Under the pieces are notes generated by a model, which was not told where the DNA came from, ran no database searches, and saw only the letters and a program-made list of their open reading frames with translations. 64,000 nt of DNA from Brevibacillus humidisoli. Its GTDB lineage: Bacteria; Bacillota; Bacilli; Brevibacillales; Brevibacillaceae. Positions 1 through 64,000 of this stretch are shown piece after piece; within the stretch, counting starts at the first letter, position 1, and each line of letters begins with the position of its first letter. The DNA lies in NCBI RefSeq assembly GCF_020923435.1, contig NZ_CP087263.1, positions 2,313,970 through 2,377,969 of the forward strand, written 5' to 3'. The position numbers and the translations under genes are program-made.

Positions 1-1
1 A

Positions 2-1429
2 GGCGGACGAGACAGCTATCACCCCAAGATGCTCACCAAAATCATCATCTATGCCTACACCCAGCGCATCTACTCTTCTCGCCAGATTGCCAAGGCCGTC
101 CGTGAAAACATAATGTTCATGTGGATCGCAGGCAGACAACGTCCGGACTTCCGCACCATCAACCGCTTTCGCTCGGAACGAATGAAACCCGTACTGGAGA
201 CTGTGTTTACCGCCATTCTTCAATTCTTGGTCGAGGAGAATTACGTGCAGCTGGAGCATTACTTTGTGGACGGTACCAAGATCGAAGCCAATGCGAATCG
301 GTATACGTTTGTTTGGGGAAAGGCTGTCGTCAAGCACAAAGCCAAGCTCCAGGAGAAAGTGAAGACCTTGTTTGCCACCATTGAGGAAGCCGAAAAGCAA
401 GAAGAAGGAGCGCACGGGGGCCAAGATCTTCGCGAGCTGGGCGAGTCCTCTACCCTCACAAGTGAAAAGCTGGAGCATGCCGTCAAGCAATTGGAGGAAC
501 GCCTGCAGGAGAAGCCAAAAGACAAGCCACTAAAGAAGGCGGTTCGCACCATCCGCAAAGACCTGCTTCCTCGCCTCCAAAAGTATGAAACACATGAGAA
601 GATACTAGGCACTCGAAATAGTTACAGCAAAACGGACCCTGACGCTACCTTTATGCGAATGAAGGAAGACCACATGCGAAACGGCCAGCTCAAACCTGGC
701 TACAATGTGCAGATTGGCACCGAAAATCAATTCATTGTCGGCTACAGTGTGCATCAGCGGCCGACCGATACGCGCTGCTTTATCCCTCATCTTGAAAAAG
801 TAAAGGCGCAGATCGGAAAGCTACCGAGAAGCGTCATCGCAGATGCGGGTTATGGCGGCGAAGAGAATTATGACTATCTCGAACAAAACGAAGTCGAAGC
901 CATCGTCAAATACAGCACGTATCACCGCGAAAAAAGCAAGGCATGGCAAAGGGACATCAGCAAGATCGACAACTGGACGTATAACAGTGAGCAAGATACG
1001 TGGACATGCGCAGCGGGGCAAACCCTCCATTTCCGAAGAGAGAGCAAGGAGAAAACGGAAAGTGGATACGAAATCGTGTACCGTCATTACAGAAGCGCCG
1101 GTTGCGAGGACTGTCCGTTGAAGTCTCAGTGTACGAAAGCCCAAGGCAATCGCGAAGTCAAAGTCAGCATGAAGTATTTGCGGCTAAAGAACCAAGCAAA
1201 GCAGAAGCTCCGCAGCGAAGAAGGGTATGCCCTGGCAGTGAGGCGCATGATTGAGCCGGAGCCCGTGTTTGGTGCTATGAAGAACAATCGAGGGTTCAAA
1301 AGGTTCCTGCTTCGAGGCTTACCGAAAGTAAGTCTGGAGGTCGGGTGGCTTTCCCTTGCCCACAATTTGCTCAAGAAGGCTGCAGTGGACGCCCAAAGAC
1401 AAGGAGCTAAGCGAGAACAGGTCGCTTAG
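2..1429 (+). CDS. IS1182-family transposase, 5' end outside the window
   Basis: DDE transposase of an IS1182-type insertion sequence; it would cut and join the ends of its own element. The reading frame is open to the left edge and the residues before the first ATG (29) fit the family pattern SYHPKMLTK, so the true start lies upstream. Likely catalytic acidic residues sit in YFVDGTKIEAN, VIADAGYGG and MIEPEPVFGAMK, in that order. A Lys/Glu-rich coiled stretch separates the first two, as is usual in the family, and a cysteine-rich patch (CEDCPLKSQC) precedes the last. The C-terminus looks complete. The protein is clearly different from the neighbouring transposase on the other strand. Whether the element is active cannot be judged because its left end is not in the window. 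Confidence 0.9.
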   Translation, partial: GGRDSYHPKMLTKIIIYAYTQRIYSSRQIAKAVRENIMFMWIAGRQRPDFRTINRFRSERMKPVLETVFTAILQFLVEENYVQLEHYFVDGTKIEANANRYTFVWGKAVVKHKAKLQEKVKTLFATIEEAEKQEEGAHGGQDLRELGESSTLTSEKLEHAVKQLEERLQEKPKDKPLKKAVRTIRKDLLPRLQKYETHEKILGTRNSYSKTDPDATFMRMKEDHMRNGQLKPGYNVQIGTENQFIVGYSVHQRPTDTRCFIPHLEKVKAQIGKLPRSVIADAGYGGEENYDYLEQNEVEAIVKYSTYHREKSKAWQRDISKIDNWTYNSEQDTWTCAAGQTLHFRRESKEKTESGYEIVYRHYRSAGCEDCPLKSQCTKAQGNREVKVSMKYLRLKNQAKQKLRSEEGYALAVRRMIEPEPVFGAMKNNRGFKRFLLRGLPKVSLEVGWLSLAHNLLKKAAVDAQRQGAKREQVA

Positions 1430-1446
1430 CTCCTTTGTTTTTTGTT
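1403..1446 (+). terminator. Rho-independent terminator of the first transposase gene
   Basis: Perfect 11-bp arms GGAGCTAAGCG and CGCTTAGCTCC (1403-1413 and 1423-1433) with a 9-nt loop, followed by a T-rich tract. The 3' arm contains the transposase stop codon (1427-1429). Confidence 0.8.
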
Positions 1447-1498
1447 TCTTCCGAGACTTATCTAATTTTTTTTCTGATGAGGTCGTTCCTAAGTTTAC

Positions 1499-1513
1499 TT
1501 TTGGGACACCCTC
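1499..1513. repeat. Possible IS terminal repeat
   Basis: TTTTGGGACACCCTC resembles terminal inverted repeats of IS1182-type elements. It lies between the two transposase genes and could be the right end of either. No matching inverted copy was found near 2960-3100, which favours the first element, whose left end is outside the window. Confidence 0.4.
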
Positions 1514-1514
1514 T

Positions 1515-2960
1515 TCAGATTGCTGACAAACTCCCTCGCTGAACTAACAGCAGAGGGAGTTTGTTTAATAATTTGATGAAAATACCGAAGGTGTTTTGAT
1601 CCTTCACCTTTTGGCGACCTGATTTCCATAGCCAGGTCGCCATTTTTTTCAGGTTCATGGCAGCGAAAACAAGCATCGCCTGCATCGTGACCTTCTCCAG
1701 TCCTCGTAAGGTCGTCCAACGCATGCCATGCTTTTCCTTCATATCAGCGAATACACGTTCAATCGTTTCTTTCCGTTGGCTATAGATCTGTTTGTTTTCC
1801 TCGGTATGCCGGAGGTGGTCTACCTCTTCGAGGTAATCAGCCCAGATGTGGCGACTCACTCTCTTTGTGTAGTCTTTACTTTCCGTGCATTGTTTCAAAA
1901 ACGGACAACTTCGGCAAACTTGAGAATTTGATCGATAGATACGGTACCCATCCTTGTTTGTTGTCTCATATGTTAAGATTTGCTCGTTCGGGCAGATGTA
2001 GCAGTCGAAATATTCATCATACACATATTCGTACTTTTTAAAAAAACCTTCTTTGGTGCGTGGTCTTGTGTAGGGCATAACGGGGCGAATCTGGTCATCA
2101 ATCAGTGTTTTACTGATGTAAGGCGTCTTGTATCCGGAGTCCACCGCCACAGCCTGAGGTTGTTCGAACGTCTGTCGCACTTGATTCAAAACATCCTCAA
2201 AAACCTGACTGTCATGCACATTGCCTGGCGTTACCTTTGCGCCAAGCACAAATCCATTTCGATCACATGCCGTATGAAAACTATAGGCAAATACACGTTC
2301 CTTTTCCCCCTTTACAAACAATCCGCAATCCGGGTCAGTTGTGCTGACCTTCACCTCCTTCTTCGAAGTTTCTGTCTTTTTTTCAAGGGGCTTCTTTCCA
2401 TGTGCAATACGATCCTGATTGATTTCTTCGTCCAGTAGCTCTTGATATTTCTTGGCTTGTTCTTCAACGATTTCTTTCACGTATTTATGCTTATTCGCAC
2501 TGGCTTTTACATGCGTAGCATCGATGAAAAGCACGTCAGGCTTCACGAATCCATGATGTACCGCCTCTTCCAATATTCGAAGGAAGATCGACTCGAAGAG
2601 TTGAGTATTCCGAAAACGGCGAACATAGTTCTTGCCTAGGGTCGTGAAATGGGGAATGGGCTGACTGAAGTCATAGCCAATGAACCACCGATAGGCAACA
2701 TTGGTTTCGATCTCTTTAATCGTTTGTCGCATGGAACGAATACCAAAAAGATATTGGATGAGAGCAATTTTGACTAAGACTACAGGGTCAACACTGGGTC
2801 TGCCGTTGTCATGACAGTAGAGGCTTTCCACTAAGTCATAGATGAATGAAAAGTCGATTGCATTTTCGATTTTTCTTACGAGATGATCTTTTGGCACCAA
2901 CTCATCTAACGAGAATGCAGATATCTGATAACGGCCTTCGGCCTGTTGCTTATTAAGCAT
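1515..2960 (-). CDS. IS1182-family transposase (second element)
   Basis: A 481-residue DDE transposase. The start is the ATG at 2960, behind GGAGGTGG; an in-frame upstream extension to 3014 has no ribosome site. The N-terminal domain carries the family signature (SAFSLDELVPKDHLVRKI, GRPSVDPVVLVKIALIQYLF). Likely catalytic residues are in LFIDATHVKASANKH, VAVDSGYK and ETIERVFADMKEKHG. A CRSCPFLKQC cysteine motif precedes the last motif. Base composition is visibly more AT-rich than the flanking chromosome. A 12-bp perfect hairpin (1526-1564) sits inside the last codons. The exact element ends were not identified. It is a full-length gene and may be functional. Confidence 0.9.
   Translation of the reverse strand: MLNKQQAEGRYQISAFSLDELVPKDHLVRKIENAIDFSFIYDLVESLYCHDNGRPSVDPVVLVKIALIQYLFGIRSMRQTIKEIETNVAYRWFIGYDFSQPIPHFTTLGKNYVRRFRNTQLFESIFLRILEEAVHHGFVKPDVLFIDATHVKASANKHKYVKEIVEEQAKKYQELLDEEINQDRIAHGKKPLEKKTETSKKEVKVSTTDPDCGLFVKGEKERVFAYSFHTACDRNGFVLGAKVTPGNVHDSQVFEDVLNQVRQTFEQPQAVAVDSGYKTPYISKTLIDDQIRPVMPYTRPRTKEGFFKKYEYVYDEYFDCYICPNEQILTYETTNKDGYRIYRSNSQVCRSCPFLKQCTESKDYTKRVSRHIWADYLEEVDHLRHTEENKQIYSQRKETIERVFADMKEKHGMRWTTLRGLEKVTMQAMLVFAAMNLKKMATWLWKSGRQKVKDQNTFGIFIKLLNKLPLLLVQRGSLSAI
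1526..1564. repeat. Inverted repeat at the 3' end of the second transposase gene
   Basis: ACAAACTCCCTC and GAGGGAGTTTGT form perfect 12-bp arms at 1526-1537 and 1553-1564. It could shield the transposase from read-through transcription or be part of the element end. Confidence 0.6.
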
Positions 2961-3017
2961 AATGCCACCTCCAAAAATAACTATTGAAAACGTAACATGT
3001 TCTATATTCAACAAAAA

Positions 3018-3059
3018 AGCCTGCAGACCCTGTTCCTTACGGAACTTTGTCTACAGGCT
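3018..3059. repeat. Imperfect inverted repeat upstream of the second transposase
   Basis: Arms AGCCTGCAGAC and GTCTACAGGCT with an inner GTTCC/GGAAC pair. It lies in the transposase leader; it may be a terminator or regulatory hairpin, or part of the element's left end. Confidence 0.5.
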
Positions 3060-3061
3060 GA

Positions 3062-3092
3062 AAGAACCGAGTTTTGTCGGTTCTTTTTTTCA
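3062..3092 (+). terminator. Rho-independent terminator with no gene to its left
   Basis: Arms AAGAACCGA and TCGGTTCTT around a 6-nt loop, followed by a run of T on the + strand. No + strand gene ends here, so it probably belonged to a host gene split or displaced by the IS insertion, or shields the IS. Confidence 0.6.
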
Positions 3093-3163
3093 TGCCGATG
3101 AGTTTATCCGTGTACCGTACTATACCGCCTGCGGAAGATTTCTCTCCCAGAGAGCAAGCACGC

Positions 3164-3352
3164 TTACCGCAGTCTCTTGATCTTACCTTGTTGATACCGG
3201 TACATTCCCAACATGTCCTTGCTGATCCGGTTTACCTTATGAAAGGAATCAAACATTTGGTCCAGCGTTTCCACTAATTCCCTCACTTCACTTACTTTCC
3301 CGCGAATCCCATCAACGTGATAGAGCAGCTTCTTGCCGTTTAAGAAAGGCAC
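3164..3352 (-). CDS. Small conserved-looking protein of unknown function
   Basis: A 62-residue protein (MPFLNGKKLLYHVDGIRGKV...). The GTG at 3352 is chosen because AGGAGG lies 9 nt upstream; an alternative GTG at 3364 overlaps that site. Mostly charged and helical (VSEVRELVETLDQMFDSF), no signal peptide or membrane segment. It follows the carbon-nitrogen hydrolase gene on the same strand. I do not recognise the family. The good ribosome site and sensible codon use support a real gene. Confidence 0.5.
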   Translation of the reverse strand: MPFLNGKKLLYHVDGIRGKVSEVRELVETLDQMFDSFHKVNRISKDMLGMYRYQQGKIKRLR

Positions 3353-3462
3353 TCTGTCTCCCACCTCCTGTGCAACCTTCTTTTGTTACACCGTATGCGC
3401 AACGAGAAAGGAGTGGGAAAATGAATAGCTTGGTGAGAACGCCCATTTTTTTCTGCCCGCCA

Positions 3463-4266
3463 TTACTCGCCGATATACAAAGCCGGACGTCGATCGGAAA
3501 AGATCGGAATCCGCCCGCGCACCTCGTCCACCAAGGACAAATCGATTTGCGCTTGCACCACCTCTTCTTCTTCTCCCGCTTCCACGACAATCTCTCCCCA
3601 AGGGTCGATGATCATCGAATGCCCGCAAAACTGCGTTTTTCCGCCGGTACCGACGCGGTTGCAGGCGACGACGTACATCTGATTTTCAATGGCCCGCGCG
3701 ATCAACAGCTGTCGCCAGTGATGCAGCCGCGGATGCGGCCACTGTGCCGAAACGAACAGCACTTTTGCCCCTTTCAGCGCGTAGGTCCGAACCCATTCGG
3801 GGAAACGGATGTCGTAGCAGATCACGGAACCGGCGAGATGACCGTCCAACTGATATAACCCTTCCGTATCACCAGCTGCCAGGTACTTATCTTCATTCAT
3901 CAGCCGAAACAGGTGGGCTTTGGCATAACGCCCGATCAACTCACCCTGTCGATCAAACACATAGGTGGTATTGTACACCTTCTCCCTAACGCGCTCAGCA
4001 ATGGAACCACCGACAACAAAGCCTCCCAAGCAGTTTGCTGTATCTCCCAGCAGTGCTTGGGCTGAAGCCCCGCCTTCGTCCGCAATCTCGTCAAGACGAT
4101 GCAGATCATAGGCCGTATCCCACAATTCCGGGAGGAGCAGTACATCGGTACGCTCCCCCCGACCCTGCAGTGACTGGACCATCTCCAGCATTTTGGCGCG
4201 ATTCTGCTCAGGTTGTCCATATGCCACATCCATCTGCAATATGGCAACATTCCATCGGTCTGTCAT
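3463..4266 (-). CDS. Carbon-nitrogen (nitrilase-superfamily) hydrolase
   Basis: A 267-residue single-domain amidohydrolase, the usual length for omega-amidase/MtnU-like enzymes, which cleave amides of small dicarboxylic or keto acids in the cytoplasm. The catalytic triad is visible: Glu47 (LLLPELWDTAYD), Lys116 (YAKAHLF) and Cys150 (VICYDIRFPEW). The ATG at 4266 has GAGGGGG just upstream. The substrate cannot be read from sequence: omega-amidase (alpha-ketoglutaramate) in methionine salvage is the closest guess, but no salvage genes are nearby. Confidence 0.88.
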   Translation of the reverse strand: MTDRWNVAILQMDVAYGQPEQNRAKMLEMVQSLQGRGERTDVLLLPELWDTAYDLHRLDEIADEGGASAQALLGDTANCLGGFVVGGSIAERVREKVYNTTYVFDRQGELIGRYAKAHLFRLMNEDKYLAAGDTEGLYQLDGHLAGSVICYDIRFPEWVRTYALKGAKVLFVSAQWPHPRLHHWRQLLIARAIENQMYVVACNRVGTGGKTQFCGHSMIIDPWGEIVVEAGEEEEVVQAQIDLSLVDEVRGRIPIFSDRRPALYIGE

Positions 4267-4371
4267 CTTTCATCCCCCTCTTCTCTGTAGCATTCGTCGT
4301 TCGTGTTCCTGTCCAAAGCTTGAAGTCTATCCGTTATCATCGTAGCTGCAAGACAGATCGCATGCAAGCAA

Positions 4372-4397
4372 AACAAAAAGAGGAGCAAACCTCCTCT
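4372..4397 (-). terminator. Terminator of the LysM gene
   Basis: On the minus strand AGAGGAG-GTTTG-CTCCTCT is followed by TTTTTG, about 20 nt past the LysM stop codon. Confidence 0.8.
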
Positions 4398-4415
4398 CTC
4401 TGCTTGTGTTATCGA

Positions 4416-4715
4416 TTATCGCTGTTGTTCCAGGCGGGCTACGCGACGATTTAAATTTTCAACCCGTTGGTCCAGGCGATCGACACGCCTTTGCAGGCGA
4501 TCTACCTGGCGCTCCAATCGCTCTACCCGCCCCTGCAAGTTGTTGTCAGGTCTGGGGGGTCTAGAGTCAGGTCTTGTGGGGATATAAAGCGTCTGTCCCG
4601 GATAGACGAGAAAAGGCGGGGTCAAACGATTGACACGGATCAATTCTGAAACCGTCACTCCAAAACGGGCAGCGATCGAATTCAGCGTGTCCCCAGGTCT
4701 CACCACATAATTCAC
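4416..4715 (-). CDS. LysM-domain protein with C-terminal coiled coil
   Basis: A 99-residue protein. Residues 1-46 form one LysM module (YVVRPGDTLNSIAARFGV ... PGQTLYIP), which binds peptidoglycan or spore cortex glycan. A Pro/Arg linker follows, and residues 60-99 are a regular heptad coiled coil (VERLERQVDRLQRRVDRLDQ). There is no signal peptide. The GTG start at 4715 follows GGGAGG. LysM at the extreme N-terminus without an export signal is typical of spore-envelope morphogenesis proteins made in the mother cell. That role is inference. Confidence 0.8.
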   Translation of the reverse strand: MNYVVRPGDTLNSIAARFGVTVSELIRVNRLTPPFLVYPGQTLYIPTRPDSRPPRPDNNLQGRVERLERQVDRLQRRVDRLDQRVENLNRRVARLEQQR

Positions 4716-4833
4716 AACGCTTCCTCCCTTGGCCAGTATTCGCTAATACCGTATGCATAGGCAGGAAGGAAGGTATCAGCATCAACCTAGTGACACCAGC
4801 ATTTGGACGTTGACCCACAGTTCTCTTACCCGT

Positions 4834-6360
4834 TTACTTGAATACCGGTTCGGCAAACTGCGACAGCTTTTCCAGTGAGCTTTTGTCTACATCAGCATGC
4901 AGACTGTTGCCGTGTGCATCCATCGTCACAATTGCGGCAAATCCTTTGACACGCAGATGCCACATCGCTTCCGGAATACCAAATTCCATGAAATCGACGC
5001 CTTCTACTTCTTCGATACAGTCGGCATAGTACTGTGCGGCACCACCGATGGCATTGAGGTAGACAGCGCCATGTTCCTTCAGTGCCTGCAGTGTCTTAGG
5101 TCCCATGCCACCCTTGCCGATCACAGCGCGAATGCCAAACTTCTTAATAATATCGCCTTGATACGGCTCCTCGCGAATGCTGGTGGTTGGTCCAGCAGCT
5201 TTCACGTGCCAACAGCCTTCCTCGTCTTTCAGCATGACCGGGCCACAGTGATAGATTACACCGCCATTGAGATCAACCGGACAATCGTGGTCCATCAAGT
5301 ATTTGTGCAGGGCGTCACGGCCCGTGTGCATCAAGCCATTGATGACAACAACATCGCCCACTTTTAGACTGCGAATTTGTTCTTCGCTGATCGGCGCTTC
5401 CAGTACTACTTGGCGACGCTCTTCGGTTGAGTGCCCGCTCTCCTCTACTTCCATGGGGACTGGTTCGTCTTTGTACAGGTATTGTTTAATCTCCCCGGTT
5501 GTCGCATCAAGACGCACTCCCTGCCGACGAAACGCCCAGCAGTTGTACGCGACGGAGACGAAGAAACTGGCCGGCAGTCGGTTTTCTACACCGATTTTAC
5601 AGCCCAGCAGCGTGGTATTGCCGCCAAATCCCATCGTTCCAATGCCCAGCTTGTTGGCCGATTCCATGATATAAGCTTCCAATTCAGCCAGTTCTGGGTG
5701 AGGATTGGTGTCATCGACCCGGCGGAACAACTGATGTTTCGCTAGAGCATATCCGGAAGTGCGGTCTCCGCCGATGCCGACGCCGATGAACCCGGCACTG
5801 CATCCCTGGCCCTGTGCCTGGTAAACAGCGTGCAGGATGCACTTGCGGATGCCATCCAGATCGCGTCCCGCTCTGCCCAAGCCTTCCAACTCACAGGGGA
5901 GGGAATACTGGATGTTTTTGTTCTCACAGCCGCCCCCTTTTAGGATGAGACGGATTTCAACTTCATCTTCTTCCCACTGTTCAAAGTGGATGACTGGTGT
6001 CCCGGGACCGAGGTTGTTTCCGGAGTTGTCGCCGGTTAACGAGTCGACTGAATTGGGGCGAAGCTTACCCGCTTTTGTCGCCTCTGCGATGGCTTCGTGA
6101 ATCGCTTTTTTCATCACCAATTGGTTGACCCCAACCGGTGTCTTGATCTCAAAGGTCGGCATTCCTGTATCCTGACAGATCGGCGACAGATTCTCCTCCG
6201 CCATGTTGATGTTCTGTGCAATCGTCGAGAGAGACAAAGCCGATCTCGTCCCCGCATCTTCCCGCCGCTTTGCTTCATTAATGGTACGACGAACGTCAGG
6301 CGGCAGATTGGTTGACGTTTCCACAATCAAATCATAGATGCTCTGTTTCAGTTTCTCCAT
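4834..6360 (-). CDS. fumA: Fumarate hydratase, class I (iron-sulfur)
   Basis: A 508-residue class I fumarase with alpha and beta parts fused, interconverting fumarate and L-malate in the TCA cycle. Cys62 (SPICQDTG) and Cys187 (GQGCSAGFIGVGIGGDR) are likely [4Fe-4S] ligands, with the third probably Cys254 (TTLLGCKIG). The beta half carries GLMHTGRDALHKYL and the GPTTSIREEPYQG motif. The start is the ATG at 6360. Bacillus subtilis relies on a class II enzyme (CitG); an oxygen-sensitive class I form here fits the Brevibacillus type. It stands alone with its own promoter. Confidence 0.93.
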   Translation of the reverse strand: MEKLKQSIYDLIVETSTNLPPDVRRTINEAKRREDAGTRSALSLSTIAQNINMAEENLSPICQDTGMPTFEIKTPVGVNQLVMKKAIHEAIAEATKAGKLRPNSVDSLTGDNSGNNLGPGTPVIHFEQWEEDEVEIRLILKGGGCENKNIQYSLPCELEGLGRAGRDLDGIRKCILHAVYQAQGQGCSAGFIGVGIGGDRTSGYALAKHQLFRRVDDTNPHPELAELEAYIMESANKLGIGTMGFGGNTTLLGCKIGVENRLPASFFVSVAYNCWAFRRQGVRLDATTGEIKQYLYKDEPVPMEVEESGHSTEERRQVVLEAPISEEQIRSLKVGDVVVINGLMHTGRDALHKYLMDHDCPVDLNGGVIYHCGPVMLKDEEGCWHVKAAGPTTSIREEPYQGDIIKKFGIRAVIGKGGMGPKTLQALKEHGAVYLNAIGGAAQYYADCIEEVEGVDFMEFGIPEAMWHLRVKGFAAIVTMDAHGNSLHADVDKSSLEKLSQFAEPVFK

Positions 6361-6408
6361 CTATTTCGCCCCTTTTCAACGAAATGAGTCTATTCCTAAA
6401 CCGTATTC

Positions 6409-6417
6409 ATTATAGCA
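6409..6417 (-). promoter_or_regulatory. Extended -10 promoter of fumA
   Basis: TGCTATAAT on the minus strand is a perfect -10 with the TGn extension, about 50 nt upstream of the fumA start. No good -35 box is seen, as expected for extended -10 promoters. The rest of 6361-6612 shows no gene. Confidence 0.55.
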
Positions 6418-6621
6418 CATCATGGCTGGGGTGTACGAGAACCCCGGCTATGAAACAGATACTCACCTCGTTCCGTCTAACTGGTAGAACAAGGAACAGA
6501 GCCTATCAATCTACTGTGCATGCCAACCTGTTGTGTGCTAAGATGGGAAGGTGCGCTTCTCTGCCTTTTCATCCGGACGAAAAGATAGACAGAAACACGA
6601 TGAAGAAAGGAAGTGGCCGCT

Positions 6622-7311
6622 ATGGAACTTCTCGATCTAAACGCGACATCGGTCCTCTGCGGTCTGGCCGTTGTTTTGATGACTGCCTTTATTCGCCTGC
6701 ACTGGCCGTTTCGTTTTCAATATATAGGGTCTATGTTTCGACGCAAACCGGATCGACTCATGCGTTGGCTGGAAGCTTCTTATCGGAAAAACCGATCCCG
6801 ATCGGTTGCCATGCTAGATAAGTCGACTCACGAAATCATGTCCGGCAATTACGAGCAGGCGGAACAATGCGTCGCCGAGGGGCTTGCTCTCTGCAAGAAT
6901 TCACCGACGCTGTTTCACCAAGCGATGATCCATTACCTGTTTTACAATCTCTCAACCATCTACTTCTATCAGGGAAAGTATAAAGACGCATTAGAAGTGG
7001 CCTTTCGCGTCTTTGAGCGTGACAACCGGCTGTTTAACGCGCTGGGGGTGATCATCTGCGCCTACGCCCGGATGGGGGAGGTACAAGGAGCATGGGAGAT
7101 GTATCAACTGCTGCCGCAAAAGCGTGTCCGGGTTGAACTACGCCTGTTCTGCCTAGCGGAGATTGAGGCGGCAAAAGGCGATTACGGCAGAGCGGTTCAC
7201 TACCTGCACCGTCTGATCGGACAGCATTACTTCATGACGATGCACTTGAATCATGAGCAAATCGAAAAGCGAATCAGTGAATGGACAAAAGCCTCATCCC
7301 ACGTCGGATGA
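6622..7311 (+). CDS. Membrane-anchored TPR-type protein of unknown function
   Basis: A 229-residue protein. Residues 3-25 form one hydrophobic segment followed by a basic stretch (FRRKPDRLMRW), suggesting an N-terminal anchor with the rest in the cytoplasm. The remainder is built of helical pairs resembling tetratricopeptide repeats (GNYEQAEQCVAEGL, GKYKDALEVAFRVFERDNRLF, GDYGRAVHYLHRLI), which usually hold partner proteins. The ATG at 6622 is preferred over GTG 6613 because AAAGGAAG is correctly spaced from it. The stop codon lies inside the terminator stem. No neighbour suggests a partner. Confidence 0.7.
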   Translation: MELLDLNATSVLCGLAVVLMTAFIRLHWPFRFQYIGSMFRRKPDRLMRWLEASYRKNRSRSVAMLDKSTHEIMSGNYEQAEQCVAEGLALCKNSPTLFHQAMIHYLFYNLSTIYFYQGKYKDALEVAFRVFERDNRLFNALGVIICAYARMGEVQGAWEMYQLLPQKRVRVELRLFCLAEIEAAKGDYGRAVHYLHRLIGQHYFMTMHLNHEQIEKRISEWTKASSHVG

Positions 7312-7317
7312 GGCTTT
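7291..7317. terminator. Bidirectional terminator
   Basis: GCCTCATCC and GGATGAGGC (7291-7299, 7306-7314) with T-tracts on both strands, between two convergent genes. The TPR stop codon (7309-7311) is inside the 3' arm. Confidence 0.8.
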
Positions 7318-7318
7318 C

Positions 7319-8026
7319 TTAGTTGGATGGTTCTGTCAACGCCGCCGTTTCTTGTAGAATCCGTTCAAAGAAAGGGATAATCTCTCCTTTGAGGATCGGA
7401 CCATGACCCGTAGCCAACACTTCAATTGGCCAGTGAATAATCGCACGGAGCCCGGAGGCAAACGACTGCACTTGTTCCGGCTCCTGACTGTTCCATTTTT
7501 TCAAGAAGCGCAAAAAACTTTCCCTGCGTTCCGCTTCGAAACCCACTCCTCCCCCTAACGGGTCGCCAAAAAAGCAGAGATGATCTCCGATAAAACAGAC
7601 GCGGCTCTCTGGATCGAGGAAAGCGACAGAGCCTGCGGTGTGAGAGGGAAGATGCCGAAAATACAAAGGCGAGAGTTCGCCGCCTCTCCCCGTAAAGGTG
7701 TGTCCGAACAGGGTTTGCGAAAAGTCATCCAGTTCAAAGTAATCGTCCAAATGAATCCAGTTGTTGCGGGAGGGAAACAGTTCCACGTTGCCGATATGAT
7801 CAGGGTGACGATGCGTACAGTATACCTGCTCGATTTTATCCGGTGTGGCACCGATCTGCTGCAGCGCGCTTTGCAAATACGACCGGTGTTTGCGCAGGTT
7901 CGTGTCGATGAGGAGATAGGACTTGCCTTTTTGTACGACATAATTGTTGATGTAGCTCTTCCAGGACTCTTCGTATGTCAAAATAGCCCAAACATTGGGA
8001 GCAACTTGGTAGGTCACATTCGTCAA
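7319..8026 (-). CDS. MBL-fold metallo-hydrolase
   Basis: Metallo-beta-lactamase-fold enzyme of about 235 residues. The zinc motif HxHxDH is present as CTHRHPDHIGN, with later ligands in the LPSHTAGSVAF and GHGPILKG segments. The long frame begins at GTG 8074, but TTG 8026 is preceded by AGGAGAGG at good distance and starts just before the fold (TNVTYQVAPNVWAIL), so I take TTG as the start. Glyoxalase II, flavodiiron-like and quorum-quenching enzymes share this fold; the substrate is not predictable. Confidence 0.82.
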   Translation of the reverse strand: MTNVTYQVAPNVWAILTYEESWKSYINNYVVQKGKSYLLIDTNLRKHRSYLQSALQQIGATPDKIEQVYCTHRHPDHIGNVELFPSRNNWIHLDDYFELDDFSQTLFGHTFTGRGGELSPLYFRHLPSHTAGSVAFLDPESRVCFIGDHLCFFGDPLGGGVGFEAERRESFLRFLKKWNSQEPEQVQSFASGLRAIIHWPIEVLATGHGPILKGEIIPFFERILQETAALTEPSN

Positions 8027-8187
8027 ATTCGCATCCTCTCCTCTCCTTCGATTCCGATTGTCTGGGGCAAACACACCTTTACTGTGTGAATATCCGTCTC
8101 TTTCAACCGATTCCTCTACTTATTATACAACATTCTTTGGAAAAAGACTGTATCTGATCCAAACCATTTTGAAAATCGTCATACAAA

Positions 8188-8225
8188 ACGAAAAGCTTGT
8201 GCGTTTGGTGTGAGCGCACAAGCTT
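8188..8225 (-). terminator. Terminator of the carboxymuconolactone decarboxylase-like gene
   Basis: AAGCTTGTGCG and CGCACAAGCTT are perfect 11-bp arms (8193-8203, 8215-8225); on the minus strand TTTCGTTTTG follows. Confidence 0.8.
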
Positions 8226-8241
8226 GATCTGGCCATGGCCA

Positions 8242-8589
8242 TTACTGCAGGTTTTGTCTTTTCTCTTCCATCACTTCATTGATCAGAATCACCCCGTGTG
8301 ACATGGTAGCCCCTCCTCCATAAGCGCCTGCTACCGAAATCGTCTCGGCGATCTCTTTTTCCGTCGCCCCTTCATCCAGCGCGTTTTCCAAATGGTAGAC
8401 AATACAGTGTTCGTTTCCTGTGAACAGGGAGATCCCCAACGCCATCAGATGCTTGTATTTGGTGCTTACCTCTCCCGGCTGAAAACAGACATTGGTAAAC
8501 CGGTTGTAAGCATCTACTACCTCGGGCATCAGTTCTCCCAGCGAGTGCAGACCTTCACGGTATTGCTCCGCAAGATAATGTTCAGTCAA
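8242..8589 (-). CDS. Carboxymuconolactone decarboxylase (AhpD-like) family protein
   Basis: A 115-residue CMD-domain protein. The family motif appears as GNEHCIVYHLENALDEGATEKEIAETI, i.e. Glu-His-Cys-x3-His around residue 62. Only one cysteine is present, so the AhpD-type CxxC disulfide reductase chemistry is incomplete; single-Cys members form ring-shaped oligomers and are often of unknown function. Starts divergently from uvsE. No aromatic-degradation genes are nearby, so a true decarboxylase role is unlikely. Confidence 0.8.
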   Translation of the reverse strand: MTEHYLAEQYREGLHSLGELMPEVVDAYNRFTNVCFQPGEVSTKYKHLMALGISLFTGNEHCIVYHLENALDEGATEKEIAETISVAGAYGGGATMSHGVILINEVMEEKRQNLQ

Positions 8590-8696
8590 TGTGCTTCCCT
8601 CCTTTTATCGGCAATCTCTCCTCTATCTTCCCTCCGAACCGGCCAGTTCATGCGACGCAAACTGATCAATCCGGGGGATACTACCCAAAACGGCAG

Positions 8697-9647
8697 ATGG
8701 GAGTTGATGGGGTGATCCGTCTGGGCTACGCCTGCATCAGTATGGCCACCAAAAACAATCCCAACAAAAAAACAACACTGGCTCAACTGCAAAAACTGGA
8801 TCGGGCCGGACAAATGAAAAAACTGCGAAAAATCCTGCAGACAAACTTCTTTAACCTGATGGAGATTCTTGCTTACAATCGTGAGCACGCCATCTACTTG
8901 TACCGTCTGCCCTCGGAATTCGTTCCGTTTGCAACTCATCCGGTAGCCGATGGCTGGGATTGGGAGAAAGAATTCAGCTGGGACTTTGACAAAGCAGGCG
9001 AATACATCCGCAAACACGGTATGCGCGTTACCTCTCATCCGGGCCATTACAGCATTCTCAACACCCCTCACGAGGAGGTGCTGCGCTCAACGATCAACGA
9101 TTTTGATTATCATGCCCGGGTGCTGGATCGGATGGGACTTGACATCGACTCCGTGATGGTCACTCATGTCGGCGGTGTGTATGGAGACAAACAAGCCTCA
9201 TTGGATCGCTTCGCCGATCATTTTCAGCGACTGCCGGATCATGTAAAAAAGCGACTGGTGGTGGAAAATGACGACACTTCATTTGGCATGCGCGAAGTAT
9301 TGGAGTTGTGTGAACGTCTCGGTGTTCCGATGATCCTTGATGTTCATCATCACGACTGTGTCAACAATGGCGAGCGATTGGAGGAGTATCTGCCGCGCAT
9401 CTTTCAGACTTGGGGGGAACGAACGCCCAAAATACACTTCTCCTCGCCCAGGTCGGAGAGCGACTTTCGGAGCCATGCCGACAACATCAACGTCGATGAT
9501 TTTCTGCGATTTGTGGAAAAGATCTCACATGGCAACGTCGATATCATGTTGGAGTGCAAACAGAAAGATCTCGCTCTGCTTCGACTGCGTGAGGAATTAA
9601 AAGAAGCGGGGATGGAGGTGGAGGCGCCGATATCCGTCTCAAGCTAG
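8697..9647 (+). CDS. uvsE: UV DNA damage endonuclease
   Basis: UvsE/UvdE nicks DNA immediately 5' of UV photoproducts and abasic sites, starting an alternative excision repair. The core begins at VIRLGYACIS; metal-binding motifs are visible: SHPGHYSILNT, HVGGVYGDK, VVENDDTSFG, ILDVHHHDC and KIHFSSPR. The frame is open to 8589, but that part has no ribosome site and overlaps the divergent gene. ATG 8697 or GTG 8712 (GGGAG 8 nt upstream) are the plausible starts, giving 312-317 residues, the normal family length. UV repair suits a spore former that also carries splB. Confidence 0.9.
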   Translation: MGVDGVIRLGYACISMATKNNPNKKTTLAQLQKLDRAGQMKKLRKILQTNFFNLMEILAYNREHAIYLYRLPSEFVPFATHPVADGWDWEKEFSWDFDKAGEYIRKHGMRVTSHPGHYSILNTPHEEVLRSTINDFDYHARVLDRMGLDIDSVMVTHVGGVYGDKQASLDRFADHFQRLPDHVKKRLVVENDDTSFGMREVLELCERLGVPMILDVHHHDCVNNGERLEEYLPRIFQTWGERTPKIHFSSPRSESDFRSHADNINVDDFLRFVEKISHGNVDIMLECKQKDLALLRLREELKEAGMEVEAPISVSS

Positions 9648-9760
9648 TAGAAACGAGTGGACTACACACATGCAGGCAGGCTTGTCTATCCCTTTGGAAC
9701 GGAAAGAAAAGACAGATGCCATCGATGGGGCACGGCACCTGCCTGTTAAACCAGCATATG

Positions 9761-10177
9761 CTAAAGACGGGATGAGGAATCACCGCCGCAGCCGCATTGG
9801 CAGCCGCACTGGCAGCCGCTGCTGCCGCCCGAAGAATCATACGAGCTACTCGTATCGTACGAGTTGCCGGCACCATAGCTATCTGGATAACATTGACTGT
9901 AGTAATGGTGCATCCGGTCTTTGTGGTGCTTGTAGTAATCGTAGTAATAGCCGAACTTGCGACGATGGTGGCGATGTTTCTGACACTTTTTCTTGTAGTA
10001 TTTCATCTTGTCCCGGTGACGATAATATTTGTAGATGAGGTTCTCAAGGATCCCTCTGTTTGGTTTGTGCCTCGGCTTGTGCTTGGGGATCGGTCTTTCC
10101 TTTTTGGGAGGCGCGTGGTGGATATTAGGCGGCATGATGGGCATAGTTGAGCTAGACTTCGGCCTTTCTTTTTCCAC
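9761..10177 (-). CDS. Spore-coat-like His/Lys/Tyr-rich protein
   Basis: A 138-residue low-complexity protein. Residues 20-90 are extremely rich in Lys, His, Arg and Tyr (KYYRHRDKMKYYKKKCQKH, FGYYYDYYKHHKDRMHHYY). A Ser/Tyr/Gly stretch follows and a cysteine knot-like tail (CQCGCQCGCGG). Such composition is typical of spore coat proteins that are cross-linked through Tyr, Lys and Cys. GTG 10177 is chosen because AAAGGAA is 9 nt upstream; GTG 10186 would sit on that site. A mother-cell sigma-type -10 (CATACCAT) lies 35 nt upstream. Coat function is inferred from composition and promoter, not homology. Confidence 0.6.
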   Translation of the reverse strand: MEKERPKSSSTMPIMPPNIHHAPPKKERPIPKHKPRHKPNRGILENLIYKYYRHRDKMKYYKKKCQKHRHHRRKFGYYYDYYKHHKDRMHHYYSQCYPDSYGAGNSYDTSSSYDSSGGSSGCQCGCQCGCGGDSSSRL

Positions 10178-10211
10178 ATTCCACACTTCCTTTCTGGTTA
10201 AGTGACACTAC

Positions 10212-10219
10212 ATGGTATG
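10212..10219 (-). promoter_or_regulatory. Possible SigE/SigK-type -10 for the coat-like gene
   Basis: CATACCAT on the minus strand fits the mother-cell sigma -10 shapes (CATACAnT of SigE, CATAnnnTA of SigK nearly). The spacing to the start codon is right. No convincing -35 was found. Confidence 0.35.
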
Positions 10220-10304
10220 ACAGGAACCCGTCGTAAGCAACGTCAGGTGCCTATTCTGAGCAAAATGACGATGCCCGTTTTTTTCTATGTTCCACTTTTG
10301 CGCC

Positions 10305-10335
10305 TTGACGAATGGCCTCCGCGTATGGCAATAAT
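10305..10335 (+). promoter_or_regulatory. Possible hutH promoter
   Basis: TTGACG and AATAAT separated by 19 nt (long for SigA). It is the best candidate upstream of the leader terminator, about 170 nt before hutH. Confidence 0.35.
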
Positions 10336-10432
10336 GAAGGATAGATAAGTATGAATACTGAGTGAAACGGGGATAGAGATATGCGCGAGAGGTGGAAGCA
10401 TCCTCTGCAACTGCATAACGCATTCCATTCAA

Positions 10433-10469
10433 CGGGGTTAGGAACCAGTTCCTAACCCCGTTTCTTTTC
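10433..10469 (+). terminator. Leader terminator (attenuator candidate) in front of hutH
   Basis: CGGGGTTAGGAA and TTCCTAACCCCG form a perfect 12-bp stem with a 4-nt loop, followed by TTTCTTTTC on the + strand only. It ends about 30 nt before the hutH ribosome site. No + strand gene ends between uvsE (9647) and here, so it terminates either a leader RNA or nothing. In B. subtilis a terminator before hutH is read through when HutP binds the RNA with histidine and Mg2+; the position here is analogous, though hutP is not adjacent. Confidence 0.7.
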
Positions 10470-10502
10470 GCTCTCTACCCTGCTAAAGGAGGAAAATATC
10501 AG

Positions 10503-12011
10503 ATGAAGACAGAATCAACCACAATCGTATCTCTGGATGGGTTTCAATTGACCATCGAACAAGTGGAAGCCATCGCCCGTCGCTTTGAACCGGTTGCTCT
10601 CTCGGAGGAAGCGATCCGGCGCATACGCGAATCGCGGCACATGGTGGAACAAATGGTGGAACAGCGTCAAGTAGCCTACGGGGTGACCACCGGATTTGGC
10701 AAGTTTTCCGATGTTGTCATCTCAGCAGAAGATACCAGCCAACTGCAGGAGAATCTGATCATGAGCCACGCTTGCGGTGTTGGTGAGCCGTATCCTGTGG
10801 AAGTAGTACGTGCGATCATGGCACTCAGAATCAATGCACTGGCGAAAGGCTATTCCGGTATCCGACTGGAAACGCTGACATTGATGATCGAGATGGTAAA
10901 CCGCGGAGTTCATCCGGTCATTCCCCAACAGGGGTCGCTTGGTGCTAGCGGCGACCTGGCGCCACTCGCCCATCTGGTTCTCGTCATGCTGGGAAAAGGG
11001 GAAGCAGAGTACGGCGGCCGACGACTTCCAGGAACAGAAGCGCTGCAAGCCGCCGGTCTGAAACCGATCCGCCTGGAAGCCAAAGAAGGTTTGGCCTTGA
11101 TCAACGGGACACAGGCGATGACTGCTCTTCTCTGTCTGGCTCTGGCAGACGCGCGGACCGTGTTGGAAAGCGCTGAAGTGATCGCGGCGATGAGTGTAGA
11201 AGCGTTGCGCGGAATCCCCAAAGCATACGATCCCAAGCTGCACGCTGTACGACCGCACCCGGGACAGCAGGAATCGGCCCGTCGTCTGTTGTTGCACCTG
11301 CAGGGCAGCGATCGTACCAGTGAACAGGGGGAGCTTCGCGTACAGGATGCATACAGCCTCCGCTGCATTCCGCAGGTACACGGGGCGACGCGGGACACAC
11401 TGGAGTACGTATGGCAAACAGTGCAACGGGAATGCAACAGTGTTACGGATAATCCGGTGCTGTTTGCAGAGACGGGCGAAGTGATTTCCGGCGGCAATTT
11501 CCACGGACAGCCGATGGCATTGGTCGCCGATTTTCTGGCGATTGCGGTGGCCGAGCTGGCCAACATCTCGGAGCGGCGCACCGAGCGCCTGGTCAACCCA
11601 CAATTAAGCAACCTGCCCGCCTTTCTCACACCTTATGGGGGCCTCCATTCGGGCTATATGATTGCCCAGTATGTCGCAGCTTCGATCGTATCGGAAAACA
11701 AAGTGCTGTGCCATCCGGCATCAGTGGACTCCATACCTTCTTCTGCCAACCAAGAGGATCATGTCAGTATGGGCACAACTGCGGCACGCAAGCTGCGTAC
11801 CGTGGTCGACAACACCCGAAAGGTGCTGGCAATTGAATACCTGGCAGCCGCACAGGCGATTGATTTTGGTGAGGGCAAACTGGGAGCAGGGACAGAGAAA
11901 GCGTACCAACTGCTGCGCACGAATATTCCTCGCCTTGAACATGATCGCGAGATGCACGCCGACATGGTACAGGCAGAGCAGTTGATCAGGGCTAAGTCGT
12001 TGCTGTTTTGA
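10503..12011 (+). CDS. hutH: Histidine ammonia-lyase
   Basis: A 502-residue HutH, converting L-histidine to urocanate and ammonia, the first step of histidine use. The Ala148-Ser149-Gly150 triad (GSLGASGDLAPLAHL) self-cyclises to the MIO electrophile. Other conserved parts are GVTTGFGKF, INGTQAM, SVTDNPVLF and GNFHGQPMAL. Start ATG follows AAAGGAGG. It is alone here: hutU, hutI, hutG and hutP are not in the window, so the rest of the pathway must be elsewhere or missing. Control by the leader terminator upstream is plausible. Confidence 0.96.
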   Translation: MKTESTTIVSLDGFQLTIEQVEAIARRFEPVALSEEAIRRIRESRHMVEQMVEQRQVAYGVTTGFGKFSDVVISAEDTSQLQENLIMSHACGVGEPYPVEVVRAIMALRINALAKGYSGIRLETLTLMIEMVNRGVHPVIPQQGSLGASGDLAPLAHLVLVMLGKGEAEYGGRRLPGTEALQAAGLKPIRLEAKEGLALINGTQAMTALLCLALADARTVLESAEVIAAMSVEALRGIPKAYDPKLHAVRPHPGQQESARRLLLHLQGSDRTSEQGELRVQDAYSLRCIPQVHGATRDTLEYVWQTVQRECNSVTDNPVLFAETGEVISGGNFHGQPMALVADFLAIAVAELANISERRTERLVNPQLSNLPAFLTPYGGLHSGYMIAQYVAASIVSENKVLCHPASVDSIPSSANQEDHVSMGTTAARKLRTVVDNTRKVLAIEYLAAAQAIDFGEGKLGAGTEKAYQLLRTNIPRLEHDREMHADMVQAEQLIRAKSLLF

Positions 12012-12033
12012 AGATGGGGTGTGTGACTCACAT

Positions 12034-12066
12034 AAAAAAAGAGGCTAACGATCTAGCCTCTTTTTT
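12034..12066. terminator. Bidirectional terminator between hutH and the thioesterase
   Basis: AAAAAAGAGGCTA and TAGCCTCTTTTTT around a 6-nt loop; T-tracts on both strands between convergent genes. Confidence 0.85.
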
Positions 12067-12069
12067 GCT

Positions 12070-12579
12070 CTATATTCTTTTCGTTAGATCGATATTATCG
12101 ATGACCTGCTTAGAGTTTTTCCGGCGTTCTTCCCGCATCCTCTTTCTCTCCGGAGCGGAATGAAACAAATCTTTTTCTTCATCCGTTTCCGGATAAACGG
12201 GAGGAACGGGAGTTGGCAGACCGTTTTCATCGATGGCGACAAATGTGAGGAAAGATGTCGCCGTCAGCATGCGCTCCCCGGTTTTCAGATCTTCCGAGAT
12301 AATTTTTACAAAAATCTCCATTGATGTTTTCCCAGTCGATGTGACAAACGCTTCAATACACAGCGAATGACCCATTTTGACAGGAGATAAAAAATCAATG
12401 GAATCAATGGAGGCCGTTACGACAGTATGTCGGGAATGTCTCATGGCTGCAATCGCTGCCACCTCGTCAATATAAGACATCATCGTGCCTCCGAAAATCG
12501 TTCCGTGATTATTCGTGTCAGATGGCAGCACCAAAGATGCTTGTACGGTTCTAGAAGCACTGGACGGTTTCGCTTCCAT
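12070..12579 (-). CDS. Hotdog-fold acyl-CoA thioesterase
   Basis: A 169-residue YkhA/BACH-like thioesterase hydrolysing acyl-CoA to free acid and CoA. The hotdog core shows the family signature (DTNNHGTIFGGTMMSYIDEVAAIAA, then VVTASIDSIDFLSPV). ATG 12579 has AAAGGAGG 6 nt upstream; the frame extends further to 12651 without a site. The C-terminal 40 residues are a charged tail (PERKRMREERRKN). Such single-domain enzymes act as hexamers in the cytoplasm. The physiological substrate is unknown. Confidence 0.88.
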   Translation of the reverse strand: MEAKPSSASRTVQASLVLPSDTNNHGTIFGGTMMSYIDEVAAIAAMRHSRHTVVTASIDSIDFLSPVKMGHSLCIEAFVTSTGKTSMEIFVKIISEDLKTGERMLTATSFLTFVAIDENGLPTPVPPVYPETDEEKDLFHSAPERKRMREERRKNSKQVIDNIDLTKRI

Positions 12580-12707
12580 TGGTAGACCTCCTTTTATTGC
12601 TGACAGAAAGCTGCAGTCGATCAAGTTATCATCAGTTTTGTCCATAATCAACGAGAGCAGTCGTAGATATGCCGCCCAATCCTTATTTTTCCGTCCCCAG
12701 CCATCGA

Positions 12708-13034
12708 CTAGCTGTGCCGAGTAAGAACCAGCTCCGCCTCCGTACCGAACAGCCGCAGGGTCCCCCCATCCAGATTGGCCAGATCGGCCTCTTCACGAGA
12801 CAGCTCCATCAAGATCTCCACCACTTCTTCCTCATCCAGTTCGAAGGTGAGCAGCAGATCTTTGGTGCCAAACTCGTTGTCATCGAGCACGATATCGACA
12901 AGCGAAGCTTGGAATTGACTCACCTGCTCATCCTCTTCATCCCCATCCCACTGGGTAAACGTGACCTGAAGCGACTGTTGCAAGTATGTCTCCCGCAAAC
13001 AGGCCATCAATTGTTCATGACGATGCAGTTCCAT
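12708..13034 (-). CDS. Acidic protein of unknown function
   Basis: A 108-residue, strongly acidic protein (DGDEEDEQVSQF, FELDEEEVVEILMELSREEADL). No signal, membrane segment or motif that I recognise. ATG 13034 follows AAAGGAGAGA. It lies 12 nt downstream of a methyltransferase gene and is probably cotranscribed with it. Good ribosome site and codon use support a real gene. Confidence 0.6.
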   Translation of the reverse strand: MELHRHEQLMACLRETYLQQSLQVTFTQWDGDEEDEQVSQFQASLVDIVLDDNEFGTKDLLLTFELDEEEVVEILMELSREEADLANLDGGTLRLFGTEAELVLTRHS

Positions 13035-13046
13035 ACACTCTCTCCT

Positions 13047-13628
13047 TTACTTTACGGCCAGAATCGATAAAAACGACTCCGATCCGGTATCAATCGACGG
13101 ATCGAACGTCTTGAATCCGGCGACCTGGTAGAAGTGCTGCAATTCTGCTTGCTGGTAACGCCGGTGGTAGAGGGAGTCGGAGACACACTCCCCTTCTCCC
13201 TGCAGGTACGAAGCGAAAAACACCCCGCCTGGTTTCAGTGTGCGGTGCACTTCGGCCAACGCTTCCCGTAGATCATCTGGTGTCACGTAAAACAGCGAAC
13301 CGTTGGCCCAAATCCCGTCAAAGCTGATATCGGCAAATGGCAGCGTACGAAAATCGCCCTGTCGGAAGGCAACTCCCTGCACCTGCTTCTTTGCCTCCGC
13401 GAGCATCACTTCGCTGATATCGAGTCCTTCTACGTCCAGTCTGTGTCGCTTGAGGCGCAGGGAATCATGCCCGACGCCACAGCCAAGATCCAGCACCCGC
13501 CCGCCCGCCAGCAGCATCTGAAAAGCAGGCAGCACCCGGGTAGCGATCCGCATCAACTCTGCCACTTCCGTCGCCGCGCTGCCCAATCGGTTAAACGTCT
13601 CCTTGTTACGAACAACGTAATCGTCCAT
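13047..13628 (-). CDS. Class I SAM-dependent methyltransferase
   Basis: A 193-residue Rossmann methyltransferase. SAM-binding motif I is VLDLGCGVGHDSL, the acidic residue after strand 2 is in VEGLDISEVML, and motif IV is FDGIWANGSLFYV. ATG 13628 follows AAAGGAGG; an upstream extension to 13673 has no site. The closest type is the methyltransferase domain 11/25 group; the acceptor is unknown. Confidence 0.82.
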   Translation of the reverse strand: MDDYVVRNKETFNRLGSAATEVAELMRIATRVLPAFQMLLAGGRVLDLGCGVGHDSLRLKRHRLDVEGLDISEVMLAEAKKQVQGVAFRQGDFRTLPFADISFDGIWANGSLFYVTPDDLREALAEVHRTLKPGGVFFASYLQGEGECVSDSLYHRRYQQAELQHFYQVAGFKTFDPSIDTGSESFLSILAVK

Positions 13629-13805
13629 TCGCTTTTTCCTCCTTTTGAACACAGACCGGAAACAGCCGTACAATCACCTCTCCCCTTACTATAAAATGAA
13701 ACAAGGCGTTTGACAAACTGATACCTGCTTCTCTGCCGATTAGCGAGCATATTCTTATGCGTGCATCCGTCAGCGCGCATTGGGCGCTTCACTCCCGCCA
13801 TGGAG

Positions 13806-13833
13806 GAAAAAAGCCGCCTCGCAAACGGGCGGC
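13806..13833 (-). terminator. Terminator of the pterin dehydratase-like gene
   Basis: On the minus strand GCCGCC-CGTTTGCGA-GGCGGC followed by TTTTTT, 32 nt past the stop codon. Confidence 0.75.
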
Positions 13834-13864
13834 CATGATTCCATATAGACTTGTCTCACATCGA

Positions 13865-14146
13865 TCAGAGCAGCTTGTTGATCGCCTGGGCCAATGCAAA
13901 ATCTTTTCCAGTCAAACCGTTTGCCGACTTTGTATAGAGCGTAAACATGACAACCTGTCCCATGATGCGAATCTCCGGACAGTGGTCAGCGCTGGCGTAT
14001 TCCGCGACCTGATTGACCAGCCGGATGGCAGATGGAAAGTCACTACAGGTAAATGTGCGGCAAAGCGCCATACGGTCGCCGTCAAGCTTCCAGCCTGGGA
14101 CCTTGTACAAGTTGCACGCGATCTGGTCGATCGTCAGTTTGGCCAT
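13865..14146 (-). CDS. Pterin-4a-carbinolamine dehydratase-like protein with degenerate active site
   Basis: A 93-residue protein matching the PhhB/DCoH fold in length and pattern (VPGWKLDGDRMALCRTF, FPSAIRLVNQVAEYA, SANGLTGKDFALAQAIN). The family's catalytic segment, normally DHHPEW...TH, reads DHCPEI...TK: the second His is Cys, the aromatic residue is Ile and the distal His is Lys. Dehydration of 4a-hydroxytetrahydrobiopterin is therefore doubtful. No phenylalanine hydroxylase gene is nearby. ATG 14146 is chosen since AGGGGGA is 6 nt upstream; ATG 14152 is too close to it. Confidence 0.7.
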   Translation of the reverse strand: MAKLTIDQIACNLYKVPGWKLDGDRMALCRTFTCSDFPSAIRLVNQVAEYASADHCPEIRIMGQVVMFTLYTKSANGLTGKDFALAQAINKLL

Positions 14147-14242
14147 CGCCATTCCCCCTACAATCGTGAATAAGATCTCCTTACGACATTCTATTCACGG
14201 TTCACAGGGGTTAGTCACTGCAAATCCCCTCTCCTTTGCAGC

Positions 14243-14980
14243 CTATTCTCGGACTGCATAGAAAATCATCCGCGGCGAATCCTGCTTGCGATAAGGGGAA
14301 AAGTCGTAGTCGCCAAACAACTGGATGCTTTGAAATCCGGCATTTTGCAGCATTTCTTGCATTTCATCTGCATGGTACAGGCGTACTTGCTCCATGTACT
14401 GACGCGGCTCAGCCTGCTCCGCGTCGTACAGGAGAATCCGTTTTTTGACAAAGCCATCTTCGATCCAGCGCTGCTCTTTGATGAACAGCCCGTTTGCTTC
14501 CCGCTCCGATTCGGGTATCAAGTGAACCTTGACGTAATCAGGGTTGAGGTAATCGATCACGACCTCGCCGCCTGGCTTTAACGCCCTCGCCATGTTGTGC
14601 ACGACACGAGCATTCTCTTCGTCCGAGGAGAAGTAACCGAAGCTGGTAAACAAGTTGACCACGATATCAAACTCGCTGTCAAACGGGATTTCCCGCATAT
14701 CGTACTGGTAAAAGCGAAGATTGTCGTATGTATTTTTCTCTTGGGCAACCGCCAGCAGGACAGGTGACAAATCGACACCTACCACCTCGTAGCCGCGTCT
14801 GGCCAGAGCGCGAGAATGACGGCCGCTGCCACAGCACAGATCCAATACCCGACCTGCCCTCCTGACCGGCAGGTGGTCCAGCAGATTGGCGATTTCCCGG
14901 TCGGCGGAGGCTTCGTCCCGGTGTCGGTACACCAGCAGGTAATCCTCGCGAAAACTGCGTTCAAACCAATCGTCAGTCAT
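14243..14980 (-). CDS. Class I SAM-dependent methyltransferase
   Basis: A 245-residue methyltransferase. Motif I is RVLDLCCGSGRHSRALA, followed by VVGVDLSPVLL and FDIVVNLFTSFGYF. A C-terminal antiparallel part (YHADEMQEMLQNAGFQSIQLFGDYDFSPY) is typical of small-molecule methyltransferases of this group. Substrate unknown. It lies between the pterin-like gene and the kinase pair, all leftward, with short gaps. Confidence 0.82.
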   Translation of the reverse strand: MTDDWFERSFREDYLLVYRHRDEASADREIANLLDHLPVRRAGRVLDLCCGSGRHSRALARRGYEVVGVDLSPVLLAVAQEKNTYDNLRFYQYDMREIPFDSEFDIVVNLFTSFGYFSSDEENARVVHNMARALKPGGEVVIDYLNPDYVKVHLIPESEREANGLFIKEQRWIEDGFVKKRILLYDAEQAEPRQYMEQVRLYHADEMQEMLQNAGFQSIQLFGDYDFSPYRKQDSPRMIFYAVRE

Positions 14981-15051
14981 ATTGCATATCTCCCTTTTCT
15001 GTTGAGTCCGCCCTTTATACTATACCACGGATCACGACCAGGGGAACCGAT

Positions 15052-15738
15052 TCAGCGGCGTGCTTTGCGCACCAGTTCAATTTTTTCCGCCAACCGCGAC
15101 AGTACCACTTCTACAGAGCGCTGATCCTTCAGCACATCGTACTCGTTGATGTTGATGCGCAGCACCGGACAGCTGGTGAAGTGATTGATCCACTCCTCAT
15201 AGCGTCGATACAAATCCTGCCAATAGCTGACAGGGGTCTGCTGTTCCATCGGACGACCGCGCTCCTTTACCCGCTCTAGAATGTCTTCAAAGCTGGCCTC
15301 CAGATAGATCAAGACATCCGGATGCGGAAAGTATGGGGTCATCACCATTGCCTCAAACAATCCGGTATACGTACGGTAATCCTCATCGGTCATATGTCCC
15401 TGCTCATACAGCATCTTCGCAAAAATACCGGTATCCTCATAAATGGAACGGTCCTGCACAAATCCGCCCCCGTATTCAAAGATCCGCTTCTGCTCCTTAA
15501 ACCGTTCGGCGAGAAAAAAGATTTGCAGATGAAATCCCCACCGCGACAGATCCTGATAAAATCGGTTGAGATACGGGTTGTTGTCCACCTTTTCCACGGA
15601 GACACGAAACCCGAGCAGATCAGCCAAGGCATGGGTAAAGGTCGATTTGCCCACACCGACCGTCCCGCCAACTGTGATAATCGCATTGCTGGGAATGCCG
15701 TACTGTTCTCGTAAACTGCTTGTCGTAAAACCTGACAT
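15052..15738 (-). CDS. dck: Deoxyadenosine/deoxycytidine kinase
   Basis: A 228-residue deoxynucleoside kinase for dAdo/dCyd salvage. The P-loop is GTVGVGKST; the lid and substrate motifs are ERFKEQK, GGGFVQDRSIYEDTGIFAKM and YFPHPDVLIYLEASFEDIL. These match the B. subtilis Dck pattern, whose P-loop region GTVGVGKS differs from Dgk's GPIG. ATG 15738 is the start. It lies 45 nt downstream of dgk, the same pairing as in B. subtilis. Confidence 0.9.
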   Translation of the reverse strand: MSGFTTSSLREQYGIPSNAIITVGGTVGVGKSTFTHALADLLGFRVSVEKVDNNPYLNRFYQDLSRWGFHLQIFFLAERFKEQKRIFEYGGGFVQDRSIYEDTGIFAKMLYEQGHMTDEDYRTYTGLFEAMVMTPYFPHPDVLIYLEASFEDILERVKERGRPMEQQTPVSYWQDLYRRYEEWINHFTSCPVLRININEYDVLKDQRSVEVVLSRLAEKIELVRKARR

Positions 15739-15782
15739 TCGCTCAATAACTCCTTTGCTGAGAATAAACGTAAGCGGATCAC

Positions 15783-16418
15783 TCACCCGCTGGTCGCTTG
15801 CTTCAGAAACGGTTCGATCTGACGCAGCACATAACGCAGGTCATCGGGCCGATGGACGTAATCAAGCTGGTCACAGGCAAACGAGAGAACCGGTACCTGC
15901 GGATGACGCTGTCGGAACTCGTCCATAAAGCGGGCGTAATCAGCTGCCAGATTCTCCATATAACGGCGGTCGATCAATCCTTCCACATCTCTTCCGCGCA
16001 TGGCGATACGCTTCATCAGCGTATCGACGGAAGCATGGAGATAAATGACCAGGTCTGCCTGTGGCAGATCACTCGTCAAAATATCGTAGATTTGTAAGTA
16101 TTTTGGCAAGTTCTCGTCGTCGAGCGTCCGTTGGGCAAAGATGGTATTCTTAAAGATGTTATAATCGGAGACGACCGATCTGCCCTGCGACAGATGGTGG
16201 CGGGAGATATCCTGCAGCTGCTTGTACCGATTGCACAAGAAGAACATCTCCAGTTGAAAGCCCCACTCTTCGATATTCTCGTAAAACTTGCCGAGAAACG
16301 GATTCTCATAAACGATTTCCTGCAGCAGGTTCAGCCCGTACTCACGGGCAATGGCCTGTGCCAGCGAGGTCTTGCCGACACCAATCGGCCCCTCTACAGT
16401 GATGAAAACAGAACTCAT
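15783..16418 (-). CDS. dgk: Deoxyguanosine kinase
   Basis: A 211-residue deoxynucleoside kinase phosphorylating deoxyguanosine. P-loop EGPIGVGKTSL, followed by EIVYENPFLGKFYENIEEW and FQLEMFFLCNRYKQL, the Dgk hallmark segments. ATG 16418 begins MSSVFITVEGP; GGGAGG lies 13 nt upstream, slightly far. First gene of the dgk-dck pair, divergent from cysK. Confidence 0.9.
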   Translation of the reverse strand: MSSVFITVEGPIGVGKTSLAQAIAREYGLNLLQEIVYENPFLGKFYENIEEWGFQLEMFFLCNRYKQLQDISRHHLSQGRSVVSDYNIFKNTIFAQRTLDDENLPKYLQIYDILTSDLPQADLVIYLHASVDTLMKRIAMRGRDVEGLIDRRYMENLAADYARFMDEFRQRHPQVPVLSFACDQLDYVHRPDDLRYVLRQIEPFLKQATSG

Positions 16419-16577
16419 AATGACATTAGATCCTCCCACACATGTTGAAAGCGCAATTCATTTTACCATGTCCGACGATCGTTTGTCGAAAGATTTGGAG
16501 GAGAGCCCAAAAAGAGCTTACACCTAAAATCCGATATGTTATCATGGAATTAATGATGGAACAAGGAGCGTTGCAAC

Positions 16578-17498
<921 letters not shown>

Positions 17499-17523
17499 GG
17501 GCGCCTGATCAGGCGCCCTTTTT
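17499..17523. terminator. Bidirectional terminator between cysK and splB
   Basis: GGGCGCCTGATCAGGCGCCC palindrome (17499-17518) followed by TTTTT on the + strand; AAGGGC context also serves the convergent minus-strand gene. Confidence 0.85.
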
Positions 17524-18591
17524 AGGTAAAATATTCAATCCGCGCTCGTGGAAACAGCCGTGCAATCTGCTGTTCCAAATGGGTACGCAACTCGTTGGCC
17601 TGCTGATCCGGGTAGACGTACTTTCCCTTGCCGTATTTACCCCACTTGTACTTCCGCTCCGACTCGTCCATCTTCAGCTTGGTCTTCGGATAGCGTTTTA
17701 CGATGAGGTTCTTGGCTACCTTGGTAAACCGGTGCTGGATCAACTCGAAGGTCAGATCCGCCATTGCTTCTGGCGGCAGTTGGTCATGCAGGTTCTCCAG
17801 CAACTGCGTGTATCCCTGTTCCCAACCATCAAACCGGTATAGAGGGGCTATGATGAAGCCCAATGGATACCCCGCTCTGGCCACCTGTCCGGCCGCCTGC
17901 AGCCGCTGTCTAAAACTGGATGTCCCAGGTTCAAAATGCTTGATCACATAGTCTGCGTTGATGCTGAAACGAAATCGTGTGTGTCTGTTATGATCCACGT
18001 CAAGCAGCGGCTCCACATGGTGAAACTTGGTCACAAAACGGAGTCGGCCGTAGGGCTGCTGGGAAAAAAACTGAACCGCCCGCTTCAGGCTCCCGGTGAT
18101 GTGCTCTATCGCCAGCGGGTCAGAGGTGCAAGCGGCCTCAAAACGGGTAATCTCCGGCTTCCGCTCCTCGATGTACTCCTCGGCTCGCTGGAAGATTTCA
18201 TCCGTATTGACATAGACACGAACATAAGGTCTGCTGCCGATGTTCGTATTCAAATAACAGTAGTGACAGTGAGCAGCACAGCCGGTAGCCAGCGGCAGGG
18301 CATACTCTGCCGACGGTTTGGACTGCTCAAACCTCAACGTCCGCCGTACCCCTACTACCAGCGTTCGTTTGGCATTCCGGTATTTTTCCACGTCGGTTTC
18401 GCCAGGGATTCCTCGCACCTGGTTATGGCTGGTGGTCATCTCGATCGGGATGCGCTCCGCCGTATATCGTCTGTACAGTTCCTCCCCCAGCGGGTATTGC
18501 AGCGCACCCGGTTCAAAAAAACCCGGTCGGGTACAAATAGATTGGATATCTTCCCTGTTCGATCCGCTTTTTCCTGCAGCGTAGTCGCCAC
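17522..18591 (-). pseudogene. splB: Spore photoproduct lyase, frameshifted near the N-terminus
   Basis: SplB is the radical-SAM enzyme that reverses the spore photoproduct in UV-irradiated spore DNA. The CxxxCxxC cluster motif is CAAHCHYCYL, and MTTSHNQVRG is the family signature. The reading frame of the body has no proper start: its extension to 18841 encodes unrelated sequence. In another frame, GTG 18591 (behind GGGGGGAG) begins MATTLQEKADRTGK and continues to LFVPDRVF, the expected N-terminus. The two frames meet in a run of seven T (18515-18521); eight T would restore a 356-residue protein ending normally. It is either a real inactivating deletion, a slippage site, or a base-call error. 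Confidence 0.85.
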
Positions 18592-18665
18592 TTTTCTCCC
18601 CCCTCGGTGAGTAGTATCCCCACAAAGTCAGAATGCAGTGGCGCCATGATCTCACAGTGCGGCCT

Positions 18666-18875
18666 CTATAAAATCCTTTTTTTGTAAGTTCCCAACAAGG
18701 CAAGCGCTCGTTCTTTTTGCGTTGATGGCACCTGCAAATGATAAGTGTGCAAGTTCCCTTTTTTGGTGCCGTACAACCTGACACGTATCCCCCGGTTGGC
18801 CAAATAGTCGCGACATTGCTGAGCTGCCCTCGGCAGTCCATAAGATGTATGAATGGTGACCCATCTCGTCCACAT
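18666..18875 (-). CDS. Small protein of unknown function
   Basis: A 69-residue basic protein (MWTRWVTIHTSYGLPRAAQQ...), ATG 18875 behind GAGGGGCGGG; an ATG at 18893 is also in frame. One alpha/beta-like pattern (RAAQQCRDYLANRGIRVRLY...) reminiscent of small two-layer domains; no membrane segment. Sits between thiD and splB on the same strand, where B. subtilis has the regulator splA before splB, but I see no clear SplA similarity. Confidence 0.55.
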   Translation of the reverse strand: MWTRWVTIHTSYGLPRAAQQCRDYLANRGIRVRLYGTKKGNLHTYHLQVPSTQKERALALLGTYKKRIL

Positions 18876-18934
18876 TACATTCCCGCCCCTCATATGCCTT
18901 TTTCATAATGTAAGCGCATGAGCGGAGATTCGTG

Positions 18935-19741
18935 TCAGATTTGGCTGATCCTCGCCCAGTGATTCGTCGGGCCATGTCCGCCTCCGATTCGGGGAGCCGT
19001 AGCAATTGCTTCTACAATAAATCGTTTCGCCTTCTCCGTTGCCGTATCGATTGGCGTACCTTTTGCCAGTTCTGCCGTCAACGCCGCCGAGAAGGTGCAC
19101 CCGGTGCCATGTGTATGACGGGTGTTGATTCGCTGATGAGGCAGTGCGTGAAAGTGAGTCCCGTCAAACAATAGATCGACAAGCTCGTCCGAGTCGAGAT
19201 GCCCACCTTTGACGATCACATGACGGGCCCCAAGCGCGTGAATCCGTCTGGCCGCCTCCTCCATCTCGGCCCTTGTTTCAATCGACATCCCGGTCAAACA
19301 TTCCGCTTCCGGCAGGTTTGGGGTAACCACTGATGCCAATGGCAGCAGTTCCTGCTTCATCGCCTCCACCGCGTCGTCCTGCAGCAGTTTGGCACCCCCT
19401 TTGGCAACCATCACCGGGTCCACAATCACCTGTGCGATCTGGTACTCGCGAATAAGTCCGGCAACGGCCCGGATAATCTCTGCGTCAAACAGCATCCCCG
19501 TTTTCATCGCATCTGTGCCAATATCCTGCAGTACCTGCTGCATTTGGTCTACTACCGCTTCTGCCGTCAGCGGGTACACGCCTGCTACCCCGCGTGTATT
19601 TTGTGCAGTAACAGCGGTGATCGCGCTCATTCCGTATACGTCGAATTGATGAAAGGTTTTTAAATCTGCCTGAATCCCAGCTCCTCCCCCACTGTCCGAT
19701 CCTGCCACAGTCAGGGCTACTGCTCTTTTCGTCTCCATCAT
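18935..19741 (-). CDS. thiD: Hydroxymethylpyrimidine/phosphomethylpyrimidine kinase
   Basis: A 268-residue ribokinase-fold kinase making HMP pyrophosphate for thiamine synthesis or salvage. Motifs: TVAGSDSGGGAGIQADLKTF, IVDPVMVAKGGAKLL, THGTGCTFSAAL (anion hole and catalytic Cys/Asp region). Start at ATG 19741 or 19738, both in reach of GGGAG. No THI-box (TPP) element is seen upstream and no other thi genes are near, so a salvage or pyridoxal-kinase (PdxK-like) role is also possible. Confidence 0.85.
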   Translation of the reverse strand: MMETKRAVALTVAGSDSGGGAGIQADLKTFHQFDVYGMSAITAVTAQNTRGVAGVYPLTAEAVVDQMQQVLQDIGTDAMKTGMLFDAEIIRAVAGLIREYQIAQVIVDPVMVAKGGAKLLQDDAVEAMKQELLPLASVVTPNLPEAECLTGMSIETRAEMEEAARRIHALGARHVIVKGGHLDSDELVDLLFDGTHFHALPHQRINTRHTHGTGCTFSAALTAELAKGTPIDTATEKAKRFIVEAIATAPRIGGGHGPTNHWARISQI

Positions 19742-19802
19742 TTCCACTCCCGTTTACGCTATCTAATGATCCGGTTTTGTTTCCGCATCTCTTTTCATTT
19801 AA

Positions 19803-19831
19803 AGTATACCATCGTGCCAGTCGGATCCCAA
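19803..19831 (-). promoter_or_regulatory. thiD promoter
   Basis: TTGGGA and TATACT with a 17-nt spacer on the minus strand, about 60 nt upstream of thiD. Between it and the mnt promoter lies an AT-rich inverted repeat (CAACATTTTT / AAAAATGTTG, 19938-19965). Confidence 0.55.
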
Positions 19832-19963
19832 GATGTTTCCCGCAGATCAACAGGTTTCCTCTCACACCGCCGATACACGAAAAAGCGATCGATTGCAACG
19901 TACAAGACATACGAGCTGATTAGTTTTGTCCAAGACCAACATTTTTAGTTTTGAAAAAAAATG

Positions 19964-20007
19964 TTGTAACAATTCATTTTTTTGTGATAATGTTTCCTCA
20001 GGGAAAC
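19964..20007 (+). promoter_or_regulatory. mnt operon promoter overlapped by MntR-like operator
   Basis: Promoter TTGTAA-16 nt-GATAAT (19964-19991). Immediately after it, GTTTCCTCAGGGAAAC (19992-20007) is a near-perfect palindrome closely resembling the DtxR/MntR operators of Bacillus mnt genes (core AAGTTTCC-GGAAAC type). Binding there would block initiation when manganese is plentiful. Confidence 0.65.
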
Positions 20008-20047
20008 TTTTATAACCATAGAGAAAAGAATTGGGGAGGGACAAACG

Positions 20048-21049
20048 ATGTTTTTCAAATCAAAGCGTCTCATGAACACGCTGTTCGCCACTCTGATGGT
20101 AGGAGCGGGCATATTGGCAGGCTGCGGCGGTGGTACCGCACAGCCACAGACCGGCACCGCCGGCGGGGGGGCTAGTCCAGCGGCAGTAGCTGACAGCTCA
20201 GGAGAAGAATCGAAGCAATGGAAGGTTACCGTCACCACCGGAATGGTTGGCGATCTGGTAACTAACATTGGCGGGAATCATGTAGCTGTCACTCAACTGA
20301 TGGGACCCGGCGTTGACCCGCACTTGTTCAAAGCATCTCAAGGAGATATCGCCCGTATTGATGAAGCGGAGATCATCTTTTACTCTGGCCTTCATCTGGA
20401 AGGCAAAATGGGCGAAATTTTCGAAAAGATGAGCAAGCAAAAGCCGGTTATTCCGGTCACCTCGGCGATTCCGGAATCTGACCTGATGGCCGATCCTGCC
20501 GCGCCGGATCAGTACGATCCACACGTCTGGTTTGACGTCAGTATGTGGATCAAGACAATCGATGTCGTCCGCGATGAGCTGAGCAAGCTGGACCCGGCGA
20601 ATAAAGCGGAATACCACGCCAATGCAGACGCTTATCGGAAGAAGCTGGAAGAACTCGATCAGTACGCCAAGGAACAAATCGCTACGATCCCGAAAGACCA
20701 GCGGGTTCTCGTTACCGCCCACGATGCGTTCAGCTACTTTGGCCGAGCCTATGAGATTGAAGTAATGGGACTGCAGGGCATCAGCACCGCTTCCGAATAC
20801 GGGCTGAAAGACGTGCAAGGTCTGGTCGATACCCTTGTCAGCCGCGGCATCAAAGCGGTGTTCATCGAGTCCTCCGTGCCAAAAAACTCGATCGAAGCTG
20901 TCGTCGAAGGGGCCAGGGCCAAAGACCATACCGTCGAGATCGGTGGCGAACTGTTTTCGGACGCCATGGGTGAGCCTGGTACGGAAGAAGGCACCTACAT
21001 CGGCATGGTGAAGCACAATGTGGATACCATTGTTACATCGCTGCAATAA
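20048..21049 (+). CDS. mntA: Metal (Mn/Zn) ABC transporter substrate-binding lipoprotein
   Basis: A 333-residue cluster A-I solute-binding protein. The signal peptide ends in lipobox LAGC (Cys26), so the mature protein is lipid-anchored outside the membrane. Metal ligands by alignment pattern are His92 (GVDPHLF), His159 (DPHVWFD), His225 (VTAHDAF) and Asp305 (ELFSDAMG), a TroA-like three-His/one-Asp set, compatible with Mn2+ or Zn2+. There is no His-rich loop of the ZnuA type. First gene of a four-gene operon; the MntR-like operator favours manganese. Confidence 0.9.
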   Translation: MFFKSKRLMNTLFATLMVGAGILAGCGGGTAQPQTGTAGGGASPAAVADSSGEESKQWKVTVTTGMVGDLVTNIGGNHVAVTQLMGPGVDPHLFKASQGDIARIDEAEIIFYSGLHLEGKMGEIFEKMSKQKPVIPVTSAIPESDLMADPAAPDQYDPHVWFDVSMWIKTIDVVRDELSKLDPANKAEYHANADAYRKKLEELDQYAKEQIATIPKDQRVLVTAHDAFSYFGRAYEIEVMGLQGISTASEYGLKDVQGLVDTLVSRGIKAVFIESSVPKNSIEAVVEGARAKDHTVEIGGELFSDAMGEPGTEEGTYIGMVKHNVDTIVTSLQ

Positions 21050-21070
21050 CACAGAGGAGGTAGAATAACG

Positions 21071-21850
21071 ATGACAACTGGATTGCCCCTCTCTGTTCGC
21101 GACCTGACTGTCGCCTATCAAAAGAAACCGGTCCTGCGCGGGGTTACCCTCGACATCCCCGAAGGGAACCTGATCGGCATCGTCGGTCCCAACGGAGCGG
21201 GCAAATCGACGTTTATCAAAGCAGTGCAAAACTTGATCCCGGCCGCTTCCGGCCAGGTTTCCATCTATGGCAAACCTTATAAAGAGCAGCGCCGTCGGGT
21301 GGGTTACGTGCCTCAGCGGGAGTCGGTAGACTGGGATTTCCCGACCGACGCCCTGGATGTCGTCCTGATGGGCACTTACGGCCACCTGGGCTGGTTCCGT
21401 CGCCCCGGCAAGGCGGAGCGGGAATGGGCGCTGGAATGTCTGAAAAAGGTGGGGATGGCTGACTACGCAAACCGACAAATCAGTCAGCTCTCCGGCGGTC
21501 AGCAGCAGCGGGTGTTCCTCGCTCGCGCGTTGGCGCAAAAAGCCGACCTCTACTTTATGGATGAACCGTTCGCCGGCGTGGATGCGGCGACCGAAAAGGC
21601 GATCATCCTGCTCCTCGACGAGTTGAAGGAGCAAGGAAAAACGGTGCTCGTCGTCCATCACGATCTGCAAACCGTGCCTGAATACTTCGACTGGGTCGTG
21701 CTGCTTAACCGTCGGATTGTCGCCGCAGGGCCAACCGAGCAAGTGTTTACCGCTGAGCTGCTGCAGAAAACATACGGAGGACGTTTGCACATTCTCGCCG
21801 ATCGGCTGGCACCAGAAGCAGCCGGTCACAGCGGGAGGGAAGCCTTATGA
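21071..21850 (+). CDS. mntB: Metal ABC transporter ATP-binding protein
   Basis: A 259-residue ATPase. Walker [10 protein letters not shown], signature [16 protein letters not shown], Walker [14 protein letters not shown]-loop VVHHDL. It powers the permeases encoded next. Preceded by a good AGGAGG and overlapping the next gene by 4 nt, implying translational coupling. Confidence 0.92.
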
Positions 21851-23196
21851 ACGTATGGCAACTGCTGCAGGACCCCAACACCCAGTGGGTATTGGCCGGC
21901 TGCATCCTGCTGGGGGTCAGCAGCGGCGTGCTTGGCTGCTTTGCATTTCTGCGGGGCCGTTCGCTGATGGGGGATGCCTTGGCACACGCTGCACTTCCCG
22001 GCGTGTGCCTGGCCTACATCGTGAGCGGCTCCAAGTCGATCGGTCTGTTTCTGATCGGAGCTGCGATCGCCGGACTGATCGCCAGCTATTGCATCGCTAT
22101 GATTACCAAACACTCTCGCATCAAGGAAGACTCGGCGCTGGCCATCGTCCTCTCTGTTTTTTTCGGGTTTGGCATCGTCTTATTAACCTATATTCAGCAC
22201 AGCAACCAAGGGAACCAAAGCGGCCTGGATAAATTCCTATTTGGGCAGGCGGCTTCCTTGGTAGGAGACGATGTGGTTGCGATGATTGTCGTCTCCGCTA
22301 CCCTGCTCCTCTTGACGACACTCTTGTTTAAGGAATTTAAGCTGCTCGTCTTCGACAGTGGTTTTGGCCGCGGCCTCGGATATCCGATGGAGCTGCTGGA
22401 TGGTCTGTTAATGCTGCTGCTGCTGGTGTCCGTGGTGATTGGACTGCAGGCGGTTGGCGTCGTGCTGGTAGCGGCGATGTTGATTGCCCCGGCTGTTACG
22501 GCTCGCTACTGGACGGAAAAACTGGGAATCATGGTGGTGCTCTCCGGCTGCTTCGGCGCATTGAGCGGCGTTCTGGGAACGCTGTTTTCGACCCAGGCAG
22601 AAAACCTGCCGACTGGTCCCGTCATTGTGCTGGCAGCCACCTGCTTTTTTCTCTTTTCGCTCGTATTCTCGCCAAGTCGGGGAATCCTGTTCCGGTTCAT
22701 CAGCTTCCTGAAACTGCGGCAAAAAGTACTGCAGGACGATGTGCTGCAGGCTCTCTACGAGCGAATGGAGTCTGATCATGCGCAAATGCCGTACCAACTG
22801 CGTCGCGGCTACACAGTTGAGAGCCTCGCTGCCAAATCAGGAAAACGGGCTGCCAGCGTACAGCAGGCACTCTCCGCCCTTCACCGTCTGGGATTGGTGG
22901 AACCAGCCGCTAGCAGCCCGACAGCAGACAGTTGGACGTTTACCTCTGCCGGGTTAAAGGCAGCATACGAATTGGTACTGAACCGACGGCTTTGGGATGT
23001 GTATCTGATGAATGAACATCATTATCAGTCGTTGTCCATTGATCTGAACCAGGAAGCGTTGACCACACAGCTTTCTCCCAGCGATTTGGAGGAGATGCTG
23101 CATCATCTCGAATCGTACAATCTGACGCCCAAACTGACGGAAAACAACATGTATGCCGGTCAACTGCAGACCAGCAAGCAAGGAGGGATATCATGA
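21847..23196 (+). CDS. mntC: Metal ABC transporter permease with C-terminal winged-helix-like domain
   Basis: A 449-residue protein. Residues 1-285 form the ABC-3 permease with about eight or nine membrane segments ([21 protein letters not shown] is the family loop). After residue 290 comes a soluble region of about 150 residues resembling DtxR/IDR repressors ([32 protein letters not shown], then [15 protein letters not shown]). B. subtilis MntC has the same extra domain. It may sense metal or nucleotide on the cytoplasmic face. It overlaps mntD by 4 nt. Confidence 0.9.
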
Positions 23197-24083
23197 ACAG
23201 CTTTTGGGTGATCCTAACCGGGGCGCTGGTAGCCTCCTCCTGCGGGCTGTTGGGTTGCTTTCTGATCTTGCGCCGCATGGCAATGCTGGGGGATGCGATC
23301 AGCCATGCCGTTCTACCGGGAATCGTGATTGCCTTTTTGTGGAGCGGCAGCCGTGAAACGCTGCCCATGTTGCTCGGAGCAGGTGCGCTCGGCCTATTGA
23401 CTGTCTTTCTGGTGCAACTGCTCCATCAAAACGGCGTGAAGAGCGATGCGGCGATTGGCGTCACCTTCACCGCTCTGTTTTCCATTGGTGTCATTCTGGT
23501 ATCGCAGTACACGCAGCAGGTGGATCTCGATCTGGATTGTGTGCTGTACGGGGAAATCGCCTATGTTCCTTGGGACACCTGGGAATGGGCGGGTATGGAC
23601 ATGGGTCCTCGCGCGGTGTGGGGATTGGGCGGGGTATTCCTGCTCAGCCTGCTGTTGATCAGCTTGTTTTACAAGCAGTTCAAAGTATGCGCATTCGATC
23701 CGGCTATGGCGGCGGCAGTGGGCATTCCGGTTGTTCTGTTTCACTATCTGCTGATGGGACTTGTCTCCCTGACGACGGTAGCATCGTTTGAAAGTGTAGG
23801 GGCGATCCTCGTGGTTGCGATGCTGGTCGTGCCCGCCGCGACCGCCTACCTGTTGACCGACAAACTTCACGTGATGCTAATCTACAGTGTGATCATCGGC
23901 ATCATCAGCTCGGTGCTCGGGTACGCGCTGGCCACCTGGCTGGACAGTTCCATCGCCGGTGCGATCACCACGGTGACCGGCCTGCTGTTTCTGCTCGCGT
24001 TTCTGTTCTCCCCCCGCTACGGTTTGGTGGTTAGGGCTTGGCATCGCAGAACGATGAGATGGGATCAGCAAACCAACCTGTAA
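23193..24083 (+). CDS. mntD: Metal ABC transporter permease
   Basis: A 296-residue ABC-3 family permease with about eight membrane segments and the family loop (RRMAMLGDAISHAVLPGIVIAF). It lacks the extra C-terminal domain of its partner and ends in a short basic tail. Together with mntABC it forms one heterodimeric importer. The operon ends in a strong terminator. Confidence 0.92.
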   Translation: MNSFWVILTGALVASSCGLLGCFLILRRMAMLGDAISHAVLPGIVIAFLWSGSRETLPMLLGAGALGLLTVFLVQLLHQNGVKSDAAIGVTFTALFSIGVILVSQYTQQVDLDLDCVLYGEIAYVPWDTWEWAGMDMGPRAVWGLGGVFLLSLLLISLFYKQFKVCAFDPAMAAAVGIPVVLFHYLLMGLVSLTTVASFESVGAILVVAMLVVPAATAYLLTDKLHVMLIYSVIIGIISSVLGYALATWLDSSIAGAITTVTGLLFLLAFLFSPRYGLVVRAWHRRTMRWDQQTNL

Positions 24084-24091
24084 AACCAGAT

Positions 24092-24130
24092 AGCGGCCCG
24101 TTTGGTTGTTGCCAAACGGGCCGCTGTTTT
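24092..24130 (+). terminator. Terminator of the mnt operon
   Basis: AGCGGCCCGTTTGG and CCAAACGGGCCGCT, perfect 14-bp arms, then GTTTT. Confidence 0.85.
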
Positions 24131-24201
24131 GAACCGAGGCTTTACGCCTGATCAAACATCTGTTAGGATAAACGGCAAAAAGAGATAGGAATGATCCCGT
24201 C

Positions 24202-24366
24202 ATGAGCTTTACTACCCTCATCGGTCTTATGTTTCTCTGTGCGCTGATCTGCCTGGTGATCGGCATCTTGACCAAAAAGTGGCTTGCCTTTTTCCTCTCC
24301 TCTTTCTGCTTTATCGCATCATTTGCCGCCGTGCTGTTTCTGTGGCTGTCGCTGGATCACATGTAA
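24202..24366 (+). CDS. Small two-helix membrane protein
   Basis: A 54-residue protein beginning MSFTTLIGLMFLCALICLVI and ending LWLSLDHM. Two hydrophobic segments (about 5-23 and 29-49) are joined by a short TKKW basic turn, so both ends probably face the same side. The ribosome site is weak (TAGGA, 12 nt upstream). Sits between the mnt operon and a convergent metal-linked pair. No family recognised. Confidence 0.45.
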   Translation: MSFTTLIGLMFLCALICLVIGILTKKWLAFFLSSFCFIASFAAVLFLWLSLDHM

Positions 24367-24372
24367 CATGGC

Positions 24373-25446
24373 CTACTCATTTCCCAGACTGTCTACCGTA
24401 CCAAAGTTGAAATAGACATACGGATCGTCCGGAGCCTCCACCGCTTTGACGCTGTCACCCTCCAAGACCAGCATGTCAAAGCCCTCCATGCTGCGCAGTC
24501 GGAGCGTCCCGCTCACTTCTACCCAACTGTCTGTCTCATACTTGCTTCCATTAGGGGATTCTACTAAGATGCCGTAGACACTGGCGTCAGCTGTACAGCA
24601 AGATACAGAAAAACGAGCGACGACGAACTGGTTCGGCTTGAAACCGGGCTGCCGGTAGACAAACCCCATCGTCCGCAGCTTGTGGCCGTCAAACTCTTTC
24701 GGAAAAAGATCAAGCGTGGTCAAGCCGTCCAAAAATAGCTTCTCGTCCAAGTGGATGGTTTCTTGTTGGTAGAGGTGGACAGCAATATCGGTGTAAAAAT
24801 CACCAAATCCTCCTGCTGAAAATCGCTCGCGAATCTCCGAGTCCGCAGCAGGTGCTGTCTCTCCCGCCATCGAATCGGCTGCCGCGCTACCATCTGTCTC
24901 AGATTGTGGTTGTGGGTCAGACCCTTGTTCGCTGCTCTTGGCATCTATCTCAGGCTGCTTCTCTGTCATCCCTTCTGTCGAAGACAGGGCAGGATCCTCC
25001 CCCGCTCCGCTTGTCTCATCAGACCTAGACTGCACTGCCGCCTGGGTGGTTTTTGCTTCCCCCGACAGCAGATTCAACCCCCGCTTTTCCGCCACCTCAC
25101 TGCCGAGAATTTTTTCCGGCATGGCAAATCCCATCAGCAGCGGCAGCAAAAACAATCCATAGACAATGACCGACTTCCACCAACTGCCCGGCAGGCTGTG
25201 GTCACCACTGCATGAACAGCTCTCCACCTTAGCCATGGTAGCCTGACGAAAACTTGCACATGTCAAGATGGCCAATACACCTAGTGTGACGTAGGCCAAT
25301 CCTCGCATCCGCGGCGCCAGATAGAGATTGATATCGTCTGTCCAGATCAACTTGGCCAAAAGCAGGGTGAAGCCGGCCAACAGCAAACTTCGTAGGAAGT
25401 AATGACGTTTTTCCTTCTTCTGTGCCGTAATCCTTGTCTGTTTCAT
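24373..25446 (-). CDS. TIGR03943/YcgQ-type (DUF1980) membrane protein
   Basis: A 357-residue protein. Two to three membrane helices lie in the first 115 residues, then a low-complexity Glu/Ser/Ala/Thr linker (about 135-200), then a C-terminal OB-like domain (GFVYRQPGFKPNQFVVARFSVSCCTADASVYGILVE, WVEVSGTLRL). The family is nearly always encoded with a COG0701 permease, as here, and has been associated with Zur regulons. The molecular role is not known. Second gene of a two-gene operon, 13 nt after the permease. Confidence 0.82.
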   Translation of the reverse strand: MKQTRITAQKKEKRHYFLRSLLLAGFTLLLAKLIWTDDINLYLAPRMRGLAYVTLGVLAILTCASFRQATMAKVESCSCSGDHSLPGSWWKSVIVYGLFLLPLLMGFAMPEKILGSEVAEKRGLNLLSGEAKTTQAAVQSRSDETSGAGEDPALSSTEGMTEKQPEIDAKSSEQGSDPQPQSETDGSAAADSMAGETAPAADSEIRERFSAGGFGDFYTDIAVHLYQQETIHLDEKLFLDGLTTLDLFPKEFDGHKLRTMGFVYRQPGFKPNQFVVARFSVSCCTADASVYGILVESPNGSKYETDSWVEVSGTLRLRSMEGFDMLVLEGDSVKAVEAPDDPYVYFNFGTVDSLGNE

Positions 25447-25459
25447 TCTTTCCCTCCGA

Positions 25460-26485
25460 TCACAATGGCGTAAGCAAGGTGAAGACCATGACCAACAGAC
25501 TCACCACTGCAATCAAACCGACAACGAAGCCTAGACGGAATGTAGTCAACAGCAGCAGCGTATTTTTGAAGTCAATCATTGGTCCAAATACCAGAAAAGC
25601 GAGCAGTGCCTGCGCGGGAAAGGTGGTGCCAAAGCTGGCCGCAATAAACGCGTCCGCCTCCGAACAGAGCGAAAACACGTACGCCAACCCCATCATCACC
25701 AGATTGGCGCTAAACGGGCTTTGACCAATCGATGCCAGCGCTTCGCGTGCGATAAACACTTGGAGGACGGCACTTACCAATGCGCCAAACAACAGGTATT
25801 TGCCCATATCGAAAAACTCGTCCACCGCATGGTAAAACGTCGCTAACAGTTTATCGTCCTTTGATTCGTGGTGATGATGGGCATGATCGTGATCTGCCGC
25901 AGCATGACGATGGCTGTGATCACCTTGCAGCACATGCTGCTGACGGCTGCGGAGAAACAGCCAGACCAACAGACCGACCAGCGCAGCGATGACGGCAGCC
26001 AGCACTCCCCGGTAGATCGCCATCTCGGGCTGCCGTTGAAACGCAACATAGGTAGACGTGAGAACGATCGGATTGACGACGGGACCCGATAATAGAAAGA
26101 CGATACCGACGTATACTGGCATCCCTTTGCGGATCAGCCGTCGGATGACAGGCACGATCGCGCACTCGCAGACTGGAAACAAAAAACCGAGAAACGTGGC
26201 AAACGGAATCGCCAGCAGCGGATGTTTCGGGGTCCATCTGCTCACAGTCTCTTCCTTGACAAAGGTCTGAATCAGGGCAGAAAAGAAGACACCCATCAGA
26301 ACGAACGGAATGGCTTCCAGAAGAATACTCAGAAAAATGGTTTTGACGTCAAGCCAGCGTGGAGACCAGTCTACAGCAACGCCCGACAGAAAGAGCGGCC
26401 GACCTGCAACCAACCAGTAGATGGCTGCCCCCAACAGCAGTGCACCGACGATTTCCCATAGCACTTTTTGCAATCCAGCGATCAT
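25460..26485 (-). CDS. COG0701/YcgR-type permease with His-rich loop
   Basis: A 341-residue permease with about eight membrane segments in two similar halves (FPVCECAIVPVIRRLIRKGMP and FSLCSEADAFIAASFG carry the conserved small Cys/Glu motifs). The central cytoplasmic loop is His-rich (HSHRHAAADHDHAHHHH), suggesting transition-metal binding. ATG 26485 follows AAAGGAG; the frame upstream to 26638 has no site and overlaps the operator. Transport substrate is unproven; zinc or another divalent metal is a reasonable guess. Confidence 0.82.
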   Translation of the reverse strand: MIAGLQKVLWEIVGALLLGAAIYWLVAGRPLFLSGVAVDWSPRWLDVKTIFLSILLEAIPFVLMGVFFSALIQTFVKEETVSRWTPKHPLLAIPFATFLGFLFPVCECAIVPVIRRLIRKGMPVYVGIVFLLSGPVVNPIVLTSTYVAFQRQPEMAIYRGVLAAVIAALVGLLVWLFLRSRQQHVLQGDHSHRHAAADHDHAHHHHESKDDKLLATFYHAVDEFFDMGKYLLFGALVSAVLQVFIAREALASIGQSPFSANLVMMGLAYVFSLCSEADAFIAASFGTTFPAQALLAFLVFGPMIDFKNTLLLLTTFRLGFVVGLIAVVSLLVMVFTLLTPL

Positions 26486-26582
26486 GTTCCTACTCCTTTT
26501 GCCGAATGGTGAGAGGCAAGTGCCGAATGGCCTTGCAGCAGCTATGTCGGCCAACAAAACAAGGTTGTCTTGGCAGTCCCTG

Positions 26583-26622
26583 TGTACATATGTACGAGCA
26601 ACGAATCGGAAAAATTCCGATT
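26583..26622 (-). promoter_or_regulatory. Zur-like palindrome and second palindrome in the permease leader
   Basis: AATCGGAAAAATTCCGATT (26604-26622) is a perfect 8-3-8 palindrome sharing TCG-x-AA...TT-x-CGA with the Bacillus Zur box. It starts about 10 nt past the predicted transcription start. A separate perfect palindrome GTACATATGTAC lies at 26583-26594. Confidence 0.5.
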
Positions 26623-26638
26623 TACTTAATCTTCTCAT

Positions 26639-26667
26639 ATTATAATGGCAATGGGTGGATACGTAAA
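26639..26667 (-). promoter_or_regulatory. Promoter of the permease/TIGR03943 operon
   Basis: TTTACG-17 nt-TATAAT on the minus strand, about 155 nt upstream of the permease start. Confidence 0.6.
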
Positions 26668-26685
26668 TATCTTTACTATACGACG

Positions 26686-26714
26686 CAACCCGCAGGATGA
26701 TTCCCTGCGGGTTG
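26686..26714. terminator. Hairpin downstream of acsA
   Basis: CAACCCGCAGG and CCTGCGGGTTG, perfect 11-bp arms, 27 nt past the acsA stop. No T-tract follows on either strand, so it may stabilise mRNA ends rather than terminate alone. Confidence 0.5.
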
Positions 26715-26740
26715 GTGTGTGTCCTATCTATGCAATGTCT

Positions 26741-28456
26741 TTAATCTTCCATGGTAGACAGGTCGCCGGTGGGCAGTCCCAACTCCCATGCCTTCAATAC
26801 ACGGCGCATAATCTTGCCGGAGCGTGTCTTCGGCAGGTTGTCGCGGAATTCAATCTCGCGCGGCGCAGCGTGGGCGGCCAAGCCTTTTTTGACAAACTGC
26901 CTGATCTCCTCCATCAGTTCATCACTTGGCTCATACCCGTCACGCAGTGCGATAAACGCCTTGATGATTTGACCGCGAACCGGATCAGGCTTGCCGATTA
27001 CGCCCGCCTCGCGTACGGCAGGATGCTCTACCAGCTTGCTTTCCACTTCAAACGGTCCTACTCGCTCACCCGAGGTATTGATCACATCGTCAATCCGACC
27101 CTCGAACCAGAAATAGCCATCTTCGTCCATATAAGCCGAGTCGCCCGAGACATACCAACCGGGGAAACGGAAGTACTCGGCATACTTAGCTTCGTTCTTC
27201 CAGATCTTGCGCATCATCGAAGGCCAGCCAGTGCGTACCGCCAAGTTGCCCATGCGATTGGGCGGCAGTTCATTGCCTTCGTCGTCCAGGATCGCCGCTT
27301 TGATCCCTGGCAACGGCTTGCCCATCGATCCCGGTTTGATCGCCATGCACTTGTAGTTGGAGATTATCTGTCCACCGGTTTCTGTCATCCACCAGTTGTC
27401 GTGGATGCGCTGACCGTACACTTTCAAGCCCCAGTGTACCACTTCCGGGTTAAGCGGTTCGCCGACACTCAGGATGTGACGCAGGGAAGACAAGTCGAAC
27501 TTTTTCACGACTTCGTCTCCAGCGCCCATCAGCATGCGAAACGTCGTCGGCGCACTATACCAGACGGTCACCTTAAATTTTTCGATGGCCCCATACCAGT
27601 TTTCCGGATTAAATCGGCCGCCGATGATCACATTGGTTGCGCCGTTGAGCCATGGTGCAAAGATACCGTAAGAGGTTCCCGTCACCCAGCCAGGGTCAGA
27701 CGCACACCAATAGACATCGTCATCTTTTAGATCAAGCACCCATTTGCCGGTCTGATAGTGCTGAATCATCGCATTGTGCACATGCAGGACGCCCTTAGGC
27801 TTGCCGGTAGAGCCGGAGGTGTAGTGCAGAATCATGCCGGTCTCCCGGTCCACCCACTCAATATCCAGTTCCGAAGAAGCATTTTCCATCGCCTCGTGAA
27901 AATTCACCTGTCCTGCTTCCAACTCGCCTTCTGCGCCAACTAGGATCACATGTTTGAGGGCCGGCAGTTCTTTGACCGGCACACGCGGCAGCAATTCAGG
28001 CGTGGTCACGATCGCAACCGCTTCACTGTCTTCCAATCGGTCACGTACCGCTGCTTCCATGAAAGCTTCAAACAGCGGACCGATAATCGCCCCGATTTTT
28101 AGCGTTCCGAGAACGCTTACATAAAGTTCAGGAGAACGAGGCATGAAGACAAATACGCGATCTCCTTTCGCTATACCCAAGCTGCGCAGCACATTACCGA
28201 ATTTATTGGACAGTTCGCTTAGTTGCGCAAACGTATATTGTTCTTCCCGATTGGGACCACTGTACAAAAGCGCCACTTTGTCCTTGCGATGGGTCAGCAG
28301 ATGGCGGTCGATTGCTTCATAAGCCATGTTCACCTTGCCCGTCTCGTACCAGGTGAACTCTTTCTCCACTTCTTTCCAATCAAAGGTAGCATACGTCTTG
28401 TCGTAATCTTCCAAGTTGTATGTGCCTGGTGTCGGTGGTATCAATTGTGCCTTCAT
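26741..28456 (-). CDS. acsA: Acetyl-CoA synthetase
   Basis: A 571-residue AMP-forming ligase activating acetate to acetyl-CoA, same length as B. subtilis AcsA. Motifs: YTSGSTGKPKGVLHVH (P-loop), DDVYWCASDPGWVTG, WWMTETGGQI, YVSGDSAYMDEDGYFWFEGRIDDVI (hinge), and the acylatable lysine near the end in PKTRSGKIMRR. ATG 28456 follows AAGGAGAG; an upstream extension to 28516 overlaps the promoter. Acetylation of that lysine controls the enzyme in Bacilli; no acuABC is in the window. Confidence 0.93.
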   Translation of the reverse strand: MKAQLIPPTPGTYNLEDYDKTYATFDWKEVEKEFTWYETGKVNMAYEAIDRHLLTHRKDKVALLYSGPNREEQYTFAQLSELSNKFGNVLRSLGIAKGDRVFVFMPRSPELYVSVLGTLKIGAIIGPLFEAFMEAAVRDRLEDSEAVAIVTTPELLPRVPVKELPALKHVILVGAEGELEAGQVNFHEAMENASSELDIEWVDRETGMILHYTSGSTGKPKGVLHVHNAMIQHYQTGKWVLDLKDDDVYWCASDPGWVTGTSYGIFAPWLNGATNVIIGGRFNPENWYGAIEKFKVTVWYSAPTTFRMLMGAGDEVVKKFDLSSLRHILSVGEPLNPEVVHWGLKVYGQRIHDNWWMTETGGQIISNYKCMAIKPGSMGKPLPGIKAAILDDEGNELPPNRMGNLAVRTGWPSMMRKIWKNEAKYAEYFRFPGWYVSGDSAYMDEDGYFWFEGRIDDVINTSGERVGPFEVESKLVEHPAVREAGVIGKPDPVRGQIIKAFIALRDGYEPSDELMEEIRQFVKKGLAAHAAPREIEFRDNLPKTRSGKIMRRVLKAWELGLPTGDLSTMED

Positions 28457-28507
28457 ACGTTCACTCTCCTTCGTAAGATCCTCTATTTCTCTTTTCCTAC
28501 AGGTATC

Positions 28508-28513
28508 ATTATA
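28508..28513 (-). promoter_or_regulatory. -10 element of acsA
   Basis: Perfect TATAAT on the minus strand about 52 nt upstream of the acsA start; the -35 is not clear. The 28457-28801 gap otherwise holds only this and the divergent promoter below. Confidence 0.45.
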
Positions 28514-28756
28514 CACGATAATCTGATTCTTTGTTTGATAAAATCAGAACTTTTGCGCTGTTCAATCAACCATTCGCGCATCATTTCCCTAAAAAAGGAA
28601 GTATATATCGATGCTACGAAACTTCCATCCGATGTATGACAAAAAGAGTGGATATGGTTTTTAGCGTTGTTTTAGCGCTGTTGTCTACGCTCTTCAGTTG
28701 CAGAGAGGCTGCCTTGTTTCCATAAACTGTGCCCCCATTTTGTTCGCCACCCTCTG

Positions 28757-28762
28757 TATAAT
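28757..28762 (+). promoter_or_regulatory. -10 element of the phosphoesterase gene
   Basis: TATAAT 40 nt before ATG 28802, no convincing -35 box. Confidence 0.4.
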
Positions 28763-28801
28763 AGAGTGTATGACTATATGAATCGTAGAAAGGGTGATAG
28801 A

Positions 28802-29704
28802 ATGGCATGGATTGTCTTTCTGTCTGCTTTTCTTCTCTTACTTGCCCGTGCATACCGAAATACGTTTCACCCCAATCTGAATCGTGTTTCGATTACGATA
28901 AAACGAGCCGAACTGGCAAGCCTACCTGTTACGGAACCTTTGCGAATCCTGCATCTGTCTGATCTCCACATGGAAAATATCTCGATTTCTGCGGAGCGAA
29001 TTGTGGAAGACTGGCGCAGCGAACCGATTGATCTGATCGCCATTACCGGCGACTTTCTCGACCGTACCCGCAGTATTCCGAAGGCACTTGCTTTCGTTAA
29101 GACCCTGCAATCGCTACAACCGCAAATCGGCATCTATGCTGTGTTTGGCAATCACGACTACGTCCTCCCACCGAAACAGTTGGAACGCCTCAAGAGAGGA
29201 CTAGAGAGCCTCGGATGTCGCGTACTGCAAAATGAAACGGAAACGCATCACTGGAATGGAACGAAGCTGCAGCTGATCGGTGTTGACGACTACGCCACAC
29301 GACGAAGCGATCTCGCGAAATCGTTTGCCAATGTTGACGATGACGGCATCAAACTGGTGCTGACCCACGATCCCAACGTCGTCCTGGCGATGAAAGCCTA
29401 CGAGTACGATTATCTCTTGTCGGGTCACTTCCACGGTGGTCAGATTCACTGGCCAAAACCTTATCATCTGATAAAAATGGGCAAGCTTCCGAAGATGAAT
29501 ATGGTAAAAGGTCTGCACTATCACCATAATCGCCCCTTCTACATCAGTGAAGGGTTGGGTCAGACGGGAGTCAATGTCCGGCTTCGATCCCGTCCGGAAG
29601 TTACCCTGCACACCCTTGCCATCCAGCATAAATCGGCCGCACAGCCTGTGGGAGAAGCAGCTGTGGGTCAGTGGGAGTCGGTTCCCGCATTGGCCGCAGA
29701 CTAA
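28802..29704 (+). CDS. Membrane-anchored metallophosphoesterase
   Basis: A 300-residue calcineurin-like phosphoesterase. Residues 1-16 form one hydrophobic anchor. Metal motifs in order: LHLSDLHME (DxH), ITGDFLDRT (GDxxD), VFGNHDYVL (GNHD), LTHDPNVV and LLSGHFHGGQIHWP (GHxH). Such proteins (YkuE/LpxH-like relatives) cleave phosphodiesters at the membrane; the substrate is not known. ATG 28802 follows AAAGGGTGA; the frame to 28766 lacks a site. Confidence 0.86.
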   Translation: MAWIVFLSAFLLLLARAYRNTFHPNLNRVSITIKRAELASLPVTEPLRILHLSDLHMENISISAERIVEDWRSEPIDLIAITGDFLDRTRSIPKALAFVKTLQSLQPQIGIYAVFGNHDYVLPPKQLERLKRGLESLGCRVLQNETETHHWNGTKLQLIGVDDYATRRSDLAKSFANVDDDGIKLVLTHDPNVVLAMKAYEYDYLLSGHFHGGQIHWPKPYHLIKMGKLPKMNMVKGLHYHHNRPFYISEGLGQTGVNVRLRSRPEVTLHTLAIQHKSAAQPVGEAAVGQWESVPALAAD

Positions 29705-29786
29705 CTCGGCGGCCTACATTACTCCACACCTGCCCGCTCTGTCCCGTCTCGTATAACCAATACTGCCGTCTCACCGCCACATCCGC

Positions 29787-29845
29787 TATAATAAAGAAAA
29801 GCCAACGATAGCCAAGCCTGTGACAGCGGTAAAAGCCGCTGTCAC
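29787..29845 (+). promoter_or_regulatory. Promoter and leader hairpin before the CdaR-like regulator
   Basis: TATAAT at 29787-29792, then a perfect inverted repeat TGTGACAGCGG / CCGCTGTCACA (29819-29829, 29835-29845). The repeat lacks a T-tract, so it is more likely an operator or RNA hairpin than a terminator. Confidence 0.45.
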
Positions 29846-29883
29846 ATCAAATAGACGAAATACGAAGCAACGGAGGGAGACGG

Positions 29884-30918
29884 GTGGAGATATGGCAGAG
29901 AGAAGTGGCACGCATCCGCAGTACGACTAAGCTCACAATTGGGCTTTTTTCGTGCTGCGAAGCGGAATGGCCCGAGCAAAAACGACGGTATGAACAGGCG
30001 GACAAAGAAATCGTATGCTACCGCAGAGAAAGTGGGCAAATCTGGTATGTCGGCATTCCTCGCAAAGAGTGGCCGCCGTCTGCCCGTGCCCTGCTTTCCC
30101 TGCTGCTATCGCCGGAACAACCTGGCGCATCTTCAGACCAAACAGATGCGTATCGGGATTGGTTACGTTCCTGTTTCCAAACAGGCACGGTGGACCGTAC
30201 CACTGCCATCGAACCTCCCTGGCAGTGGTACGAAGCACGTGCCTGTTTCTTGCTGGAGCGCCAACGTGCAGAGGCTCCCGCTGACCTCTCTTACTGGCTG
30301 CAATTGTTGAATGACTTCGTTTCTTCCTCTGAGCAAAAGGTTACGTTGTTCCCCCTTGACCATCGGGACTTATTGCTGCTCGTCCCAATCTCACTCTTTC
30401 CCGAGGTGGAGAAAAACGGCCAATCGGATAGCCAGCTCTGGCTTGATTGGGCTGCCGGACTGCATGAATTGCTGTCCAGTGAGGCAGGTGAGACCGTTCG
30501 CGTACTCGTCACTGTACCGGCCGTTCGTCCCCAGCTGCTGCCTGAGACGATGCAGCGATTCTCCCGTCTGCGGCATGCGATCAACCGTTTCTTGCCGCGG
30601 ATCACAGTGGCAGCTACGTGGCAGCATTCACTGGAACAGTGGGCTGCCTCCCTTGACCCATCCCTGACGGAAGCCCTCGCTTCCTCCCTTCAATCCTTGG
30701 TGTACAGCCATCAGCTCTCAGAAGATCAGTGGGAGATGATCGAGACGTTTTGCCGTCACAACCTGAACACGAGTGAAGCAGCACGTGCTTTGTTTCTGCA
30801 CCGGAATACACTGCTGTACCGCCTCGACAAGCTGGCAGAGGTGACCAAGCTCGATTTGCGCCACTTTCCTGACGCTCTTCTACTGCTGCTTGCGGCCATG
30901 TTCCGGCAAAATGACTAA
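29884..30918 (+). CDS. CdaR/PucR-type transcriptional regulator
   Basis: A 344-residue protein. The last 60 residues are the PucR-type helix-turn-helix (FCRHNLNTSEAARALFLHRNTLLYRLDKLAEVTKLDLR). The middle (about 180-270) fits the GGDEF-like fold that precedes it in CdaR proteins. The N-terminal third is not a recognisable PucR domain. GTG 29884 follows GGAGGGAG. It lies 85 nt before an orphan sugar-transport ATPase and may control it. The effector is unknown. Confidence 0.78.
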   Translation: MEIWQREVARIRSTTKLTIGLFSCCEAEWPEQKRRYEQADKEIVCYRRESGQIWYVGIPRKEWPPSARALLSLLLSPEQPGASSDQTDAYRDWLRSCFQTGTVDRTTAIEPPWQWYEARACFLLERQRAEAPADLSYWLQLLNDFVSSSEQKVTLFPLDHRDLLLLVPISLFPEVEKNGQSDSQLWLDWAAGLHELLSSEAGETVRVLVTVPAVRPQLLPETMQRFSRLRHAINRFLPRITVAATWQHSLEQWAASLDPSLTEALASSLQSLVYSHQLSEDQWEMIETFCRHNLNTSEAARALFLHRNTLLYRLDKLAEVTKLDLRHFPDALLLLLAAMFRQND

Positions 30919-31003
30919 CCCGTTTTGTACAATTTCACCATAGAGCCTCTTTGCTGTCGTGGGCTACAATGGAAGCGCAATCAAAACAGGGGGAGGCTGG
31001 ATT

Positions 31004-32116
31004 ATGGCAAAGGTAAGTCTGAACCATGTATACAAACGATATGGAAACGTAACGGCAGTAGATGATTTCCACCTGGATATCGAGGATAAAGAGTTTATTG
31101 TCCTGGTTGGACCATCCGGCTGTGGAAAATCGACTACGCTGCGGATGATCGCAGGATTGGAAGAGATTTCGGAAGGAGACCTATACATTGGCGAACGGCG
31201 TGTGAATGACGTCGCACCTAAAGATCGGGATATCGCCATGGTTTTTCAAAGCTACGCACTCTATCCGCATATGAACGTGTATGAGAACATGGCGTTTGGT
31301 TTGAAACTGCGCAAGTTTCCCAAAGCCGAAATCGACAAGCGTATCCAGGAAGCAGCTCGTATACTGGAAATTTCCCACCTGCTGGACCGCAAACCAAAAG
31401 CACTCTCTGGCGGTCAACGGCAGCGGGTAGCGCTCGGCCGTGCGATTGTCCGCGAGCCCCAAGTGTTCCTGATGGACGAACCGCTGTCCAATCTGGATGC
31501 AAAACTGCGGGTACAGATGCGCACGGAGATTTCCAAACTGCATCAGCGTCTGGAAACAACATTTATCTACGTCACCCACGACCAGACTGAGGCGATGACG
31601 ATGGGCGACCGAATTGTGGTCATGAAAGATGGTGTGATTCAGCAGGTGGCAACGCCTACTGAGATCTACAATCATCCCGCCAACCTGTTCGTTGCCGGCT
31701 TCATCGGCTCTGCCAGCATGAACTTTCTGAAGGGGCAGATACGCGAAGAGTCGGGGGAAGCTCGTTTTGAAACATCCGGTATACAGATCCAGTTCCCAAC
31801 GGACAAAACGGAAACACTGCGGGAAAAAGGCTACATCGGAAAAGAAGTGATCTTCGGTATTCGTCCCGAGGACATCTACAGCGACAACCAGTTTATAGAA
31901 GCCAACCCATTTCAGAGTACATTTGAGGCGGAAGTCGATGTAGTAGAAAATATGGGCTCCGAGCTGTACGTCTATTTCAACAATATCAGCAATACCGAGA
32001 TGGTGGCCCGGGTCGATGCCCGCGAAGGATTGAAACCAAAAATGCGAGTGAAGCTCGGGATGGATTTGTCCAAGTGCCACATCTTTGATCCTGCTACAGA
32101 GCAAGCTGTATTTTAA
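31004..32116 (+). CDS. msmX: Multi-sugar ABC transporter ATP-binding protein
   Basis: A 370-residue ATPase of the MsmX/UgpC type. Walker [10 protein letters not shown], signature [15 protein letters not shown], Walker [17 protein letters not shown]-loop VTHDQTEAM. After residue 235 comes the TOBE/MOI regulatory domain typical for carbohydrate importers. It is not next to permease genes; in Bacillus one such MsmX ATPase energises several sugar importers, and an orphan location fits that role. ATG 31004 follows GGGGGAGG. Confidence 0.88.
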
Positions 32117-32144
32117 GCCACGATCAAAACCAAAACAGTGCAAG

Positions 32145-32174
32145 CAGGCTGCCAACGATCGGCAGCCTGTTTTT
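32145..32174 (+). terminator. Terminator of the MsmX-type gene
   Basis: CAGGCTGCC and GGCAGCCTG, 9-bp arms, followed by TTTTT. Confidence 0.85.
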
Positions 32175-32412
32175 GGCTTTTCGCATGGGAAAGACAGCAT
32201 GAGACGTACAATTGACCTGTTGGTAGAGATGGCGTACAAAGGAAGACCAAACAAAAGATTGTGAAGTATCTTTGAACTTCCCCTGTTTAAGGTATTCTTA
32301 CACGGGAGTCGTCGCACTCTTGATTCACCCATCGGCATTAGCGTTTATTTCCTTCATAAACCGTCGCCAGAAGCACACGCTATAGCTATTCAGAGAGTTG
32401 GGAGTGAGTGTG

Positions 32413-33813
32413 GTGAAAACCGTTGCTGCAGTCTTATTGGCAGTCGTTTTAGTCGGTCTGGTGCTGATTCCGGTGCAGCGGAACAATGTGCAGGAGATGG
32501 AAGAACCGCACCCGTCAGTGACGTCGCTCGACTCCGAGATCCCTCGCATCAACTACATTGAGCAAACCCGCGACCTGCGCCGGACGATGGAAAAACATCC
32601 ACAGGTGATGACGATCCGTCACAATCAACGCGACCGCAGTCACTTTATCGAACACGAGATTGTCGTTCGCTTCTCACCGCCGCTGAAAGATGCGGAACTG
32701 CAGAAGCTCTTGAAGCAGGTGAACGGGCGGGTCAAACGGAAAAATGGAGACTCGATGATCATTGCCTCCCGCAAGATGACCTCGAAACAGATGATGAAAG
32801 TGCTAGCCGAGCACCCTGACTCGATCTATGCTGAGCCCAACTATATCCTGCTTCCCAATCGGGTGCCCAACGATACTCTCTATCGACGTTACCAGTGGAA
32901 CTTGCCGATCATTGGCATGGAAGAAGGTTGGGAGATCAGCCAAGGCAGCAGTCAAGTGGTGGTCGCTGTTATCGATACCGGTGTTGATCTTCGCCATCCG
33001 GAGTTTCGCGGCAAACTTGTCGACGGGTACAATGTGATCGCTGACAATAATCAGCCGCAAGATGACAACGGTCATGGCACCCATGTCGCAGGCATCATTT
33101 CTGCTCGCACCAACAACGGCAACGGCATTGCCGGAATGTCCTGGAACAGCAAGATCATGCCGGTGAAAGCGATCGGAGCAAACGGATCGGGTACTGCTTT
33201 TGATATTGCCCAAGGAATTCAGTGGGCCACTGATCACGGCGCTGATGTGATCAACCTCAGTGTTGGCAACTATACGCCTTCTGCGGCGCTCCGAGATGCC
33301 TGCCGTTACGCCTACGAACACAACGTTGTACTGGTAGCAGCGACTGGCAATGACGCTACCAGCCAACCTGGCTACCCCGCCGCGTATCCGGAAGTTCTCG
33401 GCGTTTCCGCCATTGATCACCGCACACAGTTGGCCAGGTTTTCCAACTATGGTGACTATGTAGACGTAGTGGCGCCCGGCGTGGACATCGCCAGTACGTA
33501 CATCTACAACGATTATGCTGCCCTATCCGGTACGTCAATGGCTTGTCCTCACGCAGCAGCACTGGCTGCTTTGGTACGCTCCGTTCAGCCTGCGATGAAA
33601 AGCGCTGACGTGATGAAACTGATCCGCGACAGTTCTGTTGACCTGGGATCACCGGGACGTGACAACTGGTACGGATACGGCATGATCAACAGCGGAGAAG
33701 CGCTGCGGCGCATCGGTGAACCGCAAGTGACGCGGGAGCGGAACGATACGTTCGTCGGCAATCTGATCGAAAAGCTCTTCTCCAGGCTGCGCATCGGTTT
33801 CAATCAACAATAG
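32413..33813 (+). CDS. Subtilisin-like (S8) serine protease
   Basis: A 466-residue secreted or membrane-tethered protease. Start at GTG 32413 with GGGAG upstream; residues 2-22 form a signal or anchor helix with no obvious signal-peptidase site. Residues 80-150 look like an I9 propeptide (EHEIVVRFSPPLKDAE...). Catalytic triad: Asp188 (VAVIDTGVDLRHPEF), His221 (GHGTHVAGII), Ser375 (SGTSMACPHAAALAA); oxyanion Asn313 (AATGND). The catalytic domain starts with the thermitase-like QWNLPIIGMEEGWEIS. The region 32175-32412 shows no other gene. Confidence 0.9.
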   Translation: MKTVAAVLLAVVLVGLVLIPVQRNNVQEMEEPHPSVTSLDSEIPRINYIEQTRDLRRTMEKHPQVMTIRHNQRDRSHFIEHEIVVRFSPPLKDAELQKLLKQVNGRVKRKNGDSMIIASRKMTSKQMMKVLAEHPDSIYAEPNYILLPNRVPNDTLYRRYQWNLPIIGMEEGWEISQGSSQVVVAVIDTGVDLRHPEFRGKLVDGYNVIADNNQPQDDNGHGTHVAGIISARTNNGNGIAGMSWNSKIMPVKAIGANGSGTAFDIAQGIQWATDHGADVINLSVGNYTPSAALRDACRYAYEHNVVLVAATGNDATSQPGYPAAYPEVLGVSAIDHRTQLARFSNYGDYVDVVAPGVDIASTYIYNDYAALSGTSMACPHAAALAALVRSVQPAMKSADVMKLIRDSSVDLGSPGRDNWYGYGMINSGEALRRIGEPQVTRERNDTFVGNLIEKLFSRLRIGFNQQ

Positions 33814-33825
33814 GAGGGAAGTTCA

Positions 33826-34422
33826 GTGAAAGCGCTTATCGTCTTTGCCCATCCGGGTGATGACAGCTTCAACCACGGGATCCTGAGACGTGTAACGGCG
33901 GCCTGCGAGCGGCAGGCAATGGACTGGAGGCTGCGAAATCTGTATCAGATCAACTTCCAACCAGTATACAGTAGTGAGGACATGAGGCGGATTGAGGCGA
34001 AGCAAGTCTCTCCTGATGTAGAGGAAGAACAAATTCTGGTCACCGAATCTGATCTGTTGGTGATGATCTTCCCGGTATGGTGGTGGGCTCCGCCGGCAAT
34101 CCTCAAGGGATGGATCGATCGGGTCTTTACGAACGGCTTCGCTTTTCACTACAAGGAAAAAGGTCCTGTCGGCTTGCTTCGAGGCAAACAAGCCGTTCTG
34201 TTTACGACCACGCGTGAATCCGTACAGGAGATGAAAACAGCAGGCTATGATCAGCTGATTACCCGGCAAATCGCCCAAGGGGTCCTTTCCTTTGCTGGAT
34301 TCGATCCCGTTATCCATAAAAATTTCGCTGCTGTTCCATACGTAACCGCTGCCGAACGGAGCCGCATGCTGCAGGAAGTAGACGATACGATGTCCAGCCT
34401 GCGTCTGCCACTGACCGTCTAA
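33826..34422 (+). CDS. Flavodoxin-fold NAD(P)H oxidoreductase
   Basis: A 198-residue protein of the NQO1/YwrO/KefF family. Signatures: KALIVFAHPGDDSFNHGIL (flavin phosphate loop), VSPDVEEEQ, and FPVWWWAPPAILKGWIDRVFTNGFAFHY. Such enzymes bind FMN or FAD and reduce quinones or nitro compounds with two electrons. GTG 33826 lies 12 nt after the protease gene with GGAGGG, so the two may be cotranscribed. Confidence 0.87.
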   Translation: MKALIVFAHPGDDSFNHGILRRVTAACERQAMDWRLRNLYQINFQPVYSSEDMRRIEAKQVSPDVEEEQILVTESDLLVMIFPVWWWAPPAILKGWIDRVFTNGFAFHYKEKGPVGLLRGKQAVLFTTTRESVQEMKTAGYDQLITRQIAQGVLSFAGFDPVIHKNFAAVPYVTAAERSRMLQEVDDTMSSLRLPLTV

Positions 34423-34426
34423 ACGA

Positions 34427-34453
34427 GAAAACTGACCGATCCGGTCAGTTTTC
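34427..34453. terminator. Bidirectional terminator
   Basis: GAAAACTGACC and GGTCAGTTTTC, perfect 11-bp arms between convergent genes. Confidence 0.75.
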
Positions 34454-34471
34454 GCCTGTTTGGATGATGTT

Positions 34472-34978
34472 TTATGATCCCATTGATTGCATTCGTCTTT
34501 TCGTGAGGTAATCTGTCTCATAGTACTGCAGTTCGTCACGAAGATGTTCAAATACCTTGGACGCCGACAATGTCAAGTTTTGCAATTCCGGTGTTACCTG
34601 TTTGCGAAACACAATCGCCTCTTGACCCGTATAGGCATAACGGCCGTCCTCGTCGTATACTTCTCCCCTCGGATAGTAGAAGTTGTTTACACAGTTATGG
34701 TATACCTGATACAAAATCTCTTCTGCGAAGTCCTCGTTGAAGCGGGCACGGCGCAGGCAGACACCCAGCTTCTCGTACGCATTTTCGCAGTAGACCAGCA
34801 GATGACGCAAGTCGGACAGGTAGCTGCGGTAGTAGGCCTCGTACTCTTCCGGGTCACCAGATTGGGCAACAAGACCGGATAAGGTTACCTGGTTGAGAAA
34901 ACGCTCCAACTCCATGCTTACCTTTTTCAGACGCGTATACGTATCTTCGCATAACTGCTTCACGTGCCTTCCGGACAT
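34472..34978 (-). CDS. YpuI-family (DUF3907) protein
   Basis: A 168-residue soluble protein. The pattern ALYHVYHNC...FYYPRGEVYDEDGRYAYTGQEAI and ELQYYETDYLTKRR matches what I recall of B. subtilis YpuI (ypuI), a protein of unknown function. ATG 34978 follows GAGGAGG; the frame upstream to 35020 has none. All-helical appearance. Nothing nearby indicates its role. Confidence 0.72.
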   Translation of the reverse strand: MSGRHVKQLCEDTYTRLKKVSMELERFLNQVTLSGLVAQSGDPEEYEAYYRSYLSDLRHLLVYCENAYEKLGVCLRRARFNEDFAEEILYQVYHNCVNNFYYPRGEVYDEDGRYAYTGQEAIVFRKQVTPELQNLTLSASKVFEHLRDELQYYETDYLTKRRMQSMGS

Positions 34979-35157
34979 GGGTACCTCCTCGACTGGGAAA
35001 GTAGTTTTGTTTCTTTTCATTGTAAGAAATGCTCCAGCTTGTTACAAGTGCTCTTTTCCGATCCGTTTCTGTGAACCCGTGTGATCTCATGGCAGGTGGG
35101 CGTCCTCCATCCGTACCAAATGGTGGAAAGGAGATTGTCACCATGTGATGGGACTGC

Positions 35158-38100
35158 TCAAGTCCTCCCACTCTCCATGATCAGCTGATACGTGTCTCTG
35201 GTCGAAGGCAGCGGTTCGACGCCCAACTGCTCACGTAATTTCTGAACGCATTTTTTGTACCACTTGAGCGATTGAGCACGATTGTTTTTCCGGTAATAGC
35301 AGTACATCAACAGTCGATATGCTTCTTCCCAGCAATCGTCCTCTCTGAGAATGGATTCGCACCAACGGATGCTATCGTCATATCGCTTGAGAGCCACGTA
35401 CGACTGTGCCAGTTTTTCCGCACTACGCAGGTATAATACGTGCAGCCGCTCCCGCTCCTCGATACACCAGTCGTCATAACGGCATGTTGGCAAGTACTCA
35501 CCATTGTAGTAGGCCAAACCTTTCTCCAGCAAAGCGGCTGCTTTTTCCGCATTGGGGTCAGTCAGGCCGGCTGAGACCAGCCGCTCAAACTCCTCGGCGT
35601 CGATCTGACATCCTGAGGCCAGGTGAAAACCGTAAGCAGATCCCTGCCGCTGGATAAAAAACGAATGGGAACGTGCTTCCCGGTTGGGCTCCAACGCTTT
35701 CACCAGCGCATTAAGCGCTACCTTGAAATCGCGTGATGCCGTCTCTTCGTCGGACTCCGCCCAGATGTGGCGGAAAATTTCTTCACGGGCCAGCAACTGA
35801 TGACGCTTGGTCAGGAGAAGTTTGAACAATTGTTTCGCTTTCCCCCGCTGCCAAGCCTTTTCGCTCAACTCCTGATCACCTAGCCAGACCCGGAATTGGC
35901 CAAGCGTTTGGATCCGCAGCGTGTATCCGGGATGAAACGAGATATTGTGCAGACCGCGGTTCTGCAACAAGTGGGTGACATACTCCGGGTCCACCTGCCG
36001 TTTTTGTGCTTCCACCAATAACGGCATCAGGCTTTGCACATCAGAGGGGGTAAACATGGTCGGCCGCTGCAGCAGGAAATCATACTCCCCGCTGCGGATC
36101 GCGCTCAAGCCTAGTCTCATAGCCGAGACAAATGGCTGCCAGTTGGCTTCACGGTAAGCCAGATAGCCCAACCAGAGGTGGGAAATCGCCATGCCAAAGC
36201 CGTCACCGCAGTCAGCGAAGCGATCGACACACTGACGAAAGACCGGCTCCGCCATGCGAAACTTTCCGCTGTACGCGTAGGCCATCCCGATGCCGAGCCG
36301 GATAAAACCATTCAGCCAATCGTCCTTGATCGACTGGGTCTCATCCAGCCCGCGCTGACCATATGCCAGGGCCAAATCAAGCGTCTTCTCCCTGCCGTAA
36401 AACAGCGTCAATCCCAACAGTGACTCCGCCTTGCCGCGTGTGGACTGCAATTCATCCATCATGTGCAGCCCCTTCAGATACAGGTGGCGCACCTCGTGTG
36501 CGTCATAGGTTTGATCCAGCATCATACAGTGGGCTTTGCGCACGTACCCGCATGCCTCGACGAATGGCGAGAGAGCCGCCTTGCCTAACTGAATCGCCGT
36601 CTCAGCGTAGGAGATCCCCTTTTCCCTCTCCCCGTTTAACCCGCACACAAAGGCTAATAATAAGGATGTCTCCTTGTAGGAACGAGTGAGGTGAGACATG
36701 CCCTGCACTTTTTCTTCCTGCCACTTTTTCTCCAGGAGACGAAGGGCCGACTGCAGCCGCCCTGTTCGGAAAAACAAGCGCGATTCAATATCTACCTCGG
36801 TTTGTCGCTCTAGATCCTGACTGCGCCGATACCAGTGCTCCGCTTCTGCGGCATTGCCACGATTGGTGTAGATTTCCGCCAGCAGTCGGTAGAGGCGCGG
36901 TGCCAATTCATGATCCTGGTTGTCCAGCAGCTTGATCGCTTGTTTGAGCAGTTCCTCCGCTTTCAAGCCCTGCACACTATCCAAGTGAACCCGTGCTTTC
37001 CCTTCCAAGCCGAGACATCGGCCAACCGTATCGTTTTGTTCCGCACTACTGGTGATGTACCGGTCGTAGGAGGAGAGGGCTTGTGGATACAAACAACGGT
37101 ATCGCTCCACTTCTGCCTGAAAATACCAAAGCGTATAGTGACGATCCTTGACCTCATCAGGGAGCAAGGTAACCCATTCATAGAGCAGATCCAATCTCCC
37201 CTCTTCCAGCCACTTGCCGCCATACCTCGTCAACAGTTGTCCGATCTGTTCCCACTCCTGCACCTGATGGAGATAGTGGAGAGCGGTAACGATATCGCCG
37301 CGTCCCTGGTAATACGCTGCGGCGGCGCAACAGTTTTCCTGAAACACAGCGGGTTGCAGCCGCAATTGTTCCAGCAGCACCTCGCGAAACAACCTCAGAT
37401 ACCGATAACTGCCATCCTTCTGCCGATACAAATACAGATTGCGGCGGATCGCTTCGGCCAGCATGCTCTCCGCATCTGCTCCAGCAAGGCGACTGACGGC
37501 TTCCGGAGTCAGCTCATCCAACACGGCGGTCTTGCTCAAAAATTGTTTCAGCTGCGGAGATTCCTGATCGTATACCGCTTGCAGCAAATACTGGCGCAAC
37601 TCTCGCAGCGGGCCAGCGGATGGATCGAGTACTGTTGACAACGGTTCGCCCATGGCCAGCCGTTCGCCAAGCAGTCGCAGCATCATGATCCAGCCTTCCC
37701 CCATCTGATGAAGCCGTTTCACATCTTGAGCTGACAGCTCTAATTCCAACTCGTCGTACATAAACGCTTCCGTCTCTTCCAGCGTAAAAGCAAGGTCTTC
37801 TGGTCCCAATTCCCAACAATCACCGCGAATCCGCATCGAGGAGAGCGCAGGCCAAACCGGCAGATCGCGCGTAATCAAGACTAATCGGCTGTTGTGCGGC
37901 AAGTGATGTGTTACTTGTTCCATCCAGCGGTCAATACAGGGGGAAGCCTGTACATGGTGAAAATCGTCCAGAACCAGTACCAGTTCATCGGGCAGACGAG
38001 TCAGGTCATTCAAAAATTGGAATGCAAGCGCTTCCACTTGTTCAGGCAAGTACTCCGGAGGGTCTTCACACGCTTCGACCATCTGCAGCAATTCCCGACC

Positions 38101-38382
38101 AAACACGGGATGGTGCAGCCTGACACTTTCCACGATATATCGGAGAAAGACCGACAGGCGGTCGTCCGCGCGATCGATGTTGTACCAACAGGTTGGGATC
38201 TTCTCGTCATGTAGGAACGAGGCTAGCGAGGTGCTTTTTCCACTGCCGGATCCGCCATGCAGAAGCGACAACGGATTGATCAACATGTAGCGGAGCTTCC
38301 GAACAAGCGCAGGCCGCCGCAGCAGATGCGGCTTCAGCCGTGGAGGGGTCAGTTTGGTCAGCAGGATTGGGGGTGTCTCCAT
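35158..38382 (-). CDS. Large STAND-ATPase transcriptional regulator with C-terminal BTAD
   Basis: A 1074-residue regulator of the MalT/SARP type. Residues 45-330 form an ATPase (P-loop HGGSGSGKSTSLASF, Walker B ELVLVLDDFHHVQ). Residues 340-800 are helical TPR-like repeats that probably bind an inducer or partner. Around 830-920 lies an OmpR-like winged helix (TLGQFRVWLGDQELSEKAWQ, LLTKRHQLLAREEIFRHIW), and 930-1070 is a bacterial transcriptional activator domain (DAEEFERLV...YNGEYLPTCRYDDWC). ATG 38382 follows AAGGGAG. It stands alone, so its targets are unknown. Confidence 0.85.
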   Translation of the reverse strand: METPPILLTKLTPPRLKPHLLRRPALVRKLRYMLINPLSLLHGGSGSGKSTSLASFLHDEKIPTCWYNIDRADDRLSVFLRYIVESVRLHHPVFGRELLQMVEACEDPPEYLPEQVEALAFQFLNDLTRLPDELVLVLDDFHHVQASPCIDRWMEQVTHHLPHNSRLVLITRDLPVWPALSSMRIRGDCWELGPEDLAFTLEETEAFMYDELELELSAQDVKRLHQMGEGWIMMLRLLGERLAMGEPLSTVLDPSAGPLRELRQYLLQAVYDQESPQLKQFLSKTAVLDELTPEAVSRLAGADAESMLAEAIRRNLYLYRQKDGSYRYLRLFREVLLEQLRLQPAVFQENCCAAAAYYQGRGDIVTALHYLHQVQEWEQIGQLLTRYGGKWLEEGRLDLLYEWVTLLPDEVKDRHYTLWYFQAEVERYRCLYPQALSSYDRYITSSAEQNDTVGRCLGLEGKARVHLDSVQGLKAEELLKQAIKLLDNQDHELAPRLYRLLAEIYTNRGNAAEAEHWYRRSQDLERQTEVDIESRLFFRTGRLQSALRLLEKKWQEEKVQGMSHLTRSYKETSLLLAFVCGLNGEREKGISYAETAIQLGKAALSPFVEACGYVRKAHCMMLDQTYDAHEVRHLYLKGLHMMDELQSTRGKAESLLGLTLFYGREKTLDLALAYGQRGLDETQSIKDDWLNGFIRLGIGMAYAYSGKFRMAEPVFRQCVDRFADCGDGFGMAISHLWLGYLAYREANWQPFVSAMRLGLSAIRSGEYDFLLQRPTMFTPSDVQSLMPLLVEAQKRQVDPEYVTHLLQNRGLHNISFHPGYTLRIQTLGQFRVWLGDQELSEKAWQRGKAKQLFKLLLTKRHQLLAREEIFRHIWAESDEETASRDFKVALNALVKALEPNREARSHSFFIQRQGSAYGFHLASGCQIDAEEFERLVSAGLTDPNAEKAAALLEKGLAYYNGEYLPTCRYDDWCIEERERLHVLYLRSAEKLAQSYVALKRYDDSIRWCESILREDDCWEEAYRLLMYCYYRKNNRAQSLKWYKKCVQKLREQLGVEPLPSTRDTYQLIMESGRT

Positions 38383-38584
38383 CTTCAACTTCTCCCTTCG
38401 CAATATTCACTCGCAGCCGTCCCTAACGTCAAACCGCTTGTTTGCCTTGCTTTTTCTCTACCTTATTCCATGTCTCGTCAGCAAAATCCTCCTCCTGCTC
38501 CCTTCCGGTAAGACATCCCGGCCATCGATCAGATTAAAAATCTGCTGATCACAAATACTATACGAGAAAGGAGGAGGCATTCCA

Positions 38585-39160
38585 GTGAGAAAAATGGTGA
38601 GTTGGCTCTGCCTCACGGCGGTAGTTGGTTGTTCGCTGCAGCTAGCTAGCTGTGCCACAACCAACGAGTCTTCCCAAAGCGGTCTTCACCAAAATATACG
38701 CAATACGGACTTGTATACCCTGGGCAACGAGAAAAACATGCTGACCAGAATCCGGCCGCTGCGCTCCGTCTCCCCCATCGAGCAGGATGTGAAACGGATA
38801 CCGGGGATTGTTGACGCCAAACTGGTGACGGTCGGAAATACCGTAGTCATCGGCGCACTAATCCAAGGGCAGACGTCAAAACGGATCTACCAGCAATCCT
38901 CTCCGATTGACCGCAACCGATACACGAAAAACAGTTCCATTAGTGACGGCTACAACAGTTCCATCATCCAAACCATTCGCCCCAGGCTGGCTGAGACCGA
39001 TTACAAGGTGATCATGATCACCACCAATCCCCTGCACTTTTCGCAGATTGCCGAGATCCGTCGGCGCCAGCAGCAAGGGAAACCCGTATCAGACAGTGAA
39101 TTGCGCAGACTGGTCAACGAAGTTGGCTACAGTACGGCACCCTACAATCTCGTCGACTAG
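38585..39160 (+). CDS. YhcN/YlaJ-type sporulation lipoprotein
   Basis: A 191-residue lipoprotein: signal peptide with lipobox LASC (Cys23), then the YhcN/YlaJ pattern (VKRIPGIVDAKLVTVGNTVVIGALI, with Lys/Arg-rich connector and IIQTIRPRLAETDYKVIMITTNP). Family members are found in the spore inner membrane and affect outgrowth. GTG 38585 follows AAAGGAGGAGG. A forespore SigG-like promoter is faintly possible (GATTA at 38532, AATACTA at 38554). Confidence 0.82.
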   Translation: MRKMVSWLCLTAVVGCSLQLASCATTNESSQSGLHQNIRNTDLYTLGNEKNMLTRIRPLRSVSPIEQDVKRIPGIVDAKLVTVGNTVVIGALIQGQTSKRIYQQSSPIDRNRYTKNSSISDGYNSSIIQTIRPRLAETDYKVIMITTNPLHFSQIAEIRRRQQQGKPVSDSELRRLVNEVGYSTAPYNLVD

Positions 39161-39178
39161 TGTAGCGATGATTGGGAG

Positions 39179-39208
39179 CAGGCAGCAAAGCAAACTGCCT
39201 GTTTTTTT
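39179..39208 (+). terminator. Terminator of the YhcN-type gene
   Basis: CAGGCAG and CTGCCTG separated by 9 nt, then seven T. Confidence 0.8.
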
Positions 39209-39360
39209 ATTTCCTTAGCCTCCACCTTTCTTGGATTCCCCTACAGGAGTATCGACGGGTTGCAACTTGCATCTGTTTGGTGTAACTTAGCCGTGATAGA
39301 AAGAAGATAAGCAGCGTTGTTTCAGCTTCCTGAAGCTGCCAAGAAAGGACGATACATACC

Positions 39361-39795
39361 ATGAACGGATTGATGATGCTGCTCTCCCTCGTCGCCGGGA
39401 TCGGCGTCGCTGCTCAAGCGGGGATCAATGGGGCATTGGGCAAAAAGATAGGAACGATTGAAGCCTCCTTCATCTCCTTTGCGATTGGAACCCTCTGTTT
39501 ATTGCTGCTTGTCATTTTTTTCGGAAAAGGCAATCTGTTGACAACCCTCACTCAGCCAAAGTGGATGCTGTTAGGCGGTTTATTGGGGGCGATTTACGTT
39601 TTTGCTATGGTCTTGTCGGTGCCCAAAATCGGGGTTGCCACTACATTGCTTGCCGTGATCGCCGGTCAAATCATCGCCAGCACCGTGATCGACCACTTCG
39701 GCCTGGTTGGCGGCCGTCAGATCCCCCTTGACTGGCAGCGGATGCTGGGGATTCTCCTGCTCGCAGCCGCGCTGCTTCTATTTTATAGGAAATAG
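39361..39795 (+). CDS. YdcZ/DUF606-family DMT transporter
   Basis: A 144-residue inner-membrane protein with four to five hydrophobic segments. The pattern LVAGIGVAAQAGINGALGKKIGT is the family signature (small multidrug-like half transporter, usually dimeric). Substrate unknown. Monocistronic, AAAGGA ribosome site 10 nt upstream of ATG. Confidence 0.83.
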   Translation: MNGLMMLLSLVAGIGVAAQAGINGALGKKIGTIEASFISFAIGTLCLLLLVIFFGKGNLLTTLTQPKWMLLGGLLGAIYVFAMVLSVPKIGVATTLLAVIAGQIIASTVIDHFGLVGGRQIPLDWQRMLGILLLAAALLLFYRK

Positions 39796-39837
39796 TCGCT
39801 ATTTGGATCAGCTCTTGTTCACTTGTTCATCCCGTTA

Positions 39838-39900
39838 AAACACCCCTCGTTGAGCAGCCGATAATGCGCAGGCTGTTTGGGACACAACAAAAGGGGTGTA
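39838..39900 (-). terminator. Branched terminator after tctA
   Basis: On the minus strand ACACCCC (39894-39900) pairs with GGGGTGT (39840-39846), enclosing an AGCC/GGCT stem, and TTTTAAC follows. Confidence 0.5.
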
Positions 39901-39911
39901 TGAAGAGGGTA

Positions 39912-41408
39912 TTACAAGGCGTTCGATTCTGACCTGTTTTTGCGCCTGCTCTGCCACCATGTTCGAATCAGCGGTGTAAACAGAGTGATGATCGCAAGGA
40001 TCAATAAGGCTAACGAAATCGGACGGGCGAAAAAAATCGCGTAGCTTCCTTCTGACATGACCAAGGCCCGACGCAAGTTGCTCTCCGCCATCGGCCCCAG
40101 AATCAAGGCGAGAATAATCGGCGAGACAGGAAATCCATAGCGCTGCATCACGTATCCGATCATCCCGGAACCAAGCATCACCCATACATCAAAAACATTG
40201 TTGTTCAACGCATAAGCGCCGATCAAACAGAGAACGAGAATGATCGGTGTGAGGTATTCCTTGGGTACCGACAACACTTTTACAAAGAAGCGAATGCCGA
40301 TCAGTCCAAACACGATAATCAGCAGATTGGCCAGAATCATCCCAATGAAAAGGGAATAGACAACGTCTGCATTGTTTTGAAACAACAGCGGCCCCGGCTG
40401 CAGCCCTTGGATCATAAAAGCGCCAAGCAGCACTGCGGTTACCGCATCTCCGGGAATCCCCAGCGTCAGCAGGGGAATCATCGCACCGCCCGTGGTTGCG
40501 TTGTTGCTCGCTTCTGGAGCTGCCACTCCTTGGAGCGCTCCTTCTCCGAACACCTCGGGATTCCGCGAAAAGCGCTTCGCTTCATTATAAGCGACAAATG
40601 CCGATATATCACCTCCGGCCCCCGGTATCATGCCGATAAAGGTACCGATTCCTGATGATCGCAGAATCGTGCCGATCAATTGCTTGAATTCGCTCCATTT
40701 CAGTCCGATCTTGCTGATCTGCACCGACATGACTCTTTTGCATGGATCGTCTCCATCGTTTTAAAGGCTTCTGATGCTGCAAACAGTCCAATCATGACCG
40801 GAATGAAGTTTAACCCGTTCATCAGGTTAACCTGGTCAAAGGTAAATCGCGGATACCCACTGACCGGATCAAGCCCCACGGTGGCGATGATTAGTCCCGC
40901 AACTCCCGTGATCAAACCTTTTACCAGTGATTTTCCGGCGATGCTGGTGATTATCGAGAGGCCAAAAAAGGCTAAAGCAAATGATTCCGGTGCGCTGAAT
41001 TCCAAGGCCCATTCCGCCATCACCGGTGCCAGACCAATCAGAATGAACACACTGATCAGTCCCCCGATGCCAGAACTAATCGTGGAGGTCATCAGCGCTT
41101 TTTTTAGCCTCTCCTCTGCGGGCCAGAGCGTAGCCATCCATACTGGTGGCAGCAGCAGCTGGTGTGCCAGGTGTTCGCAGCAGGATGGCGCTGATCGAAC
41201 CGCCGTATATCGCGCCAAAAAAGATCCCGATCAAAAGAAGCAGCCCGGAGATAGGGGCCATGCCAAAGGTAAGCGGCAGCAGGAGCGCGACCCCCATCGT
41301 AGCGGTCAAACCGGGCAGCGAGCCGATGGCAATGCCCGCTATCGCGCCGGCGACACAGATCAAGATCACGTCAACCTGCATTACGTTTCCGATCGCCTCA
41401 AGCAGCAA
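39912..41408 (-). pseudogene. tctA: TctA-type tripartite tricarboxylate transporter large subunit, two frameshifts
   Basis: TctA is the 12-helix permease of the TTT transporter. The gene is in three frames. Part 1 (41408 to about 41100) starts at TTG 41408 behind AAGGAGAG and reads to DGYALARRGEAKK. The body continues in another frame as ALMTSTISSGIGG (normal TctA text) and runs to FKTMETIHAK; the join is a run of seven A on the coding strand (41099-41105), where six would keep frame. Part 3 (SVQISKIGLKWSEFKQLIGTI to the end) is reached by a second shift near 40736-40739 (four A where five would fit). No long domain is missing, so decay is recent. Confidence 0.88.
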
Positions 41409-41426
41409 GGGTTCTCTCTCCTTTCT

Positions 41427-41864
41427 TTATCCTGTCAGCACGCCCGACGGCAGCGGCACATGGAGCAGCTGTTCAAAGATGAAATAGATAAACAAGGTAA
41501 TCCCAACGGGTGTGAGGAGCAGAGGCAACCACTTTCTCACTTTTAGTGCGTACAGGAATACCCCTAGGATAAGCGGAGTGGAAAAGAGGAACCCCACCCA
41601 TTGAAACAGAACCACATAACCTACCATCCAGCCCATCGCGGTGGCAGCATGCTTGGCTGGATGTTCAGGTTTCATTGCTTTCTCGCGGCGTGATGACAGC
41701 AAGAGCAGGATTCCAAGCAGGAACAGCAGGATACTGAGCATCTTTGGAAAGAAGGCTGGACCGATCTCGGACACTTGTATCTCTGGAATCTGAGCTGAGA
41801 CTAAATAGACGACTGCCGCGAACGCCATGACGATGAGAGCGCTGATTAGATTTGCCGTTTTCAT
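41427..41864 (-). CDS. tctB: TctB-type small permease subunit
   Basis: A 145-residue protein with four predicted membrane helices, the usual size of TctB. It sits between tctC and tctA, as in most TTT operons. It starts right after tctC. Intact, but the large subunit gene downstream is broken, so the transporter is probably not assembled. Confidence 0.86.
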   Translation of the reverse strand: MKTANLISALIVMAFAAVVYLVSAQIPEIQVSEIGPAFFPKMLSILLFLLGILLLLSSRREKAMKPEHPAKHAATAMGWMVGYVVLFQWVGFLFSTPLILGVFLYALKVRKWLPLLLTPVGITLFIYFIFEQLLHVPLPSGVLTG

Positions 41865-41873
41865 CTTATAAAC

Positions 41874-42866
41874 TTATTTGGGGATACCCAGCTCCGGTAT
41901 AAGCTCACCAAAGTAATCGTGGCTTTCCACGATCATCTTTTGAAAGGATGATGCATCTTTAATGGAAAGACCAAGACCGTTATTTTTCATGTACGTCTTA
42001 AATTCTTCGCTCTCCGCAGCCTTCATAAATGCGTCTGCAAGGATGCTGACCACTTCCTCGGGGGTCTCTTTGGGAACAGCTAACCCACGCCACGATCCGA
42101 TCGGCGGCATCTTGATGCCCATTTGCTCCTCCAACGTTTTCACCCCTGGCAGAACGTCAGACTGTTTCTCATCGACTACCGCCAGCGTCTTTAGCTTCCC
42201 TGCTTCTACATGCGCTTTTACCTCTGCCGGACTGACGGGAACCATATCGATGTGCCCGCCAAGCAAAGCGGTTACGGCCGGGTTTGCTCCCTCAAACGGC
42301 ACATGGGTAAACTGGACGCCCACATTTTTTTCCATAATGATCGCTGCCATGTGCCATAGAGCCCCCGGCCCGGAGTTGCCTACTTTGACCTTTCCGGGGT
42401 TTTCCTTGACATAATCAAAGAACTCCTGAACAGTGTTGTACGGTGCATCTGCTCTCACCGTGATTGCAGGCGGATCAAAGTTCACCTGTGCGATCGGCTT
42501 AAAATCCTCATGGGTCAATTCAGAGAGTTTCAGATGTTTGAGGGTCGTGATTTCCATGGTAAGCATCGTCAAGGTATATCCATCCGGTTTTGCGTTTGCT
42601 CCTTCGGTGAATCCTACCGCTCCGCTCCCCCCTGTTTTATTGACAACAGCAATCGATTGGCCGAGGTGTTGTTCCGCTGCTTTGGCCAACGCTCGCGCCG
42701 TGGCGTCCGTTCCTCCCCCTGCCGAAAAGGGCACAATAATCGTCAGATCGCGCTGCGGAAAGTCTGAACCGCCTGCTGCAGCCTCCCCTGTCGCCCCACC
42801 GGAATTAGCCCCACTTCCACAAGCAGCAAGCCCGAGCAGACCGAGCAGCGCGCCAACTGCCGCCAT
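41874..42866 (-). CDS. tctC: TctC-type (Bug family) periplasmic solute-binding lipoprotein
   Basis: A 330-residue Bug-family binding protein. Lipobox LAAC at Cys16; motifs IIVPFSAGGGTDATARALA, NKTGGSGAVGF, and HVPFEGANPAVTALLGGHIDMVPV are typical. The start is odd: ATG 42866 leaves an n-region without positive charge. The upstream KWWKR codons look like the real n-region but lack an in-frame start (an ATG after GGGAGGG is in another frame and stops at once). A small 5' lesion is possible. Confidence 0.85.
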   Translation of the reverse strand: MAAVGALLGLLGLAACGSGANSGGATGEAAAGGSDFPQRDLTIIVPFSAGGGTDATARALAKAAEQHLGQSIAVVNKTGGSGAVGFTEGANAKPDGYTLTMLTMEITTLKHLKLSELTHEDFKPIAQVNFDPPAITVRADAPYNTVQEFFDYVKENPGKVKVGNSGPGALWHMAAIIMEKNVGVQFTHVPFEGANPAVTALLGGHIDMVPVSPAEVKAHVEAGKLKTLAVVDEKQSDVLPGVKTLEEQMGIKMPPIGSWRGLAVPKETPEEVVSILADAFMKAAESEEFKTYMKNNGLGLSIKDASSFQKMIVESHDYFGELIPELGIPK

Positions 42867-42917
42867 TCTCTTCCACCATTTCGTTATGCCATACCCTCCC
42901 TGAAGTTATTTTCAATA

Positions 42918-42969
42918 ATGGGAATTTTCCATCAAAAATAAACAGTGTTATTATTTAAACCGCTTTCAT
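42918..42969 (-). promoter_or_regulatory. Candidate operator and cre site upstream of tctC
   Basis: ATGGGAATTTTCCAT (42918-42932) is palindromic except one pair. TTAAACCGCTTTCAT (42955-42969; minus strand ATGAAAGCGGTTTAA) matches the CcpA cre consensus except one position. Confidence 0.35.
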
Positions 42970-43000
42970 TTTTGGCCGTACTAGAATTCCGTGCCCTTTT

Positions 43001-43036
43001 ATGCAGCAGGGGAAGGGCAACCCCACCCCGCTGCAT
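43001..43036 (-). terminator. Hairpin after the kdgD-like gene
   Basis: ATGCAGCAGGGG and CCCCGCTGCAT with one bulged base; no T-tract on the minus strand. Confidence 0.4.
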
Positions 43037-43044
43037 GCTGAAGA

Positions 43045-43968
43045 TCAGGTAATCTCCTGTTTGGGCAGCAATCCCCATGACTGTAAAATCGCTTGTACTT
43101 CTGCACGATCCTCCGCTTGCAGCGGATCGACAGGTTCCCGGGTGATTCCAGGGTTCATTCCGATCTGGGCCATCGCTTCTTTGATGACGACAACGTTGTT
43201 GCCATTGTTATATTTTGCCCGCAAATTTTCAAAGGCTAAAATGTCTTCCCAGATCTTCCACACCTGCTCCTGGTCCCCGTTATGCAGCGCTTCCAGCATC
43301 CGAAGCGACTTTTCGGGATACACATTGACCAATCCAGATGTAAACCCTCTCGCTCCTGCGTGGTAAAAGAAGGGAGCCCATTTTTCCGCTGTTCCGCAAA
43401 TCCAGGTAATCTGGTGCTCATCCGGTATCTCCCGTACGGTTTTGGCAAAGCGGGGCAGATCGTTGATTGCATATTTGACAGCAATCAGCTTCTCCAGTGG
43501 GGCCAATTCTTTGAGTACATTGTCGCTCAGATTGTGATCTTTAAAGTAAAGAATCGATGGGATGTCCAGTGTTTCAATGATCTTTTTAAAATAGGAGCCG
43601 GCGCCGCGATCCGTCACATATGGATGGATCGGTTGATGAATCATCACGGCATCCGCACCCGCCTGTTGAGCATACTGCCCCAGTTCGATCGCGATGGGCA
43701 GAGCATAGCCGATGCCGGCAATCACCAGTGCTCTGCCGTTTACGATTTCCACCACCCGCTTGATTTCCTCCTTGGCCTCCTCAATCGTCAAGGAGTAGAA
43801 CTCGCCTGTATTGCCGCACGGGACAATCGATTGGATACCGTGGTCAAGCAGGAAGCGGATGTTTTCCTCCAGTTTGTCCCAGTTTACTTCCCTCGTCTCT
43901 TCATCAAAAGGGGTAATATTGATCGCGGAGATCGTCTCCAGTTTCCCGCTTATCTCTGCATAGTTCAA
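43045..43968 (-). CDS. Dihydrodipicolinate synthase-family lyase, kdgD-like
   Basis: A 307-residue DHDPS-family aldolase. Schiff-base lysine Lys165 (LIAVKYAI), catalytic Tyr141 (ILYFKD) and the GNTGEF pyruvate loop (52-57). In B. subtilis the homologous YcbC is a 5-dehydro-4-deoxyglucarate dehydratase acting with a semialdehyde dehydrogenase and a GntR regulator, exactly the neighbours here. That activity, giving alpha-ketoglutarate semialdehyde, is therefore the likely role. It is intact and 16 nt downstream of the GntR gene. Confidence 0.78.
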   Translation of the reverse strand: MNYAEISGKLETISAINITPFDEETREVNWDKLEENIRFLLDHGIQSIVPCGNTGEFYSLTIEEAKEEIKRVVEIVNGRALVIAGIGYALPIAIELGQYAQQAGADAVMIHQPIHPYVTDRGAGSYFKKIIETLDIPSILYFKDHNLSDNVLKELAPLEKLIAVKYAINDLPRFAKTVREIPDEHQITWICGTAEKWAPFFYHAGARGFTSGLVNVYPEKSLRMLEALHNGDQEQVWKIWEDILAFENLRAKYNNGNNVVVIKEAMAQIGMNPGITREPVDPLQAEDRAEVQAILQSWGLLPKQEIT

Positions 43969-43983
43969 TGGCTTCTCTCCCCT

Positions 43984-44646
43984 TTAGTCTTTGGACTGCT
44001 GCAAGACATGTTGGGCGGTGCGCAGGATATGTTGTTTCATTCTGGTTTCCGCCAGATCTGCATCACGCAGTTTGATCGCTTCAAAGATCTGCTGATGCTC
44101 GATAAACCCTTGCTGGATCTCTGTACTCAACTGCAGGGCTCGTTTTCGAAATGCCTTGTCTACATTCTCTACGGTAAGCAACGTTTTGGAGAGAATCGGA
44201 CTTTTGGCAATCCGTCGGATCATCATATGAAAGTTGGTATTTTCCTCCGAGTACCGTTCGATCTCCTGCTCGTTCTTTAACTGTTCCATCACATCAATCT
44301 GGTGCTTCAACTGCTCCAGTTCCTGGTCGGTGATCTTGACAGCAGCCAGTCGTGCCGTCAATCCCTCCAGATACGCTTTTAGCATCAGCGTTTCTTCAAT
44401 GGATGAATTGACCATTTCCGAGACATACGTTCCTTTGCGGGGCAGGGTCTCGACCAGTCCTTCATGGGACAGGATGCGGAACGCTTCTTTGATCGGTGTT
44501 GTGCTGATACCCATTTCCTTGGCCAGTTCACGCTCTTTTAGATGTTCGCCTGGTTGAAAATGCCCGCTGATAATCGCATTGCGTATCGTTTCCAGCGCAA
44601 TGTCCCGCAGTGATTTGAAATTCTCTGAAACCACGTTTAGCTGCAT
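43984..44646 (-). CDS. GntR-family (FCD-type) repressor
   Basis: A 220-residue regulator. Residues 10-75 hold the winged helix (RDIALETIRNAIISGHFQPGEHLKERELAKEMGISTTPIKEAFRIL), followed by a helical FCD ligand domain (HMMIRRIAKSPILSKTL with metal-binding His/Asp candidates, and a His near 200). ATG 44646 follows AGAGGGAAG; the longer frame to 44757 is not supported. It is the likely local regulator of the island, with candidate operators at 44698 and 48881. Confidence 0.85.
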   Translation of the reverse strand: MQLNVVSENFKSLRDIALETIRNAIISGHFQPGEHLKERELAKEMGISTTPIKEAFRILSHEGLVETLPRKGTYVSEMVNSSIEETLMLKAYLEGLTARLAAVKITDQELEQLKHQIDVMEQLKNEQEIERYSEENTNFHMMIRRIAKSPILSKTLLTVENVDKAFRKRALQLSTEIQQGFIEHQQIFEAIKLRDADLAETRMKQHILRTAQHVLQQSKD

Positions 44647-44697
44647 TTTGGTATCTTCCCTCTGTCTTTTCACGTTTGCTCTCCTGAATCTGATTTT

Positions 44698-44714
44698 TGA
44701 TCTATCACAGATCA
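44698..44714 (-). promoter_or_regulatory. Palindrome upstream of the GntR gene
   Basis: TGATCT-ATCAC-AGATCA, perfect 6-bp arms, about 50 nt upstream of the GntR start; possible autoregulatory operator. Confidence 0.4.
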
Positions 44715-44789
44715 CATTAGTGTAACAGGAAGCGACTGCTTTTTCCATGAAGCTCACCCCTGCTTTTCCCTGCTGCGGCCAAGCAGCAG

Positions 44790-45546
44790 CTAGCGCATCA
44801 GCTGACCCCCGTTCACCTCGATCGTTTCTCCCGTAATATAGTCGGCATAGGAAGAAGCCAGGAACAGTACCGGACCTACTGCTTCTTCGGCGGTTCCTTC
44901 TCGTCCCATCGGAATCTGAGAGACCATTTGACGGCGGAATTCCGGGGTGGAGAAACGATCGTGAAATGGGGTGGATATTACTCCGGGCGCGATCGCATTG
45001 ACTAGAATATTGTAGTCAAGCAGATCTTTCGCCATCGCTTTGGTCAACGTGTGAATCGCCCCTTTGGAGGTGGCGTAGGCTAGGGCACCCCTTCCCCCTC
45101 CGTTATGTCCCGCTACCGAGGCGAGGTTGATCACCCTGCCCCTTCCTTGAGCCTTCATCAGCGGAAGCACGGCCTGTGTAACGAGGAAGACCGATTTCAG
45201 GTTGACTGCCATCACTCTGTCCCACGTCTCTTCATCCAGTTCCTCTAGGCGTGCACGTTTCACCATCGAACCTGCATTGTTCATCAGCACATCGACTCGA
45301 CCAAACGCTTCTTTTATCTGAGCCACCATGCTGTCTACCTGCTGCTTATCCGAAACATCTCCCTGTACCAGCAACACCTTTCTGCCTTTTTGGACAATCT
45401 CCTGGTAGACGGACTCCGCTTCCGTCGCACTTGAATGGTAGTGAACGACAACATCAGCCCCGTGCTCTGCAAAGGCCAGAGCCGCCGCCCGACCGATTCC
45501 TGTGCTGCTTCCGGTCACCCATACAACCTGGTTGGAAAGAATACAT
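44790..45546 (-). pseudogene. Short-chain dehydrogenase/reductase, N-terminal frameshift
   Basis: SDR-family NAD(P)-dependent oxidoreductase. The body is complete: TGSSTGIGRAAALAFAE, NNAGSMVKRARLEELDEETWDRVMAVNLK, catalytic Tyr-Lys in ALAYATSKGAIHTLTKAMAKDL, and C-terminal GGQLMR. The body frame has no start except GTG in the middle of the Rossmann loop (VTGSS). In a second frame, ATG 45546 behind GGAGGG gives MYSFQ, and the body frame just before VTG reads NQVVWVTG. Losing one A near 45532 explains the break. Its substrate may be a uronate or related sugar acid; it belongs to the kdgK-eda operon. Confidence 0.78.
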
Positions 45547-45592
45547 GATCTTATACCCTCCTATCTCTGGTTACGTCCTCTCCCATGTCTTC

Positions 45593-47058
45593 CTATGGCG
45601 TGACAAATACCGTTTTCACCGATGTGAAAAATTCTATCGCAGCCTGCCCCTGCTCGCGGGAGTGTGAACTGGACTGCTTCATGCCTCCAAACGGAGCCTG
45701 CAGTTCAACACCGGCTGTCTCGGCATTGATGCGGACCAACCCCGCATCCATCTGGGAAATAAAGGTGAGCGCGCTCTTGATATTGGTCGTATAAACAGAA
45801 GCGCTTAATCCGTACTGCACATCATTGGCTACATCCAATGCCTCTTCTAACGTATCCACCTTGATACAGGCCAGTACCGGCCCAAAGATCTCCTCCTGCG
45901 CAAGTTTCATCTCACGCGTCACATGCTCGAAGATGGCAGGCTGGATAAAGAAGCCATTGGCCGTCCAGCCCTCCGACAATCGTTGGCCTCCATAGAGGAG
46001 GGTTGCCCCTTCTTGTCTGCCTGACTCAATATAGGAAAGAACCGTCTGCATCTGTTTTTCACTGACACAAGGCCCCATCCAGGTCTCTTCAGCCAGACCA
46101 TTGCCTACTTTTATTTCTTTTACTTTGGCCAACAGCTTTTCAAGAAAAGCGCGTAAACATCAGCCAGGATGATGACGCGGCTGGTAGCGGTACACTTTTG
46201 TCCTGTCGAGCGCAGTCCCCCGCTGATCGTTCCTGCTACCGCCAAGTCCAGATCGGCATCGCTGACTACGATCACCGGATTCTTGCCGCCCATCTCCAAC
46301 TGGTATTTGGCTCCTCGGACCAGTGCCCCCTGTCCAACCTGTTTTCCCACCTGATTGGAACCGGTAAAGGTGATGCCGTTTATGCCCTGATGTGCTACTA
46401 TCGCTTGACCAATCACTGCACCCTGTCCCATCACCAGATTGACCACACCCGCCGGCACACCTGCTTCCTCGAAACATTCGACTACCTTTGCCGCTGTTAC
46501 GGAAGTCTCTTCGGCCGGTTTGAAAACCACCGCATTTCCATAGACCAGTGCTGGCGCTATTTTCCACAGCGGGATGGCAACCGGAAAGTTCCAGGGCGTA
46601 ATCACCCCTACTACGCCCAGTGGGACGCGTGTCGTATACATCAGAGCACTGCTGTCTGTTGAGGGGATCACATCGCCTATTTTCCGCATCCCTTCACCGG
46701 CGTAATAGCGGAGGATGGCAATCCCGCGGGCCGTCTCCCCCCTTGCTTCCGCCAGTGTTTTTCCCATCTCGCGGGTCATGGTTTCTGCGATATCTTCCAA
46801 ATGACGTTCCAGCACCGCTGCTGTTCGATACAGATAGTCGCCTCGCTGGGCCCCGGAAAGATTCCGCCACTGCTGCTGAGCTTTCTGCGCTGCGGCAACG
46901 GCTGCATCCAGATCTGCCTGTTCAAAGACCTGCACATATCCCACGATTTCGTGTTTGTCAGCTGGATTCAGGCTAGCCTCCGTCTTCCCAGTTGCCGATG
47001 CCGTCCATTGACCATTGATATAGTTGTGGTACGTTTTTGGAATTGGTTGTTGTTTCAT
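45593..47058 (-). pseudogene. Aldehyde dehydrogenase (alpha-ketoglutarate-semialdehyde type), frameshifted
   Basis: NAD(P)-dependent ALDH expected to oxidise the semialdehyde made by the kdgD-like enzyme. Both catalytic residues remain: Glu in [11 protein letters not shown] and Cys in GQKCTATSR. After LADVYALFL the frame ends in KSCWPK*, whereas the other frame continues [14 protein letters not shown], the expected text, to the normal C-terminus ([21 protein letters not shown]). Four A at the coding-strand join (46137-46140) where five would keep frame. Start ATG 47058 follows AAAGGATGG. Without repair the product loses about 170 residues. Confidence 0.86.
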
Positions 47059-47100
47059 TTCCATCCTTTCCATCCTTTTTGACATGTTCATTGTGATCGG

Positions 47101-47769
47101 CTATATGGCTTTGCTGGCCAAGGCGGTTCGCGCCTGGTCGATCGCTGCAACATATCGGCTGGCCAACTCCTGCATGCGAATGAAATCATCTTCTCCTGCT
47201 GCTTGCGGATTGACCAGATTGCCGCCAATGCCGACTGCTGCTGCACCAGCCGCGAAAAACGCCGCGACATTGGACAGGTTCACCCCGCCAGTCGGAACGA
47301 TCGGCACCTGTGGAAACGGCGCCCTGACATCCCGTATGTACTGTGGTCCCAACGCGGCGGCCGGAAAGAGTTTGACCAGATCTGCTCCCCACTGCATCGC
47401 TTGAATGATCTCCGTGGGAGTCATGACGCCCGGCATCACAACCTTGCCATAGCGGTTGGCCGTCTCGATCACGTCCCGATGCAGACTAGGGCTAAAGAGG
47501 AACTGGGCCCCGCTGTCAATCGCCCGCTTCGCTGTTTCGCTGTCCAGTACAGTACCGGCACCGACAGCGGCACGGTGTCCCAGTTTTTGCGCGATGCGGG
47601 AGATCGCCTCCCATACGCCCGGGGTATCGACGGTTACTTCAAGTGCCGTAATCCCTCCAGCGACCAGACTCTCCGCGATGCGGTCGATCACATCTGCCGG
47701 GGGACGGCGAAGCACGGCAATCACGCCGCTTTCCGTTATCTTTTGCAGCACCTCTGCTCTTGCGAACAT
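47101..47769 (-). CDS. eda: 2-dehydro-3-deoxyphosphogluconate aldolase
   Basis: A 222-residue KDPG aldolase cleaving KDPG to pyruvate and glyceraldehyde-3-phosphate. The Schiff-base lysine is Lys133 (GADLVKLFPAA) and the general acid Glu44 (ALEVTVDTPG). GGVN phosphate loop PTGGVNL. Reads intact. It is 21 nt downstream of kdgK and 40 nt upstream of the aldehyde dehydrogenase gene. Confidence 0.92.
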   Translation of the reverse strand: MFARAEVLQKITESGVIAVLRRPPADVIDRIAESLVAGGITALEVTVDTPGVWEAISRIAQKLGHRAAVGAGTVLDSETAKRAIDSGAQFLFSPSLHRDVIETANRYGKVVMPGVMTPTEIIQAMQWGADLVKLFPAAALGPQYIRDVRAPFPQVPIVPTGGVNLSNVAAFFAAGAAAVGIGGNLVNPQAAGEDDFIRMQELASRYVAAIDQARTALASKAI

Positions 47770-47789
47770 CCCGCCTGCACCTCCTCTAC

Positions 47790-48791
47790 CTAGCGGCTGA
47801 CGTCCGGTCGATCACCGTCCAGGTTCATTTGCGACCAGAATGGATATCCCTCTACATCTCCAGCGACAGTCAGGGCGTAAGCTCCGATTCGGTTTCCCAG
47901 ACGGACTGCCTCCCCGAGCGGCCAACCACGCAAGTATCCTGACAAAAACCCTGCTGCAAATCCATCACCGGCACCAATCGAATCCACGATCTGATCGACG
48001 GGAAATCCGGCTACATAGCCCGCATCATCTGCCGTCTGATAGTACGCTCCTTTGGCACCCAGTTTGATCACCACCACTTTGGCGCCATTTTTCAGCAGGA
48101 CGCGACCGATCTTCTCCGGCTCCGTCTCCCTGGTGAGAATGGTCCCTTCCTCCAAACCAGGCATCACCACGTCACATTTGGCAGCAATCTCCATCAGCGT
48201 CTCCCTTGCTTCTGCTTTGGTCCACAGCTTGAGTCTAATGTTGGGATCAAACACGATCGTCAGGTTGTGTTTTTGCGCGAGGGAGATGCTGTGATGCACT
48301 GTCTCTTTGCAGCCATCGCTCAAGGCAGGAGTGATCCCGGTCAGATGGAGAATGTGAGCATCTCGTATCTGTTCCTCCCTGATGTGCTCCGGTTTCATCT
48401 GGCTGGCGGCGGATCCTGAGCGGTAGTAATAAACGTTTGGTTCCCGGCCTTCCCGCCGTTCCTTGAAATACACGGCCGTAGGGTGTCGGTGGTCAAAGGT
48501 AACGGCCGATGTGTCGACTCCTTCACCGCGGATGAAGTTGCGGGTGAAGGTACCAAACTCATCGTCACCCAGCCTGCTGATCCATCTGACTGTATGTCCC
48601 AGCCTGACAAGAGCGATCGCGACATTTGATTCCGCTCCTCCGATCGTTTTTTCAAAATGGGTCGCATAGCGCAGCGGACCGGTTGATAACGGTGAAAACA
48701 GCACCATCGTTTCGCCGAATGTAACCACGTCAATGGTTCTACTCTTTCTTTCTCCACTGTCGGGAGAGATCGCTATTTCCTGTGCCCTCAA
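47790..48791 (-). CDS. kdgK: 2-keto-3-deoxygluconate kinase
   Basis: A ribokinase/pfkB-family kinase of about 333 residues, phosphorylating KDG to KDPG. Signatures: GGAESNVAIALVRLGH, catalytic base in DSIGAGDGFAAGFLSGYLRG, ATP site VVVIKLGAKG. TTG 48791 with GAGAGGAG upstream is preferred; GTG 48800 overlaps that site. First gene of the leftward operon running to tctA, with a promoter and palindromic operator upstream. Intact. Confidence 0.9.
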   Translation of the reverse strand: MRAQEIAISPDSGERKSRTIDVVTFGETMVLFSPLSTGPLRYATHFEKTIGGAESNVAIALVRLGHTVRWISRLGDDEFGTFTRNFIRGEGVDTSAVTFDHRHPTAVYFKERREGREPNVYYYRSGSAASQMKPEHIREEQIRDAHILHLTGITPALSDGCKETVHHSISLAQKHNLTIVFDPNIRLKLWTKAEARETLMEIAAKCDVVMPGLEEGTILTRETEPEKIGRVLLKNGAKVVVIKLGAKGAYYQTADDAGYVAGFPVDQIVDSIGAGDGFAAGFLSGYLRGWPLGEAVRLGNRIGAYALTVAGDVEGYPFWSQMNLDGDRPDVSR

Positions 48792-48880
48792 ATGCTTCAC
48801 TCCTCTCTATGGCTTCTGATCACGTTCCGCTCCACGTTCTCACCACAGTTTATCAACTGTTCACTTTTGGTATTTGAAAT

Positions 48881-48892
48881 CTGATATATCAG
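48881..48892 (-). promoter_or_regulatory. Operator palindrome CTGATATATCAG before kdgK
   Basis: Perfect 12-bp palindrome starting 12 nt downstream of the -10 box, overlapping the transcription start region. Its shape fits GntR (FCD) operators such as TGATATATCA. Confidence 0.55.
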
Positions 48893-48903
48893 TTGTTTTT
48901 GTT

Positions 48904-48933
48904 ATTATAACCAGCTTCTGTTTCAAACGTCAA
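48904..48933 (-). promoter_or_regulatory. Promoter of the kdgK operon
   Basis: TTGACG-18 nt-TATAAT on the minus strand; five and six consensus matches. Confidence 0.7.
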
Positions 48934-49014
48934 CAATATTCGAAAAAAAGCTGCTAGTCAAAGAATAAACGAAGGAATAGGCGCCTCACCAAGAGAAGAC
49001 GCCTTTCCCGCAGG

Positions 49015-49785
49015 TTAGCGCCCCATCCATCCTCCGTCCACGGTAATGATGGAGCCGCTTAGATAATCGGATGCAGATGAGGCTAAAAACACAGCGGCGC
49101 CTTGCAAATCTTCCGGCTTACCCCACCTTCCTGCCGGAATTCTCTCGATAATGCCTGCGTTCCGCTCTGGATTGCGGCGGAGCTGCTCCGTATTGTCCGT
49201 ATCGATATAGCCCGGGGCGATCGCATTGATTTGCACACCATGCTGGGCCCACTCATTGGACAGCGCCATCGTTAGTTGAGCGATGCCTCCTTTGCTCGCG
49301 GCATAGCCCGGCACATATAGGCCGCCTTGGAAACTTAACAGAGAAGCGATAAAGATGATTTTCCCCGCTTTTCGCTGCATCATCTCTTTGCCGATCTCTC
49401 GACTCAATACAAATTGTGCATTCAGATTCACTTCCATGACGGTATCCCAGTATTCATCCGGATGCGTGACAGCAGGCTCCCGCTTGATCGTCCCTGCGTT
49501 GTTCACCAGGATGTGAATCTCCGACACATCTTGCTTTACCTGTTCGATAAAACGATACAGCGAGGTGCGGTCAGAAAAGTCGTGCGTATAGCCGTAAAAG
49601 GAACGTCCTCGCGCGGAGACTTCCCGTTCCACCTCGCTTCCCGAGGATTCCAGACTAGCGCTGACCCCCACGATGTCCGCTCCCGCCTCAGCCAAGGCAA
49701 TCGCGATCGCCCTGCCAATCCCCCGCTTGCAGCCGGTCACAAGCGCTACTTTTCCATCCAGCCGAAACCGATCCAGAATGGTCAC
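49015..49785 (-). CDS. kduD: 2-dehydro-3-deoxy-D-gluconate 5-dehydrogenase
   Basis: A 256-residue SDR enzyme reducing 2,5-diketo-3-deoxygluconate to KDG. Typical KduD text: FRLDGKVALVTGCKRGIGRAIA, NNAGTIKREPAVTHPDEYWDTVMEVNLNAQF, catalytic YAASKGGIAQL. GTG 49785 is chosen because GAGGAGGAGAG lies just upstream; ATG 49806 would overlap the preceding remnant's stop. Intact. It follows the alcohol dehydrogenase remnant on the same strand. Confidence 0.88.
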   Translation of the reverse strand: MTILDRFRLDGKVALVTGCKRGIGRAIAIALAEAGADIVGVSASLESSGSEVEREVSARGRSFYGYTHDFSDRTSLYRFIEQVKQDVSEIHILVNNAGTIKREPAVTHPDEYWDTVMEVNLNAQFVLSREIGKEMMQRKAGKIIFIASLLSFQGGLYVPGYAASKGGIAQLTMALSNEWAQHGVQINAIAPGYIDTDNTEQLRRNPERNAGIIERIPAGRWGKPEDLQGAAVFLASSASDYLSGSIITVDGGWMGR

Positions 49786-49798
49786 TTCTCTCTCCTCC

Positions 49799-49890
49799 TC
49801 ATCCATTTTCTATCGTCACCACTGCCTTCATCACGTGTCCGCCCTGGGTCAGTTCATCAAACCCTTGCTGCAGCTGTTCTAGTGGATAGC
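49799..49890 (-). pseudogene. C-terminal remnant of a zinc alcohol dehydrogenase
   Basis: The minus strand encodes THRYPLEQLQQGFDEL and TQGGHVMKAVVTIENG then a stop, the normal C-terminus of a medium-chain (threonine/idonate-type) zinc dehydrogenase. Everything upstream of roughly THRYPLEQ is gone: the sequence becomes dctM on the other strand. The stop codon overlaps the kduD ribosome region. Confidence 0.7.
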
Positions 49891-49891
49891 G

Positions 49892-50536
49892 ATGGGTGTT
49901 GACTCCATCTTGGCGCTGATGACAGTTGTCATCCTCCTGGGCGGCATTCTGTCGGGGATCTTTACCGCAACGGAAGCCTCTGTCGTTGCCGTCGTCTATT
50001 CCTTCCTCCTCGGTTTTTTCGTGTACAAGGAGCTGCGCTTGCGAGACCTTCCCCGGATCATTGTCCAGACAGCGAGTATCACCGGTGTTGTTGTGCTTTG
50101 CATTGCAACCGCTTCCAGTTTTGGCTGGATTCTGGCTGCCGAACAGATCCCAAGCGCCATTGCCGAATCCATCCTAACCATCACGGATGATCCGGTTTTC
50201 ATTCTCCTGCTGATCAATCTGATCCTTCTTTTGTTCGGCACTTTTCTCGATGTGTCTCCCATCCTGATCATTGTCGTACCTATCCTTTTTCCGATCGCTA
50301 TGCAGTTGGGTGTCGATCCTCTCCACTTTGGGATCATGACCATCGTCAATATGGCAATCGGACAGTGCACACCACCGGTCGGCATCGCTTTGTTCGTCTC
50401 GATGGGCATTTCCAAAGCGCCGCTCGGTCAGATCCTTGGCACGTATTCCGTATTCCTATTCTCGATGGTGGTCCTGTTGCTGCTAGTGACGTTTCTCCCT
50501 GGTTTGGTTATGTTTCTGCCTGAATGGTTGTCATGA
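49892..50536 (+). pseudogene. dctM: TRAP transporter large permease, C-terminal half only
   Basis: A 214-residue fragment matching the second half of DctM (normally about 425 residues): VVILLGGILSGIFTATEASVV, then LLLINLILLLFGTFLDVSPILIIVVPILFPIA and NMAIGQCTPPVGIALFVSMG. The first half and the small permease DctQ are absent. ATG 49892 has no ribosome site and lies at the deletion junction. A DctM lacking half its helices cannot be functional. Confidence 0.85.
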
Positions 50537-50592
50537 TCCGCAATGATGCTGCCTAGATTAAGATTTCACCTTTTCCAAAGGGGGTATTTCCG

Positions 50593-51623
50593 ATGAAACG
50601 AAATGCGTCAACTTGGCTTTGCATCACATGTCTGCTCTTCTTCCTCGCTGGCTACGGCGGCGGTACAGAAACCAGTTCCAACTCCGCTTCATCAGCAACC
50701 CAAGGAGGAAATCCACCGAAAACCGTAGAGCTAAAGCTGTCAAATGTGCTTCCTGATGACAATCCGACGACGCAAGCGCTGCAGTTCTTCGCTGACCGAG
50801 TAAAGGAGAAAACCAACGGTACGGTGGAAATCAAACTGTTTAACAACAGTCAGCTTGGGGGACAACGCGAAGCAATGGAAGGCATGCAAGTCGGTTCGAT
50901 GGAGATGGCGATGGTCTCTGCCGGGCCTGCTGCCCAGTTTGTTCCCACGTTAAATGTATTGAGTCTATTGAGAGCAAGGAACATATGTTTAAAGCCCTCA
51001 ACGGGGAAGCGGGCCAGAAGCTAAAAGAGGATATCAACAAAGCAGGCTTTACCTTTCTGATGTGGGCCGACGGGGGATCGCGCAACATCATTACCAAAGA
51101 CAAACCGGTATACACGCCTGAGGATCTAAAGGGTCTGAAGATTCGGGTGATGAACAGCCAGTTGATGGTTGATGCGTTGAACAGCATGGGCGCCATCGCT
51201 ACACCGATGGAGCAAGGCGAAGTATATACCGCGATTGAACAGGGCGTGTTGGACGGATGGGAAAACAATCCCGTCACCCTGTTGACCTTGAAGTTGTATG
51301 AAGTGTCCAAGGCTTTCTCCTGGACCCAGCATTTCATGGTGCCGGATATGGTCCTGATCAGCGACAACGTGTTTCAGAAACTGTCTCCCGAACAGCAGCA
51401 AGCGATCAAGGAAGCAGCTGCAGAAGCGGAAGCCAAACAGCGGGAACTGTGGGATGCGTATATCGGCAATACCGTGAAGGAGCTTGAATCCCATGGCGTG
51501 ACGTTTACCGAGATTGACGATTTGTCACCGTTCATCGAGCGAGCAAAGCCGATCTGGAACTCATACAAGGAGCAGTACGGTTCAGAGCTGATTACGCTGA
51601 TCGAACAGGCCAAGCAAAAATAA
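50593..51623 (+). pseudogene. dctP: TRAP transporter substrate-binding protein, frameshifted and with mutated lipobox
   Basis: DctP-type solute-binding protein. Part 1 (50593-51024) has the N-terminal domain (LKLSNVLPDDNPTTQALQFFADRVKEKT, GGQREAMEGMQVGSMEMAMVS) to NVLSL; the frame then derails. Part 2 (about 50967-51623) has IESKEHMFKALNGEAG and the rest. The expected PY/F-type residues between are missing. ATTGAG occurs at 50958-50963 and 50967-50972, so a short deletion or slippage there is likely. The lipobox reads LAGY: Cys to Tyr (TGC to TAC), so it could not be lipidated. Confidence 0.85.
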
Positions 51624-51646
51624 TTGACAGGGAGGTTTTTTTGCAT

Positions 51647-52477
51647 ATGGAGGTTCGCCAAGCCACTCACCCCCATGAGATGAAACACTACACCACAGAA
51701 CGGCTGCGCAAGGAGTATCTGATCGAGTCCCTGTTCGTCGCAGGAGAACTGCGCCAGGTCTACTCTCACCATGACCGAATGATTATCGGAGGAGCCACTC
51801 CTCTACGGGAAGAGATTTCGCTGGATGCAGGTGATACTCTGCGAGTGGACTTTTATCTGGAGCGAAGGGAGATCGGTATCGTCAATATCGGCGGGAAGGG
51901 ATCTGTTCTTGTGGAAAACGAACCGTTTCCGCTGGAGCTCTTCTCCTGCCTCTACATCGGCAGGGGAAAGCGAGACGTCGTGTTTCGCAGTGATTCGGCT
52001 GAGCAACCGGCCAAATTTTACTTCGTCTCCACGCCAGCTCATCACTCTCATCCCATCCAGCAGATCAAACTGGAGAATGCCGAGGCTCAACAATTGGGAG
52101 CTGCTGGCTCCTCCAACGTGAGAACGATCCGCAAGCTGATTCATGCAGACGGCTTGCAAAGCTGTCAGCTGATGTTGGGGATCACGCAACTCGCACCCAA
52201 CAACATGTGGAACACGATGCCGACGCACTGCCACGATCGCCGCTCTGAAGTGTACTTGTACATGCAGCTGCCACAGGATGCGCGTGTATTTCACTTCATG
52301 GGTCGGCCAGAGGAAACACGCCACTTGGTGGTGGGCAATGAACAAGCGGTGATCTCCCCCAGTTGGTCAATCCACTCTGGTGTGGGTACGAGCCACTACA
52401 GTTTTATCTGGGCGATGGCCGGTGAGAATGATTCATTCGATGATATGGACTTTGTGGCAATGGAGGAATTGAGATAA
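51647..52477 (+). CDS. kduI: 5-keto-4-deoxyuronate isomerase
   Basis: A 276-residue cupin-type zinc isomerase converting 5-keto-4-deoxyuronate to 2,5-diketo-3-deoxygluconate, the step before KduD. The N-terminus MEVRQATHP matches E. coli KduI. Zinc ligands lie in MPTHCHDRRSEVYLY with a later His in SWSIHSGVGTSHYSFIW. ATG 51647 is 11 nt after GGGAGG; TTG 51641 is an alternative. Intact, downstream of the broken TRAP genes. Confidence 0.92.
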   Translation: MEVRQATHPHEMKHYTTERLRKEYLIESLFVAGELRQVYSHHDRMIIGGATPLREEISLDAGDTLRVDFYLERREIGIVNIGGKGSVLVENEPFPLELFSCLYIGRGKRDVVFRSDSAEQPAKFYFVSTPAHHSHPIQQIKLENAEAQQLGAAGSSNVRTIRKLIHADGLQSCQLMLGITQLAPNNMWNTMPTHCHDRRSEVYLYMQLPQDARVFHFMGRPEETRHLVVGNEQAVISPSWSIHSGVGTSHYSFIWAMAGENDSFDDMDFVAMEELR

Positions 52478-52492
52478 CCCTGTACAAAGTGT

Positions 52493-52534
52493 AAAGCCCT
52501 CGCCGCAGGATCTGTTCGCAGGCGAGGGCTTTGT
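52493..52534 (+). terminator. Terminator of the kduI operon
   Basis: AAAGCCCTCGCC and GGCGAGGGCTTT, perfect 12-bp arms, then TTGTTC. Confidence 0.8.
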
Positions 52535-52635
52535 TCTGGGAAAGGGTTCTGATAGAAACAAAAAAAACAGGGACACGATGCCACCTGCTTTGTTGTCTGC
52601 TATGTACTATTTCTACTCGAAAGAGAGTCAATATG

Positions 52636-52724
52636 TGGCGGAGGGAGAGGGATTCGAACCCCCGTGGGCTTGCACCCTAACGGTTTTCAAGACCGCCCCG
52701 TTATGACCACTTCGGTATCCCTCC
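52636..52724 (-). tRNA. tRNA-Ser (anticodon UGA)
   Basis: On the minus strand GGAGGGA pairs with TCCCTCC, then G and an encoded CCA. The anticodon arm GCGGT-CTTGAAA-ACCGT gives anticodon TGA (reads UCA). A long variable arm (GTTAGGGTGCAAGCCCAC region) and the T-loop GGTTCGAATCC are present, as required for class II tRNA-Ser. No IS or phage gene uses it as an attachment site here. Confidence 0.95.
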
Positions 52725-52760
52725 AGATTGTACAAGCGCCTTATCGCGTCAACAATGATT

Positions 52761-52790
52761 ACTATAGCACAAGTTTACTCACCTTTGCAA
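52761..52790 (-). promoter_or_regulatory. tRNA-Ser promoter
   Basis: TTGCAA-18 nt-TATAGT on the minus strand, upstream of the tRNA. The rest of 52725-53080 holds only the hairpin below. Confidence 0.5.
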
Positions 52791-52918
52791 GAGCACTTTT
52801 TGGAATTCTACATTTTTTATTCAACTAATGGTCAGTTAGCTGGAACAATGAAAATACTGATGTGCTATTTCTTTTAGGTATTTTATTATGCCAACGGATA
52901 TCAATCGTTTAAAAAAAT

Positions 52919-52962
52919 AAAACCAGTCTAACACTTCATTCTCGTGTTTTGACTGGTTTTTT
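52919..52962. terminator. Bidirectional terminator
   Basis: AAAACCAGTC and GACTGGTTTT with an inner AACAC/GTGTT stem; T-runs on both strands. It closes the leftward aldehyde dehydrogenase operon about 120 nt after its stop. Confidence 0.75.
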
Positions 52963-53080
52963 CTATGGAAGGATCTATTCGTCGATAAACTACGTTCGCG
53001 AAAGCAGCAGACTTTCTTTTGCAGAAACTGCATCAGATCAACGCGATCGGTCTAGTACTCATTATCGTCGCACGACTAGG

Positions 53081-54499
53081 CTATCGCTTGAAGACGACCA
53101 GCTTCAGTTCGGTCAGTTCTTCGATGGCGTACTTGATGCCTTCACGTCCGAAACCGCTCTCCTTCACGCCTCCGTATGGCATATGATCGACACGGAACGT
53201 AGGGATATCGTTGATCATCACGCCGCCAACATGCAGCTGCTCGGCAGCGTCGAGCGCCGTTCTAACGTCGTTGGTGTAAACTCCCGCCTGCAGGCCGTAA
53301 TTGGAGTTGTTGACATGTCGGATCCCTTCTTCCACTGATTCCACCTTGTTGATCATCACCACGGGTCCAAACACTTCCTGGCAAGAAATACGGGCGTCAG
53401 CAGGTACGTTGGTCAACACGGTAGGCGGAAGCACTCTGCCTTCCACAGAACCACCGCACAAGATCCGGGCACCCTTCTGCTCCGCTTCTCTAATCCACTC
53501 TACTGTCCGTTCGGTCTCGCCAGGATGGATCATCGCCGCGTAATCGGTTTCTTCCGCCAGCGGATCTCCACCACGCAGCTTGCGGGTCTCCGTGAGAAAA
53601 GCGTCGACAAACGATTCAAACATCGCTGCTGCGACATAGATGCGTTGTACCGAGATGCATACCTGTCCCGAGTAGGAGAAAGCGCCAAACACACAGCGGG
53701 GCACCACTTCGCCTAGGTCGACATCCCGATCGACGATGACCGCCGAGTTGGAGCCCAGTTCCAGTGTGACCCGCTTCAATCCGGCACGATTGCGAATCCC
53801 GATCCCTACCTGCGGGCTTCCCGTAAAGGTAATCGCCTTGATCCGCGGATCGGTCACCAGCGCATCGCCAATCACTCTGCCGCTGCCGGTCACCACGTTG
53901 AGCGCACCGGCCGGCAGACCGGCTTCCTGTGCGATTTCAGCCAGCAAATAAGCGGACAGAGGCGTCTGTGAAGCCGGTTTTAACACCACTGTATTCCCCG
54001 CTGCCAGGGCCGGGCCAACCTTGTGGGCGACCAGGTTCATCGGGAAGTTGAACGGGGTGATGGCTGCGACGACACCTAACGGCTCCCGAACTGTATAAGC
54101 AACACGTCCTTCCCCTCCTGGAGCGGCATCCAGCGGCAGCGTCTCCCCCTGTATCCGTTTGGCCTCCTCGGCGGCAAATCGATACGTCTGAACCGTCCGG
54201 GCCACTTCGCCGCGAGCGGTGCGGATCGGCTTGCCTGCCTCCAGCGCGATCAATCTGGCTGCTTCTTCACTCCGTTCCGCGATCAGGTTGGAGATGGAGG
54301 CAAGCAAGGTGGCCCGCTGATGCGCCGGCGTGTTGCGCATCGTGGTGTGCGCCTCTTGGGCAGCGGAAATCGCCCGATCGATGTCAGCCTGATCTGCCTG
54401 GGGGATTTCGGCAATCACTTCACCGCTGTGGGGGGCGGACAGTTGACTGTACTCCCTTCCCTCAACCCACTCACCGCCAATAAACAGCTTTCGCTTCAT
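53081..54499 (-). CDS. Aldehyde dehydrogenase (lactaldehyde/succinate-semialdehyde-like)
   Basis: A 472-residue NAD(P)-dependent ALDH. Catalytic Glu in KRVTLELGSNSAV and Cys in FSYSGQVCISVQRIYV; cofactor site AITPFNFPMNLVAHK and GSGRVIGD. ATG 54499 follows AAAGGAGAG. It is the last gene of the leftward operon after the gabT-like aminotransferase, so it probably oxidises the semialdehyde that enzyme makes. The exact aldehyde is not predictable. Confidence 0.88.
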   Translation of the reverse strand: MKRKLFIGGEWVEGREYSQLSAPHSGEVIAEIPQADQADIDRAISAAQEAHTTMRNTPAHQRATLLASISNLIAERSEEAARLIALEAGKPIRTARGEVARTVQTYRFAAEEAKRIQGETLPLDAAPGGEGRVAYTVREPLGVVAAITPFNFPMNLVAHKVGPALAAGNTVVLKPASQTPLSAYLLAEIAQEAGLPAGALNVVTGSGRVIGDALVTDPRIKAITFTGSPQVGIGIRNRAGLKRVTLELGSNSAVIVDRDVDLGEVVPRCVFGAFSYSGQVCISVQRIYVAAAMFESFVDAFLTETRKLRGGDPLAEETDYAAMIHPGETERTVEWIREAEQKGARILCGGSVEGRVLPPTVLTNVPADARISCQEVFGPVVMINKVESVEEGIRHVNNSNYGLQAGVYTNDVRTALDAAEQLHVGGVMINDIPTFRVDHMPYGGVKESGFGREGIKYAIEELTELKLVVFKR

Positions 54500-54520
54500 T
54501 GTCCCCTCTCCTTTCGTTTC

Positions 54521-54556
54521 GTACTCGTCGAACTCGTGGTACTCGTCAAACTCGGA
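54521..54556. repeat. Two 18-bp tandem repeats
   Basis: GTACTCGTCGAACTCGTG followed by GTACTCGTCAAACTCGGA, differing at three positions, between the aminotransferase stop and the aldehyde dehydrogenase start. Confidence 0.7.
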
Positions 54557-54576
54557 CTTGGCACAGCTAGCCCGCT

Positions 54577-55926
54577 TTACAGACACAGTTCTTCCAGAAC
54601 ACCCTCCAACACGGCTAAACCTTCCTCCAACTGCTCATCTGTAATCACCAGCGGAGCGAGAATACGAATCACATTGCTGTACAAACCGGCGGAGAGAATC
54701 ACCAATCCTCGCCGATTGCAGGCATGAACGATCTGGGCGGTCAGCTCTTTGTCTGGCTCCTTGCTCTCCTTGTCCTTGACGATCTCCAGCGCGCACATCG
54801 CGCCCAGGCCTCGGATGTCGCCTACTTGCGGGAAACGGTGTTGGAAGCGGGCAAACGCCTGCATCGTCCGTTCGCCGATCTGCTGACCGCGCGCCGGCAG
54901 ATTTTGCTCTTCCATCATCTTGATCACTTCCAGTGCCGCCACACAGCCGAGCGGGCTGCCGCCGTAGGTGCCGCCGATTTCACCCGGATTGGGGGAGTCC
55001 ATTATCTCGGCACGCCCCGTCACAGCACTGATCGGCAATCCAGCGGCGATCGACTTGGACATGACGACCAGATCAGGTACGACGTCAAAGTGCTCCATTG
55101 CAAACATTTTCCCGGTCCGGCCAAAACCGGTTTGCACCTCGTCGGCAATCAGCAGAATGCCGTGCTGTTCGCAGATCTGTTTCACGCCTTGTACGAACCG
55201 CTTGGAGGGAACGACAAACCCGCCCTCGCCCTGTACCGGTTCTAGAATCACCGCCGCCACATCATCTGGCGCAACATCGCCCAGGAAAAAGTCCTGAAAC
55301 CGCTGCAGGATGTACTCGTCCATCTGCTCAGGCCCCATTCCCTCCGGTGTGCGGTAGTAATATGGATAGCTCATCTTGTACACTTCCGGAGCAAACGGCC
55401 CGAACTGGTACTTGTAGGGTTTGATTTTGCTGGTCAGGCTCATCGCCAAAAGCGTCCTGCCGTGATACCCTCTCTCAAACGAGATGACGGCTTTGCGTCC
55501 TGTGTACTTCCGTGCGATCTTAATTGCATTTTCCACCGCTTCTGCACCGCTGTTGAGGAAAAATGTCTTTTTGGCATGGTTCCCCGGGGTGATCTCGTTC
55601 AACTTTTCTGCCAACTGGACGTACGGTTCATACATCATCACATGAAAGCAGGTATGAATGTACTGGTCCACCTGTTGTTTTAGCGCTTCCACCACCTGCG
55701 GCGGACAGTGTCCGGCGTTCATCGTGCCGATCGCGCCGGCGAAGTCGATAAACGTATTGCCGTCGATATCGGTTAGCAGCGCCCCGTCCGCCTTGACTAC
55801 AAATGTGGGGGCAGTCGTAAACGGCCCACGCGGCACGCTTGCCTCTTTTCGTGTCAGCAGTTCCTGGGCACGAGGTCCGGGAATCGCCGTGTTTAGTTTG
55901 ATATACTTGGTTGCGATCGGATTCAT
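54577..55926 (-). CDS. gabT: Class III aminotransferase, GabT-like
   Basis: A 449-residue PLP aminotransferase. PLP lysine in VVMSKSIAAGLPISA, aspartate in LIADEVQTGFGRTGKMFA, phosphate loop NSGAEAVENAIKIARKYTGR. It matches 4-aminobutyrate transaminase most closely; 5-aminovalerate or beta-lysine derivatives are possible substrates given the operon. ATG 55926 overlaps the TGA of the upstream M20 gene (ATGA), i.e. translational coupling. Confidence 0.88.
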   Translation of the reverse strand: MNPIATKYIKLNTAIPGPRAQELLTRKEASVPRGPFTTAPTFVVKADGALLTDIDGNTFIDFAGAIGTMNAGHCPPQVVEALKQQVDQYIHTCFHVMMYEPYVQLAEKLNEITPGNHAKKTFFLNSGAEAVENAIKIARKYTGRKAVISFERGYHGRTLLAMSLTSKIKPYKYQFGPFAPEVYKMSYPYYYRTPEGMGPEQMDEYILQRFQDFFLGDVAPDDVAAVILEPVQGEGGFVVPSKRFVQGVKQICEQHGILLIADEVQTGFGRTGKMFAMEHFDVVPDLVVMSKSIAAGLPISAVTGRAEIMDSPNPGEIGGTYGGSPLGCVAALEVIKMMEEQNLPARGQQIGERTMQAFARFQHRFPQVGDIRGLGAMCALEIVKDKESKEPDKELTAQIVHACNRRGLVILSAGLYSNVIRILAPLVITDEQLEEGLAVLEGVLEELCL

Positions 55927-57221
55927 TGCTCTATCGCTCCTTCCTCTGCTACGCCGCACCACTTCATCATGGTGAGGGCAAAAATCTCGGCACATTGAAA
56001 CACCGCGTCCAATTCGATGTACTCGTTGGGATAATGGGCTACTTGCGTCACGCCAGGTCCAAATACGATTGCCGGGGTGTTGGCCAGTCTGGTCAACAGA
56101 CCGCCGTCCGTTCCCCACGGGGATGCCTCAATCACCGGAGCATTCCCCATGACCTGTTGGTAGCTCTCCTGCAGCATCTGCATCAAGGGGTGATCCTCTT
56201 CGACGGCTCCCGGTACCCAGCGGGCTCCGAACCACTCCAGCTCTACGGGGTGATCGCGGAACCAGTCGTCTTGTTCCGCCAACTGCTTCAATGCCTGCTC
56301 CATCTCTGCCTTGGCGTGCTCCATCTCCTCTCCCGGAGCCACGCCCATCCGCCCCTCCATCTTGACCAGATCAGCGACAGAAGACGGCCATTTGCCTCCT
56401 TCAATCACACCTACATTGATCGGAATCGGTATGGGCAGCGTGGCGTAAAGCGGATCGCTGATGCGCTCATTGCGCTGCTTCTCCAGCCTGTTGATCGCCT
56501 GCAGCACCTGCATGCTTTTCTCAATCGCGCTCACCCCTTGGTAGCGGGTTCCTCCATGCGCTGAACGTCCCTTGATCGACAGACGGAACCACATCGAGCC
56601 CTGCTGTTTGGGAAAGATCTTCAAGTTGGTTGGCTCTGGGACCAACGCCGCATCAGCACGGTAGCCTCTCAGGATAGTGGCCAGCGTACCAGCACCCCCG
56701 CTCTCTTCTTCGACCACGCTTTCGTAGATCACGTCCCCCTTTAGCCGTACACCCAGCGCCTGCAAGGTCTGTATCGCCAGCAGCGAGGCCAGGTTCCCCC
56801 CTTTCATGTCGGTGGCACCCCGCCCGTACAACTTTCCATCGATTACGCTGCCGCTAAATGGATGATGCTGCCACTGCTGTTCATCGCCGGCCGGTACCAC
56901 GTCAACATGTCCGTTGAGGATGAGGGACCGCCCTCCTCCGGTTCCAGACCATACGCCAACAACATTGGGACTGTTGGCAAAGGTGGTCCGCGGTGAGACA
57001 AAGTAGGGATGGTTGATCAACTCCGCTCCTTCCATCACCCAGAGGTCAACCTTCAGACCCATTGCCGCCAACTGTTTGGCGACCTTTTCCTGAATCGATC
57101 GCTCGTCTCCCTGTACACTGGGCTCCTGCACCCATTCCTGCAGCAGTGCAATCGCCGCTTGCCGCTCCTGTGAGAGCTGTTTGCGGATTTTGTCGCGCCA
57201 ACGTTCCAGTTGTTCTGCCAC
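55923..57221 (-). CDS. M20-family peptidase/deacylase, YodQ-like
   Basis: A 432-residue zinc aminoacylase-type hydrolase. Metal motifs: LNGHVDVVPAGD, GRGATDMKGGNLAS (bridging Asp) and VVEEESGGAGT (catalytic Glu). GTG 57221 follows GGGGGAGG. In B. subtilis the related yodQ lies in the kamA-yodPQRST cluster and could deacetylate an N-acetyl-beta-lysine derivative; the same neighbours are here. The 202-nt gap before it has no gene. Confidence 0.82.
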   Translation of the reverse strand: MAEQLERWRDKIRKQLSQERQAAIALLQEWVQEPSVQGDERSIQEKVAKQLAAMGLKVDLWVMEGAELINHPYFVSPRTTFANSPNVVGVWSGTGGGRSLILNGHVDVVPAGDEQQWQHHPFSGSVIDGKLYGRGATDMKGGNLASLLAIQTLQALGVRLKGDVIYESVVEEESGGAGTLATILRGYRADAALVPEPTNLKIFPKQQGSMWFRLSIKGRSAHGGTRYQGVSAIEKSMQVLQAINRLEKQRNERISDPLYATLPIPIPINVGVIEGGKWPSSVADLVKMEGRMGVAPGEEMEHAKAEMEQALKQLAEQDDWFRDHPVELEWFGARWVPGAVEEDHPLMQMLQESYQQVMGNAPVIEASPWGTDGGLLTRLANTPAIVFGPGVTQVAHYPNEYIELDAVFQCAEIFALTMMKWCGVAEEGAIEQ

Positions 57222-57423
57222 ACTTCCTCCCCCTTTTTGCTTTCTATCCGGTCCAGACAAGAAGCCGCGCAACTCAGCCGGGTCACTCTGACGGCAACGA
57301 ACGGCTCCCTTGTGCTATCTGCATTCTCCCATTCATCCAGCAGCCAGCATTTTTTGGGACAGACAGGCCACTGTCGAGTCAAAAGATCAACCTATACGAC
57401 AGTCAGCCGGAGTGAAAGCCCCC

Positions 57424-58101
57424 TTACCGGAATACGCCCACTTCATCAGCGATATGCAGTTCAGCCTCGGTAGCGGCTATCACATCAGCAACCGTATAGG
57501 GATGCATCACTTCGCGCAGGTACAAGCCCTCTGCCGTGACCTCCATCACTGCCATATCGGTAATGATCAGATTGGCCGCCCGCGGTGCGGTAAGCGGCAG
57601 CTTGCACTGCCGGACAATCTTGGAACGCCCTTGTTTATCGAGATGAGTGGTGAGGACCATCACCCGTTTCGCTTTCTGCGCCAACTCCATCGCGCCGCCC
57701 ATGCCGGGGACTCGTTTGCCTGGCACGATCCAGTTGGCGATATCGCCAGCCTGGCTCACTTCCAGCACCCCCAGGATCGTCATGTCCAACAGACCACGCC
57801 GGATGATGGCAAAAGCAGTCGCGCTGTCAAAATAAGAGGCTCCCTTGACCAGCGTAACCGGGAAACCGCCGGCATTGCACAGCATGGGATTCTCTTCCCC
57901 TGGTGCAGGACTTGGCCCGGTACCGAGAATGCCGTTCTCTGCATGGAACAGCACAAACTTGTCTTCAGGGATGAAGTCGGCGACCAGTGTTGGAATTCCG
58001 ATCCCCAGGTTGATGATCATGCCGTCCTCGATCTCAAGGGCGGCGCGTCGAGCGATTCGCTCGCGGTAGCTCTCCGCTTCTCTCACTTCTCCCACGCCCA
58101 T
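57424..58101 (-). CDS. CoA-transferase subunit B, YodR/ScoB-like
   Basis: A 225-residue subunit B of a family I CoA-transferase. The catalytic glutamate is in FHAENGILGTGPSP. Reads intact and overlaps subunit A by 19 nt. In the YodR/YodS pairing it probably moves CoA from acetoacetyl- or acyl-CoA to a keto acid formed by the aminotransferase; the exact acid is unknown. Confidence 0.88.
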   Translation of the reverse strand: MGVGEVREAESYRERIARRAALEIEDGMIINLGIGIPTLVADFIPEDKFVLFHAENGILGTGPSPAPGEENPMLCNAGGFPVTLVKGASYFDSATAFAIIRRGLLDMTILGVLEVSQAGDIANWIVPGKRVPGMGGAMELAQKAKRVMVLTTHLDKQGRSKIVRQCKLPLTAPRAANLIITDMAVMEVTAEGLYLREVMHPYTVADVIAATEAELHIADEVGVFR

Positions 58102-58778
58102 TGCCAGTCAACCCCCTCACTTTTTACGACCAGGTCGACAAACACACCTGGCGTAATAATCTCCTCCGGGTCCAGTTCGCCGATCTCCACAATCTCATCC
58201 GCTTCTACAATCGTGACGGTGCCAGCCATGGCTACCAACGGATTAAAGTTGCGGGCACTGCTCTCGTACACCAGATTGCCATAGTGGTCGGCTCGTTTGG
58301 CGTGGACAATTGCTACATCAGCGATAAGCGGCGTTTCCAGCAGATACTCTTTGCCGGCTACGCTCACTTTTTGCTTCCCCTGCTCAGCGATGGTCCCGAT
58401 GCCAATGTCGGAGAGGATCCCTCCAAGTCCGACACCACCTGCCCGAATCCGCTCGGCAAGGATGCCCTGCGGACAGAACTCCACTTCCAGCTCTCCTGCT
58501 GTCATTTGCGCACCAGCGTTTGGATTGGAACCGATGTGCGAGGTGATCAGCTTTTTCACCCGGCGTTGGGTAACCAGTTGCCCCAGTCCGATATGCGGAA
58601 ACGCAGTGTCATTGGAAATCATCGTGATGTCCCGTACGCCTTTGCTCAGAATGCCGCGGATCAGGGTAGGCGGATTGCCGACCCCGCCAAACCCGCCTAC
58701 CATCAGGCTCATCCCATCCTGAAAATGGTTGAGCGCTTCTTCCAGCTCCACTACTTTGTTCATGCCTTTTTGTTTCAC
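58083..58778 (-). CDS. CoA-transferase subunit A, YodS/ScoA-like
   Basis: A 231-residue subunit A. The oxyanion glycine-rich loop appears as MVGGFGGVGNPPTLI, and SHIGSNPNAGAQ and GGVGLGGILSDIGIGTIAEQ follow the AtoD/ScoA pattern. GTG 58778 is the start. It partners the overlapping subunit B. Confidence 0.88.
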   Translation of the reverse strand: MKQKGMNKVVELEEALNHFQDGMSLMVGGFGGVGNPPTLIRGILSKGVRDITMISNDTAFPHIGLGQLVTQRRVKKLITSHIGSNPNAGAQMTAGELEVEFCPQGILAERIRAGGVGLGGILSDIGIGTIAEQGKQKVSVAGKEYLLETPLIADVAIVHAKRADHYGNLVYESSARNFNPLVAMAGTVTIVEADEIVEIGELDPEEIITPGVFVDLVVKSEGVDWQWAWEK

Positions 58779-58784
58779 ATGCCA

Positions 58785-60152
58785 TCATCCCTTCTCTGCT
58801 GCAACCAAACCTTCATGTTTTAGTTCCTCCTGCACGTCAGCGATTGCTCCCCGCAGCAGGTGGATCAGCTGATCTACTTCATCCCTGGCAATTACGAGCG
58901 GTGGAGCGATGATGATGGAATCGCCTGCCTGCCCTTCGATCCCGCCGACCGCCGGGTAGATCATCAGGCCTTTGTCAAACGCTCGGTCGATCACTCGTTG
59001 GGCGATCCCGTCGGACAGCGCAAACGGTGCTTTGCTGCTCTGATCCTTGACGAACTCCAGACCACACAGCAGCCCTAACCCGCGAGCATCGCCCACCAGC
59101 GGAAAGTCTACTGTCAACTGCTTCAGCTGCTGCAAAAGGTATTCTCCCTGGACAGCGGCATTTCCTACCAGATTATGTTTCTCCATGTATTGCATGACAG
59201 CCAGTGCCGTAGCAGCCGACTGCGGATTGGCACTGTACGTATGTCCGGCCATGATCGAACCGGAACCGAGGGCAATCGTCTCAATGATTTCCTCTGACAC
59301 AATGGCAGCCGCCATCGGCGTATATCCCGCACTCATCCCTTTGCCAAGCGCCATCATGTCAGGCACGACGCCCCAGTGATCGATGCCAAATCGCTTGCCG
59401 GTACGACCAATCCCGGTCATCACCTCATCTGCAATGAACAGGATCTGATGGCGGTCGCAAATCTCACGTACCCGCTGATAATATCCTGCTGGCGGGACGA
59501 CTGCTCCGCCGGATGCTCCGATCACCGGTTCGGCAATAAACGCGGCAATATTCTCCGCACCGATCCGCTGAATCGCAATCTCCAAGTCGTCGATACACTT
59601 GCTGCCGCAAGCGTCCGGTGAAAGTCCAAGCGGACAGCGGTAGCAATAAGGTGCCGACACATTGGGATAATCGGCCAACAGCGGCACGTATCGCTTGCGG
59701 CGCAGCACATGCCCGGACATCGAGAGCGCTCCGATGGTAATCCCATGATAGCTCATCCAGCGGGAGAGAATCTGGTTTTTCCGCTGGTAGCCCTTCTCCT
59801 GCCAGTATTGAATTGCGATCTTTTGCGCTGTCTCAGTCGCTTCGGAACCACTGCTGACAAAAAAGCTGTACATCAGGTTGCCGGGGGCCCACTCCGCCAG
59901 CTTGGCGGCCAGCTCCTCTACTGCATCACTGCTAAAGTGAGAACGGTAGGCGAAAGAGACTTTCCGCGCCTGATCATACATCGCTTCCGCTATCTCAGGG
60001 ACAGCATGTCCGATACTTGCCGTCACCGCTCCGGAGCAGCCATCCAGGTAGGCTTTGCCGGTCTGGTCATATAGATAGATGCCCTTGCCGTGCGAGACAA
60101 ACGGATAGGTTTTGCCAAGCTCAGGTTTGATCACATAACTTTTGCCTTTCAC
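58785..60152 (-). CDS. Class III aminotransferase, YodT-like
   Basis: A 455-residue PLP aminotransferase. PLP lysine in MALGKGMSAGYTPMA, aspartate in FIADEVMTGIGRTGKRFG, phosphate loop SSGSEATETAQKIA. The pattern and genomic position fit YodT of the beta-lysine cluster, expected to remove an amino group from an acetyl-beta-lysine-derived chain. GTG 60152 is favoured by AGGTGG just before it; GTG 60161 is the alternative. First gene of the leftward operon. Confidence 0.85.
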   Translation of the reverse strand: MKGKSYVIKPELGKTYPFVSHGKGIYLYDQTGKAYLDGCSGAVTASIGHAVPEIAEAMYDQARKVSFAYRSHFSSDAVEELAAKLAEWAPGNLMYSFFVSSGSEATETAQKIAIQYWQEKGYQRKNQILSRWMSYHGITIGALSMSGHVLRRKRYVPLLADYPNVSAPYCYRCPLGLSPDACGSKCIDDLEIAIQRIGAENIAAFIAEPVIGASGGAVVPPAGYYQRVREICDRHQILFIADEVMTGIGRTGKRFGIDHWGVVPDMMALGKGMSAGYTPMAAAIVSEEIIETIALGSGSIMAGHTYSANPQSAATALAVMQYMEKHNLVGNAAVQGEYLLQQLKQLTVDFPLVGDARGLGLLCGLEFVKDQSSKAPFALSDGIAQRVIDRAFDKGLMIYPAVGGIEGQAGDSIIIAPPLVIARDEVDQLIHLLRGAIADVQEELKHEGLVAAEKG

Positions 60153-60244
60153 GCGGACCACCTCATGTCGTTACGATACCTTCATCGTAGCGCAACAGTT
60201 GGAAACTTCCATTCGCCGTGTTGTCAAAAAAAGCGTGCAAACAG

Positions 60245-60267
60245 ACAAAATCTTTTGTACATTTTGT
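60245..60267. promoter_or_regulatory. Inverted repeat in the yodT-PucR intergenic region
   Basis: ACAAAA...TTTTGT, 6-bp arms 11 nt apart, in the 60162-60299 space from which both genes start. Candidate binding site of the PucR-type regulator. Confidence 0.35.
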
Positions 60268-60299
60268 ATAAAGACTAACAGGAGCAAGGGTGAGACGGA

Positions 60300-61997
60300 A
60301 TGACGATTACCATACGTGAAGCACTGATGCTGCCGGATATGGTACAGAGCAAGCTGGTTGCTGGTGCCGCCGGAGTGGACAATCAGATCCGCTGGGTGAC
60401 GATTGTCGAAGTACTGGAGGATACCAACCGGCTGCAGGAAGGGGAGTTCCTGATCACCACCGGTTTTGGGCTGATGGACGACGCCAAACGATTGTCGGGC
60501 TTTATTCCTTCCCTGGCGAGGAGAGGGCTTAGCGGTGTAGCCATTCACACCGGCTTTTACCTAGGGGAGATCCCTGATTCGTTGATCACGGCTGCCGATG
60601 CGTATGGACTGCCGCTGATTGAAATACCGGTTGAAGTCAATTTTTCCACCATTACCAAGGCCATCCTGCAGCCGATCATCAACCGTCAGTTTGAGACACT
60701 GGCCTATTCCCAGGCGATCCACGAGCAGATCATCCGCGTCGCCCTAGCTGGAAAAGGTCTGCCTGCCATCGCCAATGAACTGGCTCGATTGACGGATGGC
60801 CGAGCTGTGATTGTTGACACGTTTGGCTATCAACTAGTCGCTTCTCAGCAGAGAGCGGATACTGCTCACGGGATAAAGGAACCGACACAGACCACAGAAC
60901 GAGATCCAGGCTCGATCACGCGTGATCAAGAGATAGATGCGGAAGTGCCGCTTGCCGCAGCTGAACTCAAAACCGGACAAGCTATATCAGCAGGAGAGGA
61001 TGGACAGGAAGCGGTGACGCATTCGGTACCGATCCAGACAGCAACGGAGACCTACGGCTTTTTTTCCCTGACCAAACCGCACGCAGAGTGGCAGGAGCTG
61101 GATCATATTGCCTTACAGCATGCAGCGACGCTCTGTGCGCTGGAGTTCGTCAAAGAACGGGCGATTCGCGAGACGGAGTGGCGGATGCAGGGAGATTTTG
61201 CGGAAGAGATTTTATCGGGTACTGTTACTTGGAGCGCAGAAGAAGATGCGCGCAGCCGTCTGCTCGGCTACCCGCTAACCGGTAGTCATATCGTGGCTGC
61301 ACTGCGGCCGCAATCGGGCGCTACAGAGAAAACGGGCCAGCATCACCATCAGCTGACCACGTTATTAAATCGGCTGGCTATCCGGCACCGAACTCCCTAC
61401 CTGCTGCGGGAACGCCCCAGTCATCTGTTGTTGATCATGCCGGATCAAGCGGCCAGTCTTGCTCTGTTGGAACGCTTGGCTAGACGGTGGACGGCCCTCT
61501 CTCCTGCGACTCCTCTCTACATTGGGGTAAGCAGAGGGAGACAGAACCTGCCCGACCTGGCAGAGGCGGCAGACGAGGCTGTATTTGTGCTGCATGCTTA
61601 TCCATTGTTGGCTCAACCGCCACAACCGCTGCTGTATGAACAGATGGAAGGCTATCAAGTGTTGTTTCCTTTTCATCGAAAACCGGAAACGCTGCAGCAG
61701 TTGTGGCAGCCTCTGCTCCAGCCATTATTGGAATACGACCGGAGATACAACCAACAGCTATTGGAGACGCTGCGGGTCTACCTGATGCACAACGGGAACG
61801 GTCTGCAGACATCGCAAGCGCTTTACATCCATCGGCATACCCTGAAATACCGGATCCAGCAGATCGAAAGCAAAACAGGGATTGATCTGCAGCATGCCGG
61901 TCAACGCTGGCAGCTGCAGCTGGCTCTGATGGCTTACCGACTGCACGGCTTGCTCTATCCAGCTGCGGACAAATCCGGAACGCCTGGCACCGGTTGA
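60300..61997 (+). CDS. PucR-family transcriptional regulator
   Basis: A 565-residue regulator. Residues 5-125 are the PucR N-terminal domain (IREALMLPDMVQSKLVAGAAG...IRWVTIVEVLEDTNRLQEGEFLITTG). A low-similarity middle follows, and the C-terminus is the PucR helix-turn-helix (LRVYLMHNGNGLQTSQALYIHRHTLKYRIQQIE). It is divergent from the aminotransferase operon and lies tail-to-tail next to the ablB-like gene, so it probably activates or represses the cluster in response to lysine- or GABA-derived signals. Confidence 0.85.
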   Translation: MTITIREALMLPDMVQSKLVAGAAGVDNQIRWVTIVEVLEDTNRLQEGEFLITTGFGLMDDAKRLSGFIPSLARRGLSGVAIHTGFYLGEIPDSLITAADAYGLPLIEIPVEVNFSTITKAILQPIINRQFETLAYSQAIHEQIIRVALAGKGLPAIANELARLTDGRAVIVDTFGYQLVASQQRADTAHGIKEPTQTTERDPGSITRDQEIDAEVPLAAAELKTGQAISAGEDGQEAVTHSVPIQTATETYGFFSLTKPHAEWQELDHIALQHAATLCALEFVKERAIRETEWRMQGDFAEEILSGTVTWSAEEDARSRLLGYPLTGSHIVAALRPQSGATEKTGQHHHQLTTLLNRLAIRHRTPYLLRERPSHLLLIMPDQAASLALLERLARRWTALSPATPLYIGVSRGRQNLPDLAEAADEAVFVLHAYPLLAQPPQPLLYEQMEGYQVLFPFHRKPETLQQLWQPLLQPLLEYDRRYNQQLLETLRVYLMHNGNGLQTSQALYIHRHTLKYRIQQIESKTGIDLQHAGQRWQLQLALMAYRLHGLLYPAADKSGTPGTG

Positions 61998-62849
61998 TTA
62001 TTCCCAGGTCGGGCGGAACGACTTGACCCAGATGTTCATATCTTCAAAGCCAGAAAAAATGACGCAGTTGTTAATGAGCCGACCTCGGTAGGTATATCCC
62101 ATCTTGGCAGCCGTTATGTTCATCCCATGAGATTGAGCACGCGTCAAGGTATAGAGATAATAAATCCCCATCGCCTGCAGCTTCTCCTCCAGAGCGAAAA
62201 ACAGCGGCTGCAGCAAGCCTCGTCCGGCGTAGTCGGGATGGGTGGCGCAATCGGTCATCTCTGCCGAGCCAAAAGCGGGCGTCACTTCTGCCGAAGCAGC
62301 ACTGACGATCTTGCCGTCCGCCTCTACGACGCAGTAGTGAGTATGCTCACGCATCGTTTTCCGGATATACGCGGGGTCATCCATCGGCGTGGGATAAACC
62401 GGAAACACCATTCGATACAACTGCGCCAGTGCCTCAGCGTCTGCTTCCACACCATCCCGCAGCCGGTAACCGACAGGCATGGTTTGATTTGCAGGGGCCT
62501 CTGCCTTTTGCAAACTGATATGGATGATCTCATCTGCCAGTTCCACTGCGGAAGATGACGCTCGTTCATCTGTTAAGAACCGGGACATCATTTGGGCATT
62601 TTCTCCCTGAAAAAAACCGTCAATCACACCTTCTCTACGGTAGCCTAGCTCTTCCCATACGGGTAGGTCAGCCTTCTTGGCATAGACGATCAGTTTGGTC
62701 AAACACTTCTCTTCTGCCAGTTCCCCCAGGTAATCATGCAGCTCCCTCAATCGAGCGCGATCATAGCGCAGGACGCGAATACGCTGGTTCGGTTCGTCAA
62801 CAATCCATTGCTGGCCATCCATCTGTCGTGCTTGGTCAGGTGTCGACAT
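61998..62849 (-). CDS. ablB: Beta-lysine N-acetyltransferase-like (AblB/YodP)
   Basis: A 283-residue protein with C-terminal GNAT domain (MTDCATHPDYAGRGLLQPLFFALEEKL is the acetyl-CoA site) and an N-terminal substrate part (TKLIVYAKKADLPVWEELGYRREGVIDGFFQG) that matches the AblB/YodP pattern. AblB acetylates beta-lysine made by lysine 2,3-aminomutase to N6-acetyl-beta-lysine. The aminomutase gene (kamA/ablA) is not in the window. ATG follows AGGAGGAGGG. Confidence 0.82.
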   Translation of the reverse strand: MSTPDQARQMDGQQWIVDEPNQRIRVLRYDRARLRELHDYLGELAEEKCLTKLIVYAKKADLPVWEELGYRREGVIDGFFQGENAQMMSRFLTDERASSSAVELADEIIHISLQKAEAPANQTMPVGYRLRDGVEADAEALAQLYRMVFPVYPTPMDDPAYIRKTMREHTHYCVVEADGKIVSAASAEVTPAFGSAEMTDCATHPDYAGRGLLQPLFFALEEKLQAMGIYYLYTLTRAQSHGMNITAAKMGYTYRGRLINNCVIFSGFEDMNIWVKSFRPTWE

Positions 62850-62980
62850 GAAAAACCCTCCTCCTGTGAAGCAACGATACCTACAACTGCTTCCATTCTA
62901 ATCGATAGGGAAGCAGCATCTCATCCTACACTCTGTACAAAAATTTTTCAGGGTTCCATAGGCCAATGCGGATTCTTCAA

Positions 62981-62989
62981 CATAAGCTA
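62981..62989 (+). promoter_or_regulatory. Possible SigK-type -10
   Basis: CATAAGCTA matches the CATAnnnTA shape and lies 31 nt before the small gene's start; no sure -35. Confidence 0.35.
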
Positions 62990-63020
62990 CTATTAGATTC
63001 TAGGCAAGGAGGTACCCGTA

Positions 63021-63104
63021 ATGGCAATCTTGGAGACCAATAACAGCACCATGATCGTGCTGATCCTGTTCATCCTGTTGGTAATTCTGTTGCAATCGTT
63101 CTGA
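63021..63104 (+). CDS. 27-residue SscA/YjcZ-like hydrophobic peptide
   Basis: Encodes MAILETNNSTMIVLILFILL and seven more residues (VILLQSF). ATG 63021 follows a perfect AAGGAGG. The hydrophobic half (IVLILFILLVILL) resembles the C-terminal segment of YjcZ/SscA spore peptides. The possible SigK -10 fits mother-cell expression. Assignment to the family is tentative since the Gly-rich N-terminal half is absent. Confidence 0.55.
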   Translation: MAILETNNSTMIVLILFILLVILLQSF

Positions 63105-63280
63105 ATCCCATCACTGTCGGCAACAGAGTCCTGATGGCAAATGATGGTCATCGCGTAAGCGAACGTCCTCTTTACACCCACCCTTACCTAGCTTGTAAAA
63201 AAATGGGTGATTCCGTTCGTTCAGCCTGGGTCGCGGCCAGCATATGCATGTAACAACGGCGTGAGGAAGGAGGAACCTCT

Positions 63281-64000
63281 GTGAGACCGTGGATCTTTGC
63301 GCACCGCGGCGCTTCCGCCCGCCATCCGGAAAATACCCTGGAAGCGTTTCGTGCCGCGATCAGGCTGGGTGCGGACGGGATCGAACTGGATGTGCAGTTG
63401 ACGAGTGACGGGGAAGTAGTGGTCATCCACGACCCCTGGCTGGATCGGACGACTGACGGGACTGGCCTGGTGCAGAACCGCACGTTTGCCGAGCTTCGCC
63501 GCCTAAGCGCCGGCAGTTGGTTCGATCCCCGCTTTTCCAAATCAAAGATTCCTAGTCTGCGTGAGGTATTGGCGTTGGTGATGCCAACGCGGATGCAGGT
63601 GATTCTCGAGTTAAAAAATTTTTTCGTCCCTCAGCCGGAATTGGAAAAGCGGGTGGTCGAGCTGCTCCGCATCTATGAAATGGAGCAGCGCGCGATCATT
63701 TCATCGTTTAACTTTAACAGTCTCTTGCACATCAAAGAACTGGCCCCTGCTGTCCGCACCGGACTTCTATATATCGGTCATCTGCATGAACCGTGGGATA
63801 TTGCACGGCAGTACCAGACAGAGCAGCTTCACGTCCCCAAAGAAGAAATCACGCCTTCCCTCATCCGACAGGCACATCGCCACAGGTTAGAGGTGATCGG
63901 CTGGACGATCAACAGCTCACAAACGATATTGCGGATGCGAAAGCTGGGGATCGATGGGATCATCACCAACTATCCACGGCGGGCACGAAAGGTTCTCCAC
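63281..64000 (+). CDS. Glycerophosphodiester phosphodiesterase, 3' end outside the window
   Basis: The first 240 residues of a GDPD-family enzyme hydrolysing glycerophosphodiesters to glycerol-3-phosphate and an alcohol. Motifs: FAHRGASARHPENTLEAF (catalytic His8), GIELDVQLTSDGEVVVIHDPWLDRTTDG (metal-binding Glu/Asp, second His), ILELKN, and GWTIN near the end. GTG 63281 follows GGAAGGAGG. The frame runs off the right edge near YPRRARKVL, so only a short tail is missing. Confidence 0.9.
   Translation, partial: MRPWIFAHRGASARHPENTLEAFRAAIRLGADGIELDVQLTSDGEVVVIHDPWLDRTTDGTGLVQNRTFAELRRLSAGSWFDPRFSKSKIPSLREVLALVMPTRMQVILELKNFFVPQPELEKRVVELLRIYEMEQRAIISSFNFNSLLHIKELAPAVRTGLLYIGHLHEPWDIARQYQTEQLHVPKEEITPSLIRQAHRHRLEVIGWTINSSQTILRMRKLGIDGIITNYPRRARKVLH

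Follow-up and report, generated by a model that had tools for sequence, protein, structure and literature searches.

Frame breaks crowd into one short block of the Brevibacillus humidisoli chromosome, and the question raised by this block is whether they record genuine gene loss or faults of the assembly. The window (the whole 64,000-nucleotide stretch of DNA that was analysed, bases 2313970-2377969 of a 4.91-Mb genome in a single contig) carries its sugar-acid uptake and catabolism genes as a 12.6-kb island (window 39912-52477) between ydcZ and a tRNA-Ser gene. The island contains KduI, a KduD-like protein, a KdgK-like kinase, Eda, a GucD-like aldehyde dehydrogenase (ALDH), a short-chain dehydrogenase (SDR), a DHDPS-family lyase, a GntR regulator, and importers of the TctABC and TRAP types. 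We aligned the genes to intact homologues with tolerance for frame changes and named them using Pfam and NCBIfam. Read from the sequence, the island is probably an accessory unit of sugar-acid catabolism undergoing recent and real pseudogenisation, still at an early stage. This reading builds on the lesions and their local excess, on the absence of the island from its site in two congeners, and on the intact ALDH and TRAP paralogues that the genome holds elsewhere.

Among the leftward-reading genes (minus strand), tctA (39912..41408) is spread over three frames, and alignment to the G004 and G002 copies (62% identity) places a +1 break at about 41105, within a run of seven A, and a -1 break at about 40732, which adjoins four A; the Pfam TctA profile (PF01970) accordingly matches three pieces (profile positions 1-89, 88-210 and 215-423). 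Open frames follow for tctB (41427..41864; PF07331, 89.6 bits), tctC (41874..42866; PF03401, 199.8 bits), the DHDPS-family lyase (43045..43968; PF00701) and the GntR/FCD regulator (43984..44646; PF07729 and PF00392), whose start was chosen by coding score and whose open reading frame could be extended to 44757. The SDR gene (44790..45552; 61.5% identity to a G001 protein) is broken at about 45534, that is at residue 17, near the N-terminus, and the ALDH gene (45593..47091; 74.7% identity) has a -1 break at about 46152, outside any run, which splits the Aldedh match in two. Beyond these lie open copies of eda (47101..47769), the PfkB kinase gene kdgK (47790..48707; PF00294) and kduD (49015..49806), and finally a C-terminal remnant of 32 residues from a zinc alcohol dehydrogenase (ADH; 49803..49901). 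On the plus strand, only the second half of dctM remains (49892..50536; PF06808 positions 211-413), and dctP (50593..51623) is interrupted at about 50968, where the alignment falls short by three codons and one base, so that the break looks like a short deletion, and PF03480 matches in two pieces. The DctP N-terminus reads LAGY, with Tyr in place of the lipobox Cys that is present in 21 of the 39 homologues listed, many of the 18 without it being fragments that lack the N-terminus. The gene kduI (51641..52477) is open, and the island is bounded by tRNA-Ser (TGA; 52636..52724, minus strand, by ARAGORN), with its 3′ end towards the island. The alignments and Pfam matches thus recovered every lesion named by the first-pass annotation: two breaks in tctA, one each in the SDR, ALDH and dctP genes, the lost lipobox Cys, and the deletion spanning dctM and the ADH gene. 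Its statement that transporters are hit hardest did not survive counting, since three of five transporter genes are damaged compared with three of nine others (P = 0.34), and the ADH, ALDH and SDR genes are all broken enzyme genes.

Whether such breaks could be technical was judged against 780 kb of the same chromosome adjoining the window (844 kb including it), using as references 400 kb of G001, 800 kb of G002 and loci of other relatives. Of the 576 genes that could be evaluated, 11 belong to the island (9.9 kb) and 565 (548 kb) to the rest, with dapA and dctM beyond the reach of the scan; because it ignores 25 residues at the start of each protein and 10 at the end, the SDR gene and splB are also absent from its counts. 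Outside the island, 30 genes were flagged and sorted by eye. Nineteen were set aside (ten antisense artefacts, one of them mixed; seven whose only fault was a stop towards the C-terminus, including one in a distant paralogue; and two due to a reference that was over-extended or to the boundary of a gene), which left 11 frame breaks. Of these, eight fall in homopolymer runs of five to eight bases and have the look of uncorrected assembly errors. By eye, the affected genes encode a sigma factor, two ABC ATPases (one LivF-like), a glycosyltransferase, a membrane protein, an RlmI-like methyltransferase, a lon-like protease and an amidohydrolase; in window-relative coordinates the lon-like break is at 419366 in seven G and the LivF-like break at 459652 in eight G. 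The three breaks outside runs affect an FtsX-like permease, for which only a paralogue of about 50% identity is known, and a membrane-protein gene present twice. Its two copies sit in an exact 1209-base repeat (window-relative -92432 to -91223, with the copy 9881 bases further), each with a frame break and a stop, and both were counted as broken; an initial assignment of these two loci as insertion sequences was wrong. Within the window, splB (17525-18625, minus strand) has an N-terminal break in seven T of the coding strand (18515-18521), which by eye belongs to the background class. The first-pass annotation saw no other convincing frameshift in the remaining 50 kb or so of the window, and this stands as far as the 42 non-island window genes evaluated are concerned, the single one flagged being an antisense artefact; the genome background is nevertheless not zero, at 11 breaks in 548 kb.

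Against this background the island stands out, as had been claimed. The scan found four break places there in three genes, three of them outside runs, so that 4 of all 15 break places fall in 1.8% of the evaluable sequence (P = 1.1e-4), as do three of the six outside runs (P = 1.1e-4), and 3 of 11 island genes are broken compared with 11 of 565 outside (P = 0.0017). The balance of homopolymer to other breaks, 1:3 in the island and 8:3 outside, does not differ significantly (P = 0.24, or 0.11 with the SDR gene included). A control with paralogues across the whole genome outside the island, from which one weak Aldedh row (3498209) was excluded, gave 50 full-length genes (2 TctA, 15 DctM, 20 Aldedh and 13 DctP) and two partial ones, a DctM and a DctP piece at 1.411-1.413 Mb, whereas all four island genes of these families are broken (P = 4e-5); since the region had been picked beforehand by a reader for looking broken, all of these P values serve as guides only. 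The two partial genes belong to a second TRAP wreck (L177, about 9600-10700; G000:C1:1411633-1412661) in which the profiles match no more than DctM positions 179-259 and DctP positions 103-204, and which is apparently more decayed than the island. With 15 full-length DctM and 13 DctP outside the island, the genus seems to be rich in TRAP transporters.

These figures bear on the possibility that most of the small breaks are errors in the assembly consensus, with the deletion alone, and perhaps the dctP lesion, being real. The eight homopolymer breaks outside the island, one of them in the lon-like gene, show the kind of fault expected from long-read assemblies, which are prone to homopolymer errors (Polypolish, PMC8812927), and the tctA break in seven A is of the same kind. 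That is, on the other hand, the only island break in a run of at least five equal bases; the other four small breaks fall outside such runs, breaks are packed far more densely here than in the background, and it was a substitution that altered the lipobox. We therefore regard this explanation as very improbable overall. The first-pass annotation, which placed several of the shifts in short homopolymers, was right only in part: assembly error could account for the tctA break in seven A, but is unlikely for the remaining lesions.

The deletion at 49.89 kb joins the ADH tail, on the minus strand, to dctM from profile position 211. In G003, a genome of the same family, an intact zinc ADH gene stands directly before kduD-kdgK-eda (L058) with the same gene order and strand, the ADH being whole there and a tail here. 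One deletion took most of the ADH gene and the 5′ half of dctM, and because ADH-kduD reads leftward and dctM-dctP-kduI rightward, it also removed everything that lay between. The TRAP importer is left with P broken, M halved and no Q gene among the called genes; the deletion probably also carried off dctQ, together with the region holding the divergent promoters of the two operons, ADH-kduD and TRAP-kduI, and kduD has apparently been cut off from its native upstream sequence. A TRAP gene order with the substrate-binding protein last is the YiaMNO-like arrangement, and the island shares with it the position of dctM before dctP, differing in the missing dctQ and halved dctM; the TRAP relatives that we fetched have dctP before dctM, unlike the island. 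No orthologous TRAP system with the same layout was found in 39 genomes of the family (DctM query), 398 of the class (DctP) or 398 of the phylum (DctM), each count including this genome, and the best identities outside the window were 51% (family) and 54% (phylum) for DctM and 46% (class) for DctP. A plasmid collection yielded no match either. The size of the deletion, put at about 2 kb, is therefore no more than a guess based on typical gene lengths.

The order in which the damage arose is a more tentative matter. It is possible, though we would not favour it, that a single deletion across the divergent promoters shut down two operons of the dispensable island together and that the coding lesions came after. 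Whatever the order, expression was probably lost and selection relaxed; small lesions broke the tctA, ALDH, SDR and dctP genes, and a missense change struck the DctP lipobox. Between kduD and kdgK, a promoter-like site upstream of kdgK (48904..48933, read from 48933 to 48904 on the minus strand) has 11 of 12 matches, such sites numbering 11 compared with 11.1 in shuffles. Because of this site, the idea of promoter loss for the entire minus-strand block was dropped.

What the island once did can be outlined from its genes. KduI-KduD-KdgK-Eda is the unsaturated-uronate route described in pectin degraders and in E. coli. Here KduI passes its model (NF002091, 421.1 bits compared with a cut-off of 250), as does Eda (TIGR01182, 182.9 compared with 156.05), KduD narrowly misses (TIGR01832, 330.3 compared with 338.85), and the kinase is a PfkB protein of KDG type below the equivalog cut-off (NF040938, 240.8 compared with 400 bits). 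The island departs from that route in its broken importers and several broken enzymes, and no GH88 hydrolase was found in the genome. Both ALDH pieces score best against GucD (NF042993, 539.9 and 308.1 bits, the cut-off of 770 being set for the whole protein). The frames of kduI, kduD, kdgK, eda and the lyase gene are all open, as the first-pass annotation stated, but its naming of the lyase as KdgD-like is not borne out by a score far below that of curated KdgD (TIGR03249, 141.6 bits compared with a cut-off of 373.95). Another member of the KduI/IolB family, encoded at 1.894 Mb, is probably IolB. The TctABC loci of G002, G027, G015 and G053 are of the same type as that of the island (TctA and TctC 50-74% identical by piece) and have kdgK-eda directly after tctA, which suggests a sugar-acid cargo, whereas in the island kdgK-eda stands apart with other genes between and tctA is broken; three further TctA/TctC loci (L047, L026 and L027) have no kdgK-eda in the stretch examined. 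The substrate of the island would be a sugar acid.

The open frames raise the prospect that only importers and side enzymes have been lost and that kduI-kduD-kdgK-eda still works on substrate provided by other synthesis or import systems. Besides the four open frames, the promoter-like site of kdgK and the 15 other full-length DctM proteins would be in keeping with such a remnant. The lack of a GH88 hydrolase in the genome and the deleted region upstream of kduD speak against it, and a young cluster of pseudogenes would have open frames too, so we consider a working remnant rather unlikely. The view that uptake was lost and the pathway kept, as first annotated, is not established: the ALDH gene is broken, kduD has seemingly lost its upstream region, and intact ALDH, DctM and DctP paralogues exist elsewhere, among them an ALDH of 73-74% identity (L050).

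Returning to recent pseudogenisation, the broken tctA, SDR and ALDH genes are 61-75% identical to their nearest homologues and the open kdgK, eda, tctC and kduI genes 61-72%, and the likeness of these two ranges suggests that the lesions are young. Deviations at invariant columns are more frequent in ALDH (10/198) and the C-terminal piece of tctA (4/46) than in nearly all homologues. The other broken genes hardly deviate (dctM 0/23, dctP2 0/15, tctA middle piece 1/25) and some open ones do (gntR 3/21, kduD 2/21), so that loosened constraint is merely hinted at in a comparison that omits tctB (39/71 columns, with only four homologues) and dapA and kduI (too few homologues). Erosion under relaxed selection, as first proposed, nevertheless fits the local enrichment, the mostly non-homopolymer breaks, and the presence of a deletion and a missense change, once its transporter and uptake-only parts are given up.

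How the island came to this site is a separate question. Comparison with relatives at the same locus was run for the congeners G001 and G002, whose flanks are syntenic at 72-90% identity (ydcZ with a YhcN-like gene to the left, and to the right a second aldehyde dehydrogenase gene with its neighbour). The flanks enclose 13.3 kb here and 1.9 kb and 4.4 kb in the two congeners, where the island is absent and blastn found no remnant of it at the syntenic site. A matching tRNA sequence lies about 100 bases after ydcZ in G001; in G002 a flagellin-like open reading frame, identified by eye, lies between ydcZ and tRNA-Ser (about G002:C1:2533047-2534264), and the site seems on this account to be variable in the genus. 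We see about even chances that the island was acquired by transfer at the tRNA-Ser site in this lineage and is now being purged. Absence from both congeners compared, with no blastn remnant, and the position of the island against the tRNA 3′ end are as transfer would predict, and among the sequences fetched kdgK, eda and the ALDH gene are closest to G045, from another family, and tctC to Aneurinibacillus. Against this, none of the called genes encodes an integrase, there is no border repeat above chance (the longest is 7 bases, with a shuffled mean of 7.4), composition is like that of the rest of the genome (GC 0.524 compared with 0.528, codon score 0.211 compared with 0.203), just two congeners were compared, and G003, of the same family, carries ADH-kduD-kdgK-eda elsewhere. 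These observations are compatible with differential loss as well as with gain by transfer.

The process itself is well known as ordinary loss of accessory genes, and the case is new as an instance only; the portions of the literature covered by our search held nothing on this island, which is no proof that it is unpublished. Its interest lies in a cluster of probably real, recent lesions that can be distinguished, within one assembly, from homopolymer breaks of technical origin, and in the caution that the presence of kduI, kduD, kdgK and eda is not in itself a sign of uronate or glucarate use. If promoter loss did come first, strains of the species would show the steps by which the island decayed, with promoters lost before coding sequences.
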